The notes below the pieces were generated by a model. The model was not told the origin of the DNA and ran no database searches. It worked only from the letters and a program-made list of their open reading frames with translations. This document shows positions 1-64,000 of a DNA stretch of 64,000 nucleotides, piece after piece; positions within the stretch are counted from its first letter, which is position 1; the number at the start of each line of letters is the position of its first letter. This stretch comes from Salinibacter pepae (GTDB lineage: Bacteria; Bacteroidota; Rhodothermia; Rhodothermales; Salinibacteraceae): contig NZ_CAMTTE010000001.1 of the NCBI RefSeq assembly GCF_947077775.1, positions 310,001 through 374,000 on the forward strand. Reading direction: 5' to 3'. Both the position numbers and the translations under genes were made by a program.

Positions 1-1
1 C

Positions 2-163
2 TACGACAAGGCCAGCGAGGTCGCGAAGACGGCCGCGAAGAACCGCGAAAGCGTCCGGACGGTTGTAAAACAAATGGGACTTCTCGACGAGGACCAGCTC
101 GACGAGTACCTGGACATCCGGCGCATGACGCAGCCGGGCGTGCCCGGCGGGGATGCGTCGTAG
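2..163 (+). CDS. fumC: Fumarate hydratase class II, 3' end only
   Basis: Only the last 53 codons are inside the window; the gene begins upstream. The reading frame (starting YDKASEVAK, ending at TAG 161-163) matches the C-terminal helical domain of class II fumarases and aspartate ammonia-lyases, in particular the IGYDKAa.iAk.A and the tail with LD..RRMTQPG. Fumarase interconverts fumarate and malate in the TCA cycle in the cytosol. With so little sequence, aspartate ammonia-lyase cannot be fully excluded, though the tail reads more like fumarase. A GC-rich hairpin lacking a T-tract (190-218) follows and may end the transcript. Confidence 0.6.
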   Translation, partial: YDKASEVAKTAAKNRESVRTVVKQMGLLDEDQLDEYLDIRRMTQPGVPGGDAS

Positions 164-374
164 CTTCCCTCCGGTAGCGTGGGTGCTGCGGCCGGCCGGG
201 GCACTTCCCCCGGCGGCCCCGCGTTGTTACAATTCCCACACAGGGGGCGGTACGAAATTCCGGCAGCCGTCCGTTTAGAAGAGGTAGGAGGCCGGGTCGC
301 GACGATCTGAGAGGCTCGACGCCGAATCCTCGTCCCTTCATCGCGTTCTTTCCCTACGACTTTCCGCACGTTTG

Positions 375-1934
375 ATGAGCACGCAAGGCAAAGTCTCTCT
401 CGCCGTCGTTGTTGGTGGCGCCTTCTTGGCCGGCATTCTGTTCGCCACCGCGGGGGCCAACCTGTTTGGGGTGGGCGACGCCGTGGGCACCTCCAGTCAG
501 GCCGCAAACCTCGATGGGTCTACGCAAATTGAGCAGCCTCCCCCCAACACGCCCAACGGGTTTGAGACCGCATTTTCGGACGTTGCCCAGTCCGTCAACC
601 CCGCCGTCGTCCAGATCCGGGCGGCCAAGGTGGTGGACCGCCGGATGCGCAACCCGTTCGAGGGCACCCCGTTCGAGCGGTTCTTTGGGCAGCGCGGGCC
701 GTCGGAGCCGGAGGTCCGGCAGGGGCTCGGCTCCGGCGTCGTCGTGCGCTCCGACGGACACATCGTCACCAACAACCACGTGATTCAGGACGCTGAGCGG
801 CTGAGCGTTCAGACCCTGGACGGCGAGCAGTATCAGGCCGAGGTCGTGGGAACCGACCCGTACAAGGACCTGGCCGTGCTCAAGGTGGATGCGTCCGACA
901 TGACGGCCATCAGTTTCGGCAACTCGGAGCAGGTTAGCGTTGGGCAGTGGGTCATGGCGTTTGGCTCCCCCCTCGACCCTCAACTCAACAACAGCGTCAC
1001 GGCCGGCATCATCAGCGCCCTTGGCCGCCTTCAGGCCAGCCCACAGCGGGGCCGGAGCTCCAGTCAGGGCGGTGGGGTGCAGAACTTTATCCAGACCGAC
1101 GCGGCCATCAACCCCGGCAACTCCGGTGGGCCCCTCGTAAACCTGCAGGGGGAGCTCGTGGGCATTAACACGGCCATCGTGTCCCGGTCCGGCGGCAACC
1201 AGGGCATCGGGTTCGCCATTCCGTCCAGCACCGTCGAGCGCATCGCCACTCAGATCATTGAAGAAGGCGACGTGCGACGGGCCTACCTCGGCATCCGCTA
1301 CGGCGGGGCCCCCGAGACCCTCGTCGACAACGAGAATCTTCCGAAGGGGTCGGCGGTCGTTTCACAGGTGGAAGAGGGCGCCCCCGCGGACGAGGCGGGC
1401 CTTGAGGCCGGCGACATCATCACGGGCATCAACGGGACGCCGCTGGAAGACTACCTCCAGCTGGGCAATCAGATCGCCAGCATGCGCCCCGGAGAGGAGG
1501 CGGAGCTTCAGATCAATCGTGACGGGGAAACCCGCACCCTTACGGTCACGCTCGGCGCCCGCGGCGAGAGCATGACGGCGTCGTCCGACGACCGCAGTGA
1601 AAGCAATGGCCCGTCGTCCGCCGAGGCGCTTCAGGAGGAGTTGGGCCTTCAGCTGCAAGACGTCACGCCCGACATGGCGCGGCGCCTCGGGCTCGATGAG
1701 GCCCAGGGCGTCGTCATCACGGGCGTGGACCAGTCCAACCGGATGATCCGCGAATCGGGCCTCCAGCCCCGACAGATTATCTTCAAGATGGCCGGGGAGC
1801 AGATCTCGGACATGGGCACCTTCATGGAGGTCTACCGGAGCGTCGAGCCCGGCGATGCGTTCCGGATGGCGGTCCGGAATCCCGACGGGTTCGTCTTCGT
1901 CACGAGCCTCCGTCGCCCGGCCGATACCGAATAA
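375..1934 (+). CDS. degP: HtrA/DegP-family periplasmic serine protease with two PDZ domains
   Basis: A 519-residue membrane-anchored quality-control protease. An N-terminal hydrophobic segment (about residues 8-30) serves as signal or anchor. The chymotrypsin-like domain follows, with the triad His135 (TNNHVI), Asp165 (DPYKDLAVLKV) and Ser250 (PGNSGGPLV). Two PDZ domains come next, at about 305-400 and 420-515 (second one beginning LQLQDVTPDMARRLGL). This is the standard DegP/DegQ order and length. It should degrade or refold damaged envelope proteins. I chose ATG 375; an in-frame TTG lies one codon upstream. There is no Shine-Dalgarno; the leader is C/T-rich. Function by family is secure; specific DegP versus DegQ identity is not. 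Confidence 0.93.
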   Translation: MSTQGKVSLAVVVGGAFLAGILFATAGANLFGVGDAVGTSSQAANLDGSTQIEQPPPNTPNGFETAFSDVAQSVNPAVVQIRAAKVVDRRMRNPFEGTPFERFFGQRGPSEPEVRQGLGSGVVVRSDGHIVTNNHVIQDAERLSVQTLDGEQYQAEVVGTDPYKDLAVLKVDASDMTAISFGNSEQVSVGQWVMAFGSPLDPQLNNSVTAGIISALGRLQASPQRGRSSSQGGGVQNFIQTDAAINPGNSGGPLVNLQGELVGINTAIVSRSGGNQGIGFAIPSSTVERIATQIIEEGDVRRAYLGIRYGGAPETLVDNENLPKGSAVVSQVEEGAPADEAGLEAGDIITGINGTPLEDYLQLGNQIASMRPGEEAELQINRDGETRTLTVTLGARGESMTASSDDRSESNGPSSAEALQEELGLQLQDVTPDMARRLGLDEAQGVVITGVDQSNRMIRESGLQPRQIIFKMAGEQISDMGTFMEVYRSVEPGDAFRMAVRNPDGFVFVTSLRRPADTE

Positions 1935-2049
1935 CCCAGGGCCAATCCCGCCCCACAGGCGCCCCATCCTCCCCCGAGGGTGGGGCGTTCGTGTGGATTC
2001 TCCGTTTTGCGTCTCCTCTCATTCTCATCACCACTTGACTTCTTCTGCG

Positions 2050-2289
2050 ATGGCCGACTCTACCCCCGCGCTCGATGCCCCTCCCGACGCCGCTCGCATT
2101 GCGGACCTGCGCGAGCAGGCCGCCGAGGAGGACCGCTCGGTTGAAGTCACCTTTCCGGACGCCGACGGCGACTCCAAACGGTTCGTCGTCTCCCCCCGCG
2201 GCACGTGTGTCGTGCTGACAAACCTGCGTGAGGACTCGTTCAACCCGTCGGAGGCGGCGGAAGACATCGCCTCTGCCCTTCGGAATTAG
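2050..2289 (+). CDS. Small conserved-looking hypothetical protein
   Basis: A 79-residue acidic protein starting at ATG 2050. The N-terminal third is Ala/Asp-rich and probably helical; the rest, from about residue 33 (VEVTFPD) to 60, has alternating hydrophobics that suggest a small beta sheet, followed by a short helix (SEAAEDIASAL). No signal peptide, membrane segment or catalytic motif is visible. It lies 115 bp after the htrA stop and could be cotranscribed. Its codon use matches the neighbouring genes, so it is probably a real gene. I do not recognise the family. Confidence 0.6.
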   Translation: MADSTPALDAPPDAARIADLREQAAEEDRSVEVTFPDADGDSKRFVVSPRGTCVVLTNLREDSFNPSEAAEDIASALRN

Positions 2290-2529
2290 CCTCACGACGA
2301 GCAGGGCTGGGAGCCCCCTGGCTCTTACGATAAAAGAATATTTTCTTATCTTAAATTATAGAACCTGTCCGGGCCGTGGCCGGAAAAACACGGTGGTCTT
2401 CGGGGGCCGCCGACCGGCCGTCCCGCCGGCGAATGTGCGGTCAGCCCCCGGGCCGTCTGGCCCGGGGAGCAAACGTCCTCCGGGAGAGCAGGACGCATCG
2501 TCACTTCAACGAACAGTCACAGATGAGCT
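2290..2529. promoter_or_regulatory. Intergenic region before gldA: AT-rich stretch plus perfect hairpin
   Basis: This 240-bp gap contains a sharply AT-rich stretch (about 2329-2365) that is unusual in this GC-rich sequence and is the likely promoter area for gldA, although no clear -35/-10 pair can be chosen. Downstream is a perfect 9-bp inverted repeat, CCCCGGGCC (2446-2454) and GGCCCGGGG (2459-2467), with a 4-base loop. No T-tract follows, so it is not a simple terminator. It ends 62 bp before the gldA ATG and could be a leader structure or operator. Confidence 0.4.
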
Positions 2530-3624
2530 ATGGCAGACGTTTTTCAGTCCCCCGCAGCATACGTGCAAGGACGGGGCGTTGTCGACGCGATTGGGACCCA
2601 CGCGGCGCCCCTGGGCGAAAAGGCCCTGCTTCTGGCCGACGATACCGTTCTCGAGATCGTCGGGGATCGCGTGCGGGCTGGCTTGGCGGAGGCGGGGCTG
2701 GACGCGACGGCCGCTAAATTTGAAGGGGAAGCCTCCGAAGCAGAAACCGAGCGTCTGACGCGGATCGCCCGCAATCACGACATCGACGTTGTCGTCGGCG
2801 CGGGGGGCGGCAAGGCGTTGGACACGGCCAAGGCCGTTCGCGAAGGCCTGGACGGCGGCGCCATGGTCTCGATGCCCACCGTTGCCTCCACGGATGCCCC
2901 AACGAGTGCACTGTCGGTCATCTACTCGGACCGCGGCGAGTTTGAGGAATACTGGTTTTACGACGCGCACCCTGACCTCGTGCTGGTCGATACCGAAATC
3001 ATTGCGGCCGCCCCGACGCGTCTCTTCCGATCGGGGATTGCCGACGGCCTCGCGACGTGGTTCGAGGCCGACGCCACCGTCCGCTCGGAGGGAGAAACCA
3101 TCGTCGGGGGCACCCCCACTCGGGCGGGCCATCAACTCGCCCGGCTCTGTTACGAGACGCTGCGGGACCACGGGCTGTCGGCCATAGACGCGGTCGAGCG
3201 CGATGCCGTTACGGAGGCGGTGGAGGCCGTCACTGAGGCCAACACCCTCCTCAGCGGCCTCGGGTTCGAGAGCGGCGGGCTCGCCGCTGCGCACTCCATC
3301 CACAACGGGCTGACTCAGCTCGACGCCACCCACGACGCCACCCACGGAGAGAAGGTCAACATTGGGATCATCACCCAGCTCATTCTGGAAGGGCGAGAGG
3401 ACAGCTTCGTCGGGGACTACATCACGTTTTCCCGGCGGCTTGGCCTGCCGGTCACGCTTGCCGACATCGGGATCGAAGATCCAACGGGCCGTCCCCTCGA
3501 CACCGTCGCCGAAGCAGCCTGCGACGATGCAGAGACGATCCACAACCAGCCGTTCCGGGTGACCGTCCCCATGGTGCGGGACGCCCTGAAGACAGTCGAC
3601 GGGATTGCCGATCGGGTCCGGTAG
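2530..3624 (+). CDS. gldA: Glycerol dehydrogenase (iron-type alcohol dehydrogenase family)
   Basis: A 364-residue cytosolic NAD-dependent dehydrogenase that oxidises glycerol to dihydroxyacetone. The sequence follows Escherichia coli GldA closely over its length: QSPAAYVQG at the N-terminus, the nucleotide-binding GGGK (92-95), the ASTDAPTSALSVIY block (120-132), and metal ligands Asp172 (DGLATWFEA), His255 (AAAHSIHNGL) and His272 (HGEKVNIG). Archaeal-type glycerol-1-phosphate dehydrogenase is a related alternative, but the AST.AP.SALSVIY and ESGGLAAAH blocks favour GldA. It stands alone as a single transcription unit. Glycerol is a common carbon source in hypersaline brines, so the role fits a halophile. 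The TTG/ATG choice is not in doubt: ATG 2530 aligns with the E. coli start. Confidence 0.92.
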   Translation: MADVFQSPAAYVQGRGVVDAIGTHAAPLGEKALLLADDTVLEIVGDRVRAGLAEAGLDATAAKFEGEASEAETERLTRIARNHDIDVVVGAGGGKALDTAKAVREGLDGGAMVSMPTVASTDAPTSALSVIYSDRGEFEEYWFYDAHPDLVLVDTEIIAAAPTRLFRSGIADGLATWFEADATVRSEGETIVGGTPTRAGHQLARLCYETLRDHGLSAIDAVERDAVTEAVEAVTEANTLLSGLGFESGGLAAAHSIHNGLTQLDATHDATHGEKVNIGIITQLILEGREDSFVGDYITFSRRLGLPVTLADIGIEDPTGRPLDTVAEAACDDAETIHNQPFRVTVPMVRDALKTVDGIADRVR

Positions 3625-3729
3625 GCCGCCGACCACCGGCCACGGGCGTCCTGGTGGACTGCCGCTCCGGAACGGCCCCCTCCCTTTCTCATTCCTCGGC
3701 AGCGATCTGTCTCGCCTCCGGCAGGCCCG

Positions 3730-4029
3730 CTACGTTGTCACCACGCAGTTGGTCGTGCCGTAGCCGTTGGGCTCAAAGTCGTCGGCCTCCTCCTCATTGA
3801 TCCACCCGTCCTCCTCACTGTAGTAGCGAAAGGCATAGCGTGCATCTTCGGGCAGCAGCACGTTCGTGCTGTAGGTCTGGTTGCTGCGGCGGACGAACTG
3901 GTGCGCGCCGGGCGTCCAGTCGTTGAAGTCGCCCACGACCGAGACCTCCCCCCCGTACGGATGGTCCTCCGGGAGGACGAACGTAACCTTGACGCGATCG
4001 CTGGACTGCTTATTTACTTTCTTGATCAT
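3730..4029 (-). CDS. Stand-alone CBM48/AMPK-type glycogen-binding domain protein
   Basis: A 99-residue protein consisting almost entirely of one early-set immunoglobulin-like fold. Typical marks are VTFVLP, VSVVGDFNDWTPGAH (the V.G.FN.W core of CBM48/AMPK-beta domains), and ARYAFRYY close to the end. These domains bind alpha-glucans or regulate enzymes acting on glycogen; here no catalytic domain is attached. I start at ATG 4029 (MIKKVNKQ); an open frame runs further upstream but its composition looks non-coding. It is convergent with gldA and divergent from tyrA. Function beyond possible carbohydrate binding is unknown. Confidence 0.72.
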   Translation of the reverse strand: MIKKVNKQSSDRVKVTFVLPEDHPYGGEVSVVGDFNDWTPGAHQFVRRSNQTYSTNVLLPEDARYAFRYYSEEDGWINEEEADDFEPNGYGTTNCVVTT

Positions 4030-4388
4030 CGAACTGGATGGGCTCGTGTCGTGATTGGATGAGCTGAAATTTCCGACCGGTCCCGCCAGCAGGGAGCAAG
4101 CCCTCCGCCGAACCAGCGGAAGATCAACCACCCGTACGCCCGGAGGCCCCCGTTGTGGCATTTCACAGGACCAAAAAGCGCTTCCTTCGCCCGTTCTTCG
4201 TCGGCCGATGCCACGAGCGGAGAGGCCTCCGGCGTCTCCTGGATCGCTGTTAATCCGCAATTCGGACCGCACCCGCCGTCCCCGCCGAACATCCATTGCG
4301 GCCCCGGCGTGCATTCTTGTCCCGTACCGGATCCGGTTGCACGGTCCGGCAGGGAGGTCTCGTCTTTTCGCCACGCCCCACCTCTGGC
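4030..4388. other. Divergent intergenic region, no gene recognised
   Basis: This 359-bp stretch lies between the minus-strand glycan-binding-domain gene and tyrA. Open frames crossing it have low-complexity, shadow-like translations and I accept none. It must hold promoters for both flanking genes but no convincing -35/-10 pair stands out. A perfect 12-bp palindrome, ACCGGATCCGGT, lies at 4326-4337, about 51 bp upstream of the tyrA start, and could be an operator. Confidence 0.5.
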
Positions 4389-5501
4389 ATGATCGAACGC
4401 CTTACCATCATCGGAACGGGTCTCATCGGCGGCTCTCTCGGGCTCGCCTGGGCCCAGCGCCAGCCCGAGACCACGATCGTCGGGCACGACCGGCCGGAGG
4501 TGTTGGAGCGGGCTGAGGAACGGGGCGCCATCGACGAGAAAGCGGCCGATCCCCTGTCGGCCGTCGCGGACACCGACCTCGTCGTCTTGGCCACCCCCCT
4601 CGCCACGACCGTCCGGCTGCTCGACACCATTGCCGACGCCCTTCCGGAGGGGTGCTTCGTAACCGACGTGGCCTCGGTGAAAGAGCCCGTGCTGGATCAG
4701 GCCGCGGACGTGCTCCCCGATCACGCCATATTTCTGGGGGGCCACCCGATGGCCGGCGCCGAGCACAGCGGCATCGACCACGCCGACCCGTTGCTCTTCG
4801 AGAACGCGGTCTACAGCCTCTGCCTGCCGGAGGAAACCGACGAGGCGGCCCTCGACGAGGGGCTGGCCCCCCTCGTCGAGCTGATCGAGGCCACCGGCAG
4901 CCGGCCGCTCGTGCTGGATTCCGCCCGCCACGACCGCCTCGTCGCCGCCACCAGCCACGTGCCGCAGCTCTTGTCCGTGGCCCTCGTCAACCTCGTGGCC
5001 ACGACCGAGGACGACGCGGACCGCGATCTTGCCCTCCAGCTCGCCGGGGGCGGGTTCCGCGACATGACGCGCATCGCGTCTTCTCCCTTCGACGTGTGGC
5101 GGGACGTGTTGGTGGGCAACGAGCGGGCGATCCACGACGCCCTGAGCCGCCTGCGCCGGGGCCTGCGCACCCTCCGCAACCGCCTCATCGAGGAGGACCT
5201 GGACGCCCTCGAGGACGCCTTCGACGAGGCCCGCACGGCCCGTGACGCCATGCCCCGGGACAGCAAGGGCTTCCTTCACCCGCTGTTCGACGTCTACGTC
5301 CGGGCCCCGGACGAGGAGGGCGTCATCCACGAACTGTCGGGGCACCTCCTCGACGCGGACCTCAACATTAAGGACATCGAGCTTCAGACCATTCGGGACG
5401 GGACTGGGGGCACCTTTCGATTGGCGTTTGAGACGGGGGAAGACGCCGAACAGGCCGTCGCGGTGCTATCGGCGGCCGGCTACGAAGCGCGCCGCCCGTA
5501 G
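4389..5501 (+). CDS. tyrA: Prephenate dehydrogenase with C-terminal ACT-like domain
   Basis: A 370-residue cytosolic enzyme converting prephenate to 4-hydroxyphenylpyruvate for tyrosine synthesis with NAD(P). The Rossmann motif GTGLIGGSLG (about residues 8-17) opens the protein. The VTDVASVKEPVL and GGHPMAGAEHSG blocks that line the prephenate site follow, including the catalytic-type His in GHPMAG. A helical dimerisation domain comes next. The last 75 residues (LHPLFDVYV to the end) look like an ACT domain, suggesting feedback by tyrosine. The start ATG 4389 gives the canonical MIERLTIIGTGLIGG. It is a single gene with gcvT downstream after 126 bp carrying its own promoter. Confidence 0.9.
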   Translation: MIERLTIIGTGLIGGSLGLAWAQRQPETTIVGHDRPEVLERAEERGAIDEKAADPLSAVADTDLVVLATPLATTVRLLDTIADALPEGCFVTDVASVKEPVLDQAADVLPDHAIFLGGHPMAGAEHSGIDHADPLLFENAVYSLCLPEETDEAALDEGLAPLVELIEATGSRPLVLDSARHDRLVAATSHVPQLLSVALVNLVATTEDDADRDLALQLAGGGFRDMTRIASSPFDVWRDVLVGNERAIHDALSRLRRGLRTLRNRLIEEDLDALEDAFDEARTARDAMPRDSKGFLHPLFDVYVRAPDEEGVIHELSGHLLDADLNIKDIELQTIRDGTGGTFRLAFETGEDAEQAVAVLSAAGYEARRP

Positions 5502-5530
5502 CAATCACCCGCAAAATCATTTCTCCTTCG

Positions 5531-5559
5531 TTGACTAAACTGACGCCGTCGGGTATCAT
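5531..5559 (+). promoter_or_regulatory. Sigma70-like promoter upstream of gcvT
   Basis: TTGACT (5531-5536) and TATCAT (5554-5559) are separated by exactly 17 bases and sit about 70 bp before the gcvT ATG. The match to the housekeeping consensus is 5 of 6 for the -35 (TTGACA) and 4-5 of 6 for the -10 (TATAAT), the best pair I found in the window. I looked for a glycine riboswitch in the short leader and saw none. Confidence 0.5.
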
Positions 5560-5627
5560 AAGAGCCTGCAGGTTTTTTGCTCTGCCTGCGCCAATTCCTG
5601 CTCTCTCGTAGCTTCTCGTCTTTTCCG

Positions 5628-6752
5628 ATGGCCGACTCCGCCCCATCCCTCCACACCACTCCCCTCCACGACGCCCACGAGGAGCGTGGCGCCCGCATGA
5701 TGGCGTTTGGGGGATTCGAGATGCCCGTGCAGTACGACAGCATCATCGACGAGCACCTGGCCGTCCGTAACGACGCCGGGCTGTTCGACGTAAGTCACAT
5801 GGGCGAGGTGCTGATTCAGGGGGACCAGGCCCTCGCCCTCGTCCAGCACCTCGTGACCAACGACGCCGAGACGCTCTACGACGGGCGGGCGATGTACACG
5901 GTCATGTGCACCCCCGACGGCGGCATCATCGACGACGGCATCGTGTATCGCCGCGCCGAGGACGAGTACCTGATGGTGCTCAACGCCGCCAATAGAGAGC
6001 GGGATCTGACGTGGATGCACGACCACAACCCCATGGGGGCCACGCTTCGGGACATTTCCGCCGACACCGCCCTTCTCGCCCTTCAGGGCCCGAAGGCCCT
6101 CGACATCGCCCAGCCGTTTCTCGACGACGACCTGGACGACCTGTCGTTCTACCACTTCTGGGAACGGACCGGCGGGGCCTTCCTCGACTGCGAGACCGCC
6201 CTCATCTCCCGTACCGGCTACACCGGCGAGCCGGGCCTTGAGCTCTACGTGCCCGCCGACCGGGCCCGAGACGTGTGGACCACCCTGTTGGAGGCGGGCG
6301 CGGACCGTGGCCTGACACCGGCGGGCCTCGGCGCCCGCGACACGCTCCGCCTCGAAGCGGGGCTCTGCCTGCACGGCAACGACATCACGGAGGACATCAC
6401 CCCCTACGAGGCGCGCCTGGGGTGGCTGGTGAAGCTCGACAAGGGCGACTTCATCGGGCGGGAGGCCCTGCGGAAGATTCACGAGCACGGGCCGGCGCGA
6501 AAACTCGTGGGCTTCGTGGCCACCGAGCGGGGCATCCCGCGCCACGACGATGTTCTCCAGTCGGCGGGGGGCGACGCCATCGGCGTTGTTACCAGCGGCA
6601 CGCAGTCGCCCCTCCTCGACGCGGGCATTGGCCTCGGCTACGTCCCCAACGAGCCGGCCTACACCGAACCGGGCCGGGCGCTACAGGTCGCAAGCCGGCG
6701 CCGCACGTTCGACGTGGAAGTGACGGAGCCTCCGTTCCACGAGGACGCATGA
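5628..6752 (+). CDS. gcvT: Aminomethyltransferase (T protein of the glycine cleavage system)
   Basis: A 374-residue tetrahydrofolate-dependent enzyme that takes the aminomethyl group from lipoylated H protein, releasing ammonia and producing 5,10-methylene-THF. The family signatures are clear: GGFEMPVQY, the DVSHMGE motif carrying the catalytic aspartate region, the ALQGPKA block, SRTGYTGEPGLELY and the C-terminal barrel with GVVTSGTQSP and GLGYV. Length is the usual 360-380. Genes for the P and H proteins are not next to it, so the cleavage system is dispersed. ATG 5628 was chosen to give the standard N-terminus; the preceding bases are C/T-rich with no ribosome-binding site. Confidence 0.95.
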   Translation: MADSAPSLHTTPLHDAHEERGARMMAFGGFEMPVQYDSIIDEHLAVRNDAGLFDVSHMGEVLIQGDQALALVQHLVTNDAETLYDGRAMYTVMCTPDGGIIDDGIVYRRAEDEYLMVLNAANRERDLTWMHDHNPMGATLRDISADTALLALQGPKALDIAQPFLDDDLDDLSFYHFWERTGGAFLDCETALISRTGYTGEPGLELYVPADRARDVWTTLLEAGADRGLTPAGLGARDTLRLEAGLCLHGNDITEDITPYEARLGWLVKLDKGDFIGREALRKIHEHGPARKLVGFVATERGIPRHDDVLQSAGGDAIGVVTSGTQSPLLDAGIGLGYVPNEPAYTEPGRALQVASRRRTFDVEVTEPPFHEDA

Positions 6753-6805
6753 GTGCGCCTCCGTCCCTGTCCCCCCGTTTCCCTTCCACCTGACTCGCTG
6801 TTCCG

Positions 6806-7543
6806 ATGGACGCTGAAGTTTTCTTGACGCACTCGAACGTTTCGGAAGGGGACGTCCAGGACCGGACGGTCATCGTCATCGATGTGCTTCGGGCCTGCTC
6901 CACCATCGTGACCGCCCTTGAGCGGGGCGCCCGCGCCGTGATGCCCGTAACCGACATGGCCCAGGCCGGCAAGATCGCCAGCAACCTCGACCCCGACATG
7001 TACCGACTCGGGGGCGAGCGCAACGGAGAAAAGATCGAAGGGTACCACCTCGGCAACTCGCCGGGCGAATACACGCACAATGTCGTTCAGGGACGGGACA
7101 TCATCCTGAATACCTCCAACGGGACCCAGGCCCTGGAGCAGACAAAGGAAGCCGACACCCTCGTGGCGGCCTGCTTCCTGAACGCGGAGCGCGTCGTCGA
7201 CTTCGTCCGTCGAACGGCCGACGCCGTGACCATCGTCTGCGCGGGCCGACAGAACCGCCTCGCCCTCGAGGACACCCTCTGTGCGGGCCTCCTTCTCGAT
7301 CGCCTCTGGGACGGGGACGAGCCGTACCCGGTCACGGACTCCGCCCACACGGCCTACACGCTCTACCACACCGATCGGGACGACCTCGGCAATGCCCTCC
7401 GCGGGGCCAACCACGCCGAGTGGCTTGCCAATCAGGACCGCGGGGCCGACCTGGACTATTGCTTCCGGATTGATTCGGTACCGGTTCTGCCCTACTACAC
7501 GGAAAACCGACTTCGTCTGTACGAGGACGTCGTGTCGGCGTAG
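6806..7543 (+). CDS. comB: 2-phosphosulfolactate phosphatase family (ComB-like)
   Basis: A 245-residue protein with the ComB signature VIVIDVLRACSTIVTAL near residues 23-40, the GER.GEKIEGY..GNSP segment and the later NGTQAL and ACFLN blocks. ComB removes phosphate from 2-phospho-3-sulfolactate; in methanogens this serves coenzyme M synthesis. This bacterium is not expected to make coenzyme M. The enzyme may supply sulfolactate or cysteate-type C3 sulfonates, precursors of the sulfonolipids known from Salinibacter-like organisms; that link is inference. It is 54 bp downstream of gcvT and may share its transcript. No comA or comC neighbour is present here. Confidence 0.82.
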   Translation: MDAEVFLTHSNVSEGDVQDRTVIVIDVLRACSTIVTALERGARAVMPVTDMAQAGKIASNLDPDMYRLGGERNGEKIEGYHLGNSPGEYTHNVVQGRDIILNTSNGTQALEQTKEADTLVAACFLNAERVVDFVRRTADAVTIVCAGRQNRLALEDTLCAGLLLDRLWDGDEPYPVTDSAHTAYTLYHTDRDDLGNALRGANHAEWLANQDRGADLDYCFRIDSVPVLPYYTENRLRLYEDVVSA

Positions 7544-7715
7544 TCCGTCCCCTCAACTGCGCACATGCGGGGGGGCTGCCTGCGCCGATCCGTTGCATTT
7601 GTGCCGCGTTGGGCTCACCTTACCACCATGTGTGTCCCGGCTAGACAATGGATACACATGTACACCCGCTCCCTGTCGCTGCGTCCCTTTTTCTCCGCCT
7701 CGCCAGCTCGGCTGT

Positions 7716-10457
7716 ATGGCTGCCTCGGGTTCCGATACGAATACGGAGGAGGCCTTCCTGATCTCTCCGCGTCGGAAGGTGGAGATCTTCGGGCTCGTGC
7801 TGATGGTGTGCGCCCTGCTGGTGTCGCTCGCCTTTGCCAGCTACCACCCCGACGATGCCGTCGTCCTCCGGTCGGCGGACTGGTCCGCGGTCGTCCTCAA
7901 CCCGCAGAGCGCCCAGGCCGACGGGCCCGTCCAGAACGTGCTCGGGCTGCTCGGCGCCCAGCTCGCAGAGGCCTTCGTGCCCGGCTTCATCGGCTACGGG
8001 GTGCTGCTGATAAGCGGCCTGCTGATGGTGTGGGGCTACGCCGTCTTTCGCCACGCCTCGCTGCGCCGCCTCCTCTACCCGTCGCTCCTGACGGCCTTCT
8101 CCGCCTTCATCCTGTCCTGCGTCGTCGGCTGGGTCCACCACACGGTGGACGCCTCCCTTCGGGCCTGGGCCGGCCTCGTGGGCATCGGGACCGCCGGCTG
8201 GATGCAGAATGTATTCGGGGAGGTCGGCTCTTTCATCCTACTCCTCCTGGCTGGGGCGGTCCTGCTCCTGCTGGTGGTCGACCATGACATTCAGCGCACG
8301 GTGGACCGCGTCATCAGGGCGGCCCGCAGGATCGGGGCGGGCGTCTCGGCCGCCGGGGCGTACATCCGCGACCAGTGGAGCCGGGCCCGGGCCCACGCCC
8401 CCGAACCGAAAGCACCCTCCCCTACATCCGGCCCGTCTTCGTCCGCGTCCGCCTCGGGGTCTCCGTCTGCATCTTCTCCGGAGCCGCCGTCTTCATCCCC
8501 CGCAGGGGAGCGCACGCCCCCTCCGGCCCGGACTCGCCCCAAGGACTCCGGAGCGCAAGCCCCGTCCGTTCGCCGAAACGACCTCTTTCGGCCCGGCCGT
8601 GACCCTGCCCCGTCCGCCACCGACGACGGCACGGCCTCCTCGGAGCCGGCCCCCGGTTCCTCTGCCCGCACGCCTGATGATATCTCCTCCGAGGAGGTCT
8701 CCGACGAGACGAGCGCGCCAACGCCTGCGGAAGAGGTTGAGTCAACGGATTCTCCTCCGGCCCCGGACCCGCCGCCCTCGTCCGCCGACGAGGCCCCCAA
8801 CGCCGATGAACCAGCGGCACCAAGCCCCGGCGAAGCCCCTCCAGCCCCGGACGCCCCCGACGATCCGGACGACGATGTCTCGATGACGATCCAGGAGCAG
8901 GTTGAGGAGGAGACGACCGACGAAATCGAACGGACCGCGGAACTGCCCGACGACTTCGAATACGAGCCCCCCTCCCTCGACCTTCTCGACGAGTCGGTCG
9001 ATACCGATCCGACCATCAACCGGGACGAGCTCGAGGAGAACAAACGGGTGCTCCTCGATAAGCTCGATATGTACAACATCGAGATCGAGGAGATCAACGC
9101 CGTGGTGGGCCCGACCGTCACGCGCTACGAGCTCACGCCCGCGCCCGGTGTGAAGGTCAGTCGCATCAAGTCGCTCGAAGACGACCTGGCCATGGCGATG
9201 GCGGCGCCCGGCATCCGCATGATCGCCCCCATTCCGGGCAAGTCGGCCGTAGGGGTCGAAATCCCCAATCGGAACCGGGAGCTCGTCCGCCTCCGCGACG
9301 TGATCGGGACTCGAAAATTCCAGGACACCGACCTCAAACTTCCCCTTCCCCTCGGCAAAAACATTGAGGGCGAGGTCCACGTGGGCGACCTGGCAACGAT
9401 GCCCCACCTTCTCATCGCCGGCGCCACCGGGTCCGGCAAGTCCGTGGGCCTGAACGCCATCATCACGGGCCTCATCTACGCCTGTCATCCGGCCAACCTG
9501 CGGTTTGTCATTATCGACCCGAAGAAAATTGAGCTGCAGCAGTACACAGCGCTCGAAACGCAGTTCGTGGCGGTGCCAGAGGACATCGACCAGACGGTCA
9601 TCACCGACATCGACGAGGCGTCCGGCGTTCTGAAGAGCGTGGAGCGGGAGATGGAGGCACGCTACGACCTCCTCTCGGACGCCGGTGCGCGCAACATCAC
9701 CGGCTACAACGAGCGGTTTCAGGCCGGGGAGCTCGACCCCACGGAGGGGCACCGCCACATGCCCTACCTCGTGGTGGTGGTCGACGAGCTGGCCGACCTG
9801 ATGATGGCGGCCGGCGACGACGTGGAGGGGCCGATCTCGCGCCTTGCCCAGATGGCCCGGGCCGTCGGCATTCACCTCATCCTCGCGACGCAACGCCCGT
9901 CGGTCGACGTGGTAACCGGCGTCATCAAGGCCAACTTTCCGTCCCGCATCGCCTTTGAGGTCGCCTCCCGGGTCGACTCGCGCACCATCCTGGACCAGGG
10001 CGGCGCCGAGGACCTCGTCGGAAACGGCGACATGCTCTTCCTAAGCGGCAGCGACCTGATGCGCCTGCAGGGCCCGTTCGTGAGCGTGGAGGAGGTGGAG
10101 GAGGTTGTGGACTACGTCGCCGACCAGCCCGGCGTCACCCCTTACACGCTGCCCTCCCTGCAGGACGCCGGCCACGGCCCGGACGAAACGCTCGGCGTGG
10201 AGGACACCGACGAGAAGTTTGAGGAGGCCGCCCGTGTCATCGTGCGTCGCCAGCAGGGCTCCGTGTCGCTCCTCCAGCGCAAGCTGGCGGTCGGCTACAC
10301 CCGCGCCGCCCGCATCGTCGATCAGCTGGAGGAGGCCGGCATCGTGGGCCCGTTCAATGGCACCAAGGCCCGCGACGTGCTCGTCGACGACGAGCAGGCG
10401 CTCGACGACCTGCTGCACGGCGAGGACGCCGACAAGGCCGACCCGGACGAGGCATAG
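7716..10457 (+). CDS. ftsK: DNA translocase FtsK/SpoIIIE
   Basis: A 913-residue septal ATPase that pumps the chromosome terminus through the closing septum and activates XerCD. Four to five hydrophobic segments lie in the first 200 residues. A long Pro/Ser/Glu linker follows (about 215-400), then the RecA-like motor with Walker A GATGSGKS (near 568-575) and Walker B VVVVDELAD (near 686-694). The C-terminal winged-helix gamma domain (about 835-895, RQQGSVSLLQRKLAVGYTRAARI) reads KOPS-type DNA. I chose ATG 7716 (MAASGSDTN) because upstream in-frame sequence overlaps comB out of phase and looks non-coding. The linker is acidic, as expected in a halophile. Confidence 0.94.
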   Translation: MAASGSDTNTEEAFLISPRRKVEIFGLVLMVCALLVSLAFASYHPDDAVVLRSADWSAVVLNPQSAQADGPVQNVLGLLGAQLAEAFVPGFIGYGVLLISGLLMVWGYAVFRHASLRRLLYPSLLTAFSAFILSCVVGWVHHTVDASLRAWAGLVGIGTAGWMQNVFGEVGSFILLLLAGAVLLLLVVDHDIQRTVDRVIRAARRIGAGVSAAGAYIRDQWSRARAHAPEPKAPSPTSGPSSSASASGSPSASSPEPPSSSPAGERTPPPARTRPKDSGAQAPSVRRNDLFRPGRDPAPSATDDGTASSEPAPGSSARTPDDISSEEVSDETSAPTPAEEVESTDSPPAPDPPPSSADEAPNADEPAAPSPGEAPPAPDAPDDPDDDVSMTIQEQVEEETTDEIERTAELPDDFEYEPPSLDLLDESVDTDPTINRDELEENKRVLLDKLDMYNIEIEEINAVVGPTVTRYELTPAPGVKVSRIKSLEDDLAMAMAAPGIRMIAPIPGKSAVGVEIPNRNRELVRLRDVIGTRKFQDTDLKLPLPLGKNIEGEVHVGDLATMPHLLIAGATGSGKSVGLNAIITGLIYACHPANLRFVIIDPKKIELQQYTALETQFVAVPEDIDQTVITDIDEASGVLKSVEREMEARYDLLSDAGARNITGYNERFQAGELDPTEGHRHMPYLVVVVDELADLMMAAGDDVEGPISRLAQMARAVGIHLILATQRPSVDVVTGVIKANFPSRIAFEVASRVDSRTILDQGGAEDLVGNGDMLFLSGSDLMRLQGPFVSVEEVEEVVDYVADQPGVTPYTLPSLQDAGHGPDETLGVEDTDEKFEEAARVIVRRQQGSVSLLQRKLAVGYTRAARIVDQLEEAGIVGPFNGTKARDVLVDDEQALDDLLHGEDADKADPDEA

Positions 10458-10530
10458 CGGCGCACGCCCCGCGCCTCGAGGTCTGATTCCCCAATCCATA
10501 CGTAATTTCGCCCCGACCGAATTCTCACGC

Positions 10531-11670
10531 ATGAGTTCAACGTTTCCGACGATCGGCATTCTTGGCGGTGGCCAGCTCGGCAAGATGATGGCGGCCGAGG
10601 CCGTTCGCATGGGCGTGGATGCCCGGCTGTTGTCCCCGAAGGAGGCCGGGCCGATGCGGCCTTACACCGGCGCCCGGGTCGGCGACTGGACCGACCCGGA
10701 CGTGCTTCGCCCGTTCACGGCCGACTGTGACGTGGTAACGGTCGAGAGCGAGTGGGCCCCCGCCGACGCCGCCGCCGAGGTGTTGCCGGACGGCGCCGCC
10801 CTCTGGCCCTCCACCCAAACCCTTTCCCTCATTAAGGACAAGGGCGTCCAGAAGCAGCACCTCGCCGACGCCGGGTGCCCGGTGCCGGCGTTTGCCTGCT
10901 GCGAGACCCTCGACGACGCCCTCGACGCCGCGGAGGCGTTCGGCTATCCGGTGGTCCTGAAGCAGTATCGGGGGGCCTACGACGGCTACGGCAACGCCAC
11001 GGCGGCCGCCGAGGACGAGCTCCGCGACGCCTGGCCCGACTTGGCCACCGAGGATGGGGCGATGGTCGAAACGTTCGCGGACTTTGCCCGCGAACTCGCC
11101 GTGCAGGTGGCCCGGCGGCCGGGCGGAAACCAGGTCGTGTATCCGGTCGCCTACACCGAGCAGCGCGACCACCGGTGCCACGCCGTGGAGGTGCCCGCGG
11201 ACATCGACGATGCGATTGCCGACAAGGCCCGCCACATCGCACAAAAGTCCGTCGACGCGGTGGAGGGGGTGGGCCTGATCGCCGTCGAGCTTTTTGAAAT
11301 GCCCGACGGGCGTGTGCTCGTCAACGAGCTCGCCCCTCGCCCCCACAACACCGGCCACTACTCGATTGAGGGCGCCGCCACGTCCCAGTTCGAAAACCAC
11401 GTGCGGGCCGTTCTGGACTGGCCCCTGGGGGATCCCTCCCTGCGCACCCCGGTGGCCGTAATGGTAAATGTGCTGGGCCGCCGCGAGGGCACCCCCCCGC
11501 AGACGACCGGCCTCCCGCGTGCCCTCGACACCGAGGGCGTAACCCCTCACATCTACGGCAAGCCCGACGTGCGTCCCGGCCGCAAAATGGGGCACGTGAC
11601 CGCCCTCGGCACCGACCGCGCCGACACGCGCAAGCGAGCCGAAATGGCCGCCAGCGCGATTGAACTGTAG
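10531..11670 (+). CDS. purK: 5-(carboxyamino)imidazole ribonucleotide synthase
   Basis: A 379-residue ATP-grasp enzyme that carboxylates AIR with bicarbonate to N5-CAIR in purine synthesis. The N-terminal IGILGGGQLGKM motif, the KDKGVQKQHL segment, the KQYRGAYDGYGN ATP-binding loop, and NELAPRPHNTGHYSIEGA are all diagnostic of PurK. It is followed after 138 bp by purE, the next enzyme, on the same strand. The ATG at 10531 gives the normal start. No PurR-type box or purine riboswitch is apparent. Confidence 0.95.
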   Translation: MSSTFPTIGILGGGQLGKMMAAEAVRMGVDARLLSPKEAGPMRPYTGARVGDWTDPDVLRPFTADCDVVTVESEWAPADAAAEVLPDGAALWPSTQTLSLIKDKGVQKQHLADAGCPVPAFACCETLDDALDAAEAFGYPVVLKQYRGAYDGYGNATAAAEDELRDAWPDLATEDGAMVETFADFARELAVQVARRPGGNQVVYPVAYTEQRDHRCHAVEVPADIDDAIADKARHIAQKSVDAVEGVGLIAVELFEMPDGRVLVNELAPRPHNTGHYSIEGAATSQFENHVRAVLDWPLGDPSLRTPVAVMVNVLGRREGTPPQTTGLPRALDTEGVTPHIYGKPDVRPGRKMGHVTALGTDRADTRKRAEMAASAIEL

Positions 11671-11808
11671 TCGCTCGGGCATGCCTCCCCCAACGGCACG
11701 GTGGGCCGCATGCCCGACACAATCCGGGCCAACGTTTGGGCCCCGCCACGCCCCGACCAGTCCTCACGGATCTACGTCGTCTCTTTCCCAACCCACTTCC
11801 GACCAACC

Positions 11809-12321
11809 ATGTCTACGTCCCCCGCACCGCCCATTGGCATCGCCATGGGCAGCGACTCCGATCTTCCCGTCATGGAGGAGGCCGCCGAGGTGCTCGACGA
11901 GTTCGGCGTGTCCTACGAGATGCGGGTTCTCTCCGCCCATCGCACCCCCGGCGTCATGCAAGAGTACGCCGAGACCGCCCAGGAGCGCGGCGTGGAGGTC
12001 ATAATCGCCGGCGCCGGCGGGGCGGCCCACCTGCCCGGCATGCTCGCCGCCAGCACGCCCCTCCCCGTCATTGGCGTGCCGGTGAAAACCAGCACGATGA
12101 ACGGCGTCGACTCCCTCCTCTCCATCGTGCAGATGCCGGGCGGCGTGCCCGTCGGGTCCGTTGCCATCAACGCCGCCGACAACGCCGCCCTGCTCGCCGT
12201 CCAAATTCTCGGCGTCGGGGCCCCCGATCTCCGTGCCAAGATGACCGCGTACAAGGACGACCTGACGGAGACGGTCGAGGAGATGGACGAGCGTGTGTCC
12301 GACCGTTCGAGCAGCAGCTAG
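11809..12321 (+). CDS. purE: N5-carboxyaminoimidazole ribonucleotide mutase
   Basis: A 170-residue class I PurE that moves the carboxyl group of N5-CAIR to give CAIR. The motifs [10 protein letters not shown], the catalytic [17 protein letters not shown], and [18 protein letters not shown] are fully present. Presence of purK next door supports the N5-CAIR mutase class rather than the AIR carboxylase class. An open frame extends upstream (to 11701) but [15 protein letters not shown] from ATG 11809 matches the family. Confidence 0.96.
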
Positions 12322-12340
12322 CATCATTCTCCCCTGAGCA

Positions 12341-14389
12341 ATGCCTCTCTGGAGATACACGCTTATTGTCATTTGCGCACTGGTAGCGTGGGGGGGCGGC
12401 CCGGCTTCCGCCCAGGAGCAGTCTATACCACCTTCCCAGCAGTACACCTCGACCGAGTCAATTGAGTCTGTCGCCACAGAGCAGCTTCCTTCAGTAGATG
12501 GTGCTGCTCTCCGCGCCGAGGCTGAAGCTCGAGCAAATGAGAGTGGCCCTTATCGTTTTGGCAAAGCCATTGAAACTGAGTACTCGCTGGATCGCCACGG
12601 TAGCTGGGAAAGACTTCCGTCGGGATCCTGGCTTTGGCGGCTTCGCATCCACTCCAAGGACGCCATGTCCCTGAATTTTAGATTCGAGCGCTTTCGGCTC
12701 CCCAGAGGGGCCAAGCTCTTTGTCCATGACCCAGGAGGAGAGGTTGTGCACGGTCCTTACCTTGGAGATGATGCCACGGAGGGGCAACTCTGGACGCCCA
12801 TCATTCCAGGTGGCAAGGCAGTAATCCAGCTTGAGGTACCGGAGAAAAAACGATCAGGGGCCTATTTTCTAATCTCAAGAGTCAATCACGGCTTCCGCCC
12901 CATGGACCCCACTTCTTCGAAGAGCAAAAGTACGGGGGCACAGGCTTGTAATATTGATGTTGCATGTCCGGAGGCCGATCCATGGCGCAATCAGGTCCGC
13001 TCTGTCGGACTTTACTCTGTCAATGGGGTGGACCTCTGTTCGGGATCTCTCATCAACAATACCCGCAAGGATGGAACACCTTATTTCCTCACCGCCGAAC
13101 ATTGTCTGGAAGGGAGCGAGGAAGCAGCTGCGTCGATGGTCTTCTACTGGAATTACCAAAATCAGAGGTGCCGCTCACAAGGTGGTGAAGAGAGAATCTC
13201 ACCCACTTCTGATGACAAAACCGACCAAACCTCTTCGGGAGCCATTCTTCGCATGAGTTACGGCAATTGCGAGAACACAAACGCTTATTGCCTTCCTTCC
13301 GATATAGCCGGCAAGTCGGATATCACTCTTGTAGAAATCGATGACCAAATCCCATCTAGCTATAATCTTTTTCTGAATGGCTGGGACAGAAGGGGAGAGC
13401 TTGCGCCGTCAGAAGCTGTAAGCATCCACCACCCGAGCACTGTCGGGAAGCGAATCACGTTCGAATACGACCAAACCAAGATTACAGGCCTCTCAAAATC
13501 GTCCAATGAGACCCACATTAAAGTGGACTGGGATGATGGGACTACCGAGCAAGGCTCATCGGGAGGGCCCCTTTTCGATTCTTCCCAACGAACCGTCGGT
13601 GTGCTCTCGACCGGGAAACAAGGATGTGAGATTCAAGACTGGTACGGACGGATACACGACGCTTGGGACACTGGAGGCCCTCCCGACACGCAACTCCGAG
13701 AGTGGTTAGATCCCGAGAACACGGGGAAGCAAGTCCTCAACGGGCGCCCTCTGAGCGAGGGAACAGACACCACGCCCCCCGCCCCGATCCGGGACCTCCG
13801 CGTCGACGGGGTGAATACGCGCGACCGGTCCGTGACGCTGCGGTGGACCGCCACCGGCGACGACGGCCGGGCCGGGACGGCCCAGCGGTATCTGCTCCGC
13901 TACGACACAACCCGCATCGAAACCGCGGCGGACTTCGAGCAGGCCCGTTCCGTGAGCGCGCCGCCACCTCCCGATACTGCGGGTGCGACGGAGACCGCCG
14001 TTGTCACGGCGTCGGACGGACTCGAGGCGGGTCGCACCTACTACTTTGCGCTCGTCGCCGAGGACGATGCCGGGAACCGGTCCCGCCGGACCTCTCCCGA
14101 CCGCGAGGCCGTGCTGGTGCGGGAGATCCAAGTCGACAAGGGGAGTGTGGCCTCCGGGGCCGGTTCCTCCTCCAGAACCCAGTTCGTCCTCAACGAGACC
14201 CAAGAGGTGCGCGTCACGCTTTATGATTTGCTCGGGCGACGCGTCCGGGTCCTGCTCGACGAGGAGATTCCGGAGGGCTTTCGGCAGACCGTGCGCATTC
14301 CCACACGTTCTCTTTCCAGCGGGCCGTACTTTCTGCGTTTCGTCGGGGAGCGGTTCGCCATCACCCGCAAGGTCGTCGTCGTGAACTGA
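12341..14389 (+). CDS. Secreted lysyl-endopeptidase-like serine protease with FN3 and T9SS-type sorting domain
   Basis: A 682-residue exported protease. A signal peptide covers about residues 1-24 (cleavage after PASA). A propeptide precedes a trypsin-fold domain (about 200-460) that resembles Achromobacter protease I: CNIDVACPE, SGSLINNT, WNYQN.RC, SIHHP and GSSGGPLF. Predicted triad: His254 (TAEHC), Asp327 (SDITLVE), Ser407. Asp433 (IQDWYGR) aligns with the residue giving lysine specificity in that enzyme. A fibronectin-III-like domain (about 480-595) and a C-terminal segment (VTLYDLLGRRV, GPYFLRF) typical of type IX secretion sorting domains follow. DNA up to about 13720 is much richer in A/T and uses other codons than the rest, suggesting module transfer. 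It should digest proteins outside the cell; specificity is inferred. Confidence 0.82.
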   Translation: MPLWRYTLIVICALVAWGGGPASAQEQSIPPSQQYTSTESIESVATEQLPSVDGAALRAEAEARANESGPYRFGKAIETEYSLDRHGSWERLPSGSWLWRLRIHSKDAMSLNFRFERFRLPRGAKLFVHDPGGEVVHGPYLGDDATEGQLWTPIIPGGKAVIQLEVPEKKRSGAYFLISRVNHGFRPMDPTSSKSKSTGAQACNIDVACPEADPWRNQVRSVGLYSVNGVDLCSGSLINNTRKDGTPYFLTAEHCLEGSEEAAASMVFYWNYQNQRCRSQGGEERISPTSDDKTDQTSSGAILRMSYGNCENTNAYCLPSDIAGKSDITLVEIDDQIPSSYNLFLNGWDRRGELAPSEAVSIHHPSTVGKRITFEYDQTKITGLSKSSNETHIKVDWDDGTTEQGSSGGPLFDSSQRTVGVLSTGKQGCEIQDWYGRIHDAWDTGGPPDTQLREWLDPENTGKQVLNGRPLSEGTDTTPPAPIRDLRVDGVNTRDRSVTLRWTATGDDGRAGTAQRYLLRYDTTRIETAADFEQARSVSAPPPPDTAGATETAVVTASDGLEAGRTYYFALVAEDDAGNRSRRTSPDREAVLVREIQVDKGSVASGAGSSSRTQFVLNETQEVRVTLYDLLGRRVRVLLDEEIPEGFRQTVRIPTRSLSSGPYFLRFVGERFAITRKVVVVN

Positions 14390-14421
14390 ATCCGCTCGGG
14401 CGGGGTGCCGAGGGACGCACC

Positions 14422-15660
14422 TCACGCGTCCGCGCCATTTTTGGGCGGACGAATGCGGGCGAACCGGCGCTTGCCCACCTGGAGCACGAACGGCGCCGCC
14501 TCGGCCACGTCGATGTAGCGCCCGGTGTCGGTCACCTTCTCCTCGTCGATCGTGACGGCCCCCTGCTCAATCATGCGGCGGCCCTCGCTGTTGGAGTCCG
14601 TCAGGCCGGCGTGGCGCATCAGGTTCAGAAGGCCAACCTCTGCCCCCTCCTCCGGCGTCGGCGTGTACTCCGGCAGGTCGTCCGGCACGCCCCCCTCCAC
14701 CACGGTCTGTTCGAAGTGCTCCTCGGCCCGATCCGCGGCCTCTTCACCGTGGTACATCTCCACGATGCGGCGGGCCAGTTGGGCCTTCGCCGCCCGCGGG
14801 TTGCTCTCGGCAAACTGCTTGACCTTCGGGAGCTGCTCGGTCGGGACGTCGGTAACGAGCTCCACGTAGCGGTAGATGAGGGCGTCGGGCACCGACATGG
14901 TCTTGCCGTACATGTCTTCGGGCGCCTCGGCGATGCCGATGGCGTTGTCGAGGGACTTCGACATCTTGTCGGAGCCGTCCGTGCCCTCCAGGAGCGGGAG
15001 CATCATGCAGACCTGCGCCGCCTGGTCGTTGGCCTCCTGCAGGCGCCGCGCCAGGAGCAGGTTGAAGCGCTGATCGGTGCCGCCCAGCTCCACGTCCGCC
15101 TCGATGTGGACGGAGTCGCGCGCCTGCGCCAGCGGGTACAGGAATTCGTGCAGGCTGATGGGCTGGCCCGCCTCGTAGCGCTCGTTGAAGTCATCGCGCT
15201 TCAGCATCTGCGCGACCGTCTGCCGGGCCGCCAGCTCGATGACGTCACTGAAGCGCATCTCGTCGAGCCACTCGGAGTTGTACCGGATCTCCGTCTTGTC
15301 CGGGTCGAGCACACGAGTCGCCTGCTCGTAGTAGCTCCGGCCGTGCTCGCGCGTCTCCTCGAGGGTGAGCTGGGGACGCGTCTTGGAGCGGCCGGACGGA
15401 TCGCCGATCATGCCCGTGAAGTCGCCCACAATAAGGACGGCCCGGTGGCCGAAGTCCTGGAACTGTCGCAGCTTGCGGAGGACCACCGTGTGGCCGAGGT
15501 GAAGGTCCGGACGACTCGGGTCGCACCCGAGCTTCACGGTCAGGGGCGTGTCCGTCTCCCGCGACGTGCGAAGCTTCTCGGCAAGCTCGTCTTCCGGGAC
15601 AATCTCTTCCGCCCCGCGGCGGAGAACCGTCATCTGCTCGTCGACCGGCGGAAATGCCAT
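14422..15660 (-). CDS. tyrS: Tyrosyl-tRNA synthetase
   Basis: A 412-residue class I aminoacyl-tRNA synthetase. The HIGH-type signature is HLGH within LGCDPSRPDLHLGHT; the KMSKS loop is present exactly (DGSDKMSKS). The subtype fits the TyrZ-like bacterial form. An S4 RNA-binding domain is at the C-terminus (about 345-412). It loads tyrosine on tRNA-Tyr in the cytosol. The gene is the second of a minus-strand pair behind smpB, with a 60-bp gap. The start ATG at 15660 is weakly preceded by GAGGA, one of the few SD-like sequences here. Tryptophanyl-tRNA synthetase is separately encoded in this window. Confidence 0.95.
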   Translation of the reverse strand: MAFPPVDEQMTVLRRGAEEIVPEDELAEKLRTSRETDTPLTVKLGCDPSRPDLHLGHTVVLRKLRQFQDFGHRAVLIVGDFTGMIGDPSGRSKTRPQLTLEETREHGRSYYEQATRVLDPDKTEIRYNSEWLDEMRFSDVIELAARQTVAQMLKRDDFNERYEAGQPISLHEFLYPLAQARDSVHIEADVELGGTDQRFNLLLARRLQEANDQAAQVCMMLPLLEGTDGSDKMSKSLDNAIGIAEAPEDMYGKTMSVPDALIYRYVELVTDVPTEQLPKVKQFAESNPRAAKAQLARRIVEMYHGEEAADRAEEHFEQTVVEGGVPDDLPEYTPTPEEGAEVGLLNLMRHAGLTDSNSEGRRMIEQGAVTIDEEKVTDTGRYIDVAEAAPFVLQVGKRRFARIRPPKNGADA

Positions 15661-15720
15661 GCGTACGTCCTCGTCGTCAATGATACAGCTCGTGTCGATC
15701 TCCCCGTCCTGGCCCCCGAC

Positions 15721-16185
15721 CTAAAAATTGTAGTCGCTCTGCTCCTGCTCCAGTCGGCGCTCCATCTCCCGCTCCTTAATGGCCTGGCGCTTGTCGTGCT
15801 TCTGGCGGCCCTTCGCGATTCCAATCTTTAGCTTCGCCCACCCGTCCCGGAAGTAGAGCGACAGCGGGACAATCGTGTAGCCCTCCTGCTCGGCCATCTG
15901 CCCCCACTTGCCAATCTGCTGGTCGTGGAGCAGGAGCTTCCGGCTGCGCCGCGGTTCGTGCCCGAACGGGCCGGCCTCCTCGTACGGCTTGATGTACATC
16001 CCGTGGATCTTCATCTCCCCCTCCCGATCGACCTGGCAGTACGCCCCGTCCAGGCTCGCCTTGCCCTGGCGCACCGATTTGACCTCGGACCCCTCCAGGA
16101 CGAGCCCCGCCTCCAGGGTTTCCTCAATGTCGTACTCGAACTGCGCCTTCTTATTGCGCGCAACGACCTCGGTGCCTTCAGCCAT
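15721..16185 (-). CDS. smpB: SsrA-binding protein
   Basis: A 154-residue tmRNA partner that rescues stalled ribosomes. The SmpB core is intact: [38 protein letters not shown], the RKLLLH block and [15 protein letters not shown] with the basic C-terminal tail. Length is normal. The gene for tmRNA itself is not found beside it. It lies upstream of tyrS on the same strand and may be cotranscribed. Confidence 0.97.
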
Positions 16186-16352
16186 AGCGGGTCATCGATG
16201 CAGTGAGGAATCCGGTGATTTATGCATTGGGGCCACGGCGCACACGGTCAGACAGGTGGAGCAGCGTGGGAGTCGGGGCTGCAGCGACCTGTACCTGACT
16301 GAAGTCGCCCAAACCCCGCACGCCGCTGACCGCAGTGCCCCGGGCCAATGAA

Positions 16353-17168
16353 TCAGTGCTCTTCTTCCTCTTCCTCCTCGTCCTCTTCGTCGAGGTACAC
16401 GAGCGGGAGGTCGGGGACGTCCTCCGTCACGTCGTAGTAGAAGAGGTACTTCCGAAACTCCGTCAGGCTCGCGATGGCGAGTTTGTCGAGCCCGGTGCGG
16501 AGGTCCTCGCGGTAGAACTCGTTCAGCGAGGCGGTGGTCTCCTGCGCCTGCACCCATACGTCGCGGTTGTCGTCGGCCGCCTCGCCCGAGGCGATCAACG
16601 CCTCGATCATCTCGTCCGTCGACTGGTCCCGCTTGGTGACGTACAGCCCCCACACCATCGGGTAGTTGGAGAGCTCGTACCACTCGCGCCCGATGTCCAT
16701 CGTGAAGGGCTCGGGCTGAAGGGCGGGGACGTTGGGACCGACCAGCAGGGCCGCATCCTCCTCGGTGTCGAGCAGCGCCTGCGGGGAGCGGGCGTCGTAC
16801 GGGACGAACGTGGGGTCGACCTGGTAGTGCTCGTGCAGAACAATCCGGGTGGCGATGCGCTCCTGCGCGACGCGCCGGTCGTAGGCAATCGTCTCCGGAA
16901 AGTCGTGCAGTCCCCCCTGCCACACGAGGCGGGCGTACGGGTACCGCCACGAAACCAGCCCCACACTCGGAAGCACGTCGATGGCGTTGCTCGCCTGCAG
17001 GGCCAGCATCGTGGGCATCAGCGCCACGTCCACCTCGTCCTCCACCAGCATCGCCGCACACTGCTCGGGGCGATGCCGCGTGATCCGAAACGGATTCTCG
17101 ACGGCACCGGACGTAAAGCCCGAGGCCAGAAACTCAGCGGGCGGATAGTCCCAGATTGCAAGGTCCAT
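16353..17168 (-). CDS. MqnA/MqnD-like menaquinone biosynthesis family protein (tentative)
   Basis: A 271-residue protein with no signal peptide. Its layout resembles the cytosolic periplasmic-binding-protein fold of MqnA (chorismate dehydratase of the futalosine pathway): an early WDYPPAEFL, the DVALMPTMLAL strand near residue 48, SRR-like YDRRVAQERIA near 95, and LLVGPNVPAL near 142. If right, it makes 3-[(1-carboxyvinyl)oxy]benzoate for menaquinone. Similarity is distant and I cannot confirm active-site residues. The extreme C-terminus is a run of aspartate and glutamate (about 11 of the last 12 residues), unusual even for a halophile. It sits at the 3' end of the ffh-rplS cluster, 66 bp after rplS. 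Confidence 0.5.
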   Translation of the reverse strand: MDLAIWDYPPAEFLASGFTSGAVENPFRITRHRPEQCAAMLVEDEVDVALMPTMLALQASNAIDVLPSVGLVSWRYPYARLVWQGGLHDFPETIAYDRRVAQERIATRIVLHEHYQVDPTFVPYDARSPQALLDTEEDAALLVGPNVPALQPEPFTMDIGREWYELSNYPMVWGLYVTKRDQSTDEMIEALIASGEAADDNRDVWVQAQETTASLNEFYREDLRTGLDKLAIASLTEFRKYLFYYDVTEDVPDLPLVYLDEEDEEEEEEEH

Positions 17169-17234
17169 GGGGACGCAAGACGAGTCCGAAGTCTACGAGC
17201 AGGGGCGTGCGTGCAGGCCCTCTCCGCTGCGCCC

Positions 17235-17591
17235 CTAGTTCCCCCGAATCTGCTCCTGAATCCGGGCGTCTTTGCCCGACAGGCCACGGAGGTACGAAAG
17301 CTTCGACCGGTTCACGGCCCCACGACGAACGACGTCGATCTGGGCCACACGGGGGGAGTGGACCGGGAAGATGCGCTCGACGCCCACGCCTTCGGACACC
17401 TTGCGAACCGTAAACGTCTCGTTCGGCCCGGAGCCACGACGCGAAAGGCACACCCCTTCGAACTGCTGGATGCGCTCCTTCTCGCCCTCAACCACCCGGA
17501 GGTGAACGTTTACCGTGTCCCCGGAGTCAAAGTCCGGTACGTCGTCGCGAAGCTGCGTCGCCTCGACGACGCTCATAAGATCAGTAGCCAT
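17235..17591 (-). CDS. rplS: 50S ribosomal protein L19
   Basis: A 118-residue ribosomal protein at the 30S-50S interface. Family marks are [25 protein letters not shown], then [23 protein letters not shown] and the closing [10 protein letters not shown]-type sequence. Length is standard. It follows trmD with a 61-bp gap, as in the widely conserved rpsP-rimM-trmD-rplS order. Confidence 0.97.
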
Positions 17592-17652
17592 GTCGCTGTT
17601 CTATTGTTGGGTGAAACAAACAATGGTCGGTCAACGCCGGAGGCGCGTGTGT

Positions 17653-18378
17653 CTACTGCGAAGACGCCTCGGTCGAATCGTTGTTGGTGTCGGGTAGGAG
17701 ATCGGGCCGGCGGTCCCGGGTCTTTTCGAGTCGCTTTTCGTCCCGCCAGCGGGCAATGGCCTGATGGTCGCCCGAGCGGAGGACCGACGGCACCTCCTGC
17801 CCCCGAAACTCGGCCGGGCGTGTGTAGACCGGCGCGCCCAGAAGCCCGTCCTGAAACGCGTCCGTGAGGGCCGACGAGCTGTCGCCCAGCGCGCCCGGCA
17901 CGAGGCGGACGACCGCGTCAACCAGCATCAGTGCCGGCAGCTCCCCGCCACTGAGAACCACGTCGCCAATCGACACTTCACGCGTGACGAGAAGGTCCCG
18001 CACCCGCTGGTCGATGCCCTTGTAGTGCCCCGCAATCAGAATGAGATGGCTCTCCATCGAGAGGCGGTTGGCCATCGACTGATCGAGCCGCTCACCGTCG
18101 GGCGTGAGGTAAATGATGTCGTCCGCCTCTCCGGCCGTCTCCTCGATCGCCTCCACGGCCCGAAACAGCGGCTCCGGCTTCAGCACCATCCCGGCGCCCC
18201 CGCCGAACGGGCGGTCGTCCACCTGTCGGTGCTTGTCGGTCGCGTACTCCCGAAGGTTGTGCACCTGGAGGGTGGCCACGTCCGATTCCTGTGCCCGCTG
18301 CAGGATGCTGTGCTGAAGGGGCCCCTCCACGAGGGCCGGGAGGGCCGTCACAATGTCGATGCGTATGCTCCCAGGCAT
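17653..18378 (-). CDS. trmD: tRNA (guanine-N1)-methyltransferase
   Basis: A 241-residue SPOUT methyltransferase that makes m1G37 in tRNAs, preventing frameshifts. The trefoil-knot hallmarks are [23 protein letters not shown]-like sequence early on, [13 protein letters not shown], and [23 protein letters not shown]. The catalytic Asp in the DG([10 protein letters not shown]) linker region is present. Length is normal, with an acidic C-terminal tail of roughly 20 residues. It lies between rimM and rplS. Confidence 0.96.
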
Positions 18379-18423
18379 GCCGGTGAACAGCGGTCTTCTG
18401 AGTGTGCCACGGGCTGCACTGCC

Positions 18424-19020
18424 CTACGCGTCCATCAACCCGTCGATGGGACGCACGACGATCCGTTCCGCGTCCTCGTCGATCTCGGTGATGAAGTCGT
18501 CGATGGCCGGGATCATCGCCTCCGTGTCCTCAGGGGTCCGGACCACGAAGAGGTCCTGTGCGGGCATCTCCATGAAGTTCGCGACGGTGCCCTGCACCGC
18601 CCCCTCCTCGGTGACGACGGTCCAGCCCACCAGGTCGTCGGCGAACAGCTCGTCGTCTTCCAGGCCCAGGGCCGCCTCGGTGGCAAACACGTCCATTTTG
18701 GCGACCGCCTCGGCGTCGTCCCGGTCCACGATGCCGTCGAGCCCCAGAATGACCGTGATGCCGCGCTTCGTCTTTTGGTAGCGGACCGATGCGACGTCGT
18801 GGCGAACGACACGACGCGGATGCGGCCCCACGAATACCGTGGGCAGCACCTCAAAGCGCGCCGGATCGTCGGTCGCGGACGGGTCGATTTTGAGCTCTCC
18901 GTCCAGCCCGTGGGGGCGGAAGATAAACCCCACCTTCACGAGGTCGGTCGGCGGGACGTCCGCGAAGTCCGGACCCGGATCCGCCGAATCGTCGGGCGTG
19001 GAGGCCGTCGGGGGAGGCAT
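18424..19020 (-). CDS. rimM: 16S rRNA processing protein RimM
   Basis: A 198-residue two-domain factor for 30S head maturation that binds S19. The first domain shows LVKVGFIFRPHGLDGELKI, the typical G.I...HG..GE.k motif; the PRC-barrel second domain contains ELFADDLVGWTVV and MIPAIDDFI. The N-terminal 25 residues are an acidic, proline-rich extension. It sits between rpsP and trmD in the classical order, which supports the assignment. Confidence 0.93.
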   Translation of the reverse strand: MPPPTASTPDDSADPGPDFADVPPTDLVKVGFIFRPHGLDGELKIDPSATDDPARFEVLPTVFVGPHPRRVVRHDVASVRYQKTKRGITVILGLDGIVDRDDAEAVAKMDVFATEAALGLEDDELFADDLVGWTVVTEEGAVQGTVANFMEMPAQDLFVVRTPEDTEAMIPAIDDFITEIDEDAERIVVRPIDGLMDA

Positions 19021-19049
19021 AGCACAGGGGCCGAAGGCCCCGCTCGGGA

Positions 19050-19616
19050 CTACTCGTCTTTGGGCGCTTCGGTGTCGTCGGCCTCGTCGGCCTCGTCCGC
19101 GGCGGCCTCCGGCTCGTCCATATCGGACGCGGCGTCGGCGTCTTCGGCCTCCGTCTCTTCCTGAACGGCCGACAGCGGGGTGGCCTGGGCGCGCAGCTGG
19201 GCCTCCTCGTCGATCTCCTCGGCCCGCTCGCGCTCCCGCTCCAGCGGGTCCTGGCCGCGTGTGCCGACGGCGATCTTCACCTCCTCGCCCTGCTCGGCCA
19301 TGCGCTCCCGAAACTCTTCGACGGCCGACTCGATCTCGCCCGGCGACTCGCCCTTCTTCTTCAGGTGGTGATGGAGCAGGAGGCCCCGGCGGCGCAGAAT
19401 GGACCGCACCGTGTCGCTCGGCTGCGCCCCGTTTTCGAGCCAGTAGAGGGCCCGGTCTTCCTCCAGGCGCACCTCGGCGGGTTCGCGGAGCGGAAAGTAG
19501 CGGCCGATGTCCTCGATGTAACGGCCGTCCCGCGCGTTGCGCTGGTCGGCAGCGACGATCGAATAGACCGGAATCTTTTTGCGCCCAATGCGGCGCAGTC
19601 GAAGCTTAACAGACAC
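19050..19616 (-). CDS. rpsP: 30S ribosomal protein S16 with long acidic C-terminal extension
   Basis: A 188-residue S16, about twice the typical bacterial length. Residues 1-80 are the standard fold (KLRLRRIGRKK.P.YSIV, RDGRYIEDIGRYFP, WLENGAQPSDTVR..L). The remainder is a charged extension rich in Glu and Ala with a probable helix (about 95-150) and an acidic, disordered end. Similar extensions occur in Bacteroidota-type S16 proteins. The start codon is GTG at 19616. It lies downstream of ffh and upstream of rimM. Confidence 0.95.
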   Translation of the reverse strand: MSVKLRLRRIGRKKIPVYSIVAADQRNARDGRYIEDIGRYFPLREPAEVRLEEDRALYWLENGAQPSDTVRSILRRRGLLLHHHLKKKGESPGEIESAVEEFRERMAEQGEEVKIAVGTRGQDPLERERERAEEIDEEAQLRAQATPLSAVQEETEAEDADAASDMDEPEAAADEADEADDTEAPKDE

Positions 19617-19687
19617 GTGTTCGTTCGGGTGTGTTCAGTTCAACAATCGTGAAAGGTGCGCAAGCAGTTCTACCGGCGGCCCTCGTC

Positions 19688-21073
19688 CTAGCGTGGACTC
19701 CGACTCTGGCCCCCACCGCCCCCCGTAATCTTGTCCATGAGACTCGAGATGTCTACGTCCTGCCCCTTGCTCGTCATCTTCTGCATCGTCTTCATCATGT
19801 CTTTCATCTCCTCGAACTGGCTGACCAGCTGGTTCACGTCACGGACCTCATTCCCACTCCCCCGGGCGATGCGGCGCCGACGAGTGCCGTTTAGAATGTC
19901 CGGGTGGGCCCGCTCCTCCGGGGTCATCGACTGAATAATCGCCTCGATGTGTGTGAAGGCCTCCTCGTCGATGTCGAGGTCGCTAATCTTGTTGCCGACC
20001 CCCGGAATCATGCCCATGAGCTCCTTGATCGACCCCATCTTTTGGATGCGCTGGAGCTGGTCGTAGAAGTCCTGAAGGTCAAACTCCTCGGAGCGAATCT
20101 TCTCTTGAAGGCGCTCGGCCTCCTGCTCGTCGTACTGCTCCTGGGCGCGCTCCACAAACGAGACCACGTCGCCCATGCCCAGGATGCGCTGGGCCATGCG
20201 GTCCGGGTAGAACGGCGTGAGCGCGTCGAGCTTCTCACCGGTGGAGGCAAACTTGATCGGCTTGTTGACCACCGTCCGGATCGAGAGCGCCGCGCCACCG
20301 CGGGTGTCCCCATCCAGCTTGGACAGAACCACCCCGTCGTAATCGATGCGCTCGTTGAACTCTTTGGCGGTGTTCACCGCGTCCTGTCCCGTCATGCTGT
20401 CGACGACAAACAAGGTTTCGTTCGGCGCCACCGTCGTCTTGATGTCCTCCACCTCCTGCATCATCGCCTCGTCGATGTGCATGCGCCCCGCCGTGTCGAT
20501 GATGACAATGTCGCGGGCCGTGTTCTGGGCCTCCGCAACGGCCTCGTTGGCCACACGGACCGCATCCTCGACGATCTCGCCGTCGTCCTCAATCGAATAG
20601 ACGGGCGCATTGACCTGGTCGGCCAGCGTCTTGAGCTGGTCCACGGCGGCGGGCCGGTACACGTCCGAGGCCGCCAGCAGCGGCGCGTGTCCTTCCTTTC
20701 GGAAGTGGCGGGCGAGCTTGGCACAGAAGGTCGTCTTGCCGGACCCCTGCAGGCCAGCGACGAGAATCACTGTGGGCGGCGTCTCCGCCATCTCGATGCC
20801 CTCGTGTTCGCCGCCCAGCACCCGGGTCAGCTCGTCGTGCATGATCTTCGTCAACTGCTCGCCCGGCGTGACCGAGGTGAGGACATCCTCCCCCGTGGCC
20901 GCCTCCTTGACGTTCGCGGTAAACTCCTTCGCAACCTGGTAGTTGACGTCCGCGTTCAGCAACGCACGGCGGATCTCCCGCATCGTCTCGGCGACGTTCA
21001 CCTCGTCGATGCGACCCTGGCCCGTGACGGACTGCAGGGCGCCCTCGAGCTTTTGGGACAATCCTTCAAACAT
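19688..21073 (-). CDS. ffh: Signal recognition particle protein Ffh
   Basis: A 461-residue GTPase that binds signal peptides and 4.5S RNA and delivers ribosomes to FtsY at the membrane. N domain (1-90), G domain with P-loop GLQGSGKTT (near 106-114), DTAGR, DSMTGQDA and TKLD-equivalent SKLDGD, then the methionine-rich M domain (about 330-450: MGMIPGVG, MTPEER, RRRIARGSG). I start at ATG 21073 (MFEGLSQKLEGAL); the open frame upstream is not convincing. It is the first gene of the ffh-rpsP-rimM-trmD-rplS group. Confidence 0.96.
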   Translation of the reverse strand: MFEGLSQKLEGALQSVTGQGRIDEVNVAETMREIRRALLNADVNYQVAKEFTANVKEAATGEDVLTSVTPGEQLTKIMHDELTRVLGGEHEGIEMAETPPTVILVAGLQGSGKTTFCAKLARHFRKEGHAPLLAASDVYRPAAVDQLKTLADQVNAPVYSIEDDGEIVEDAVRVANEAVAEAQNTARDIVIIDTAGRMHIDEAMMQEVEDIKTTVAPNETLFVVDSMTGQDAVNTAKEFNERIDYDGVVLSKLDGDTRGGAALSIRTVVNKPIKFASTGEKLDALTPFYPDRMAQRILGMGDVVSFVERAQEQYDEQEAERLQEKIRSEEFDLQDFYDQLQRIQKMGSIKELMGMIPGVGNKISDLDIDEEAFTHIEAIIQSMTPEERAHPDILNGTRRRRIARGSGNEVRDVNQLVSQFEEMKDMMKTMQKMTSKGQDVDISSLMDKITGGGGGQSRSPR

Positions 21074-21441
21074 GATGGTGTGCCTCGGCTCGTCTCGTCG
21101 ATATTGGGACCTGCCTCCGCCGCAGGCAGCAGAACAGAGAGGCGGGCTGTCGCCACCTCTGGCGGCCAATTTGCATCAGAGACTACTTTCCTGAATTGCT
21201 GGCTCAACCGGTCCCTATACGCATTGGCCGCCACGATTCGATCCATTCCCGGAGGGGTGTTCATCCATAATTCGCCACCCCGCCTAATTCGCCACCCCGC
21301 CCTCGGGACGCGGAGGCCTCTGTAACAATCCCCCCACGGCGTTCGCTGTGACACCTCCCCGGCAGGGATCGTTTTTGGGCGACGGCGCGTATTTTCGTTG
21401 AACTTACCGCCCCAACCAGGCACCCGCCTTTTTCACTGTGA
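21074..21441. other. Divergent intergenic region between ffh and the cyclo-ligase gene
   Basis: A 368-bp gap with no credible gene. It must carry the promoters for the ffh operon (minus) and the cyclo-ligase gene (plus), but I cannot assign clear elements. It contains a perfect 17-bp tandem duplication (21268-21284 and 21285-21301) and an 11-bp palindrome TTCACTGTGAA (21432-21442) whose last base is the A of the ATG start of the plus-strand gene. Confidence 0.5.
21268..21301. repeat. Perfect 17-bp tandem duplication
   Basis: Two head-to-tail copies of TAATTCGCCACCCCGCC occupy 21268-21284 and 21285-21301, with no mismatch. It lies in the ffh leader region. It may be a replication slip, or a duplicated regulator site. 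Confidence 0.85.
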
Positions 21442-22029
21442 ATGGGCCCAATGGGCTCTCAAGCCAAAACCTCGTGGCGCCGCCAGTTTCGGTCCTATCG
21501 TCGTTCGTTGTCGGCCCGATCCCATCGCGCCCGCAGCAGCCTGATCGTGCACCGGGCCCTGGCCGCCGCGCCCGTGGCCCCGGCCCAGGTCGTGCACGTG
21601 TACTGGCCGATCACGGCCCAGCGCGAGGTCGACACGCGTCCGCTCATCGCGCTGCTTCGGGCCCGGGACGTGGAGGTCGTCCTGCCGGTCGTTACGAGTT
21701 TTGAGGCGGAGACGCCCACGCTGGAGCATCGCCGGTACGACGGGCCGGGGTCGCTGACGGCCAATCGTTGGGACATTCGAGAGCCCAAGCACACAGAGCG
21801 GGTCCCGGCCGGCGCGATTGACGTGGTGTTCGTGCCGGCCCTGGGCGTCGGCCAAGACGGACACCGGATCGGCCACGGGTCGGGATACTACGACGCGTTC
21901 CTCCAGTCGGTCGCCTGTCCGCGCGTTGCGCTGACGTACGAGGCCTGCCTGGTTCCCTCCCTGCCGAATGCCTCCCACGACGTGCCGATGACCACGATCG
22001 TTACCGAACAACAGGTTCTTGCCCCGTAG
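21442..22029 (+). CDS. 5-formyltetrahydrofolate cyclo-ligase
   Basis: A 195-residue enzyme that uses ATP to turn 5-formyl-THF into 5,10-methenyl-THF. Family features: the N-terminal arginine-rich helix (WRRQFRSYRRSLS), the strand VVHVYWPITAQREVDTRPL, and the C-terminal signature DVVFVPALGVGQDGHRIGHGSGYYD with the phosphate-binding G.G.GYYD loop, then the VPSLP.. .HDVPM segment. Two in-frame ATGs (21442, 21451) are possible starts. The gene is monocistronic or cotranscribed with the PspC-domain gene 46 bp downstream. Confidence 0.88.
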   Translation: MGPMGSQAKTSWRRQFRSYRRSLSARSHRARSSLIVHRALAAAPVAPAQVVHVYWPITAQREVDTRPLIALLRARDVEVVLPVVTSFEAETPTLEHRRYDGPGSLTANRWDIREPKHTERVPAGAIDVVFVPALGVGQDGHRIGHGSGYYDAFLQSVACPRVALTYEACLVPSLPNASHDVPMTTIVTEQQVLAP

Positions 22030-22075
22030 ACTCGCTCCCCCCGCGGTCTCTCCCTCACAACCGCCCCTCTGCGAC

Positions 22076-22747
22076 ATGTCTTCTCCGCGCTCCCGGTCTC
22101 AACGGTCCTCAGAGACAACCGACGAGTCCTTCGAGCAGCCCTCGGCCTTCGAGGTGGGCGAAACCACGCTCGACCTGGACGACATCTCCGAGGACGAGCT
22201 GGACACCTTGTACTTCAGCGACGACACGGACGCGTCCGGCCTCTTCAACCTGCCCACCGTGACCGGACTGACGCTAATCCTGGCCGGCACCATTTACCTC
22301 CTGAGCGAACTCGGGGCGTGGACCGGCCTGGCCTTTTCCGGTCTCATCCTTCCCTGGCTGGTGGGCGTCGGGGTCATCCTGCTCGGGTTCGGCCTTCTCA
22401 CGTGGCGCTCGTCGGGCACAGACGACCCCGGGTCCACGACGACCAAGAAGGCCGTGGAGGCGGACACCGGCCGGACGAAGGTGGTGGAGGAGCCCCAAAA
22501 GTCAGACCAGAAGCAGCTAACCCGCTCCCGCACCGACAAAAAGCTGTTTGGCGTATGCGGTGGGATCGCAGAATACCTGAGCCTCGACCCCACCCTCGTC
22601 CGCATCGCGTTCGTCGTCGGGGTTATCGGGTCCGGGGGGCCGTTCGTGCTCGGCTACTTCGCCCTGGCCTTCATCATGCCGAAGGAGCCCCCCCTCACCC
22701 CCGAGGAACGGCTCTCGATCATCCGGGACGAGGCGGACGAGTCGTAG
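22076..22747 (+). CDS. PspC-domain membrane protein
   Basis: A 223-residue protein. The N-terminal 60 residues are acidic and probably disordered; two hydrophobic segments (about 67-85 and 88-108) form a hairpin in the membrane. The C-terminal part (about 150-215) is a PspC domain with the hallmark LTRSRTDKKLFGVCGGIAEYL then DPTLVRIAFVV and a third hydrophobic stretch ending FIMPKEP. PspC domains are linked to envelope stress responses and act as membrane sensors or toxin-like partners of PspB. No pspA or pspB is nearby. Start is ATG 22076. Confidence 0.8.
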   Translation: MSSPRSRSQRSSETTDESFEQPSAFEVGETTLDLDDISEDELDTLYFSDDTDASGLFNLPTVTGLTLILAGTIYLLSELGAWTGLAFSGLILPWLVGVGVILLGFGLLTWRSSGTDDPGSTTTKKAVEADTGRTKVVEEPQKSDQKQLTRSRTDKKLFGVCGGIAEYLSLDPTLVRIAFVVGVIGSGGPFVLGYFALAFIMPKEPPLTPEERLSIIRDEADES

Positions 22748-22758
22748 GCCCGGTCCGC

Positions 22759-24078
22759 TCACGCCCCCGCCGTTGCCTCGGCAGGGCGGGGCCGGGTTCC
22801 CGCAAGGGCCTCCTGCATCGAGGCCGGCTCGAGGTAGTCCTGAACCGCGGCGTTCACCTCGTCCAGCGTAAGCGCCCGAATTTCTTCGGGAAAATCGTCG
22901 AGGTAGGCGACGTCGAAGCCCCGCTCGGCGTTGGTCAAGATGGACTGGGCCAGGCGGTCGGTGGTGGCCAGGCCGACGGCGTACGAGCCGGTGATCGTCG
23001 TCTTCTTCGCGTCGAGCTCCTCCGCCGTGGCCCCCTCCGCCACGAACTCGCGGATGACGTCCGTTGTCGCCGCGATGCCCTCGTCCACGGCGTCGTGGCT
23101 GAGGGTGACGCTCGTCTGCCACGACCCGACGTACCGGGTGCTCACCCCGGATAGGCTCGACCGGATGCTGTAGGTGAGCCCCATCTCGTCGCGGACGGTG
23201 GACATGAGGCGCGCCGCAAAGTTGCCGCCGAGGATGTAGTTGCCAACGTAGAACGCAGGGTAGTCGTCGTGGTCCCGTCGGATGGGGACCGTGTGGCCCA
23301 GTCGCACATCCACGTTCGACTTGTCCGGCATCGGGACGGTGGTGCGGCCGGCCTCCGTAGAGACCGCGTCGGTGTCGTGGGTGGCCGGGGCGTCGTGCGG
23401 TGCCCACCCGGCGAACGTCTCGTCCACGACCGAGGCCACCGCGTCGTGCTGAAGGTCCCCGACCACGGCGAGGGTCCACTCGTTGGCCCCGAAGTGAGCC
23501 TCGTGGTAGTCCCGCACGTCCTGCACCGTGAGGCCCTGTAGCCACTCCAGCACCGTTTCCGGGGCGGGCGAATAGTTTGGGTGCCCCTCGGGAAAAAGGC
23601 GCTGCGACAGGGCCGTGGAGGCCTGCGCCGACGTCTTCTCCATACGGCGCTGCAGATCGGCGGCCACCTGCGCCCGGGCCTTCCGGAATTCTTCGGGGTC
23701 GAACGCCGGGGCCCGCAGCATCTCGGCCGCAACCTCCAGAACCCGCGGCAGGTCGTCTACCAGCGCCCGGCCGGACATCTCCACGAACAGGCCGTCGCTC
23801 GACAGGTCCAGCTTCGCGCCACACGCTTCCAGCACGCGGGCCAGCGCAAAGCGGTCGCGGTGCTCCGTGCCCTTGTCGAGCAGGGACACCGTGAGCTGCT
23901 GGCGGAGCGCATCCCCCGCGGCGAGGTCCGGATTCGTCACGAACGACCCCCGGAAGGAGACCACGTCGTCCACCGCCGTGCGGAGCGTCAGAAGGCGCCC
24001 GGGACCGGCCGTGCGGTCCTGAATGCGGGGGGCGAGAGCTGGATCGGAGTGGGGGCGCGTGGAGGCGGAATCGGACAT
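22759..24078 (-). CDS. M16 family peptidase-like protein, non-catalytic partner
   Basis: A 439-residue pitrilysin-fold protein with no signal peptide. It has the two M16 halves (EWTLAVVGDL near 200, the second half with NYILGGNFAARLMSTVRDEMGLTYSI near 300), but the zinc motif HxxEH expected near residue 60 is absent; the position reads LLDKGTEHRDRFALARVLE. Such inactive subunits pair with an active M16 subunit to form a heterodimer. The active-type gene is directly upstream (24161-25474) with an 82-bp gap. I chose ATG 24078. Inactivity is inferred from the motif loss. Confidence 0.85.
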   Translation of the reverse strand: MSDSASTRPHSDPALAPRIQDRTAGPGRLLTLRTAVDDVVSFRGSFVTNPDLAAGDALRQQLTVSLLDKGTEHRDRFALARVLEACGAKLDLSSDGLFVEMSGRALVDDLPRVLEVAAEMLRAPAFDPEEFRKARAQVAADLQRRMEKTSAQASTALSQRLFPEGHPNYSPAPETVLEWLQGLTVQDVRDYHEAHFGANEWTLAVVGDLQHDAVASVVDETFAGWAPHDAPATHDTDAVSTEAGRTTVPMPDKSNVDVRLGHTVPIRRDHDDYPAFYVGNYILGGNFAARLMSTVRDEMGLTYSIRSSLSGVSTRYVGSWQTSVTLSHDAVDEGIAATTDVIREFVAEGATAEELDAKKTTITGSYAVGLATTDRLAQSILTNAERGFDVAYLDDFPEEIRALTLDEVNAAVQDYLEPASMQEALAGTRPRPAEATAGA

Positions 24079-24160
24079 GAACGGAGCGGTCGGTGGAAGG
24101 CAGTGGGCACGGAGACAGGACGGCGGCCCGGATGGAGGGCCGGAATGGGGAGAGCGGCCG

Positions 24161-25474
24161 TCAGGAGGTGGGGACGTACCGGCCGGTGGTGACGCCATCC
24201 CTGGTCAGGTACGTCCGGGCGACACGCTGGACATCCTCCGCGGTGACGTCGTCCAGGCGGTCGAGGTACTGGGTGTACAGCTTCCAGTCGCCCGCCGCGA
24301 GCGATTCGTTGAGCTGCGAGGCCACGCGCATCGGCCCGTCGCGGTCGAACGCAATTTGGGCACGGAGCTGGCTGCGTGCCCGGTCGAGCTCCTCCTGCGT
24401 GACGCCGTTCTCCTGCACGTCCGTGATCGTCTCGTGGATGGCGTCCTCGACCGTCTGGTGGTCCTGATCGGGGGCGAGGTACGCAAACACCGAGAAGAGC
24501 CCAGGGTCGCGGAGCCGGAAGTTGATGCCGAAGACGTCACTGGTGAGGCCCTGATCGGTGCACCGCCGAAACAGGCGACTGCCCTTCCCCGACGCCAGAA
24601 TGCGCGCCAGCACGTCGAGCACGTCGGAGTCGGCCTCCAGCGCCGGGGGCGACTTGAACCCCATCAGGACCGCCCCGAGCTGGCCGTCCTGTCGGACCGT
24701 CACGCGGCGGGGGCCGGACTGCTTCGGCTCCTCGGTGGTGACCTGCGGAATGTCGCGCGGGGCCGGCCCAATGTCCCCGAAGTGCTCGGCCACCTCGGCC
24801 AGCGTCTCCCCCCGATCGAACTGCCCGACGATCGAGAGCGTCGCGTTGTTGGGCCAGTAGAACGTGTCGTAGTACTCGCGCAGCCCGTCCGGCGTGATGC
24901 GCTCGATGTCGCTCTTCCACCCGATTGTGGGGTGGTGGTAGGGGTGCGCCACGAACGCCGCCCCCCACACCTCGTCGAACAGGCGCGACACCGGGTCATT
25001 CTGGTTCCGGTCCCGCTCGTTTAGAATGACGGTGCGCTCGTCCTCCACGTCCTCGGCGTCGATCAGCGCCCCCCGCATCCGGTCGGCCTCAATGTCGAGG
25101 GCGAGCGGCAGGTGCTCGGTGGGGAGCATCTCGTAGTAGTTGGTGCGGTCGAGCCAGGTGGACGCGTTCACCTTCGCCCCCACGGACTGGAGCGTCTCGA
25201 AGATGGAGGTGCCCTTGCGCTTGTGGTACCGCTCGGTCCCCTTAAACATGAGGTGCTCCAGCATGTGGGTCGCGCCGGTGTGGCCCGTGCGCTCGTTGCG
25301 GCTCCCCACGTGGTAGGTCACCATCGAGGTCGCCACCGGCGCCCCGTCCTGGGGCAGCAGCAGAATGCGGAGGTCGTTGTCGACGAGGCGGTAGCACTCG
25401 ATCCCGTCCGACGCCTCCTGAAAGTCGACGGCGGCGGGGAGGTCGCGGGGCGGAGCGGGGACGGTCTCGGTCAT
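24161..25474 (-). CDS. M16 family zinc metallopeptidase, catalytic subunit
   Basis: A 437-residue peptidase with an intact inverted zinc motif HMLEH (near residue 70, in GATHMLEHLMFKGTERY) and the distal Glu in the DIEADRMRGALID...VEDERTVILNE segment. The NATLSIVGQF strand and the second M16 domain follow. No signal sequence is seen, so it is presumably cytosolic, or exported by an unseen route. It likely works with the motif-lacking partner encoded immediately downstream. ATG 25474 (MTETVPAPP) is chosen; upstream frame crosses an inverted repeat region and is not coding. Substrates are unknown. Confidence 0.9.
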   Translation of the reverse strand: MTETVPAPPRDLPAAVDFQEASDGIECYRLVDNDLRILLLPQDGAPVATSMVTYHVGSRNERTGHTGATHMLEHLMFKGTERYHKRKGTSIFETLQSVGAKVNASTWLDRTNYYEMLPTEHLPLALDIEADRMRGALIDAEDVEDERTVILNERDRNQNDPVSRLFDEVWGAAFVAHPYHHPTIGWKSDIERITPDGLREYYDTFYWPNNATLSIVGQFDRGETLAEVAEHFGDIGPAPRDIPQVTTEEPKQSGPRRVTVRQDGQLGAVLMGFKSPPALEADSDVLDVLARILASGKGSRLFRRCTDQGLTSDVFGINFRLRDPGLFSVFAYLAPDQDHQTVEDAIHETITDVQENGVTQEELDRARSQLRAQIAFDRDGPMRVASQLNESLAAGDWKLYTQYLDRLDDVTAEDVQRVARTYLTRDGVTTGRYVPTS

Positions 25475-25522
25475 ACGGGAATACTGAGATCGAAAAAGGA
25501 ATGCCGTTGATTGGGGAGAAGA

Positions 25523-25594
25523 GTGATGCGTGAGGTCGTGATGCGTGAATTGCATACCTTGGCCTGTACTCACGTATCACCCTTCACGCATCAC
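25523..25594. repeat. Symmetric inverted repeat with four copies of an 11-bp motif
   Basis: GTGATGCGTGA occurs at 25523-25533 and again at 25538-25548. Its reverse complement occurs at 25584-25594 exactly and at 25570-25580 with one mismatch (TCACGTATCAC). The inner pair plus outer pair fold into a long hairpin with about 20 bases of loop. It lies between the polA stop (25597) and the M16 gene start (25474), both minus strand, so it could terminate polA transcripts or be a REP-like element. No T-tract is clear. Confidence 0.8.
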
Positions 25595-25596
25595 GC

Positions 25597-28377
25597 TCAG
25601 TGCGCTTCCAGCCAGTTGCCGCCGGTGTCCATGTCGACGGTTACGGGCACGTCGTCGAGCGGCAGGGCGTCGCGCATCTCGTCGTCGACCATGGTCTGTG
25701 CGGCGTCCAGCTCGTCCGGGGGCACCTCAAAGACGAGTTCATCGTGCACCTGCAGCAGCATCTGCGTCGCCCAGTCGTCGCCGGCGAGCCGGTCGTGGAT
25801 GCGGTTCATCGCAATCTTGATCATGTCCGCCTGCGTGCCCTGGATGGGCATGTTGACGGCCACCCGCTCGGCGGCGCTGCGCGCGTTGCTGTTCGAGCTG
25901 TCGATGTTGGGGAGGTAGCGCCGGCGCCCCAGGAGCGTCTCCGCGTAGCCCTTGTCCTGGGCCTTCTCTACCAGCTCGTTCAGGAGCTGCGAGACCCCGG
26001 GGTACGACTTCCGGTACTGCTTGATGATGTCCTGCGCCTCGTCGACCGGCATCCGCATCCGCTGGGCGAGCCCCCACGGCGAGATGCCGTACGGAATGCC
26101 GTAGTTGACCTCCTTCGCCTTGCTGCGCTGCTCCGGCGTCACGTCCTCGGGATCGATGCCGTAGACCCGCGCGGCGGCGTCGGTGTGGATGTCGCCCCCC
26201 TCTCGAAAGGTCGACCGCATGGCGTCGTCCCCGCTCATGGCGGCGAGGATGCGCAGCTCGATCTGCGCGTAGTCGGCCGAGAGCAGGGCCCATCCGTCCT
26301 TCGGGACGAAGGCGCGCCGGATTTGCCGGCCCATCTCGGTGCGGATGGGGATGTTTTGGAGGTTCGGGTCGCTCGACGAGAGCCGCCCGGTGGCCGTGCG
26401 GGTCTGATTGAAGCTGGTGTGCAGGCGCCCCGTCTCGGGGTGGACGAGCTCGCCGAGGCTGTCGAGGTAGGTGCTCTTGAGCTTGTACGTCGACCGCCAG
26501 TCCAGGACGAGCCCCGGAATTTCGTGCTCGGTGGAGAGCTCCTGGAGCACACTCTCCTTGGTGGACGGCTTCCCGGTCGGCGTCTTGGAGACGACCGGAA
26601 GGTCGAGCTTCTCGAACAAAATTTCGCCGAGCTGCTGGGTCGAGTTGATGTTGAATTCTTCCCCGGCCAGTTCGAACACCTCCTTTTCGATGCCGCTGAG
26701 GCGCTCCTCCAGGCCGGCCAGGATTTCGTCGAGCACGTCCGTGTCGAGCCGAATCCCAGTGTGCTCCATCGTGGCCAGCACGTGCACGAGCGGAAACTCG
26801 ATGTCGTGGGCCACGTCGAGCACGTTTCCGTTCTCCAGTTGCGCCTCCAGCTCGTCCGCCAGGCGGTACGAAATGTCGGCGTCCTCGCAGGCGTAGGGGG
26901 CGGCCGTCTCCACGTCCACCTCCCGCATCGAGTCCCGGTCGGTCTCGTCCCCAATCAGGTCCGCAATGGGGACCATCTTGTAGTTGAGCACCGACCGCGC
27001 CACGTCGTCCAGGTTGTGATTTTCCTCCGGGGCCACGAGGTAGTGGGCCACCATCGTATCGAACAGCGTCCCGCCCACTTCGACGCCGTGCTGCTTCAAC
27101 AGGAGCAGGTCGTACTTCAAATTGTGCCCCAGCTTCTCAGTGTCCCGCGCCAGCACCGGCCGCAACACGTCGAGGACCGCGTCGGTCGGGGTGTCGTCGG
27201 GAAGCGGGGTCGGGACGTAGGTGGCCCTCTCCGCCTCTGAGCTGAACGACAGGCCCACGAGGTCTGCCGTCATCGGGTCTCGGGAGGTCGCCTCCGCGTC
27301 GAACGCGTAGCGGGCCGCCTCGCCGAGCCGGTCGGCAAAGGCGTGGAGCTCCTCCTCCGTCCGGACGACCTCGTAGTCGACGGCCTCCGGGTCGAGCTCC
27401 TGCACCTTCTCGTAGGGGCCGAAGTCGAACTGCAGGTCCGGATCGTCCTCGTCCGTCTCCGCTTCGGATCCGTCGTCCCCCTCGATGCCGAGGCGGTCGC
27501 CGAAGGAGTCGAATTCCAGCTCCCGGAAGACGGCCGTAAGCTTTTCCTCATCCAGCTCGCGGCGCTGGAGCTCGTGCCAGTCGAGGCCCACGTCCAGTTC
27601 GGTGCGGATGCGAACGAGCCGTTTGCTGAGACGCGCCTCCTCGGCGTGCTCCTGCATGCCCTCCCGCGCCCGCTTCCCGCTCAGGTCGTCGGCGTGGTCG
27701 ATCAGGTTTTCCACGGAGTGGTACTCCCGCAGGAGCTTCTGGGCGGTCTTCTCCCCGATGCCGTAGACGCCGGGCACGTTGTCGCTGCTGTCGCCCATCA
27801 GGGCCAGCATGTCGACGAATTGGGCCGGGTCCAGGCCATATTCGTCCCGGAAGGTGTCCCCCGTCTTGATCTCAAAGTCCTGGTCCCCCTTGGCGGGCTT
27901 GTAAATCGAGACCTTGTCGCTGAGCAGCTGCTTGAAGTCCTTGTCGGGCGACACGATCACCACGTCGGCGTCGTCCGCCTCGGCCTGCTTCGCGAGCGCC
28001 CCAATGACGTCGTCGGCCTCCACGCCCGGCACCTCCAGCACCGGAATGTCGAGCCCCTCTACGATGTCTTTGATGTAGGGAATGTTTTCCAGCAGCTCCT
28101 CCGGCGGCGGGTCCCGGTTGGCCTTGTAGTCGTCGTACATCTCCTTCCGAAAGGTGTCCTCTTCGCCCTCGTCGAACACCACCGCGGCGTGGTCGATGTC
28201 GTGGTCCTCGATCAACTTGAGCAGGGAGTTGGTGAACCCGTACGCCGCGGAGGTATTCTGGCCCTTGGAGTTGATCAGGGGCCGACTGATGAAAATGTAG
28301 TGCGCCCGATAGGCCAACGACATCGCGTCGATGAGGTACAGGGCACTGTCATCGGGGGCGGCGTCGGGGGGGGACAT
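25597..28377 (-). CDS. polA: DNA polymerase I
   Basis: A 926-residue three-domain repair and Okazaki-fragment polymerase. The 5' nuclease domain spans about 10-300 (DAMSLAYRA, VVFDEGE, VPGVEADDVIG, GDSSDNVPGV). The proofreading domain is present with DAE (FDAEATSRDP), HNLKYD and YACEDAD, so 3'-5' exonuclease residues appear retained. The polymerase domain has motif A DYAQIELRILA, motif B RSKAKEVNYGIPYG and motif C QVHDELVFE. ATG 28377 gives MSPPDAAPDDSALYLID. Two M16 peptidase genes follow on the same strand after a 122-bp gap holding an inverted repeat. Confidence 0.97.
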   Translation of the reverse strand: MSPPDAAPDDSALYLIDAMSLAYRAHYIFISRPLINSKGQNTSAAYGFTNSLLKLIEDHDIDHAAVVFDEGEEDTFRKEMYDDYKANRDPPPEELLENIPYIKDIVEGLDIPVLEVPGVEADDVIGALAKQAEADDADVVIVSPDKDFKQLLSDKVSIYKPAKGDQDFEIKTGDTFRDEYGLDPAQFVDMLALMGDSSDNVPGVYGIGEKTAQKLLREYHSVENLIDHADDLSGKRAREGMQEHAEEARLSKRLVRIRTELDVGLDWHELQRRELDEEKLTAVFRELEFDSFGDRLGIEGDDGSEAETDEDDPDLQFDFGPYEKVQELDPEAVDYEVVRTEEELHAFADRLGEAARYAFDAEATSRDPMTADLVGLSFSSEAERATYVPTPLPDDTPTDAVLDVLRPVLARDTEKLGHNLKYDLLLLKQHGVEVGGTLFDTMVAHYLVAPEENHNLDDVARSVLNYKMVPIADLIGDETDRDSMREVDVETAAPYACEDADISYRLADELEAQLENGNVLDVAHDIEFPLVHVLATMEHTGIRLDTDVLDEILAGLEERLSGIEKEVFELAGEEFNINSTQQLGEILFEKLDLPVVSKTPTGKPSTKESVLQELSTEHEIPGLVLDWRSTYKLKSTYLDSLGELVHPETGRLHTSFNQTRTATGRLSSSDPNLQNIPIRTEMGRQIRRAFVPKDGWALLSADYAQIELRILAAMSGDDAMRSTFREGGDIHTDAAARVYGIDPEDVTPEQRSKAKEVNYGIPYGISPWGLAQRMRMPVDEAQDIIKQYRKSYPGVSQLLNELVEKAQDKGYAETLLGRRRYLPNIDSSNSNARSAAERVAVNMPIQGTQADMIKIAMNRIHDRLAGDDWATQMLLQVHDELVFEVPPDELDAAQTMVDDEMRDALPLDDVPVTVDMDTGGNWLEAH

Positions 28378-28636
28378 GCGAGGCGGAGCGGGCTGGCGGG
28401 AGAAACGATGCAACAGGGCCGGGCCGTCACGCTGCGATGCGGCTAACGGCAACAACCGCTCCCTCTAATGCCCGACGAGAGGACGAGGTTCAAGTCTGTC
28501 CCCGTCACGACTGCGCGTTCCGCGTTGTTGCTGAATTCTTCCAAGCCAGTGCCCGGTGGGATCTCCCGACGGCCGAGGGTGGTACACTCGGTGATGCGCC
28601 CCGCGTCCTCTCCTCCCCCGGATTTCCCTGTATACG

Positions 28637-29314
28637 ATGAGGCTTCTTCTCTTCGACATTGACGGCACCCTCGTTCGGGTGAACGGCCGCGGCCGCGAGG
28701 CCGTGAACGCCGCCTTGTCCTCGCTTATGGACCAGCCGATTTCTGCGGACGGCGTGACGTTTTCCGGCCGCACGGACCCGGCCATCGTGGAGGCGGTGCT
28801 GGCGCACAACAACCTGCCCGCGACCGACGCCCTGATTGAGGACGTGATTACGACGTATGTGGAGACCATGCGGGACGTGCTGACGCCGGCGGACGTAGAG
28901 GTCCTACCGGGGGTCTCGGACCTGCTGGCCCGGTTGGACGCCCACCCGGAGATCCACCTGGGCCTGGTGACGGGAAACGTTGAGCCCATCGCCTACGAGA
29001 AGCTCTCCACGCACGGCCTGGACGAGTACTTTCCCGTTGGGGCCTTCGGCAGCGACCACGCGGAGCGGAACCGATTGCCGGAGCTGGCCACCCGGCGGGC
29101 GGCCGACCACACGGGCCGTGCCTTCCGTCCCCACGAGCACGCCGTCATCGTCGGCGACACGGCCCACGACATCGAGTGTGCCCGCGCCGCCGGGGCGCAG
29201 GCCGTGGCCGTCTGCACCGGCCGCTACGGGCGGAACGACTTGTCACAGCACGATCCCGACCTGCTGTTTGATTCCCTCGAGGACCCCTCCGCGTTCGTGC
29301 AGCGCGCCCTGTAG
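28637..29314 (+). CDS. HAD-superfamily phosphatase (phosphoglycolate phosphatase-like)
   Basis: A 225-residue hydrolase with HAD motif I DIDGTLVRV (nucleophile Asp7, acid Asp9), motif II in LGLVTGN, a conserved Lys in YEKLSTHGLDEYF, and motif IV VGDTAHDIECA. A four-helix cap domain lies between motif I and II (about 17-85). The overall form suggests the Gph/PGP group, acting on small phosphorylated metabolites; the true substrate cannot be read from the sequence. It is divergent from polA with a 259-bp gap and convergent with the kinase gene. Confidence 0.85.
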   Translation: MRLLLFDIDGTLVRVNGRGREAVNAALSSLMDQPISADGVTFSGRTDPAIVEAVLAHNNLPATDALIEDVITTYVETMRDVLTPADVEVLPGVSDLLARLDAHPEIHLGLVTGNVEPIAYEKLSTHGLDEYFPVGAFGSDHAERNRLPELATRRAADHTGRAFRPHEHAVIVGDTAHDIECARAAGAQAVAVCTGRYGRNDLSQHDPDLLFDSLEDPSAFVQRAL

Positions 29315-29386
29315 ACTCGGCGCAAAGGCCCCCCGCCTCCGACGCGTTCTTCGGTTCGACTCGTGCCCCCTCGCCGGCCGGCTGTT

Positions 29387-32197
29387 TCACTCATCGTCGT
29401 GGGCCCTGGGGAGCCAGACCGTGATCCGTGTTCCCTCTCCCTTCTCAGTCTCCACGTCAATGCTCCCCTCCATCTGCTTCGTGGTCTCCTTCGTTACCGC
29501 GAGCCCGATGCCCGTGCCCTGATACTCGCGCGAAAACCCCTCGGAGGCCTGCCGGAACGGCTCAAAAAGGCCCTCGGCGGTTTCGGGGTCCATGCCAATT
29601 CCCGTGTCTTCGACCTCGAAGCCAACGGTCTCCTCCTCGCGGTACGTTCGGATCCACACACGCCCGCCCGTCTCCGTATATTTGACGGCGTTGGAAAGTA
29701 GGTTCCGTGCAAGGATTTGAACGCCGCCCTCGTCGGCCTCGGCCCATGCCGCCTCCGTCTCCAGCTGGAGAGACACCCCCTTCTCCTCGGCCCGCGGCCG
29801 AAGCTCTTTGGCGACGGCCTCCGCCTCCCCTACCAAATCGACCGGACGGGCCTCCAGCTCCATCTCGCCGGCTTCCAGCTTCGACAGGTTCAGCACCCCC
29901 TCCAGCGTCTCGAGCAGGCGCCGCCCACTCTGCTCGATCAGTTCGGCGTACTTCGGCAGCGGACTGTCGTCCGGCAGGTCGAGCTCCTTCGCTTCGGCAT
30001 TGGTCGCTTCCGCAAACCCGATGATCGAGGTGAGCGGCGTGCGGATCTCGTGGCTCATGTTCGCGAGCAGAGAAGATTTGAGCTGACTGGCCTCCTCCGC
30101 CTCCTGCTTCGCCTCACGGAGGGCGCGCTCACGCTCCTTCCGTTCCGTGATGTCTTGGATCGTCCCCCGAATCCGCACCACCTCGCCGCCCTCCCACTGG
30201 GGCTCGCCCCGGATGCGTGCCCACCGAACCTCGTCGCCGGCCGCGACGCGCACCTCCAGGTCGGAGGGCCTTCCCTCCTGAAGGGCGTCCCGCAGCGCCG
30301 TCCGCACCCGGCGCTGGTCCTCCGGGTGGTAGTACCCCACCGCCCTTCTCGGATTCGGGTCGGCGTCAGGCGGGTAGCCGAGAATCTCGTATGCCTTCTT
30401 TGTCCAGTTGCTGGCGTCGGTCCTGGCGTCGTACTCCCAGGCCCCAACGCTGGCAATCTCCTGCGCACGGTCGAAGAGGTCGTTCTGTCGCTCCAGGGCC
30501 TCCTGGCGCCGATGTTGTGCGGTCACGTCCCGGGTGATGCCTACGATCTGGCGCACACGCCCCTCCACGACGACGGGGGCGATGCGGGTTTTCCAGTACG
30601 TGTCCCTCCCCTCCAACGAGATGGTCTCCTCGTACAGACGGGCCTCTCGGTGTTGCACGCACCGCCGGCACTTCTCCATCATCAGCCGCCGTGCGTCGCC
30701 CCCAAACACCTCTCGTGGGGAGCGTCCCCGGACCTCCGCCTCGGCATACCCGAACTGCTCCTCGTAGACGGGATTGACACGCCGGTACCGGAACGTCCGC
30801 CCGTCCGCCTCGCCCTCCACATCAAGGAGGAAAAGGGCATCCTGGGCGTTTTGGAAGAGCGTCTCGGACTGTCGAAGGCGCCGTTCTCGCTCCTTCCGCT
30901 CGGTGATGTCTTGAGACACCGCGAGCCCGGAGATGACGTCGCCTGTCTTCCCCCGGATTGGAAGCGTCTGCACACGGTAGTGCTGCCCCCGGTATTCCTG
31001 TTCGTAGACGTGCTTTTCCCCGTCCAGGGCACGGCGAAAATACGTAACGTGTTCTCGCGCAATCTCGTCCGGAAACAAATCGTGCGGGGTCTTGCCCTCC
31101 ACGTTCGACGGGGGGAGTCCGGCGCTCTCCAGCCGCTGCCCCCCCGCAAGCCGGAACCGCAGGGCCTCGTCGAACAGAAAGACCCCTCCGTCCGGGAAGT
31201 TATCAACCAGCGTCTGGTAGCGGCCCTTTACCCTCCGGAGCGTCTGCTCCCGCCGCACCCGGTCCGTGATGTCGCGCAGGTGAAACACAGCCCCTGGGCC
31301 TTTTCCCTCCGCCTGGAGGGGCGCCCCGCTCACCGAAAGCACCCGTTGGGTCCCGTCCGGCCACCGGACCGAGAGTTCCGCGTCACGCACCGACGCGCCC
31401 GTTTCCAACACGCGGTCGAAAGGAACCGCCTCCTCCGGCATGGTGTCCGTCCCGAATGGCGTCAGGGTCCATTCCAGTTCCGCGTACGTTCGACCGCAGA
31501 TGTCGTCTTCACTGCTCCTGAGCACCTCCGCCACCCGCCCGTTCGCCTGGACAAAGGTGCCCTCCTGATCGAGGCGAACGATCGCCCCGGGGCTGGTTTC
31601 GACAAGGCGGTCGAGCAAATCGCGCTGCCGTCGAATCGTCATCCGGCCGCGGAGGGAAATACTGACCGTGAGTACCACGACGGCCATGATCGCGAGCACG
31701 ACGGGGGGCTGCAGTTTCGGGGCAGGGGTCAAGAACAGCCCCCCAGCCGTCACCAGGCCCCCGAACCCAAAGAACCAAAGGACGGGCCGCAATGACTGGG
31801 CGCCGAGTTCGATGACCACCCCGATGGACGCGTATACGAGCAATAGAGCGAGCCCGTACTCACTTCTGAACTCATTTGCCGTAGCGACGGCCACAACCCA
31901 GATCATCTGGAGATACATAATCCCCCACATCAGCGGCACGTAGTGACGCCGGATCCACCTGGAGACGTAGGACAGCAGGAAGAGGCCCCCGAATAGGCCC
32001 GACAGGCCCAGGTACGCCCACCTGGGGCTCGCCAACTCAAGGCCGGACAGCCGATAGAGGATGCTGAGGGACGTAATCAAGAACGCCCCGAGGAGGCTCA
32101 TCAGGCGATAGAGCTGGATGCGGTCCCCCTCATCGGACGAGAGCGCTTCGTCGTCGGGACGGAGCAGCGAGAAAACGGTCAGGACCATGCGAACCAT
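29387..32197 (-). CDS. Membrane sensor histidine kinase with four PAS domains
   Basis: A 936-residue kinase. Six hydrophobic segments (about residues 27-182) form the membrane part. Four PAS/PAC units follow in tandem (roughly 195-310, 315-430, 435-560, 565-690), each ending in an ITxR/E-type linker. The kinase core has the H-box NMSHEIRTPLTSIIGF, N-box ARNLLSNAVKYT, G1 DTGIGMDPE and G2 GTGIGLAVT. It ends without a receiver domain, and no response regulator gene is adjacent, so it is an orphan kinase. ATG 32197 is my choice; a TTG at 32254 and an ATG at 32188 are alternatives. The signal sensed is unknown. Confidence 0.88.
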   Translation of the reverse strand: MVRMVLTVFSLLRPDDEALSSDEGDRIQLYRLMSLLGAFLITSLSILYRLSGLELASPRWAYLGLSGLFGGLFLLSYVSRWIRRHYVPLMWGIMYLQMIWVVAVATANEFRSEYGLALLLVYASIGVVIELGAQSLRPVLWFFGFGGLVTAGGLFLTPAPKLQPPVVLAIMAVVVLTVSISLRGRMTIRRQRDLLDRLVETSPGAIVRLDQEGTFVQANGRVAEVLRSSEDDICGRTYAELEWTLTPFGTDTMPEEAVPFDRVLETGASVRDAELSVRWPDGTQRVLSVSGAPLQAEGKGPGAVFHLRDITDRVRREQTLRRVKGRYQTLVDNFPDGGVFLFDEALRFRLAGGQRLESAGLPPSNVEGKTPHDLFPDEIAREHVTYFRRALDGEKHVYEQEYRGQHYRVQTLPIRGKTGDVISGLAVSQDITERKERERRLRQSETLFQNAQDALFLLDVEGEADGRTFRYRRVNPVYEEQFGYAEAEVRGRSPREVFGGDARRLMMEKCRRCVQHREARLYEETISLEGRDTYWKTRIAPVVVEGRVRQIVGITRDVTAQHRRQEALERQNDLFDRAQEIASVGAWEYDARTDASNWTKKAYEILGYPPDADPNPRRAVGYYHPEDQRRVRTALRDALQEGRPSDLEVRVAAGDEVRWARIRGEPQWEGGEVVRIRGTIQDITERKERERALREAKQEAEEASQLKSSLLANMSHEIRTPLTSIIGFAEATNAEAKELDLPDDSPLPKYAELIEQSGRRLLETLEGVLNLSKLEAGEMELEARPVDLVGEAEAVAKELRPRAEEKGVSLQLETEAAWAEADEGGVQILARNLLSNAVKYTETGGRVWIRTYREEETVGFEVEDTGIGMDPETAEGLFEPFRQASEGFSREYQGTGIGLAVTKETTKQMEGSIDVETEKGEGTRITVWLPRAHDDE

Positions 32198-32522
32198 GTC
32201 ATTCTCGGCTGAGAGGATGACACTTCCAAAGGCGTGTGCCACACCTTTTGCCAATGGAATACAAAAAACACTACTCGTACGATTTACCTCCTCTTTTGGA
32301 TGACACTTAAACGTAAGAGGAACTTGTTCACGAAATTGGGGGCTGCGTCGGATGCACTTCTCCGTTTGCTTGTTGCACCTCTCGTCCGATGAACGGAACC
32401 CATCTCCCTTTTTCTCGCCGAAAAGGACCGAACCAAACCAGTCGGCTGATGGCTGTTTTTTCTTTCGGGTCGCCTATGTGACACGGTAGTTGACCACGGC
32501 CGGGTGCCCCTCACTACCATTC

Positions 32523-32555
32523 TAACAATGAGTTCGGATATAACAATGAGTTCGG
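32523..32555. repeat. Interrupted direct repeat, 15 bp, period 18
   Basis: TAACAATGAGTTCGG occurs at 32523-32537 and 32541-32555, separated by 3 bases. It is in the AT-rich part of the kinase-purN intergenic region. Confidence 0.85.
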
Positions 32556-32605
32556 GGCTCATCCCCTTCCCATCGGGAATACGTTCGAGGCCCCTCGGAT
32601 GCGTA

Positions 32606-32643
32606 CAGTACGCTGTGTCTTTCGCAGTACGCTGTGTCTTTCG
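32606..32643. repeat. Perfect 19-bp tandem duplication
   Basis: CAGTACGCTGTGTCTTTCG is repeated head-to-tail at 32606-32624 and 32625-32643 with no mismatch. It lies 50 bp from another direct repeat pair in the same intergenic region, which suggests a slippage-prone or formerly mobile stretch. Confidence 0.88.
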
Positions 32644-32910
32644 ATTATCAGCACGTCAGGCCCCCAATGTGCTCGGGGTCAAAGCATTTTTCCCTGGCGG
32701 AGTGCATCGCCGAGGCGTTCCGGAACGATCCCCCCGTGAACGTCGAGGGGCCGTGTGTTGCCCCGCACTGCGCAGGAGAAGGGGGCGCCCGCACGTGTAC
32801 GATCTCACAGCAAATTTGCCGGCGAGGTGCTAGCATTTACTGTTCCCCACCCGCATCTTGGGGAACGAGTAGCATACGTCCCGTCCTACTGCCCAACCGC
32901 CGGCCGGTCA

Positions 32911-33564
32911 ATGCGTCTCGCCGTCTTTGCTTCCGGGGAAGGCACCAACTTCCAGGCCATTCTCGACGCGGTCGGCGGTGACCGCCTCCCGGCCGAGGTG
33001 GCGTGTTGCATTAGCAACACCACGGACGCCGGAGCGCTCAAGCGGGCGGATCAGCACGACGTGCCGACGGAGGTGATCCCGCCCGCGTCGTTCGAGAGCC
33101 CCGAGGCCTTCGGGCAAGCGCTCCTGGATGGCCTAGCCGCACACGACGTGACCTTCGTCGCGCTCGCAGGCTACATGCAGAAAATTCCGCCGAACGTGGT
33201 TGATGCCTACCGGGGCTCCATGACGAACATCCACCCCGCGCTCCTCCCGGCCTTCGGCGGGCAGGGCATGTACGGGATGCACGTCCACCGCGCCGTGATC
33301 GACTACGGCGTCCACTGGACCGGGGCCACCGTGCACCTGGTGGACGAGACGTACGACCACGGCCCCATCGTGCTGCAGGAACCAGTCCCCGTCTACGCCG
33401 ACGACACCCCCGCGGCCCTCGCCGGCCGCGTCCGCGAGGTGGAACACCGCCTCTACCCGGAGGCCCTCCGCCTCTTCGCTGCGGGTCGGGTGCACCAGAA
33501 CGGCCGCTGCATCCGGATCGACGCCCCCGCCCCCTCCCGTCGCTCCCCCACTGATTCAGAATAA
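32911..33564 (+). CDS. purN: Phosphoribosylglycinamide formyltransferase
   Basis: A 217-residue enzyme transferring a formyl group from 10-formyl-THF to GAR in purine synthesis. Diagnostic sequence: MRLAVFASGEGTNFQAI at the N-terminus (GSGSNfqa-type phosphate loop), ISN in the second strand, LAGYMQKIPPNVVDAYRG, the catalytic NIHPALLPAFGG with His, then the HWTGATVHLVDETYDHGPIV block with catalytic Asp. ATG 32911 is preceded by C-rich sequence. purH follows 18 bp downstream, forming a purNH pair. Confidence 0.95.
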   Translation: MRLAVFASGEGTNFQAILDAVGGDRLPAEVACCISNTTDAGALKRADQHDVPTEVIPPASFESPEAFGQALLDGLAAHDVTFVALAGYMQKIPPNVVDAYRGSMTNIHPALLPAFGGQGMYGMHVHRAVIDYGVHWTGATVHLVDETYDHGPIVLQEPVPVYADDTPAALAGRVREVEHRLYPEALRLFAAGRVHQNGRCIRIDAPAPSRRSPTDSE

Positions 33565-33582
33565 CTCCCTCTCCCCCTCCGC

Positions 33583-35169
33583 ATGCCCTCCGACGCCCCC
33601 TCGCCCGTTCGCCGCGCCCTTCTCTCCGTCTACGACAAGACCGGGATCGCCGACTTCGCACGGCGGCTCCGATCGCTCGACGTAGAACTCATCTCCACCG
33701 GCGGAACCGCCGACACGCTCCGCGACGCCGGCATCGACGTCACCGACGTGGCCGACGTGACGGGCGTGCCCGAGGTGCTGTCGGGACGCGTCAAGACCCT
33801 CCACCCGGCCCTCCACGCCGGCATCCTCGCCCGCCGCTCGCGCAAGGACGACATGGCGGCACTGGACGAGCACGACTACGCCCCCATCGACCTCGTCGTC
33901 GGCAACCTCTACCCCTTCTCCGAAGCGGTCCAGGATCCGGACGCCGCCCCGGAGACGGTCATGGAGTACGTCGACATCGGCGGCCCGACGATGCTGCGCG
34001 CCGCCGCCAAGAACCACTTTGACGTCGGCGTGGTCTCGGCCCCCGCCCAGTACGCCGCCGTCGCCGATGAGCTGGAGCAGAACGACGGACACCTCTCCGC
34101 CCCCACCCGCCGGCGCCTCGCCGAGGCGGCCTTCGCCCACACGGCCGCCTACGACCGGGACATCGACGCGCACCTGTCCCGCTCCTCCGGGGCCGATGCG
34201 GACGGGGACGGCGACCTCCAGCCCACCTACGACGTCGCAGTGCCGCAGGCCCAGTCCCTTCGCTACGGCGAGAACCCGCACCAGGAGGGCGCCCTCTACG
34301 GCGATCCCTCCCCGTTCTACGACAAGCTGCACGGCAGGGCCCTCTCCTACAACAACCTGCTCGACACGAGCAGCGCCCTCGCGCTCATCGACGAGTTTCG
34401 CGACGCGGGGCCGACCTGTGCGATCCTCAAACACACCAACCCCAGCGGCGTCGCCACCGCCGACACCCTGGAGGAGGCGTGGCACCAGGCCTTTGCCACC
34501 GACACCCAGTCCCCCTACGGCGGCATCGTCGTCGTAAACCAGGCCCTCGACCGGGCCACCGCGGAGGCCATCGACGAGATCTTTACCGAGATCGTCATCG
34601 CGCCCGAGTTTGAACCCGGCGTGCTCGAGTTCCTCACGGAGCAGGACCGGCGCCGGGTCGTCCGTGCCAAACAACCGGCCCGGGGCACCGACCGGCTGGA
34701 CGTCCGCTCCGTGCTGGGGGGGCTGCTGGTGCAGACGCGCGACCCGGCGCTGCCCCCCGCCGCCACCGCCCGGGACGGCTGGCAGGTCCCAACCGCCCGC
34801 GCCCCCTCCGACGACGAGCGCGCCGACCTCAACTTTGCCTGGCGCGTGGCCAAGCACGTGAAGAGCAACGCGATCGTCTACGCCCGCGATCAGGCCACCC
34901 TCGGCGTCGGGGCCGGGCAGATGAGCCGCATCGACGCCTCCGAGCTGGCGGTGTTCAAGGCCGAAAAGTCGGAACTTGACCTCACCGGCTCCGTGGTAGC
35001 GTCCGACGCGTTTTTCCCGTTTGCCGACGGTCTAGAAGCCGCCGCCAACGAGGGGGCTCGCGCGGCCATTCAGCCCGGCGGGTCCATCCGCGACGACGAC
35101 GTCATCGAGGCCGCCGACGCCCACGACGTGGCCATGATCCTCACCGGTCAGCGGCATTTCCGGCACTGA
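33583..35169 (+). CDS. purH: Bifunctional AICAR transformylase/IMP cyclohydrolase
   Basis: A 528-residue two-domain enzyme that completes IMP synthesis. The cyclohydrolase domain (1-195) shows [56 protein letters not shown]. The transformylase domain (about 200-528) has [20 protein letters not shown], and the closing [14 protein letters not shown] and [11 protein letters not shown]. Length matches the family. It is 18 bp behind purN and likely cotranscribed. Confidence 0.97.
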
Positions 35170-35334
35170 GCGCACGCCGGAGAGCGCCCTCCACGCTCGG
35201 AAGGGCCGCCGTGCTCGCGTCCCCTTCCAGGCGCAGGCCATTTCTGAACCGCCGCCCCCCCGTCTCCGCCCCACCGGCCGGCTCAGCCCTCCCCCCGTTC
35301 TCCTCCTCCGGCCCTCATCCGTATAGAACAATCG

Positions 35335-36342
35335 ATGTTTTTCAACCTCTCTCAGGACGTCGCCATTGACCTCGGGACGGCGAACACCCTCGTGTACATC
35401 CGCGGCGAGGGCATCGTCCTCAACGAGCCGAGCATCGTCGTGGTCGATTCCGACACGAACGAAGTGCGGGAGATTGGCCACGAGGCCCTCCAGATGCACG
35501 AGCGCACCCACCAGGACATCGAGACGATCTGGCCGCTGCGGGACGGCGTCATCGCCGATTTCAAGGTCGCCGAGGAGATGATCCAGGGCCTGCTCCGGAA
35601 GGTCAAGAACAACTGGCTCACCTCCATCCGGAGCATGGTCGTGTGCGTCCCGAGCGGCATCACGGAGGTGGAAAAGCGCGCCGTGCGGGACTCCGCCGAG
35701 CACGCCGGGGCCCGGAAGGTCAACCTCGTGTCCGAACCGATGGCGGCGGCCATCGGCATTGGGCTCGACATCCAGGAGGCCGTGGGCAACATGGTCGTGG
35801 ACATTGGCGGCGGGACGACCGAAATTGCCGTGATTGCCCTCTCCGGCATCGTGCTGGACGAGTCGCTCCGGGTCGGGGGGGCTGAGCTCGACAAGGCAAT
35901 CGTGCAGTATTTCAAGCGCAATCACAATCTGCTCATCGGCTCCCGGACTGCCGAGCGCATCAAGTGTGAGGTGGGCAGCGCAATCGAGCTCGACACGGAG
36001 CTGGACCTGTCCGTAAAGGGACGCGACCTTGTGAGCGGGATTCCCAAGGTGCGTACGATCTCGTCGGTCAATGTGCGCGAGGCCCTCCACGACAACCTCG
36101 AACAGATCAGCGCCGCCGTCCTGCGCACGCTCGAGCGCACCCCCCCGGAGCTGGGGGCGGACGTGCTGGAGCGGGGCATCATGATGACCGGGGGCGGGGC
36201 CCTCCTCGAGGGCATCGACCAAATGCTCCGCGACCGCGTGGAGCTCCCGGTGTACGTGGCCGAGGACCCCCTGAAGGCCGTCGTGCGCGGTACCGGCGAG
36301 GTCCTGGAGAACCTGGAAAACTACGAGCGCGTCCTTACCTGA
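35335..36342 (+). CDS. mreB: Rod shape-determining protein MreB
   Basis: A 335-residue bacterial actin that positions the elongation machinery under the inner membrane. Phosphate 1 loop DLGTANTLVY (near 12-21), connect region, phosphate 2 DIGGGTTEIAV (near 156-166) and the adenosine site MTGGGALLEGID (near 284-295) are all present. The N-terminal MFFNLSQD forms the short amphipathic-like start typical of MreB. mreC starts 56 bp downstream. The protein is highly conserved, indicating rod-shaped cells. Confidence 0.97.
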   Translation: MFFNLSQDVAIDLGTANTLVYIRGEGIVLNEPSIVVVDSDTNEVREIGHEALQMHERTHQDIETIWPLRDGVIADFKVAEEMIQGLLRKVKNNWLTSIRSMVVCVPSGITEVEKRAVRDSAEHAGARKVNLVSEPMAAAIGIGLDIQEAVGNMVVDIGGGTTEIAVIALSGIVLDESLRVGGAELDKAIVQYFKRNHNLLIGSRTAERIKCEVGSAIELDTELDLSVKGRDLVSGIPKVRTISSVNVREALHDNLEQISAAVLRTLERTPPELGADVLERGIMMTGGGALLEGIDQMLRDRVELPVYVAEDPLKAVVRGTGEVLENLENYERVLT

Positions 36343-36397
36343 AACGGCACGACGCGCCCCGTCGGTGCCCCTTCGGACCGGATGCCCCCCTCCACCC

Positions 36398-37219
36398 ATG
36401 GCGTCTCAGACCCGCCCCACCGATTGGCTTCTTCTGGGCGCCACTCTCTTGGTGGCGGCGACCCTGATGCTGACCCAAAACCAGCCACTGGTGCGCTCCC
36501 TGCGGGCCCAGGCCCTGGGGTGGACCGCCCAGGTCGAAAGCACCTTCGCGTGGATGGGCCGCTACCTCCGCGTCCTCGAACGCAACGACGAGCTGCGGCG
36601 CGAAAACATTCAGCTCTCCAGCCAGGTCGCCCGCACCCGCGACATGCGCCAGCGCAACGACGAGCTGCGGCGCCTGCTCGGCCTCACGGACACGACCGAC
36701 GCCCGCCTCCGTCCGGCCCGCATCGTCACAAAAGACATTTTCCAGAAGGACAACTTCCTCATCCTCGATGTCGGCACCGCCGACAGCGTGGCGGAGGGGA
36801 TGCCGGTCGTGCATGAACGGGGCATTGTCGGCACCGTCGTCCTGACCAACGAGCACTACGCCCGGGTCATGCCCTTCCTCAACACGGACTTCCGGGTGCC
36901 GGGCACGGTCCTCCCGCTCCGGGCCGAAGGCATTGTCCGCTGGGACGGCGAGCGCCTCGACCGGCTCCAGCTCGACCACGTCGTGGAAACCGAACCCGTG
37001 GAGGCGGGCCAGCGCGTGGTGACCAGTGGCCACAGCAATGTCTTCCCCCCGGGGCGCCGCATTGGGACCATCGACTCCGTGGCCGCCCCCGCCGGACGAA
37101 GCGAGCTCGACATTTTCCTCCGGCCCGCCGTTCCGCTCTACGAGATTAGCCACGCGGTCGTTATTGTGCGGGAGCCCGCCCCGGCGCAACAGGCCCTCGA
37201 AGAACCGCCCTCCCGGTAG
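36398..37219 (+). CDS. mreC: Rod shape-determining protein MreC
   Basis: A 273-residue bitopic membrane protein that links MreB to the peptidoglycan synthases. One transmembrane helix lies at about 10-28 (LLLGATLLVAATLML), followed by a coiled coil (about 55-90: LRRENIQLSSQVARTRDMRQRNDELRR-type) and then the beta-rich domain (about 100-265) with VGTADSVAEGMPVVHERGIVG and the VVTSGHSNVFPPG.. .IG motif. Start ATG 36398. It is coupled to mreB. mreD is not immediately downstream; hslV follows after 227 bp. Confidence 0.9.
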   Translation: MASQTRPTDWLLLGATLLVAATLMLTQNQPLVRSLRAQALGWTAQVESTFAWMGRYLRVLERNDELRRENIQLSSQVARTRDMRQRNDELRRLLGLTDTTDARLRPARIVTKDIFQKDNFLILDVGTADSVAEGMPVVHERGIVGTVVLTNEHYARVMPFLNTDFRVPGTVLPLRAEGIVRWDGERLDRLQLDHVVETEPVEAGQRVVTSGHSNVFPPGRRIGTIDSVAAPAGRSELDIFLRPAVPLYEISHAVVIVREPAPAQQALEEPPSR

Positions 37220-37446
37220 CCCGCCCCTGTGCGGCATCGCCATTCGTCGACGTGGGAGGGTCGACGCACGATCCGCCAGGCGCCCCGGCTAAAGTTTGGC
37301 AAAAAACGCGGCGTGTGACGGTCTGGCCGGTCAGTCTCGAACCGCCCCTCGCGTGAGTCGTACATACAAGGTGTAAGATTCCTGCTTGTGAAACGCCCCT
37401 GCAGGACGCGCGCGCTCTCCCACTGCGATGGTTCCTTCTTTCGTAC

Positions 37447-38010
37447 ATGACCGCCGACACCGACTCCCCCCACGCCACGACCGTCCTCGGCGTCCGCCAC
37501 AACGGGCAGATTGCCCTTGGGTCGGACGGCCAGGCCACCATGAACGAGACGGTCGTCAAGCACAAGGCCGAGAAGGTTCGGTCGCTGTACGACGGGGACA
37601 TTCTGGCCGGATTTGCCGGCTCCACCGCCGACGCCTTTACCCTGTTCGAACGCTTCGAAGAGAAGCTCCAGGAGTACGGCGGCAACGTGGCCCGGGCGGC
37701 CGTGGAACTGGCGAAGGAGTGGCGCACCGACAAGTACCTCCGCCGCCTGGAGGCCCTTTTGGCGGTGGCCTCCCCCGGGGAGCTGCTTCTGATTAGCGGG
37801 GCGGGCGACGTCATCGAGCCCGACGACGACATCATCGCGATTGGGTCCGGGGGCTCGTTCGCCCTCGCCGCAAGCCGCGCCCTCCTTCAAAACGCGCAGG
37901 GGCTTACCGCTCGTGACATCGTCGAAAACGGCCTCTCAATCGCCGCGGACATTTGCATCTACACGAATCATAACCGAACCATCCGCGACATTGAGGCCGA
38001 GTCGGACTAG
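37447..38010 (+). CDS. hslV: ATP-dependent protease subunit HslV
   Basis: A 187-residue proteasome-like peptidase. The sequence [20 protein letters not shown] fits the family, with mature N-terminal catalytic threonine at residue 11 after removal of a 10-residue acidic propeptide. Later marks are [30 protein letters not shown] and [14 protein letters not shown]-type sequence. It forms a double hexamer capped by HslU. hslU is encoded nearby at 39284, but a separate NYN-domain gene intervenes. Confidence 0.96.
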
Positions 38011-38062
38011 CGGCGAACGTCAACTGCTGTGCGGCCTTCGGGGGCTCCATTCATAAGCGACC

Positions 38063-38090
38063 GGCCCCCAGGGCCTCGACATTATATTTT
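38063..38090 (+). terminator. Weak hairpin with T-rich tail between hslV and the NYN gene
   Basis: GGCCC (38063-38067) pairs with GGGCC (38071-38075) over a 3-base loop, followed by an A/T-rich stretch with ATTATATTTT (38081-38090). It could partly terminate hslV transcripts, or the A/T-rich stretch may instead be the -10 region of a promoter for the NYN-hslU genes. The stem is short, so confidence is low. Confidence 0.3.
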
Positions 38091-38114
38091 CTGAAACCAA
38101 GGACACACCTGTTT

Positions 38115-39224
38115 ATGTCCTACGATGCTCCAACCGACGGCGGCCCGCCACGACAGGCCGCCATGTTTATCGACTACGACAATCTTTATTCCATCCTCGA
38201 GTCCCAAAGCGGGCGGGACCGATCGACCAGCGCGTACGCGGAAGAGATTTTTGAGGAGGTTCGCCGCTACCTTGAGGAGGGGGACGACACCCCCACCATT
38301 TACGGCCGCGCCTACGGGACCTTCGACACGCTGCTCGACGAGAACGACGCGCCGGTCCCCTCCGCCCTGCACCGGGAGGGCATCAACCCGATTCACGTGC
38401 CCGCGGGAATGCAGGACAATCCCTCCGAGGTCCGGCTCACGCTCGACGTGACCCAGGCCCTGACGCGCCGCTCGGACCTGCAGACGGTTGTCATTGTCAC
38501 GGGGAATCGTCCCTATCTTCCGCTCGTCCGCTGGATTCGGGAGCAGGGCTGCCGCCCCCTGGTGGCCGCCGTCAATCCCCCACAGACGGCAGATACGCCC
38601 TCGTTCGCCGAGGACAGTCGGTACCTCGACGCCCGCAACCTCCTCAGCGAAGAGTCGCGGGAGGACCTGTTGGCGAACGCCCCCACCCGTGGGTCCGCGT
38701 ACACCCGCGCCCAGTCGCCCGACGCCCCGCCCCCTCAGCAGTTTCAGTCGCTCGACAACCCCGCGGCACGACGGGCCATCAAAATTACGGAGGAGCACTT
38801 CGGGCAGTACGACGAGGTGTACCTGACGCCCCTGCTCCGCAAGCTCTCCGACCTCATGGGCCCGGACGAGGACCCCAAATCGCTCGTGAGCGAACTGGAG
38901 GCCGCCGGGGCCGCCCGCCTGGAAAAACGGAACGGCTACCCGTACAACTACACGGTCCTCATCGTTAACGACGAGCACCCCGACGTCCAGGACCTCCACG
39001 AGACGCTCGGCCACTCGTCGTCGACCACGGACGCGTCCTCGGGCGGCGACGCCGGCAGCACCCCCCCCGACTCCAGCCCCGATTCGGGCCGCCACGACGA
39101 CGGAGAGGGGTCCGCCGACGCACACGACATGGACGGAGCCGTCCCGTCGCCGACCGCCCCGGCCTCTACCGTCACGAGCGAAACCGGGGGCGAAACGTCC
39201 CCCCGTACGGACGCCGAGGAGTAA
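38115..39224 (+). CDS. NYN-domain (PIN-like) protein with C-terminal LOTUS-like region
   Basis: A 369-residue acidic protein. The N-terminal NYN domain (about 15-165) starts with AAMFIDYDNLYSIL (D.DN motif) and contains RLTLDVTQAL, where the central aspartate is kept. The third acidic motif, normally SGDSDF.PL, reads TGNRPYLPLVRW, so that aspartate is lost. Residues about 225-285 (LTPLLRKLSDL... GAARLEKRNG) resemble a winged-helix OST-HTH/LOTUS or similar module; the final 75 residues are Ser/Asp/Glu-rich and disordered. NYN proteins are RNases or RNA-binding proteins; catalytic ability is doubtful here. It lies between hslV and hslU on the same strand, 59 bp before hslU. Confidence 0.8.
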   Translation: MSYDAPTDGGPPRQAAMFIDYDNLYSILESQSGRDRSTSAYAEEIFEEVRRYLEEGDDTPTIYGRAYGTFDTLLDENDAPVPSALHREGINPIHVPAGMQDNPSEVRLTLDVTQALTRRSDLQTVVIVTGNRPYLPLVRWIREQGCRPLVAAVNPPQTADTPSFAEDSRYLDARNLLSEESREDLLANAPTRGSAYTRAQSPDAPPPQQFQSLDNPAARRAIKITEEHFGQYDEVYLTPLLRKLSDLMGPDEDPKSLVSELEAAGAARLEKRNGYPYNYTVLIVNDEHPDVQDLHETLGHSSSTTDASSGGDAGSTPPDSSPDSGRHDDGEGSADAHDMDGAVPSPTAPASTVTSETGGETSPRTDAEE

Positions 39225-39283
39225 AACGACCGGCGTCCCGTCCTTCCTCGCATCCTTCCGATCACCGCTGAGTCCGCCCCTGT

Positions 39284-40729
39284 ATGCCTGACGTCACCCA
39301 GCACGTTGAAGACCTTACCCCCCGCCAGATCGTCGACGAGCTCGACAAGTACATCATCGGGCAGGAGGACGCCAAGAAGAACGTGGCGATTGCCCTCCGC
39401 AACCGATGGCGCCGCCAGAACGCGCCGAAGGACATGCGGGACGAGATCGTGCCGAACAACATCATCATGATCGGCCCCACCGGCGTGGGCAAGACCGAGA
39501 TCGCCCGCCGCCTGGCCCGCCTCGCCCGGGCCCCCTTCATCAAGGTGGAGGCCTCCAAGTTTACGGAGGTCGGCTACGTGGGGCGCGACGTGGACAGCAT
39601 GATCCGCGACCTCACGGACATCGCGGTCAACATGGTGGAGAAGGAGCACAGAGAGGAGGTGCAGGACCGGGCGCGGAAGCTGGCCGAGGAGCGCATCCTG
39701 GACATTCTCATTCCCCCCGACGACGACACGCAGTCCCGGGCCGGCGACGGGGCCTCCGACGAGCCGGGGGTGACGGTGAGCGACACGGACGAGGCCGAGT
39801 CGGAGGGCGAGCAGACGAGCCTCCGGGCCCGCACCCGCGAGAAGTTTCGGGACAAGCTGGAGCGGGGCGACCTCGACGACCGGGAGATTGAGATTGAGGT
39901 CACGTCCGACTCGCAGTCGATGATGCAGATGTTCGGCCCCATGGGCATGGAGGAGATGGGCGTCAACCTGGAGGAGCTCTTCGGCAACCTCGGGGGCGGT
40001 CAGAAGCGCAAGACGCGGCGCGTGACCGTGGAAGAGGCCCGCGAGATCCTTACGCAGGAGGAGGCGCAGAAGCTGATCGACATGGATCAGGTGAAGGAGG
40101 ACGCGCTGGAGCGGGTTCAGCAGGCCGGCATCGTGTTCGTCGATGAGATCGACAAGGTTGCCTCCGGCACCCGCACCCGCGACGAGGGCGGGCAGGGCGC
40201 CGGCGTCTCCCGACAGGGCGTGCAGCGGGACCTCCTCCCCATCGTGGAGGGCTCCACCGTCACCACCAAGCACGGCATGGTGGAGACCGACCACATTCTC
40301 TTCGTCGCCAGCGGGGCCTTCCACGCCTCCAAGCCCAGCGACCTCATTCCCGAGCTGCAGGGCCGCTTTCCCATCCGGGTGGAGCTCAACAACCTCGACG
40401 AGGACGACTTCTACGAGATCCTCACGAAGCCCAAGAATGCGCTCGTCAAGCAGTACCGCGCCCTCTTCCGCTCCGAGGACGTCACGATTGAGTTCGAGAA
40501 GGAAGGGGTTAGCGAGCTCGCACGGATCGCCGCCGAGGTGAACGCCGACGTGGAGAACATCGGCGCGCGACGCCTCCACACGGTGCTGACGACGCTCCTG
40601 GAGGACCTTCTGTTCGACGTCCCCGAGGAAATCCCGCCCGGCTCCAAGATCACCATCGACGCCGACAGGGTGCGGGATCGCCTGAGCTCGATCGCGTCGA
40701 GCCGCGACCTCAGTCAGTACATCCTGTAA
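39284..40729 (+). CDS. hslU: ATP-dependent unfoldase HslU
   Basis: A 481-residue AAA+ ring that feeds proteins to HslV. N-terminal [22 protein letters not shown], Walker A GPTGVGKT (64-71), the GYVGRDV pore motif, Walker B IVFVDEID (near 283), and sensor [15 protein letters not shown] are present. The C-terminus DLSQYIL matches the tail that docks into HslV in the known enzyme (E. coli ends DLSRFIL). It is about 40 residues longer than E. coli HslU because the acidic I domain (roughly 140-190) is expanded. Function is secure. Confidence 0.97.
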
Positions 40730-40750
40730 CGTGCGGCCGGCGCCCCCACC

Positions 40751-41116
40751 ATGTCGGACCCCGATCACTCTGCACTCCGTCTCCACCCCGCCAGCGGGGC
40801 GCTCATCCTGGGGCTCGACTGGCTCCTGTTTTCGGAGAACGCGGTTACGCTCGGGCTCTCGACGCCTTTCGTTGCGATCATTGGGCTCGTCGTGGCGGGC
40901 CTCGGCACCGGCATTGTTCAGCGCCGCTACGGGGGGGACGGGATGGGCATCGCTGTTGTGAAGGGCCTCCTGGCCGGACTCACGGTGGGCATTCCCCTTC
41001 CGGTGGCCGGCACGGCCGTAGGCGGCGGCATACTCGCCCTCAGCGGGCTCAACACGAGCTGGCGCTCCCCATCGGAGGGGCCGCCCCCGTCCTCGTCCCG
41101 CGACGGCGACTCCTAA
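40751..41116 (+). CDS. Small hypothetical membrane protein
   Basis: A 121-residue protein with three hydrophobic stretches: about residues 15-30 (GALILGLDWLLF), 35-55 (TPFVAIIGLVVAGLGTGIV) and 68-95 (VVKGLLAGLTVGIPLPVAGTAVGGGIL). The pattern LLAGLTVGIP.PVAGT resembles the DUF4112-like small membrane proteins, but I cannot confirm this. It ends in a Ser/Pro/Asp-rich tail. It starts 21 bp after hslU and is likely cotranscribed; function unknown. Confidence 0.65.
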   Translation: MSDPDHSALRLHPASGALILGLDWLLFSENAVTLGLSTPFVAIIGLVVAGLGTGIVQRRYGGDGMGIAVVKGLLAGLTVGIPLPVAGTAVGGGILALSGLNTSWRSPSEGPPPSSSRDGDS

Positions 41117-41151
41117 CGGGGCCGCACGGCCCTCGGCCGCGGCACGGTGGC

Positions 41152-42003
41152 CTACCGGGACGACTGGGCCGGGGCCTCCGTGGTGATCTCGTCGATCAGG
41201 GCGCGATACGCCGCCCGCACCTCCGGGTCTTCGTAGAGGTCATTGTGGCCCCCTCCGTCCACGATGATGAGCCGGCGGTTCTCGCTCGCCGCCTCCGCGT
41301 GCAGGCGCCGGGCCATGGCCGGGTTCGTGACCTGGTCCTCACTGCCCCCCACCACGAGTAGGGGGACCTTTAGGGACCGAACCCGCTCCAGGTTGTCGTC
41401 CTGCTGCAGGGCCGGATCCACCTCAACGCCGAGGAAGAGCCGGACGTACCACGGGAAGAGGTAGCTCTTCCAGGCGTCGACGTTCGTGGCCGGGTTTTCG
41501 AGCACGACCCCACCCACCGTGCGTTCGGACGCGACGTGCGTGGCCAGGAAGCTGCCCAGCGAGTGCCCCCAGACCAGAAGTTCGTCCGGCGAGACCCCCG
41601 GACGCGCGACCAGGGAGTCGTACACCGCGAGCGCGTCGTCGCGGACGTTCGCGGCGCTGGGCGCGCCGTCGCTCCGTCCGTACCCGCGGTAGTCCCAGAG
41701 AAACGCGTTCACCGGGGGGCGCGTCAGGGCGCGCAAGTACCCCTTCGACTGGACGAGATAAAACCCATTGCCCCCGAAGAAGAGGACGGTCGTCTCGGCG
41801 TCCGCCTGCGTGAGGTGCCAGCCGTTGACCGAGGCACTGTCCGCAACCGGAATGCTACGGACCGAAAGGTCGACGTCGTCAACGGAGAACGTCTCGGGCG
41901 TCACCGACGGCTTCGGCTGAAAGACTGTTTCCTCGTCGATCGTGATTGTGGAGCATCCGGCGAGTACGACCGACAGGGCCAGCAGGAGAACGGTGGTGCG
42001 CAT
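41152..42003 (-). CDS. Lipoprotein alpha/beta hydrolase
   Basis: A 283-residue envelope protein. The signal peptide ends in a lipobox, VLAGC (Cys at about residue 16), so it should be acylated and tethered to a membrane. The hydrolase fold follows: oxyanion region FFGGNGFYL, DYRGYGRSDG, nucleophile elbow WGHSLGS with Ser near 148, acid Asp in GGSEDQVT and His in DGGGHNDLYE. This is the family-typical catalytic order for esterase or thioesterase-like enzymes; the substrate is unknown. Start ATG 42003 (MRTTVLLLALS). The gene is convergent with the small membrane protein gene. Confidence 0.85.
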   Translation of the reverse strand: MRTTVLLLALSVVLAGCSTITIDEETVFQPKPSVTPETFSVDDVDLSVRSIPVADSASVNGWHLTQADAETTVLFFGGNGFYLVQSKGYLRALTRPPVNAFLWDYRGYGRSDGAPSAANVRDDALAVYDSLVARPGVSPDELLVWGHSLGSFLATHVASERTVGGVVLENPATNVDAWKSYLFPWYVRLFLGVEVDPALQQDDNLERVRSLKVPLLVVGGSEDQVTNPAMARRLHAEAASENRRLIIVDGGGHNDLYEDPEVRAAYRALIDEITTEAPAQSSR

Positions 42004-42105
42004 AAACTGGAGGACGTGATGCGGAAGAACGGGCAGCGGTGCGGCGAATGGCAAGCCACCGACGTGGGTCCCCCACGATGCAACCCCGCCGTAACGCTTT
42101 CGCGG

Positions 42106-42651
42106 CTACACCGGATCGTACCACGGATTCTCGGCCGGCCTCTCCGTTCCGGCGTGCACGTCGCCGTAGCGCAGGTAGTTGTCCGCGCCCGCCTGAATTC
42201 CCGCCACCTCTTCGTCCGTCACCGTCCGCACCACGTCGGCGGGCTGGCCGAGGACGAGCGACCGGGGCGGCACCCGGGTGCCCTTCGTCACCAGCGCCTG
42301 CGCCCCCACGATGCTGTGGCGGCCAATCACGGCGTGGTCCAAGATCGTCGCCCCCATGCCCACCAGCACCTCATCCTCGACGGTGCACCCGTGCACAATG
42401 GCCCCGTGTCCAATTGTGACCCGCGCGCCGATGTCGGCCGGCGCCGTGCCGTGCGTGACGTGGACGACCGTGTGGTCCTGTACGTTGGTCTCGGGCCCCA
42501 CCCGGATCCAGTTCACGTCCCCTCGGAGGGTGCAGTGGTGCCAGATGCTCGCGTCGCGCCCCAGAATGACGTCTCCGACGAGGGCGGCCGTCTCCGCGAT
42601 GTAGTTCGTGTCGTCGTGCGTGGGCTCGACGCCCAGAAAAGGCTTGATCAT
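42106..42651 (-). CDS. Gamma-carbonic-anhydrase-like hexapeptide-repeat protein
   Basis: A 181-residue left-handed beta-helix protein. The tandem hexapeptides run from about 20 to 140 (e.g. AALVGDVILG, SIWHHCTLRGDV, IRVGPETNVQDHTVVHV, IGHGAIVHGC, LVGMGATILDHAVI). The three histidines expected for zinc/iron are visible: HV (VVHV), and two in IGHGAIVHG. The assignment to gamma-CA/YrdA-type proteins is firm; carbonic anhydrase activity is not. Start is ATG 42651 (MIKPFLGVEP), though an upstream open frame exists. It is divergent from the permease gene (82 bp between starts). Confidence 0.85.
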   Translation of the reverse strand: MIKPFLGVEPTHDDTNYIAETAALVGDVILGRDASIWHHCTLRGDVNWIRVGPETNVQDHTVVHVTHGTAPADIGARVTIGHGAIVHGCTVEDEVLVGMGATILDHAVIGRHSIVGAQALVTKGTRVPPRSLVLGQPADVVRTVTDEEVAGIQAGADNYLRYGDVHAGTERPAENPWYDPV

Positions 42652-42733
42652 GGTGCGGCTGAGGGGGATATTTGGCGATACGATTTGGCGACCCATCTCG
42701 ATGTATTCTGCGCCCTTCCACGGTCTTTCGTCT

Positions 42734-43792
42734 ATGGCTGCGTCGTCCCCCGACTCGTACATCTCACGCCGCCCCTACGTGACGATGGGGCTGGCCGTAG
42801 CGGGGGTACTCGTCCTCGTCGTCGCAACGCAGTTGGTCGAGGTACTGTTTACCGTTTTCGCCGGCATTCTGCTGGCCGTGTTTCTCGCGGGGGTGACCCA
42901 GGAGTTGACCGAGGACACCCGCCTGCCCCGCCCCCTCGCTGTCGCCCTCACGCTGATTGGACTGGGGGGCGTGCTCGTGGGCCTCTGGGCGTTGGCCGGG
43001 CCCGACATTTCCGAGCAGGCGAGTGCCCTGGCCACCTTGCTGCCGGACGCGGCCGAGCGCCTCGCCTCCCGCATCCGCACAACCGTTCAGCGGTACGGTT
43101 GGATGCAACGATACGTGACCCCCAGTCAGCTCTTGCCGCCGGTCTCCAGCGTCCTGGGCCGCGTGACCAACGTATTTCGGGACACCCTCAACCTCCTCGT
43201 CAACGGGTTCATCATCCTTTTCATTGGCATCTACGGCGGGGCGGCCCCGCAGTCGTACCTCGATGGTGTGGTTCAGCTGGTCCCGCCCCCCTCGCGCCCC
43301 CGGGCCCGGGACGTTCTCTCCGCGCTTGGGCGGGCCCTGCGCTGGTGGCTCACCGGCCGGCTGATTCTCATGCTGATCGTCGGGGTGCTGACGGCCGTCG
43401 GGTTGCGGGTGGTCGGCATTCCGTCCCCCATCGCCCTCGGGCTCCTCGCCGCTCTCTTTTCCTTCGTGCCGTACCTGGGGCCCGTCCTGTCCGTACTGCC
43501 GGCCCTGCTCGTGGCCTCCCTGATTGGGCCCACGGAGGTGCTCTACGTCATTCTGGTCTACGGGGCGGTGCAGTTGCTGGAAAGCTACCTCATTTCCCCG
43601 CTCGTGCAGCAGCAGGCCGTCCACATCCCGCCCGCCACCGTCATTACGGCCCAGTTCATCGGGGGCGTGAGCGCCGGGGCCGGGGGCGTGCTCCTGGCCA
43701 CCCCCTTCGCCATCGTCGTGATCGTGCTCGTGCAGACGCTTTACGTGGAGGACGTGCTGGGCGATGAGGTCTCGCTTCTGGGCGAGCACTGA
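42734..43792 (+). CDS. AI-2E family transporter-like permease
   Basis: A 352-residue integral membrane protein with seven to eight hydrophobic segments. The overall plan fits the AI-2E/PerM/UPF0118 family: an N-terminal hydrophobic pair, a soluble helical part (about 100-165), then the conserved core GIPSPIALGLLAALFSFVPYLGP (compare the usual ig.p....l......iP.iGp), and the C-terminal LLATPFAIVVIVLVQTLYVEDVLGD. Members move small molecules or Na+(Li+)/H+; substrate not predictable. ATG 42734 gives MAASSPDSY. Confidence 0.85.
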   Translation: MAASSPDSYISRRPYVTMGLAVAGVLVLVVATQLVEVLFTVFAGILLAVFLAGVTQELTEDTRLPRPLAVALTLIGLGGVLVGLWALAGPDISEQASALATLLPDAAERLASRIRTTVQRYGWMQRYVTPSQLLPPVSSVLGRVTNVFRDTLNLLVNGFIILFIGIYGGAAPQSYLDGVVQLVPPPSRPRARDVLSALGRALRWWLTGRLILMLIVGVLTAVGLRVVGIPSPIALGLLAALFSFVPYLGPVLSVLPALLVASLIGPTEVLYVILVYGAVQLLESYLISPLVQQQAVHIPPATVITAQFIGGVSAGAGGVLLATPFAIVVIVLVQTLYVEDVLGDEVSLLGEH

Positions 43793-43811
43793 ACGCGATC
43801 CGCCCCTGGCG

Positions 43812-45299
43812 CTACCGCCCGGCCGAGGCCCACGCCGGGACCGTCCCGAGTTCGACCCCGAAGGCCACCCCGAGCAGCCCGTACGCCATCAGGGTGACCA
43901 GGACGACAAATGCAAGGTTGAGCCAGACGCCGGCCCGGCTCATCTCGGGAATGGAGAGCAGTCCGCTCCCGTAGACGATGGCGTTCGGCGGGGTGGCCAC
44001 CGGGAGCATAAACGCACTGCTCGCCCCCAGGGCGGCCGGCACCGCAAACAGGAACGGATTTTCCCCGAACCCCACGGCCACGGCCCCGAGGATGGGCAAA
44101 AACGCCGCCGTGGTGGCCGTGTTGCTCGTAATTTCGGTGAGCCCCACGATCAGGGCGACCGCCCCCAGCACCACGAGGAGCGTGGCCCCCCCACGGAGGG
44201 CGTTCACCCCCTCCCCAATCCAGGCGGCCAGGCCGGTGTCGCTAATGGCGGACGCCAGACTGAGCCCCCCACCGAACAGCAGGAGCACGCCCCACGGCAG
44301 CTCCTCGGCGTCCTCCCAGACGAGGAGCGCACGCGCTTCGGTCCCGGCCGGCAGGGCAAAGAGCAGGAGCCCGGCCCCGACCGCAATGCCCGCGTCGGAG
44401 AGTCCGGGAAGCAGGTCGGCGAACAGGGGGCGCGTCCCCCACAGGGTCGCGGTCAACACGAAGACGGCGGCCACCCGCCCCTCCGCCGTCGTCATGCGCC
44501 CCAGCCGCTCCCACTCGGCGTCGATCACCCGGGTGCCCCCCGGCAGCCGATCCAACTCGATGGGATAGACCCAGGTGAGCACGAGGTATACGAGGGGCAG
44601 TGCCACCGCCACGAGCGGCAGTCCAACGACCATCCACTGGGCGAAGCCCACCTCCACGCCGTAGGTCTCGGAGAAAAAGCCCGCGAGCAACGCGTTCGGG
44701 GGCGTGCCGATGAGGGTGCCCATGCCGCCCACATTGCAGGCGTACGCGATCCCGAGCAGAAGCACGAGGGGAAAGTGCGGCGGCATCGTCTCGCCCCGGG
44801 CCTCCAGTTGGTCCCGAACGAAGTCGATGATCGAGAGCCCGATCGGCAGCATCATGAGCGCCGTGGCCGTGTTGCTCACCCACATGCTCAACAGGGCCGA
44901 CGCGAGGAGGAACCCGATGATAATCGACCGGGGCTCGGTCCCAATCCCCTGCACGATGCCGAGCGCCACGCGGCGGTGCAGCCGCCACCGCTGCATCGCT
45001 TGTGCCAGCAAGAAGCCCCCCAGAAAGAGAACGATCAGGGGATTGGCGTATGGGGCGGCGGCGCCCTCAATGTCGGTGATGCCCAGCAGGGGACACAGGA
45101 CGAGGGGCACCAGGGCAGTCGCGGAAATCGGAAGGGCCTCCGTAACCCACCAGACGGCCATCAGCACCCCCACCGCGGCGGTGCGCCATCCCGCCGGGTC
45201 GAGTCCTTCCGGGCCCGGCACCAGCAACAACACCCCGCATAGGAGCGCGCCGCCTGCAAGACCCATCTGCTGACGGAGCGGGGTAGAGTCGGGGGCCAT
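43812..45299 (-). CDS. SLC13/DASS-family anion-sodium symporter
   Basis: A 495-residue membrane transporter with 11-13 hydrophobic segments. Both conserved SNT-type hairpin sites are visible: SNTATALMM (about 135-143) and ITSNTATTAAFLPI (about 390-403), plus PPNA motifs in GTLIGTPPNALLAGF and LPVATPPNAIVYGSG. The family imports dicarboxylates, citrate or sulfate with Na+, which suits a marine or hypersaline habitat. Which substrate it prefers cannot be determined. I start at ATG 45299. It is convergent with the permease gene. Confidence 0.88.
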   Translation of the reverse strand: MAPDSTPLRQQMGLAGGALLCGVLLLVPGPEGLDPAGWRTAAVGVLMAVWWVTEALPISATALVPLVLCPLLGITDIEGAAAPYANPLIVLFLGGFLLAQAMQRWRLHRRVALGIVQGIGTEPRSIIIGFLLASALLSMWVSNTATALMMLPIGLSIIDFVRDQLEARGETMPPHFPLVLLLGIAYACNVGGMGTLIGTPPNALLAGFFSETYGVEVGFAQWMVVGLPLVAVALPLVYLVLTWVYPIELDRLPGGTRVIDAEWERLGRMTTAEGRVAAVFVLTATLWGTRPLFADLLPGLSDAGIAVGAGLLLFALPAGTEARALLVWEDAEELPWGVLLLFGGGLSLASAISDTGLAAWIGEGVNALRGGATLLVVLGAVALIVGLTEITSNTATTAAFLPILGAVAVGFGENPFLFAVPAALGASSAFMLPVATPPNAIVYGSGLLSIPEMSRAGVWLNLAFVVLVTLMAYGLLGVAFGVELGTVPAWASAGR

Positions 45300-45426
45300 G
45301 GCCGAACGAAGCGCCAGCGCCGAGGGGCAGGAGGTGACGGCCGGGCCTCTCGACACGGGCACGGCTCGGGAGGGGAACACAAGAGCCCGCGGACGCACCT
45401 GGCGTCCGGCAGGCAATGGGCTATAG

Positions 45427-45499
45427 AGCTGACGGGCGGACTCGAACCGCCAGCCTGCGCATTACAAGTGCGCTGCTCTACCAGTTGAGCTACGTCAGC
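45427..45499 (-). tRNA. tRNA-Thr (anticodon UGU)
   Basis: A 73-nt tRNA gene on the minus strand. The acceptor stem GCTGACG (45499-45493) pairs with CGTCAGC (45434-45428). D arm GCTC/GAGC, anticodon stem GCGCA/TGCGC around loop CTTGTAA (anticodon TGT), variable loop of five, and T arm GGCGG-TTCGAGT-CCGCC are all present. The discriminator is T, and CCA is not encoded. It would read ACA and other ACN threonine codons. Confidence 0.95.
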
Positions 45500-45562
45500 A
45501 AACGGGGCCGAGGCGACCAGCCATCCGGATCAACTATTCGCATCGTGCCGAGTTTCGACCGG

Positions 45563-46219
45563 TCAGCGGGGTTCAGAGGGGCCGCCGTCGCCGTCCCCCG
45601 TCGCCGTCCTCCGCCGACGCCGCCAGTACCACCGTGCCCCCAGCCCGACCGCACCCAGAACCAGTATCGTCAACACGATGCGGCCGTAGGCGCGGAGGTA
45701 CGTCACGACGAGGTCCCAGTTTTCCCCCACGGCGTACCCCGCGTAGCTGATAAGCCCCGTCCAGACCAGCGCGCTCACCGTGCACCACCAGGCCGTACGG
45801 GCCGTCGCCATCCGAAACATGCCCGCCGTCAACGAAATCACCGACCGGGCCCCACTTAGAAAGCGATTGGCCGCGATGACGCCGTAGCCGTACTGGTGAA
45901 TCCAGCGCTGCGCGCGGTCGAAGCCCTCACGGGGCAGCCACTGCAGGCGATCCGGGTTCAGGACCGAACGCCCCAGCGTGTACCCAACGGCATACATCGT
46001 CATGAAGCCAAGTGCGCCCCCGGCCGTGGAGAGCAAAATCACGACGCCGAGGTGCAATTGCCCGAGGCCCGCCATGTATCCCCCAAAGACCACGACCATG
46101 TCGCCCGGAATCGGGGGCAACACGTTCTCGCCGTACGCGATGACGAGCAGGGTGACGTACGCCCAGATCGGGGAAAGCGCCTCCATCCAGGCAAAGAAGT
46201 TGGAGAATCCGTCGAGCAT
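45563..46219 (-). CDS. DedA-family membrane protein
   Basis: A 218-residue integral membrane protein. The family pattern is visible: YGENVLPPIPGDMVVVFGGYMAG near residue 30 (E.....iPGe motif), GALGFMTMYAVGYTLG, RFLSGARSVISLTAGMFRMA (R.iPg.R...s..aG...m motif, here with LSGAR) and a C-terminal hydrophobic helix, then a basic/acidic tail. DedA proteins are thought to flip phospholipids such as undecaprenyl phosphate. Start: ATG 46219 is preferred to a TTG two codons upstream. The tRNA-Thr gene is downstream. Confidence 0.88.
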   Translation of the reverse strand: MLDGFSNFFAWMEALSPIWAYVTLLVIAYGENVLPPIPGDMVVVFGGYMAGLGQLHLGVVILLSTAGGALGFMTMYAVGYTLGRSVLNPDRLQWLPREGFDRAQRWIHQYGYGVIAANRFLSGARSVISLTAGMFRMATARTAWWCTVSALVWTGLISYAGYAVGENWDLVVTYLRAYGRIVLTILVLGAVGLGARWYWRRRRRTATGDGDGGPSEPR

Positions 46220-46260
46220 ACTCAAACGCTACGGCCAAGTCGGTGTCGGAGCCTTTCTCG

Positions 46261-46734
46261 CTACGCAGGCTGGATCGTACAGACCGCCTGTGCCGCCACC
46301 CCCTCCTCCCGTCCCACGAAGCCAATTCCCTCCGTCGTGGTCGCCTGTACGGACACTGCGTCGCGCGGAAACGAAAGCACACGTGCAATGTTGGTCCGCA
46401 TCTCGTCGACGTGGGGGCGCAGCTTGGGGCGCTCCAGAAGCACGGTCGCGTCGACATTGTGGGGGGCATAACCGGCGTGCTGAACCCGCTCCACGACCCG
46501 TTGGAGCAGGGCCTGACTGTCGGCGTCCTTCCATTCGGCGTCGGTATCGGGAAAGTGGGCCCCGAGGTCTCCGAGCGCAGCGGCCCCGAGTAGGGCGTCG
46601 GCCACCGCGTGCAGGAGGACGTCCGCGTCCGAGTGGCCCGCGAGGCCCCGGTCGTGCGGCACCTGTACGCCGCCCAGGATCAGAGGCCGCTCCTCGACCA
46701 GGCGGTGCACGTCGTACCCAAAACCAATGCGCAT
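46261..46734 (-). CDS. ispF: 2-C-methyl-D-erythritol 2,4-cyclodiphosphate synthase
   Basis: A 157-residue zinc enzyme of the MEP isoprenoid pathway. The metal ligands Asp8, His10 (GYDVHRL) and His42-type ([15 protein letters not shown]) are visible, as are [14 protein letters not shown] and the final [17 protein letters not shown]. Length is typical. ispD lies 46 bp upstream on the same strand, giving an ispD-ispF pair. Confidence 0.96.
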
Positions 46735-46780
46735 GGGATGTTCTCAGCTACGGAAAGCAACACTACGACGACGCCGACGG

Positions 46781-47515
46781 TTACAGGTCAAACCGTTCGG
46801 GGGCGTCTCTCCATGTCGGCCACAGCGCCTGGGCGAGCGCCCAGTCGTCCGGCGTCGTGATTTTGAAGTTGCGCCGGCTCCCCGGCACCGGAACCACGTC
46901 GTGGTCCAGTTGCTGCACGAGGGCCACGTCGTCGGTCGCCGCCAGGTCTTCGGCCGATGCGCGACGATGCGCGTGCTCGAGCCATTCGCGGCGGAAGCCC
47001 TGGGGCGTCTGCATCCGGTAGAGGCCGTCCCGCGAGACCGTCTCCCCCAGCCCGTCGGCGTTGCCCCGGCGGAGCGTGTCGGCCACGGGGACGACCAGCG
47101 ACGCCGCCCCGCCGGTGCGGACGGCCTGGACGACGGCCTGCACCTGCGCCGCCGCGACGAAGGGGCGGGCCGCATCGTGCACCAGCACCGTGTTCACGGG
47201 GTGGGGCACCGCCCGGAGGGCGTGTCGCACGGAGGACTGCCGATCGGCGCCGCCCCCCACGACGGCCGTCAGCACGCTGAGGCCTTCCGCCTGCAAACGG
47301 TCGGTGACCTCGGTCACGCGGGACTCGGGGGCCGCCACCACGGCGTGGCCCACGGCCGGGTGTCGTTCAAACGAGAGAAGGACCTGCACCAGCACCGCGT
47401 GCTCGCCGAGGGCCCGGAACTGCTTGGGCCGTCCCCCCAGCCGGCGCCCACGCCCGGCGGCCGGGATGAGGACGGCCACTTCGTCCGAACGGGCACGAGC
47501 ATCAGCATCATCCAT
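46781..47515 (-). CDS. ispD: 2-C-methyl-D-erythritol 4-phosphate cytidylyltransferase
   Basis: A 244-residue nucleotidyltransferase of the MEP pathway. The glycine-rich CTP loop AVLIPAAGRGRRLGG (near 14-28) carries the K in RPKQFRALG. VVGGGADRQSSVRHAL, VLVHDAARPFV and RMQTPQGF follow, and the final KITTPDDWALA is typical. Start ATG 47515 gives an acidic 10-residue prefix. It forms a pair with ispF. The MEP route supplies isoprenoids for menaquinone and carotenoids. Confidence 0.95.
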   Translation of the reverse strand: MDDADARARSDEVAVLIPAAGRGRRLGGRPKQFRALGEHAVLVQVLLSFERHPAVGHAVVAAPESRVTEVTDRLQAEGLSVLTAVVGGGADRQSSVRHALRAVPHPVNTVLVHDAARPFVAAAQVQAVVQAVRTGGAASLVVPVADTLRRGNADGLGETVSRDGLYRMQTPQGFRREWLEHAHRRASAEDLAATDDVALVQQLDHDVVPVPGSRRNFKITTPDDWALAQALWPTWRDAPERFDL

Positions 47516-47568
47516 GCGAATCCGGGGCCGCGTGCAACGGGCAGTCGGCACTTCGGGCTTCCGGGCCG

Positions 47569-48618
47569 TTACTTGATGAAGATCGCGTCCCCGAACGCGA
47601 AGAGCCGGTACTCCTCCTCGAAGGCCTCCTCGTAGGCCTCAAACAGGAAGTCGTACCCCGCAAACGCCGCCCCCATCATCATGAGCATGCTCTCGGGGCG
47701 GTGGAAGTTCGTAATCATCCGCTCCACGATCTTAAACTCGTACTCCGGGTACACGAAGAGGTCCGTCCAGCTGTGGTCCGGCTTCACCGTCTCGTCGGCC
47801 GAGAGGCTCGACTCGAGGGCCCGCGCGACGGTCGTGCCGCAGGCCGTGACGGTATTCTCGTCGGACGCCAGGGCGCGGTTGACGGCCTCGGCGGTCTCCT
47901 CCGGGATGTCGTACTCCTCCGAGTCCGTCCGGTGCTTGGAGAGGTCCTCCACGTCCACCGGCTTGGACTTGCCCCGCCCGATGTGGAGGGTAATGGGGAC
48001 CACGTGGACGCCCTTCTCCTTCAGGCGCTTCAGCACGTCTTCGGTAAAGTGAAGGGTCGACTTCGGAGCGGCCACGGCCCCGCGATTCTCGGCGAAGATG
48101 GTCTGGTACCGGTCTCGGTCCTCCTCTTCCACCTCGCGGTCGATGTAGGGCGGCAACGGGGTCTCCCCGATGTCCCGGATTTTCTGGTACAGCGCCTCGT
48201 TCACGTCGTCGAACGAAAAGCGGATGGTTCGGCCGCGGGAGGTGGTGTTGTCGATGACCTCCGCGATCAGGTCGTCGTCGAAGTAGAGCTTGTTGCCGAT
48301 GCGAATTTTCCGGGCCGGGTCGACCACCACGTCCCAGAGCCGGCTTTCCGGGTTCAGCTCGCGAAGGAGGAAAACCTGGATGTCGGCGCCGGTCTTTTTC
48401 TTCTGGCCGTAGAGGCGCGCCGGATAGACTTTCGTGTCGTTCACAACGAGCACGTCCCCCTCCGAGAAGTACTCCGGAAGGTCGTGGAAGTGCTTGTCGT
48501 GGTTGATGTCGTGGGACTCCCGATCCAACACCATCATCCGGGAGGAGTCGGGGGGATCGGCCGGATATTCTGCGACGAGTTCTTCGGGGACGTCGTAGCT
48601 GAATTCCGAGCGTTTCAT
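47569..48618 (-). CDS. queA: S-adenosylmethionine:tRNA ribosyltransferase-isomerase
   Basis: A 349-residue enzyme that converts preQ1 in tRNA wobble positions to epoxyqueuosine. The N-terminus FSYDVPEELVAEYPADPPDSSRMMVLDR is the QueA signature; LVVNDTKVYPARLYG, PLPPYIDRE...DRYQTIFAENRGAVAAPK and the C-terminal ITNFHRPESMLMMMGAAFAG are also present. ATG 48618 is used. The gene lies 53 bp upstream of ispD on the same strand. Confidence 0.95.
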   Translation of the reverse strand: MKRSEFSYDVPEELVAEYPADPPDSSRMMVLDRESHDINHDKHFHDLPEYFSEGDVLVVNDTKVYPARLYGQKKKTGADIQVFLLRELNPESRLWDVVVDPARKIRIGNKLYFDDDLIAEVIDNTTSRGRTIRFSFDDVNEALYQKIRDIGETPLPPYIDREVEEEDRDRYQTIFAENRGAVAAPKSTLHFTEDVLKRLKEKGVHVVPITLHIGRGKSKPVDVEDLSKHRTDSEEYDIPEETAEAVNRALASDENTVTACGTTVARALESSLSADETVKPDHSWTDLFVYPEYEFKIVERMITNFHRPESMLMMMGAAFAGYDFLFEAYEEAFEEEYRLFAFGDAIFIK

Positions 48619-48774
48619 ATACGGTCGTCGGTCGGGCAACGGGTGAGTTGAACAGGCGCGGGGCCCACGGGCGATGGTCGCAGGCGAGCCACGGCGGGTG
48701 TGATTTGAATGCCGATCCTACTACACTCTCCTTCGGGCCGAGTTGATCCCGCTCCACGCGGGCTTTCCATCTTT

Positions 48775-49731
48775 CTATGCGGGTGTGGGGTCGGACGCGT
48801 GCAGCCACTGACGCTCCCAGGCCGCAATGGGCGGCTCCGGGCGGAGGGCCTCGGGATGGAGCACCGAGGCGAGCACCTCAATGGCGCGGTAGAGGCGCGG
48901 GCCCGGGCGGTTGAAATACGCATTGCCGTCGAGCAGGGCAACACGCTGGTCCTCGACCGCAGACAGGGCGTCCCAGCCGGGCCGGTTGGTCAGGTAGTGC
49001 AGGTCGCGCCGCGTCTCGTCGATGGTGAAGCCGCAGGGCATCAGGGCCAGGGCGTCCGGGTCCGCCGCTCGGAGCTCGTCCCACTCGATCGGCGCGGTGG
49101 GTGTCCCGGCGGTGCCGATGAGGGGACGCCCCCCCGCCATCTCCACCACGTCGGGCATCCAGTGCCCCGCCACCATGAGCGGCTCCAGCCACTCGACACA
49201 GGCCACGGAGGGAAGCGATTGCGGGTTCGTGGAGCGGTCCACCCCAATCTGGTCGCGGAGGACCCGAAGGCCCGTTTCGAGGTTGGCGATCACCTCCATC
49301 GCCGCCTCCAGGGCCCCCATCGCCCGGGCGAGGCGGAGCGCCTCGTCGAGCACCTCCTTTAGCGTCTGCGGCTGCATCGAGACCACCTCGGGGCGTTTGC
49401 CGGCCCACTCCCCGAGCTGCACCTCCAGCTCCGGCAGGCTCACCGCACACACGTCGCACTGGTCCTGCGTCACGATCAGGTCGGGCTCCAGCGCCCGCAA
49501 TCGCTCCAGGTCCACGTCGTAAAGGCTGAGCCCGTCCTGCAGTTGCCCCTGCACCGCGTCGTCGATGGCGGCGGAGTCGCCGTCCGACGCGTAGGTCGGG
49601 GCCGTCACGGCGGGCACGTCCTGCACCTGCTCCGGGTACTCGCATTCGTGGGAGCGCCCGACGAGCTGGTCCTCTCCCCCGAAGACACAGATCCACTCGG
49701 TTGCGGCCGGCAGTAGCGAGACGATGCGCAT
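48775..49731 (-). CDS. Cobalamin-binding-protein homologue (BtuF-like) without signal peptide
   Basis: A 318-residue protein with the ABC solute-binding (FecCD/BtuF-type) fold: MRIVSLLPAATEWICVFG at the very N-terminus, GRSHECEYPEQV, LRALEPDLIVTQDQCDVCAV, and MAGGRPLIG near 220. The N-terminus begins directly at the first strand with no signal peptide. This matches a widespread group annotated as cobalamin-binding proteins that look cytosolic. No ABC permease or ATPase gene is adjacent. Two cysteines in QCDVC might bind metal. It is 65 bp behind the amidase gene on the same strand. Confidence 0.78.
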   Translation of the reverse strand: MRIVSLLPAATEWICVFGGEDQLVGRSHECEYPEQVQDVPAVTAPTYASDGDSAAIDDAVQGQLQDGLSLYDVDLERLRALEPDLIVTQDQCDVCAVSLPELEVQLGEWAGKRPEVVSMQPQTLKEVLDEALRLARAMGALEAAMEVIANLETGLRVLRDQIGVDRSTNPQSLPSVACVEWLEPLMVAGHWMPDVVEMAGGRPLIGTAGTPTAPIEWDELRAADPDALALMPCGFTIDETRRDLHYLTNRPGWDALSAVEDQRVALLDGNAYFNRPGPRLYRAIEVLASVLHPEALRPEPPIAAWERQWLHASDPTPA

Positions 49732-49796
49732 GGCGGGGCGGGGGACTGTGTGAGAAAGTGCGCGGCAACTGGGGCCTCGGAGCGCCCCCTGGTCGT

Positions 49797-51509
49797 CTAC
49801 TGGATCGGCGGGCGGCGCCGGTGGATGTCGGTCGCCTGCTGCACGGCGTGGGCCAGCGTGAGCGCGTGCTGGTCCCTGTACAGGGGCGCCACGAAACTGA
49901 TGCTGCCCGGCTGGCGGCGCGCATCCGGCCCTTCCTCCACGGGGCGCAGGGCGTTGGGAAGACACACGCACGGATGCCCCGTCAGGTTCGTGATGCCGAG
50001 GGTGCCCCCGCCAAAGCTGGGGCTCACCAGCACGTCGAGGTCTCGCATGACCGCATGGGCCTGCTCCATCAGGTCGACCCGCAGCCGGTCCATCTGGACG
50101 TGCTCCACCGCCGGGACGAAGCGGGCGGTGCGGAAGACATTCGGCCACGTGTTCTCGCCCTGCCGAACCAGCTCGTCGACGCCGTCCGTGCGGGTCAGCT
50201 CGTCGAACGCCGCGGCGGCCTCCACGTCGAGCGTGTTCAAGAGCGCCCCCACCGGGACGTCGACGTCCCACGACACCGGCTCCAGCTCCACGCCGAGCCC
50301 ACGCAGGACGTCGAGCGTCTTCTGGTCGGCGGACTGGTTGTCGTAGTCCCCCTCGAATGCCTCTTGCAGGTATCCCACGCGCAACGAGGCGGCGGAGCGT
50401 TCCGCGTCGAACGGAAACGGCACGTCCACGGAGGCGGGATCTGTTGGGTCGGCCCCGCGGATCGCGTCGTAGACGTGTGCGCAGTCGAGCGCCGAACGGG
50501 CGATGGGGCCGAGCTTGTCCATGGTCCACGAGAGCGCCATGGCCCCGCCCCGCCCCACCGCTCCGAAGGTCGGGCGGTGGCCCGTTACGCCGCATCGGGT
50601 GGACGGCGAGACGATGGAGCCAAGCGTCTCGGACCCAATGGCGAAGGGCACGCAGCCCGCCGACACCGCCGCGGCCGGCCCCGCCGACGAGCCGCTGGAG
50701 CCCTGGTCGAGGTTCCAGGGGTTCTTGGTGGTGGCGTCGTACCAGACATCCCCCCAGGCCAGGGCGCCCAGCGACAGCTTGGCCACGAGGACGGCCCCGG
50801 CGTCGTCGAGCCGTTCGATGACAGTTGCGGTCTCGTCGATTGTCTGGGTCTTGTGCGGCTCTGCCCCCCATGTTGTCTTGGTCCCCTGCACGGCCAGCAG
50901 GTCCTTGGCCCCGTACGGCACGCCGTGTAGGGGACCGCGCCACGTGCCCGCGTCCAGCTCGTCGTCGGCCCGGCGGGCCGCCGCCAGGGCCCGCTCTTCG
51001 GTGTACGAAATGACGGCGTGCAGCCGGTCGTCGTACCGACGCAGGCGCTGCAGGGCCAGCTCGGTCAGCTCCACACTGGTCACCGTGCGGGCGCGAAGCA
51101 GGTGGGCCAGTTCTGAGATGGAGGCGAAGGCCAGCTCCTCGTCAGAAGAAGGTCGGCCGACCGGGGGAAGGGGGACCTCCGCCCCGTCGGCCGACGGCGG
51201 GACCTCCGGAAGTTCCGCCCCGCCGCGGCGCGGGTCGAAGGTAGTCGCCGGGGCTCGTGCGTTGGGCAGATCCTGCGCCCGCATCGCCTCGTACTGCTCA
51301 AGGTTCTCGTTCAGGTTCTCAACCAACAGCTCCCGCTCCTCGGCGGTGAGGGAGAGCCCGGCAATCGATTCCGCGGCCGCCACGTGTTCGGTCGTGATGG
51401 GGGCATCGTCCTCCTGCTCGGCCACCTGCGCGTACAGGGCACCGGGAAAAAGGCCGCTCAGCCCGACCGCCGAGCAGGCGTCCAAAAACTGGCGTCGATC
51501 GATAGACAT
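49797..51509 (-). CDS. Amidase-signature hydrolase with Tat-type signal
   Basis: A 570-residue enzyme. The N-terminus MSIDRRQFLDACSAVGLSG has twin arginines and a hydrophobic stretch ending near ALYA, a likely Tat signal. The amidase domain (about 130-560) has catalytic Lys in GVPYGAKDLLA, the Gly/Ser-rich cis-Ser and nucleophile Ser in QGSSGSSAG, and SPSTRCGVTGHRPTFG. This is the same fold as GatA, but the export signal and lack of gatB/gatC neighbours argue against a role in tRNA amidation. It likely hydrolyses an extracytoplasmic amide; the substrate is unknown. I chose ATG 51509. Confidence 0.85.
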   Translation of the reverse strand: MSIDRRQFLDACSAVGLSGLFPGALYAQVAEQEDDAPITTEHVAAAESIAGLSLTAEERELLVENLNENLEQYEAMRAQDLPNARAPATTFDPRRGGAELPEVPPSADGAEVPLPPVGRPSSDEELAFASISELAHLLRARTVTSVELTELALQRLRRYDDRLHAVISYTEERALAAARRADDELDAGTWRGPLHGVPYGAKDLLAVQGTKTTWGAEPHKTQTIDETATVIERLDDAGAVLVAKLSLGALAWGDVWYDATTKNPWNLDQGSSGSSAGPAAAVSAGCVPFAIGSETLGSIVSPSTRCGVTGHRPTFGAVGRGGAMALSWTMDKLGPIARSALDCAHVYDAIRGADPTDPASVDVPFPFDAERSAASLRVGYLQEAFEGDYDNQSADQKTLDVLRGLGVELEPVSWDVDVPVGALLNTLDVEAAAAFDELTRTDGVDELVRQGENTWPNVFRTARFVPAVEHVQMDRLRVDLMEQAHAVMRDLDVLVSPSFGGGTLGITNLTGHPCVCLPNALRPVEEGPDARRQPGSISFVAPLYRDQHALTLAHAVQQATDIHRRRPPIQ

Positions 51510-51790
51510 GGCATGTCCGAAGCAGATGACAGATCGTGAACGGGATTCACCCAACCAGCCCCTTCCCTCAGCGGGCAGGCCACCCATACGGTAACCACCC
51601 GCAGGTCGAATCTCCATCCGCAGCGGGAACAAGATACAAGCCTTTCATCACTTTTCTCTCATCCACCCGTCCTATAAACAAACGGGAAAGCAGACAGACG
51701 ACAGCACGAGCACCGGTGACGGGCCCCCTGATCCGGATCGAGGTGTACCGCGACGGTGCCCACGGCGAGATCGCCCTGGGCGTCCCGTCC

Positions 51791-52393
51791 CTACGCCCCG
51801 GACGAGGCGCCGTCGCCCCGCTCAGGCGCCGACGAAGTCTCCCCTGTGGCCGCGCCGTCCTTCTCGGACTCGGACGTTCGGTCGCCCCGGTTTTGCTTGA
51901 CGTGCTCGGGCACGCGCTCCCCCACTTGCTGGAGGTGCTCCTCCATCTCCTCCCCCACTCGCTGCTTGATCTCATCGGTCATCTCTTCGGCCACCTGCTT
52001 CTCAACCTCCGCGGTAACCTCTTCGGGGACCGCGTCCTCGGCCTCCTCAGCCACGGCGCCCTCAACGGTCTCAGCCACCGCTTCTTCCACCTCGCCCGGC
52101 ATGGTGTCCTTGATCTCTTCGGCCACGGCCTCCTCCACTTCGCCCGGCATCGTGTCTTCGATCTCGTCGGCCACCACCGCTTCGGCCTCGGCCGCCACCT
52201 CCTCGTGCAGGATGCGCTCGTAGACGCTCATGTTCTCCCACACGCGCAGGAAATAGCCCAGCACGAGGCCGCTCTGGAAGGCCGCCACCAGTGGATTCAT
52301 CCCGACGAACAGCAGGTAGCCGAACCCCACGGCAAACCCGAGGCCGTAGATCAGGTCAATATAAAACTGCGTTTGGCGCCCACGTAGCTGCAT
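51791..52393 (-). CDS. Acidic repeat membrane protein of unknown function
   Basis: A 200-residue protein. Two hydrophobic helices (about 10-30, 33-48) anchor the N-terminus. Residues about 60-165 form a highly acidic helical region with an imperfect 16-residue repeat: DTMPGEVEEAVAEEIK, then DTMPGEVEEAVAETVE, then weaker copies (EDAVPEEV). The repeat is visible in DNA as well, with a 48-base period near 52085-52190. The tail is Ser/Asp/Glu-rich and probably disordered. The pattern suggests a long coiled or amphipathic helix; I recognise no family. It lies downstream of the PiT gene on the same strand, 48 bp after its stop. Confidence 0.7.
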   Translation of the reverse strand: MQLRGRQTQFYIDLIYGLGFAVGFGYLLFVGMNPLVAAFQSGLVLGYFLRVWENMSVYERILHEEVAAEAEAVVADEIEDTMPGEVEEAVAEEIKDTMPGEVEEAVAETVEGAVAEEAEDAVPEEVTAEVEKQVAEEMTDEIKQRVGEEMEEHLQQVGERVPEHVKQNRGDRTSESEKDGAATGETSSAPERGDGASSGA

Positions 52394-52441
52394 GTGATGC
52401 TCGCGCGCTTGGTTGCAATTTTGCGGATGGGTGTCGAGGGC

Positions 52442-53701
52442 TCATCCCCCTACAGGGAGCAGCCAGAAGGTGAGGTACGACCCGCCCGTCGCCAGCAGGG
52501 GCACCACGTTCTGCATCAGCACGACCCGCACGCTCGTCCCGGGGTCGAAGAGGTCCGACCGGACCGGGGCGGGGCGCCGCGACGCCCCCTGCGGCGCGGA
52601 CTGCGAGCGCACGGCCCCGACCGTCGCGTCGTCCCCGCGCGCCAAGGCCCCCACCGACACCTGGGGGGATACGTCTCCGCGCACGGCCTCGGCCACCGAT
52701 ACGGCCTGGGTGGAGCGCCCCCACCCGAGGCCGATGATGCAGAGGGTGGCGACCACGACGAAACTCGCCGGGATGCCGAGGGCCGACAGCGCGATGATGA
52801 TGAGCGAGCTGAGGAGCGCCACCACGATCGCGGCCGTCAGCGGCAGGTCGGTGATGTCGTTGCCGAGCGTCTCCATGGTCCGGCGGGCAATCGTGAGGGC
52901 CCCCACCGCCACCGCCCCACACCCGATGAGGATGCCGGGGGTCATGGCCAGGGCGCCGCTTCCCACCAGCGGCGCGATGGCGTTGGCAATGTTGCTGGTG
53001 CCCGAGCTAAACGCCATCAAGAACCCGATGCTCACCAGCACGGCCGTGCCCACCGCCTCGCGCCACGACGTGTTGGGCCCGAGGGCCGGCCATAGCTGCG
53101 GGCTGATGCGCTCCATCCGCACGACGGGGGACTCGCGGAGACGGACCACAGGCCACCTTCCCAGCTCTACACGCTCGAACGCCAGCAGCGGGCCGTCACT
53201 CTGCTCGATGGCGACGCGCCGGTCGAGGGCCTCGTACCCGTAGCGCCCCACCATGACGGCGAGCCAAAAGCCAATGATGGGGGACAGAATCCACCAGGCG
53301 AGAATTTCTCCCACGACGGCAAAGTTGAGCTCCCCGCTCGCAAGGCCGAGGCCAATGATGGCCCCCACCGCCGTCATCGACGTGGATGCCGGGGCCCCCG
53401 AAAGGTTGCCCACGAGCAGCGCGCCGCCGATGAAGAACAGCACGATGATGCTCGCTTCGAGCGTGAAGACGGATGGGTCGTGGACCAGCTCCGTGCCCAG
53501 CGTGTCCACGACGCGACGCCCAATCGTGTAGGCCCCGCCGAAGAAGGCCACCGCCATGAGCACTCCCGCGGTGGGCTTCGATAGGACGTTCGCCCCCACC
53601 GCCGGCCCAAAGGCCGGCCCGGTCGTCGCGCCGCCGATGTTGAACGCGACGAAGCACGCAATGATGACGCCGCCGATGAGAAACGGATCGCCCACCGTCA
53701 C
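52442..53701 (-). CDS. PiT-family inorganic phosphate transporter
   Basis: A 419-residue membrane protein with about ten hydrophobic segments in two homologous halves. The PiT signature appears twice in degenerate form: FNIGGATTGPAFGPAVGA near 20 and SSGTSNIANAIAPLVGSGALA near 230 (usual GaNDvaNa.gp). A cytoplasmic loop of about 45 residues links the halves, and another low-complexity stretch precedes the last helix. It should import phosphate (or sulfate) driven by H+ or Na+. The start is GTG 53701. The gap to prfC (245 bp) holds no recognised promoter. Confidence 0.82.
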   Translation of the reverse strand: MTVGDPFLIGGVIIACFVAFNIGGATTGPAFGPAVGANVLSKPTAGVLMAVAFFGGAYTIGRRVVDTLGTELVHDPSVFTLEASIIVLFFIGGALLVGNLSGAPASTSMTAVGAIIGLGLASGELNFAVVGEILAWWILSPIIGFWLAVMVGRYGYEALDRRVAIEQSDGPLLAFERVELGRWPVVRLRESPVVRMERISPQLWPALGPNTSWREAVGTAVLVSIGFLMAFSSGTSNIANAIAPLVGSGALAMTPGILIGCGAVAVGALTIARRTMETLGNDITDLPLTAAIVVALLSSLIIIALSALGIPASFVVVATLCIIGLGWGRSTQAVSVAEAVRGDVSPQVSVGALARGDDATVGAVRSQSAPQGASRRPAPVRSDLFDPGTSVRVVLMQNVVPLLATGGSYLTFWLLPVGG

Positions 53702-53946
53702 GAGTCAGAACGTGGTGCTGCAGGGTTTCAGAGGCGTACTAAAACAAACTGGTTTTCCGGAAAGATCCCCCTTCCGAAGCCCCTCCGCGGGCGTAAAATG
53801 CCGTCTGTGCTGGATCTGGGGCAGTGGGCCGTCGCCACCAGATGAAGCTCGTTCCGGAGGAAGCCGTCTCCGGGGCACGCGCACCGGGCCACAACGCAAG
53901 GCGCTCGCGAGGACAATCCACCGGGGCCGGCATGTCCCCAATGGGA

Positions 53947-55602
53947 CTAGCTGTGCTCCTCTTCCGCCGTATGCTGCTTCGTGGAGTTGAAACTGATGCG
54001 GGGCCAATTTTCCATCGTGCGCTCCAGCCGAAAGTCACTGAGCGCGAGGTACGCCAGGTCCCCGCCGGCGTCGCGGAAGAGACTGTCCATGTTTTCGGCC
54101 TCGAAGTCCTCCAGGTCCTCCGCCGGACCGTCGATCCAGCGGCAGCAGGCGTAGCGCACGCCCGTGAGGTGGGCGTCCACATTGTATTCGTCCTCCAGCC
54201 GGTCCAGGGTCACGTCGAACTGCAGCTCGCCGACGGCCCCGAGGATGTAGTCGTTGCCGCGGAGCGGACGGAACGCCTGGATGGTGCCCTCCTCGCTCAA
54301 CTGCTGCAGGCCCTTGCTTAGGTGCTTCGACCGGAACGGGTCGTCGAGGCGCACCTTGCGGAAATGCTCCGGCGCAAAGCTGGGCACCCCGGTAAAGTGA
54401 AGGGGCTCGGCCGTCGAAAAGCTGTCCCCAATCTTGACGCGCCCGTGGCTCATGATGCCGATGATATCGCCCGGATAGGCCGTGTCCACCCCCTCCCGGT
54501 CCTGCGCCATGAACGTGGTGGCGTTATTGAGGCGCATCGTCTGCCCGGTGCGGTGGTGGATCACCTCCATGCCCTTCTCGAATTTTCCGGAGCAGACCCG
54601 CACGAAGGCCATGCGGTCGTGGTGCTTCGGGTCCATGTTCGCCTGAATCTTGAAGGCGACGCCCGTAAAGTCGTCTTCGTACGGCGAGACGTCCCGGGTC
54701 ACCGTGGGACGGGGTTGGGGCGGCGGGGCGATCTCGACGAAGGTGTCGAACATGTCCCCCACCCCAAAGTTGCTGAGCGCACTGCCGAAGAAGACCGGCG
54801 TCTGTGTGCCGCCGAGGTAGGCCTGCAGGTCCAGCTCGTCGCCCGCCTCGCGGACCAGCTCCACGTCGAACCGAAGGTCGTCGGCCTGATCGCCGAGCAC
54901 CTCGTCGAGCTGGGGGTCCTCCAGGTCGTCAATCGGCAGGCGCTCGTGCTCCCCGTCCATGTCGGCGTGGGAGAAGAGGTGCAGTTCGTCCCGGTACAGG
55001 TTGTAGGTGCCACGGAAGCGGTTGCCCATCCCGATGGGCCAGGAGAGCGGCACGGTCTCCAGATCGAGCGTGTCCTCGATGTCCTCCAGGATGTCGAGCG
55101 GCGGCAGGCCGTGCCGGTCCATCTTGTTGACGAAGGTGATGATGGGGGTGTCCTGCATCCGACACACCTCCATCAGCTTCTCCGTCTGCTGCTCCACGCC
55201 GCTCGCGTTGTCGAGCACCATGATCACGCTGTCGGCCGCAGTGAGGACGCGGTACGTATCCTCCGAAAAGTCGCGGTGGCCTGGGGTGTCGAGCAGATTC
55301 AGCTCGTAGCCCCGGTAGGGAAATTGCATCACCGAGGAGGTGACGCTGATGCCCCGCTCCTTCTCCATCGTCATCCAGTCGCTCATCGCAAAGCGGTCGG
55401 CCTTGCGGGCCTTGATCTCACCCGCCTCGTGGATGGCCCCCCCCTTCAGGAGGAGCTTCTCGGTAAGGGTCGTCTTGCCCGCGTCCGGGTGGCTGATAAT
55501 GGCGAACGTCCGGCGCTTTTCGATCTCGTCCTTGAGGACTGGATCTACGTCATTCGTCGGGGCGGTGGCCTCCTCCGGCGACAGGGCATCGGTGGTGCTC
55601 AC
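53947..55602 (-). CDS. prfC: Peptide chain release factor 3
   Basis: A 551-residue translational GTPase that recycles RF1/RF2 from the ribosome. G1 [10 protein letters not shown]3 DTPGH and G4 NKMD are present; [27 protein letters not shown] and the C-terminal [10 protein letters not shown] are characteristic of RF3 and separate it from EF-G. Slightly longer than the E. coli protein (529). The start codon is GTG at 55602. Confidence 0.95.
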
Positions 55603-55764
55603 GGCAGGGGAACGGTGGGTTTTCAGAACGACAACGTATAAATCGCGGATGGAAAAGCATCCACTGTACCGTTACGAGGCGGACATCAGACGGTTTTGGA
55701 CGCCTTCGGCCCCGAGACAGTCTCCAAGAAGCATTCACCCTGCCGGCCTCGCAGATGTAGATGA

Positions 55765-56214
55765 TCAGTCCGGGGGGGACGGCCGGAGCGGAGCCACGGA
55801 CAGGCCCCGGAGCCCAATCTCCCCCAGGCTCCGATCGTCCTCCCGGAACGGCACCCAGAAGAGGCCGGCGGCGTCCCCGGTCTTCATCGCGCCGGGATTC
55901 AGGCGGCCCCGGACCGCAGTCGTGGTGTCCGCCGCAGGCGCCCGAAAGACGAGCGTAAATCCGTACTGCACGGGCACCTCGTTTTCGTTGATGAGACGCA
56001 GCACGATCCCGTCGTGCTCGTTGTTGGCGTCCGGATAGTAGATGTAGGAAACCCGAAGCCCCTTTTTCTCGATGATTGGCGTCCAGGCGTCTGCGTGCCA
56101 GGCCGCGCTCGTGTCGCCGGCCACGCCCCCCTTCTGCGCCCACCCCACCGACACGGGCAGGAACCCCAGAACCAACACCCCGATGATGTAGCGCTGAGAG
56201 ACCTGCATGGCCAT
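55765..56214 (-). CDS. Hypothetical exported protein
   Basis: A 149-residue protein with a signal peptide (about 1-27, VGWAQ cleavage region) and a single small domain. Alternating strands (IVLRLINENEVPVQYGFTLVFRAP) suggest a beta sandwich, possibly immunoglobulin-like. There are no cysteines and no catalytic motif. Starts at ATG 56214 or 56208. It lies between prfC and the DUF4010 gene, minus strand. I recognise no family. Confidence 0.65.
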   Translation of the reverse strand: MAMQVSQRYIIGVLVLGFLPVSVGWAQKGGVAGDTSAAWHADAWTPIIEKKGLRVSYIYYPDANNEHDGIVLRLINENEVPVQYGFTLVFRAPAADTTTAVRGRLNPGAMKTGDAAGLFWVPFREDDRSLGEIGLRGLSVAPLRPSPPD

Positions 56215-56281
56215 TGACCCTCGGGTGTACCGCCATCGCACTGCGCACAGCCCCCGACCGTCGCGTCGCGTCTTCTCGGCT

Positions 56282-57556
56282 TCAAATGAAGAGCAGGGCC
56301 ACGCCGGACGCCCCGACGATGAGGAGGAGGCCCGGCACCACCGCCCGCCGCAGGCCCGCCGTGCCAGTGAGCGCCACGATGCCGCCCTTGAGCACCGTAT
56401 TGGCGGCCGCCGCAATCACAATGGCCCGGGTGGCGGGCACCGCCCCTACGTCCCCACTTTCGTGGAGACGAGCCATCGAGAGGGTGATGGCGTCCACGTC
56501 CGCCAGCCCCGCCACGACGCTCGACAGGTACACGCCGGCGTCGCCAAAGTAGGTTTGGGCCCCGTTCGACACAACGAGAATGACGGCGTACAGCACCCCA
56601 AATGTGACGGCCGGGCCAAGGCGAAACGGATTTTTGACGGTCTGGGGTTCGTCGTGCTTCTCGACCGGCTGCACGCCGTACAGGTACCCGCAATAGGCGA
56701 GGATTACGACGAAAACCCCCAAGATGGGCGCCCAGACGGTCAGGAGCAGAGGCGGGTTGATGACCGCCACCTCCACGATGACCCGCACAAACATGATGGC
56801 CCAGGCCAGCAGCACGGCCAGCGCGAAGGGCCGGTCCAGCCCTTCCGAGTCTCGGCTCCGTTCCGCGACGCTCAACGTGACGGCCGTGCTCGACGCGAGC
56901 CCCCCAAGAATGCCCGTCAGTCCCACGCCGCGACGCGGGCCCACGACCTTAATGAGCACGTACCCCAGGAAGCTGATCCCAGAAATCAGCACGACCATGA
57001 GCCAGACGTTGTACGGGACCAGCACGTCGAACGGCGACGGGCCGTAGCCCTGCCGCGGCAGCAGGGGCAGCACAATGACCGTGATGACCGCAAACTTGAG
57101 GGTCGCGATTACATCTTCCTGATCGAGCGTGCGGGCGAGGGCGTGGGTTTGCACCTTCAGCGACAGGAGCACCGCCGTCCCAACCCCGAGGGCCGCGCCC
57201 AAGCGGAGATTCCCCCAGTAGCAAAGCCCCCCGGTGAAGAAGGCCACGAGTGCCGCCATCTCGGTGGTGAGGCCGGTGTCTCGCGCTCGGGCCTGGAGGA
57301 AATGCCCGACGGCAAGCAAGATTCCTATTGCAATAACAGTCATTGCGAACGGCCACGCGCTCTCAAGTTCAGTGGCGCCCAGGGCCGACGCCGCCCCCAG
57401 GAGCGCAATGATGGGAAAGGTCCGTGCGCCGGCGATCAGCTCCCCCTCCCCGTCGGCCCGGTCGCGGTACGCATACTCGCGCTGTAGCCCCATGAAGAGC
57501 CCAAGGACGAGGGCCACCCCAAAGCGGTAGAACAGCGTCAGCGTGTCAGACGGCAT
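56282..57556 (-). CDS. MgtC/SapB-DUF4010 integral membrane protein
   Basis: A 424-residue polytopic membrane protein with 11-12 hydrophobic segments. The N-terminal part (about 8-130) is a MgtC-like domain: ALVLGLFMGLQREYA, with RTFPIIALLGA. The C-terminal two thirds match DUF4010: LGGLASSTAVTLSVAERSR, GLADVDAITLSMA, and AAANTVLKGGI. Function is unknown; MgtC-like domains are linked with magnesium or phosphate stress. The start ATG 57556 overlaps the 3' end of a broken YdcF gene by 11 bp. Confidence 0.83.
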   Translation of the reverse strand: MPSDTLTLFYRFGVALVLGLFMGLQREYAYRDRADGEGELIAGARTFPIIALLGAASALGATELESAWPFAMTVIAIGILLAVGHFLQARARDTGLTTEMAALVAFFTGGLCYWGNLRLGAALGVGTAVLLSLKVQTHALARTLDQEDVIATLKFAVITVIVLPLLPRQGYGPSPFDVLVPYNVWLMVVLISGISFLGYVLIKVVGPRRGVGLTGILGGLASSTAVTLSVAERSRDSEGLDRPFALAVLLAWAIMFVRVIVEVAVINPPLLLTVWAPILGVFVVILAYCGYLYGVQPVEKHDEPQTVKNPFRLGPAVTFGVLYAVILVVSNGAQTYFGDAGVYLSSVVAGLADVDAITLSMARLHESGDVGAVPATRAIVIAAAANTVLKGGIVALTGTAGLRRAVVPGLLLIVGASGVALLFI

Positions 57557-58013
57557 GGTGCGGTGCCCAGTCGGAAGGAGGTGTCGTCGAGGAGGCCGCC
57601 CGCACGCCATCAACGGACGGGGGCCGAGGCAGAGGGTGAACAGCGGGCCGTCGCATCTCTCGCGCCCCGGGATCCGTCGGTGACAGGGGGCCGTCGATCC
57701 AGCCGCGCCCGTCGTACACGAGTTGCCCTACATATTCGCGGATGGCAGCGGTGGGTCCGGCCAGGGCCCCGGCGTCGGGGAGCACGTCGGGCACGGTGTG
57801 ACGTCGGTCGCCCACCTGAACGTCCGTCGGCGCCGGCACGGCCTTGATGCCCGCACTCCGAAAGACCGCAAGGGCCCGGGGCATGTGCAGGGCGGAGGTC
57901 ATCAGGAGCACACGGTGAAGTCCCCGCCGATCCCTGCGCCCACGAGCACCAGGCCGAGGAACAGGGGATGACCGAAGAGGCTCAGAAGGTTGGTGACGAG
58001 AAGCGACCCGGAG
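57546..58013 (-). pseudogene. Broken YdcF/DUF218-family gene with internal deletion and frameshift
   Basis: The C-terminal part of a YdcF-type protein is intact from about 57914 down to the stop at 57546: VLLMTSALHMPRALAVFRSAGI, APTDVQV, then LAGPTAAIREYVGQLVY. The family's hydrophobic N-terminal segment (NLLSLFGHPLFLGLVLVGAG) lies immediately upstream (about 57911-57999) but in another frame, and the roughly 100-130 residues that should lie between, with the DUF218 core, are missing. The N-terminal piece lacks a good start codon. I read this as a deletion plus frameshift. The C-terminal piece alone (ATG near 57906) could be translated but would not fold. Confidence 0.6.
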
Positions 58014-58167
58014 AGATGTCGTCTACGGGAGGGGCCGGTGTTCCTCTGCGCCCACCGGACGCGAACCGGTCGTGGGGGGCGGGCAGACCGCGAAGAAGTG
58101 TCCCCATGACTCGGCGCCCCACCGGTCGGGCAGCGGGCCATCCGCCGCGTCGATTCCGTTGCGTCCG

Positions 58168-58242
58168 GCCCCGCACGACCGGCGCCGGGAGGGGTTCGCT
58201 GTTGGAAAACGTGCCGTCGTCGGCAAACCAGTGGGCCTGCAC
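58168..58242 (-). pseudogene. Possible remnant of a YjlB-type cupin gene
   Basis: A frame beginning at GTG 58242 encodes HWFADDGTFSNSEPLPAPVV, which resembles the N-terminal segment of YjlB-like cupins (FxxDDGTxPNxxxPxxVY). No downstream cupin core with its histidines is found; the rest of the local sequence (58014-58167) is uninformative in all frames. This would be a relic fragment. The match is short and could be coincidence. Confidence 0.3.
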
Positions 58243-58336
58243 AGTGGGGCCCGGAGTGCGGCGGCGAGAGCATCGGGAATGCTCACGCCCGAGGCGGCCC
58301 GTGTGGGCGTGGCAGCCGCCACCCGAGTGAGGCCCC

Positions 58337-59575
58337 TCATCCGGACGCCGTGCCGCCGAGGGTTCCGGATTTCGCCTGCTCGATGAAGGTGTTCAGGCAC
58401 TTCTGGGTGCGAGACTCTACAAAGTGCCCATTGATCAGTACCGTCGGGGTGCTGTCGACCCCAACCTTCACGGCCCGCTTCCGCTGCTGAAGGACCTGAT
58501 TCCGATACTCGTTCTGCTCCACCCGTTCGCTCAGCACACTGGGGTCGAGGTCAATCTCGTTCGCGATGGCCCGGAGGTCCTGCATTCCGATGCCGCCCGG
58601 TCCCTGGCGCGCGTACTGCGCCTCCAGCATCTCGTTAAACTTGTCGGACTGGGCCGCCACGTACAGGGCCTGGATCTCCGGCAGCGACGAGCGACGGAGC
58701 GGGAACGGCTTGTAGACAAACCGCACCTCGTCGCGGTGGGCCTCCACCACCTGCTTCATGACCTGGTGAAAGTCTTTGCAGTGGGGACAGTTTGGATCAA
58801 AGTACTCGATGACCGTCACCCCCGCTTCGTTGCTGCCCGCGGTGATGTCCTGAAAGCCGACGAGGGAGGCCCCCTGGTCCTGCAACGGCGTCTTCGAGTC
58901 GTCGAGGTCGCACTGGGCCGGGGCGGCCGACTCGGACGCGGAGCGGGGCTGCGGGGCCGCTGCACTCGTCTCGTCGAAGTAGACAAGATCCATCCCGACG
59001 AGGACGGCCGCGGCGGCGGCGCAGTAGACGAAAAGGGCGACCTGCCGTTTTACGAGTCGAGACGACATGGAATTAGGAGGGGCTGTTGGTGAGGAAGCAA
59101 GCAGGGCAACCTGTCCTGCAAACAGGAGGGTCGTGATCAGGGCCGATCCCAAACACAGAAGGCACAGGGCCTTCAGGGGCCCAAACTGGAGGTACGTGAG
59201 GTACGCCGAGTACGCAATCCCGCCCGTGAGCAGACCGATTCGGGCCCCGTGGATCCATGCTCGCACCCTCGGCACGACCCAGAAGACGGCGACGGTGAGC
59301 ACGCCGACCATCCCATAAAACCCGAGCCCCCAGGTTGTGTTGGGCACCCCCAGGAGTTCGCTTCCCGCCCCGGCGGTTACCGCCGCGCAGTCGAAGATGG
59401 ACGAACCGCCCCCGAGCGCGGAGCCCCCGAGGCATCCATTCTCGAAGGTCCTGGCCTGCTGGATCAAGAGGTGCACGACGTCGAGAACCCCCAACAGGGA
59501 AAGCCCAAACACCACAGCCTCCAGGCGCGGACGGTATCCCCGCAGCCGTTCGCGAAGAGTCTGCACCAGAGGCAT
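58337..59575 (-). CDS. VKOR-DsbA fusion protein (disulfide bond formation)
   Basis: A 412-residue membrane protein combining both halves of an oxidative folding system. The N-terminal VKOR domain (about 1-160) has four to five helices, with cysteines in ENGCLGG and SSIFDCAAV for the outer pair and CLLC as the active CxxC. A fifth helix at about 180-195 precedes an extracytoplasmic thioredoxin-like domain (about 235-400) with the DsbA-type active site CPHC in DPNCPHCKDF and cis-Pro in STPTVLING. VKOR reoxidises the DsbA part and passes electrons to quinone. ATG 59575 gives MPLVQTLRERL. It is divergent from the trp operon. Confidence 0.88.
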   Translation of the reverse strand: MPLVQTLRERLRGYRPRLEAVVFGLSLLGVLDVVHLLIQQARTFENGCLGGSALGGGSSIFDCAAVTAGAGSELLGVPNTTWGLGFYGMVGVLTVAVFWVVPRVRAWIHGARIGLLTGGIAYSAYLTYLQFGPLKALCLLCLGSALITTLLFAGQVALLASSPTAPPNSMSSRLVKRQVALFVYCAAAAAVLVGMDLVYFDETSAAAPQPRSASESAAPAQCDLDDSKTPLQDQGASLVGFQDITAGSNEAGVTVIEYFDPNCPHCKDFHQVMKQVVEAHRDEVRFVYKPFPLRRSSLPEIQALYVAAQSDKFNEMLEAQYARQGPGGIGMQDLRAIANEIDLDPSVLSERVEQNEYRNQVLQQRKRAVKVGVDSTPTVLINGHFVESRTQKCLNTFIEQAKSGTLGGTASG

Positions 59576-59763
59576 GGCCGCTTGGATTGGGGTCGGGATT
59601 GGGGGTCCGTAGAACCAAAACTTGAGCCCACTGCAGGTTCCTCCCTCCCCGCGCAACGGATCCTGGCCGGGCAGGGCCCCTGCCGCCCGCCCGCCGATCC
59701 TCCAATTGAATTTCAAACCGTTCCCGTTGCGAATGGTGATTCTGGGTGGTACTCTGTGGCTGT

Positions 59764-59847
59764 ATGATTGACAAAAGCGGCACCACATCCTTCGGCTGGT
59801 GGCTCTGGCGGCCTTCCCTACGGGTCGAGAGCCCCCTGCGTGCCTGA
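59764..59847 (+). CDS. trpL: trp leader peptide (attenuation control peptide)
   Basis: A 27-codon ORF from ATG 59764 to TGA 59845-59847, 89 bp before trpE. Codons 12, 13 and 15 are TGG, TGG and TGG (Trp-Trp-Leu-Trp), a density highly unlikely by chance in a short ORF placed just before trpE. Its translation would sense charged tRNA-Trp: stalling at 59797-59808 frees the downstream RNA to form the antiterminator. No Shine-Dalgarno is visible, in line with other genes here. The peptide itself is probably not functional. Confidence 0.88.
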   Translation: MIDKSGTTSFGWWLWRPSLRVESPLRA

Positions 59848-59916
59848 CTGCTGTGCACTGCCCCTCGTACTGAATGGCTCTGGACCCGCTGCCAATTGGT
59901 GGCGGGTTTTTGTTTT
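59797..59916 (+). promoter_or_regulatory. trp transcription attenuator
   Basis: Three mutually exclusive RNA helices can be read. (1) GGCTCT 59801-59806, on the Trp codons, pairs with AGAGCC 59828-59833. (2) The antiterminator pairs CGGGTCGAGAGCC (59821-59833) with GGCTCTGGACCCG (59876-59888), 12 of 13 positions, one internal mismatch. (3) The terminator hairpin 59884-59893 with 59898-59907. Helix 2 uses the first five bases of helix 3, so they exclude one another. Ribosome stalling at the Trp codons would block helix 1, favour helix 2 and let transcription continue into trpE; with ample Trp the ribosome reaches the stop, covers 59821-59833, and helix 3 ends transcription. Confidence 0.88.
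59884..59916 (+). terminator. Rho-independent terminator of the trp attenuator
   Basis: ACCCGCTGCC (59884-59893) pairs with GGTGGCGGGT (59898-59907) through ten base pairs, two of them G-U, around an AATT loop. The run TTTTTGTTTT occupies 59907-59916. It ends 20 bp before the trpE ATG, the normal place for an attenuator. Confidence 0.9.
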
Positions 59917-59936
59917 GCCCCTTGTCTTCTCCACAC

Positions 59937-61445
59937 ATGACCTACGACGACTTTCGCACACGTGTCGACACTGCCCGGGCCAGCGGCCTGTCGCGTCTCG
60001 TGGTGCCCGTACACGCCCGTCGGAGTGCCGATCTCCTCACCCCGGTCTCGGCGTACCTCGCCCTCCGAGAGGACTCTCCATTCAGCTTTCTCTTCGAGAG
60101 CGTGGAAGGGGGGGAGAAGTTGGCCCGCTACTCCTTTCTGGGACGGGACCCGTACCGCATTCTAACGGGCCAGGCGTTTGGGGCCACGGTCGAGGTGGAC
60201 GAGCGCCGCACGCCCTCGCCGGAGGCCGGCCTGCCCCCCCCTACCGGCTCCATCTTTGAGGTGCTGGATGCGTACCTGGACCGGTACGAGGAGGTCGAAC
60301 TGCCGGACCTGCCCCGGCTGAGGGGCGGGGCCGTGGGCTACCTCGGATACGACGCCGTGCGTCTCGTGGAGGACCTCCCGGACGCGCCCCCGGACGACCT
60401 CGGCCTCCCCGACGCGGTGTGGTGCTTCTACGACACCGTCGCCGCCTTCGACCACGTCCGCCACCAGCTCGTGCTGATGGCGAACGTGTTCGTCGACGAG
60501 GAGACGGACCTGCGCGCCGCGTTCGAACACGCCCAGGCCCGCCTCGCCGACCTGGAGGCGGACCTTAAGCGCCCCTCCGATCCCCCAGCCCCCGTCGAGT
60601 GGACGCAGGCGGAGCTCACGTCTAACATCGAGCAGCCTGCCTTCGAGGACGCCGTCCGGACGGCCAAGGATCACATCCAGAAGGGCGACATCTTTCAGGT
60701 CGTCCTGTCGCAGCGCTTTGCGACCGCCTTCGAGGGGGACCGCTTCAACCTGTACCGCGCCCTGCGACAGGTCAATCCCTCGCCCTACCTCTTTTACCTC
60801 GACCTCGACGACCTCGCGCTCGTGGGCTCGTCGCCGGAGGTGCTGGTGCGGGCCGAGGACGGCACGGCCGAGGTGCTGCCGATCGCCGGCACGCGGCCGC
60901 GGGGCGAGGACGAGGAGGAAGACGAGGCCCTCGCCGAGGAGCTGCTCGACGACACCAAGGAGCGCGCCGAGCACCTGATGCTCGTCGACCTGGGCCGCAA
61001 CGACCTGGGCCGCGTCTGCCAGTACGCCACCGTGGAGGTGGACCGGTACGCCTACGTCGAACGGTACTCCCACGTCATGCACATCGTGTCGTCGGTCAAG
61101 GGCGCGCTCGCCCCCGATCAGAGCTCCATGGACGCCCTGGCGGCCTGCTTCCCGGCCGGGACGGTCAGTGGCGCGCCCAAGGTGCGGGCGATGGAGATCA
61201 TCGACGACCTGGAGCCCTCCCGGCGCGGGGTCTACGCCGGGGCCGTCGGCTATGTCGACTTCTCCGGAACCCTCGATACCTGCATCACCATCCGCACCAT
61301 GGTCGTGGCCGACGAGACGGCGTACGTGCAGGCCGGGGCGGGCATCGTCGCGGACAGCGACCCTGCCCGCGAGTACGAGGAAACCCGGGACAAGGCCGCC
61401 GCCCTCCGGCAGGCCCTTCGGGTGGCCTCGGAGGGGCTGCTGTAA
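59937..61445 (+). CDS. trpE: Anthranilate synthase component I
   Basis: A 502-residue chorismate-utilising enzyme making anthranilate with TrpG. The N-terminal domain has FLFESVEGGEKLARYSFLG, matching the tryptophan feedback site (usual LLES). The catalytic domain has QKGDIFQVVLSQRF, GSSPEVLVR, PIAGTRPRG, LMLVDLGRNDLGRV, FPAGTVSGAPKVRAMEIID, GAVGYVDFSG and QAGAGIVADSDP. ATG 59937 gives MTYDDFRTRV; the frame upstream runs through the terminator and is not coding. It is the first structural gene after the attenuator and is followed by orf159, trpS, trpG, trpD. Confidence 0.96.
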   Translation: MTYDDFRTRVDTARASGLSRLVVPVHARRSADLLTPVSAYLALREDSPFSFLFESVEGGEKLARYSFLGRDPYRILTGQAFGATVEVDERRTPSPEAGLPPPTGSIFEVLDAYLDRYEEVELPDLPRLRGGAVGYLGYDAVRLVEDLPDAPPDDLGLPDAVWCFYDTVAAFDHVRHQLVLMANVFVDEETDLRAAFEHAQARLADLEADLKRPSDPPAPVEWTQAELTSNIEQPAFEDAVRTAKDHIQKGDIFQVVLSQRFATAFEGDRFNLYRALRQVNPSPYLFYLDLDDLALVGSSPEVLVRAEDGTAEVLPIAGTRPRGEDEEEDEALAEELLDDTKERAEHLMLVDLGRNDLGRVCQYATVEVDRYAYVERYSHVMHIVSSVKGALAPDQSSMDALAACFPAGTVSGAPKVRAMEIIDDLEPSRRGVYAGAVGYVDFSGTLDTCITIRTMVVADETAYVQAGAGIVADSDPAREYEETRDKAAALRQALRVASEGLL

Positions 61446-61553
61446 CCGCTTGGCCACGCCCCGCCGGTCGCCCCTCGCACCGCCCCGCCCGCAAACTTCC
61501 CCCCCGGACGACGGTACCAACCACGCTCTGTCTTCCAATCCCTCTTCCCGGTT

Positions 61554-62033
61554 ATGCCGAACCCAATCAAAGAGGCCCTTCTCAACCGCGGCTGGGCCGG
61601 CCAGACGCTCAGCCGGTCCGAGACGGTCGACCGCATCGACCCACTCATCCGGCAGCACATTGAGCTGAACCACCACTACGGCGCCGCCATCCGCCACTGC
61701 GACGACGAGCGTGTCGTGGACGTGCTGGAGCGCCTCCAGAAGACCGCCCGCACCGACGTGGGCAAACTGTCCGAGACCGTCCTGAGCTGCGGCGGCACGC
61801 CGTACAACGGCACGGACCTCTCCCCCGAGGACTTTACGCTGAAGGGGTCGCTGAGCAAGCTCTTCGAGGAGCTCCACGACCTCGAGACGGCGTTCAACGA
61901 CGCCCTCGGGGCGGAGCTCGACCTCGAACACCAGATGCGGACCCGCGGGGTGCTCCAGGCAATCCGGAGCAACAGCCAGGACCGCCTCGACGCCCTCGAC
62001 GCCCTCCAACGACGCATCGGCAACGCGGCGTAG
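61554..62033 (+). CDS. Hypothetical helical protein in the trp operon
   Basis: A 159-residue acidic, all-helical protein with no signal peptide or membrane segment. Four amphipathic helices are plausible (about 5-35, 38-70, 90-118, 122-150), with HIELNHHYGAAIRHCDDE and KLSETVLSCGGTPYNG. The layout faintly recalls ferritin-like four-helix bundles of the DUF2383 type, which also carry a GG turn after the second helix, but no clear metal-binding set is seen. It lies between trpE (109-bp gap) and trpS (48-bp gap), so it is likely cotranscribed under Trp control. I do not assign a function. Confidence 0.7.
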   Translation: MPNPIKEALLNRGWAGQTLSRSETVDRIDPLIRQHIELNHHYGAAIRHCDDERVVDVLERLQKTARTDVGKLSETVLSCGGTPYNGTDLSPEDFTLKGSLSKLFEELHDLETAFNDALGAELDLEHQMRTRGVLQAIRSNSQDRLDALDALQRRIGNAA

Positions 62034-62081
62034 CACGCCCCCGACGCCTTGTCCCTCCACGCCCTCACGCCCCCTGCCCCG

Positions 62082-63116
62082 ATGGAAGCCCCCGACTCTG
62101 CCTCGCCCCCGGACACCGAACGCCCCGCCGACCCGGTCGTGGTCTCCGGCATCCAGCCGTCCGGCCGCCTGCACCTGGGCAACTACTTTGGGGCCCTTCG
62201 CCAACACATTGCTCTGCACCGGCAGCACGACGCCTACTACTTCATCGTGAACTACCACGCGATGACGACGGTGCAGGACGCGGAGCGGCTCCGCGAGCAC
62301 ACCTTCAACGTGGCGCTGGACTACCTCGCCCTCGGCTTCGACCCCAACGAGGCGGCCCTCTTCGTGCAGAGCGACGTGCCGGAGGTCACCGAGCTCATGT
62401 GGATCTTCTTCAACCTCCTCCCCACGAGCGCCCTCGAGAAAGGAGTGGCCTATAAGGACAAGGTGGAGGCCGGCCTTACGCCGAACGCGGGCCTCTTCAA
62501 CTACCCGGTGCTGCAGGCCGCCGACATCCTCGCGTACGGCGGCTCGCTGGTGCCCGTCGGGGCGGACCAGAAGCAGAACCTGGAGATCGCCCGCGACCTG
62601 GCCCGTCGCTTTAACAACCGGTTCTGCCCGGAGGACGAGCCGCTCCTCCCCGTCCCTGAGCCCCAGATTCTCGACGACGTGGCCGTGGTCCCCGGCACAG
62701 ACGGGCGCAAGATGTCGAAGAGCTACGACAACACCATCGGCATTTTCGACGAGGGCGATGCGCTGGAGGAGAAGGTGATGAACATCGTGACCGACTCCAC
62801 CCCCCTCGACGCCCCGAAGGACCCCGCGTCCTGCAACGTCTTCGCCCTGATCACCCTGTTTGCCGACGCGGAGACCCAGCAGGAGATCGCGGATAAGTAC
62901 CGGGCCGGCGGGTACGGCTACGGGCACGCCAAGCAGGCGCTCAAAGAACTGATCGAGGAGCACTTCGCCGACGCACGGGCCCGCCGCAACGACCTCGAAC
63001 AGCGCCCGGACTACGTGCGCGACGTGCTCCGGCAGGGCGCGACGGAGGCCCGGGCCCAGGCCGAGCCCCTCCTGGAAAAGGTGCGCGACCGGGTCGGCCT
63101 GGTCCGTACCCACTGA
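62082..63116 (+). CDS. trpS: Tryptophanyl-tRNA synthetase
   Basis: A 344-residue class I synthetase. SGIQPSGRLHLGNYFGA contains the HIGH-equivalent HLGN; NYHAMTT, QSDVPEVTELMW, LFNYPVLQAADIL and VPVGADQKQNLEIARDLA are standard; the KMSKS loop is DGRKMSKSYDN. It charges tRNA-Trp, the very molecule sensed by the trp leader. ATG 62082 is used. Position inside the trp operon means its expression is probably raised when charged tRNA-Trp is scarce. Confidence 0.95.
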   Translation: MEAPDSASPPDTERPADPVVVSGIQPSGRLHLGNYFGALRQHIALHRQHDAYYFIVNYHAMTTVQDAERLREHTFNVALDYLALGFDPNEAALFVQSDVPEVTELMWIFFNLLPTSALEKGVAYKDKVEAGLTPNAGLFNYPVLQAADILAYGGSLVPVGADQKQNLEIARDLARRFNNRFCPEDEPLLPVPEPQILDDVAVVPGTDGRKMSKSYDNTIGIFDEGDALEEKVMNIVTDSTPLDAPKDPASCNVFALITLFADAETQQEIADKYRAGGYGYGHAKQALKELIEEHFADARARRNDLEQRPDYVRDVLRQGATEARAQAEPLLEKVRDRVGLVRTH

Positions 63117-63240
63117 CGGGCGGTGACGGCCCGGCCGTCGTGACGGCTCCCGATGCGCGTCCCGCACGACGACGCGATGATCCCGGCCGTCCCCGCTCCA
63201 AAGACCCATCTGACTTCCCGCTCCCCATTCCGCCCCACCC

Positions 63241-63843
63241 ATGATTCTGGTCATAGACAACTACGACTCGTTCACCTACAACCTCGTCCACCTTGCGGGC
63301 CGCGAGACGGATGATGTGGAGGTGGTCCGCAACGACGACCTTACGGTCGCGGACGTGGCGGCCCGGGACCCGGACGGCATTTTGATTTCGCCAGGCCCGG
63401 GCCATCCGTCGGAGGCCGGCATCACGGAGCCGGTCATCCGGAAGCTCGGCGCGACGACCCCGATCCTGGGCGTCTGCCTCGGGCACCAGGCCATCGGGGA
63501 GGTCTACGGCGGGTCCGTCACCCAGGCCGACGAGCTGATGCACGGCAAGACGAGCCCCGTCCTCCACGAGGGCACGCCGCTCTTCGAGGACGTCGACCCG
63601 TCGTTTGACGCGACCCGGTACCACTCCCTCGTCATCGACCCGGACACCTTCCCCCACGAGGACCTGGAGGTGACGGCCACGACGGAGGAGCACGACACGA
63701 TCATGGCCCTCCGCCACCGCACCCATCCGCTGTACGGCATCCAGTTCCACCCGGAAAGCGTGATGACGCGGGCCGGGCCGACGATCATTGCCAACTGGCT
63801 CTCGATCGCGCTGGACGAGCGGTCCCCCGCCCCCACATCCTAA
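63241..63843 (+). CDS. trpG: Anthranilate synthase component II (glutamine amidotransferase)
   Basis: A 200-residue class I glutaminase that delivers ammonia to TrpE. ILVIDNYDSFTYNLVH opens the protein; SPGPGHPSEAG, the catalytic Cys in ILGVCLGHQAIGE (near residue 79), and the HPES His-Glu pair in GIQFHPESVMT complete the triad. Length is normal. It is separated from trpS by 124 bp and followed by trpD after 45 bp. It could also serve aminodeoxychorismate synthase, as in organisms with one shared subunit. Confidence 0.94.
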   Translation: MILVIDNYDSFTYNLVHLAGRETDDVEVVRNDDLTVADVAARDPDGILISPGPGHPSEAGITEPVIRKLGATTPILGVCLGHQAIGEVYGGSVTQADELMHGKTSPVLHEGTPLFEDVDPSFDATRYHSLVIDPDTFPHEDLEVTATTEEHDTIMALRHRTHPLYGIQFHPESVMTRAGPTIIANWLSIALDERSPAPTS

Positions 63844-63888
63844 TCCATCTCAGTCCTTCCACGTCTTTCTCGAAACCCCTTTCTGCCT

Positions 63889-64000
63889 GTGAACACCCTG
63901 CTTCAAACCATCGCCGACGGCGATCCGCTCTCCCGCCCGGAGGCCGAAGAGGCCATGGCCACGATGATGAGCGGTTCTGCGCGGGACGAGCACACCGCCG
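63889..64000 (+). CDS. trpD: Anthranilate phosphoribosyltransferase, 5' end only
   Basis: Only 37 codons are in the window. The start is GTG 63889, giving a polypeptide with LLQTIADGDPLSRPEAEEAM, the N-terminal helical segment typical of TrpD (L....g..Ls..Ea...m). The call depends on this segment and on the position behind trpG; the remainder is outside. Confidence 0.8.
   Translation, partial: MNTLLQTIADGDPLSRPEAEEAMATMMSGSARDEHTA

Follow-up and report, generated by a model that had tools for sequence, protein, structure and literature searches.

In leaders of the Escherichia coli trpL type, a short open reading frame (ORF) with clustered Trp codons is followed by mutually exclusive antiterminator and terminator structures, with trpE downstream. 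Regulatory short ORFs may also lack a 5' untranslated region, as in the leaderless cysteine-responsive attenuators of mycobacteria. In Sinorhizobium meliloti, the leader transcript rnTrpL begins with the trpL ATG itself, and the leader attenuates trpE(G) (PMC7298713). In Bacteroidetes, the described motif is Bacteroid-trp (RF01692; Weinberg et al. 2010, PMC2864571), rated a likely cis-regulatory RNA as its table entry is understood; the main text of that paper, as far as it was available to us, yielded no description of a leader peptide.

The window analysed here, a 64-kb stretch of Salinibacter DNA, carries a leader that resembles E. coli trpL in its clustered-Trp ORF, its exclusive antiterminator and terminator and the trpE gene downstream. 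We consider it very likely (probability about 0.85) that it controls the trp genes by ribosome-mediated transcription attenuation, with a leader peptide whose mRNA is leaderless or nearly so. The sequence-only reading had equated the design with that of the enterobacterial leader. It recognized the right kind of attenuator, but the equation was too strong: unlike in E. coli, a promoter-like site lies 8 nt from the leader ATG, apparently too near for a 5' UTR led by a Shine-Dalgarno (SD) sequence, no SD-like tetramer is present, the stop codon lies beyond segment 2, and the protector helix 1:2 is weakly conserved. The mycobacterial attenuators share the leaderless regulatory ORF but sense another amino acid in another lineage, and, unlike that of the alphaproteobacterium S. 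meliloti, the Salinibacter gene run takes in trpS and the other trp genes. A search of the open-access literature, with subscription journals outside its reach, returned no earlier description of a trp attenuator in Salinibacter or in the class Rhodothermia.

The trpE leader and its gene context

The leader peptide ORF (trpL, MIDKSGTTSFGWWLWRPSLRVESPLRA) occupies positions 59764-59847 of the plus strand, on which all leader and trp features lie. As had been read from the sequence, and as its translation confirms, it has 27 codons, of which numbers 12, 13 and 15 are TGG (59797-59802 and 59806-59808); the regulatory cluster TGG TGG CTC TGG thus spans 59797-59808. The stop codon (59845-59847) is 3' of segment 2, the 5' arm of the antiterminator (59821-59833). 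Segment 3 (59876-59888) is its 3' arm and overlaps the 5' arm of the intrinsic terminator (59882-59916), which consists of a hairpin at 59882-59909, made of segments 3 and 4, and a T tract running to 59916. Segments 2 and 3 pair at 12 of 13 positions, and GGCTCTGG is present twice, at 59801-59808 and 59876-59883. The terminator with its T tract, the 12 pairs of the antiterminator and the repeat had all been noticed in the sequence-only reading and hold good, as does the leader itself; its length, given as 174 bp, is 173 nt from the leader ATG (59764) to the trpE ATG (59937). The trpE leader was the sole match when both strands of the window were scanned for Trp-cluster ORFs with a strong terminator behind them.

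The gene run downstream is trpE-DUF2383-like-trpS-trpGDCFBA. It begins with trpE (anthranilate synthase component I, TIGR00564; 59937-61445), whose start is placed by conservation in relatives; the frame stays open further 5', through 59874-59936, as far as an ATG within the leader at 59874. Then follow the DUF2383-like ORF (61554-62033; 24.4 bits, under the Pfam cut-off of 30.8), trpS (tryptophan--tRNA ligase, TIGR00233; 62049-63116) and trpG (TIGR00566; 63241-63843). Past the window end come five putative genes, trpD, C, F, B and A, whose names rest on their translations and on gene order rather than on a family search. The arrangement trpE-orf-trpS-trpG-trpD-trpC recurs in four other genomes (G023, G029, G057 and G016), of which the last three share it as far as trpA. 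Divergent from the leader, on the minus strand at 58337-59578, lies a gene for a VKOR and DsbA/thioredoxin fusion protein.

Conservation and modelled switching of the competing helices

We examined trpE upstream regions of the same family and of a sample of the class Rhodothermia. This gave 51 Trp-cluster leaders from many families of the class, the Salinibacter leader counted in; an automatic rule supplied 45 of them, among which the ORF of L065 was then corrected by hand, and the other six were entered manually. The rule missed or misjudged some leaders; three of its picks (L022, L034 and L036) were discarded before the statistics, and L034 was entered again with a different ORF. As the start of each leader we took the most distal in-frame ATG no more than 15 codons from the Trp cluster. 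The 51 peptides have 17-32 residues and 2-5 Trp, mainly as WWW, WWxW or WWxWW.

Covariation was assessed in an alignment (A2) of 14 family-level sequences. All 14 have TGG at 59806-59808; 10 have it at 59797 and nine at 59800. In the antiterminator, 95.8% of the cells are paired and four pairs are changed on both sides, a result reached in none of 500 shuffles, although the rows are related by descent and the shuffle counts are therefore no probabilities; slid controls are at most 51% paired. The terminator is paired in 97.6% of cells, with mostly one-sided changes and covariation no higher than in shuffles (86/500). Segment 1 (GGCTCT, 59801-59806) pairs with 59828-59833 in the fold of the full leader, and to that extent the competing helix proposed earlier is present; its conservation is weak, with 77% of cells paired and no covariation above controls. 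The locus thus unites three features of a trp attenuator, namely a Trp-cluster ORF, an intrinsic terminator before trpE and an exclusive antiterminator with compensatory changes. Classical trp attenuation, as first claimed for this DNA, is well supported by this comparison, since in the aligned leaders TGG codons have been kept and antiterminator pairs have changed in compensation, where the absence of both had been named as one ground for abandoning the claim.

The minimum-energy fold of the full leader contains helix 1:2 and the terminator, with a z-score of -1.5. Fold energy alone is thus unremarkable, and the case for an attenuator rests on comparison. When the stretch 5' of 59822 is deleted, the minimum-energy fold becomes the antiterminator (z -2.9); the 2:3 stretch folded alone gives z -3.6. 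The modest stability of the full leader would also suit a simple terminator, or a leader bound by a protein or a ligand (riboswitch, T-box, TRAP-like), in which the Trp ORF is incidental. This is highly improbable, given that the Trp cluster is retained while neighbouring codons vary. Moreover, the sole Rfam family reaching its gathering score in the window is a distant tRNA, and neither that scan nor an E-value scan of the leader returned a match to the Trp_leader model or to any T-box or riboswitch model.

Switching was then modelled in all 51 leaders. In 37 of them, segment 2 outdoes its shuffled versions in pairing with segment 3 (p<=0.05; mean z -2.7), the antiterminator duplex not being significant in the other 14. 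In equilibrium folding the terminator usually dominates, and its probability falls below 0.3 at any stall position in just 16 of the 51 leaders; in the Salinibacter leader it drops from 0.93 to 0.04 with a ribosome at the third Trp codon. Because this dominance makes the equilibrium test weak, a nascent-RNA version was made afterwards, in which the RNA extends up to the terminator loop, the ribosome footprint is assumed to extend 13 nt from the start of the A-site codon, and the score is the sequestration of the terminator 5' arm. On average over the 51 leaders, this arm is sequestered to 0.75 with the ribosome on the Trp codons, taking the best stall position of each leader, to 0.21 with the ribosome at the stop codon, where no leader exceeds 0.6, and to 0.60 without a ribosome. 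The corresponding values for the Salinibacter leader are 0.74, 0.06 and 0.91, so that its untranslated and stalled RNAs are poorly separated. Because the stop codon is situated past segment 2, a ribosome halted on it should overlie part of that segment, and in these models the two states appear to be separated by the stop-codon ribosome over segment 2 more than by the 1:2 protector.

The promoter-like site and the start of the leader

Upstream of the Salinibacter leader, consensus matching predicts a -35-like hexamer, TTGCGA (59727-59732), and, 17 nt after it, a -10-like hexamer, TACTCT (59750-59755), which ends 8 nt before the leader ATG. In each of the 51 leaders, the 60 nt upstream of the ATG were scored for the best TTGACA/TATAAT-like pair with a spacer of 16-18 nt. 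In 48 leaders the distance from the end of the best -10-like site to the ATG is 6-10 nt, whereas mononucleotide letter shuffles, in which 5-10 nt was counted, give a mean of 7.2 and a maximum of 15 of 51 in 200 runs; these counts come from consensus scoring, in related genomes, with an ATG picked by a distance rule. An SD-like tetramer occurs in six of the 51 leaders, and none was found before the Salinibacter ORF. Transcription typically starts 6-9 nt after the -10 element. A -10 site ending 6-10 nt before the ATG would thus place the 5' end of the RNA at the ATG or within a few nucleotides of it, and the mRNA of the leader peptide is probably leaderless or nearly so. This fits the report that Salinibacter ruber and Rhodothermus marinus are without SD sequences and without the usual Bacteroidetes start-site logo (PMC3155529). 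Upstream of the -35-like hexamer, at 59709-59719, Salinibacter-type leaders have a AATTTCAAACC block in common, which resembles TTTTTCAA of f2 genomes; an UP element or an operator are candidate roles for it.

The same attenuator could have an ordinary 5' UTR if the RNA in fact came from a promoter farther upstream, the -10-like site close to the ATG being coincidental or secondary. Consensus promoters are indeed weak evidence, and the transcription start is itself predicted; in one member of the class (L063), a purine-rich AAAGGGG stands upstream and the best site is at 15 nt. In eight of 13 sampled Bacteroid-trp leaders, 16-20 nt separate the TAnnTTTG element from the ATG. We nevertheless regard an ordinary 5' UTR as unlikely, with about 7 sites expected at the short distance against the 48 found, and with so few SD-like tetramers. 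In the remaining five Bacteroid-trp leaders (L077, L078, L084, L086 and L087), the TAnnTTTG element lies 4-7 nt before the ATG, and these may also be leaderless.

A leaderless or nearly leaderless attenuator would work as follows. Transcription would start at or within a few nucleotides of the ATG at 59764, and a ribosome would load on the 5' end of the RNA and translate 11 codons up to the Trp cluster, in coupling with the polymerase. When charged tRNA-Trp is scarce, it would stall there, and segment 2 would pair with segment 3 before segment 4 is synthesized; the antiterminator would block the terminator, allowing trpE-orf-trpS-trpGDCFBA to be transcribed, presumably as one transcript. When tryptophan is ample, the ribosome would reach the stop codon and cover part of segment 2, leaving segment 3 free, so that the terminator could form.

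In addition to attenuation in cis, and compatible with it, the terminated leader RNA or the peptide might act in trans, as is reported for rnTrpL and peTrpL of Sinorhizobium. The inferred leaderless layout is the same as that of S. meliloti trpL (PMC7298713), but the peptide is very variable between genera outside the Trp cluster, so that no conserved trans-acting peptide is apparent, and we hold such a function to be quite improbable.

Distribution in Rhodothermia and relation to known leaders

The leader is absent or reduced at 13 other loci examined in the class. No recognizable leader and terminator precede trpE in six genomes of family f7 (L036, L038, L039, L040, L042 and L047), and no leader was seen upstream of trpE in L037, L054, L055 and L060. 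Also counted among the 13 is L061, in which the upstream region was read and the leader is not clear-cut. The sequence of L020 is cut by a contig end, and the upstream regions of L021 and L023 are partial or ambiguous. Two f3 genomes, L058 and L059, have a leader ORF with a single Trp codon and have kept a terminator-like hairpin (MVKHYISSVVNWQSLLTT; MVKHYISPVVNWQRLPTT); these are perhaps decaying attenuators. Comparable his or leu/ilv leaders were found neither directly upstream of hisG and HMGL-like genes nor in the surrounding 37 kb, a search in which not all operon heads were identified, and a plasmid search returned nothing.

The Bacteroid-trp covariance model has no match in the Salinibacter genome or in the sampled genomes of the same class; it matches 13 of 148 sampled genomes, all in one family. 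All 13 of these members have a WWW ORF and, after it, a terminator-like hairpin, a layout similar to that of the Salinibacter leader, and they belong to the same GTDB phylum. The principle is thus already known from E. coli trpL, from the leaderless trpL of Sinorhizobium and from Bacteroid-trp. What is new, judging from the sequences, is probably the leaderless or nearly leaderless start across 48 of the 51 leaders of the class. That a leaderless trp attenuator was already present in the ancestor of Rhodothermia, with its sensor ORF translated from the nascent 5' end without SD pairing and tied to transcription from the first bases, we consider about as likely as not.

With these leaders, and on covariation evidence, the range of textbook attenuation is extended to Rhodothermia, in which they escape the Rfam models. 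They suggest that leaderless initiation may be the route that attenuation takes where SD sites are absent. The gene for tryptophanyl-tRNA synthetase, trpS, lies downstream of a switch that would sense the charging of tRNA-Trp; if true, this would constitute a testable feedback.
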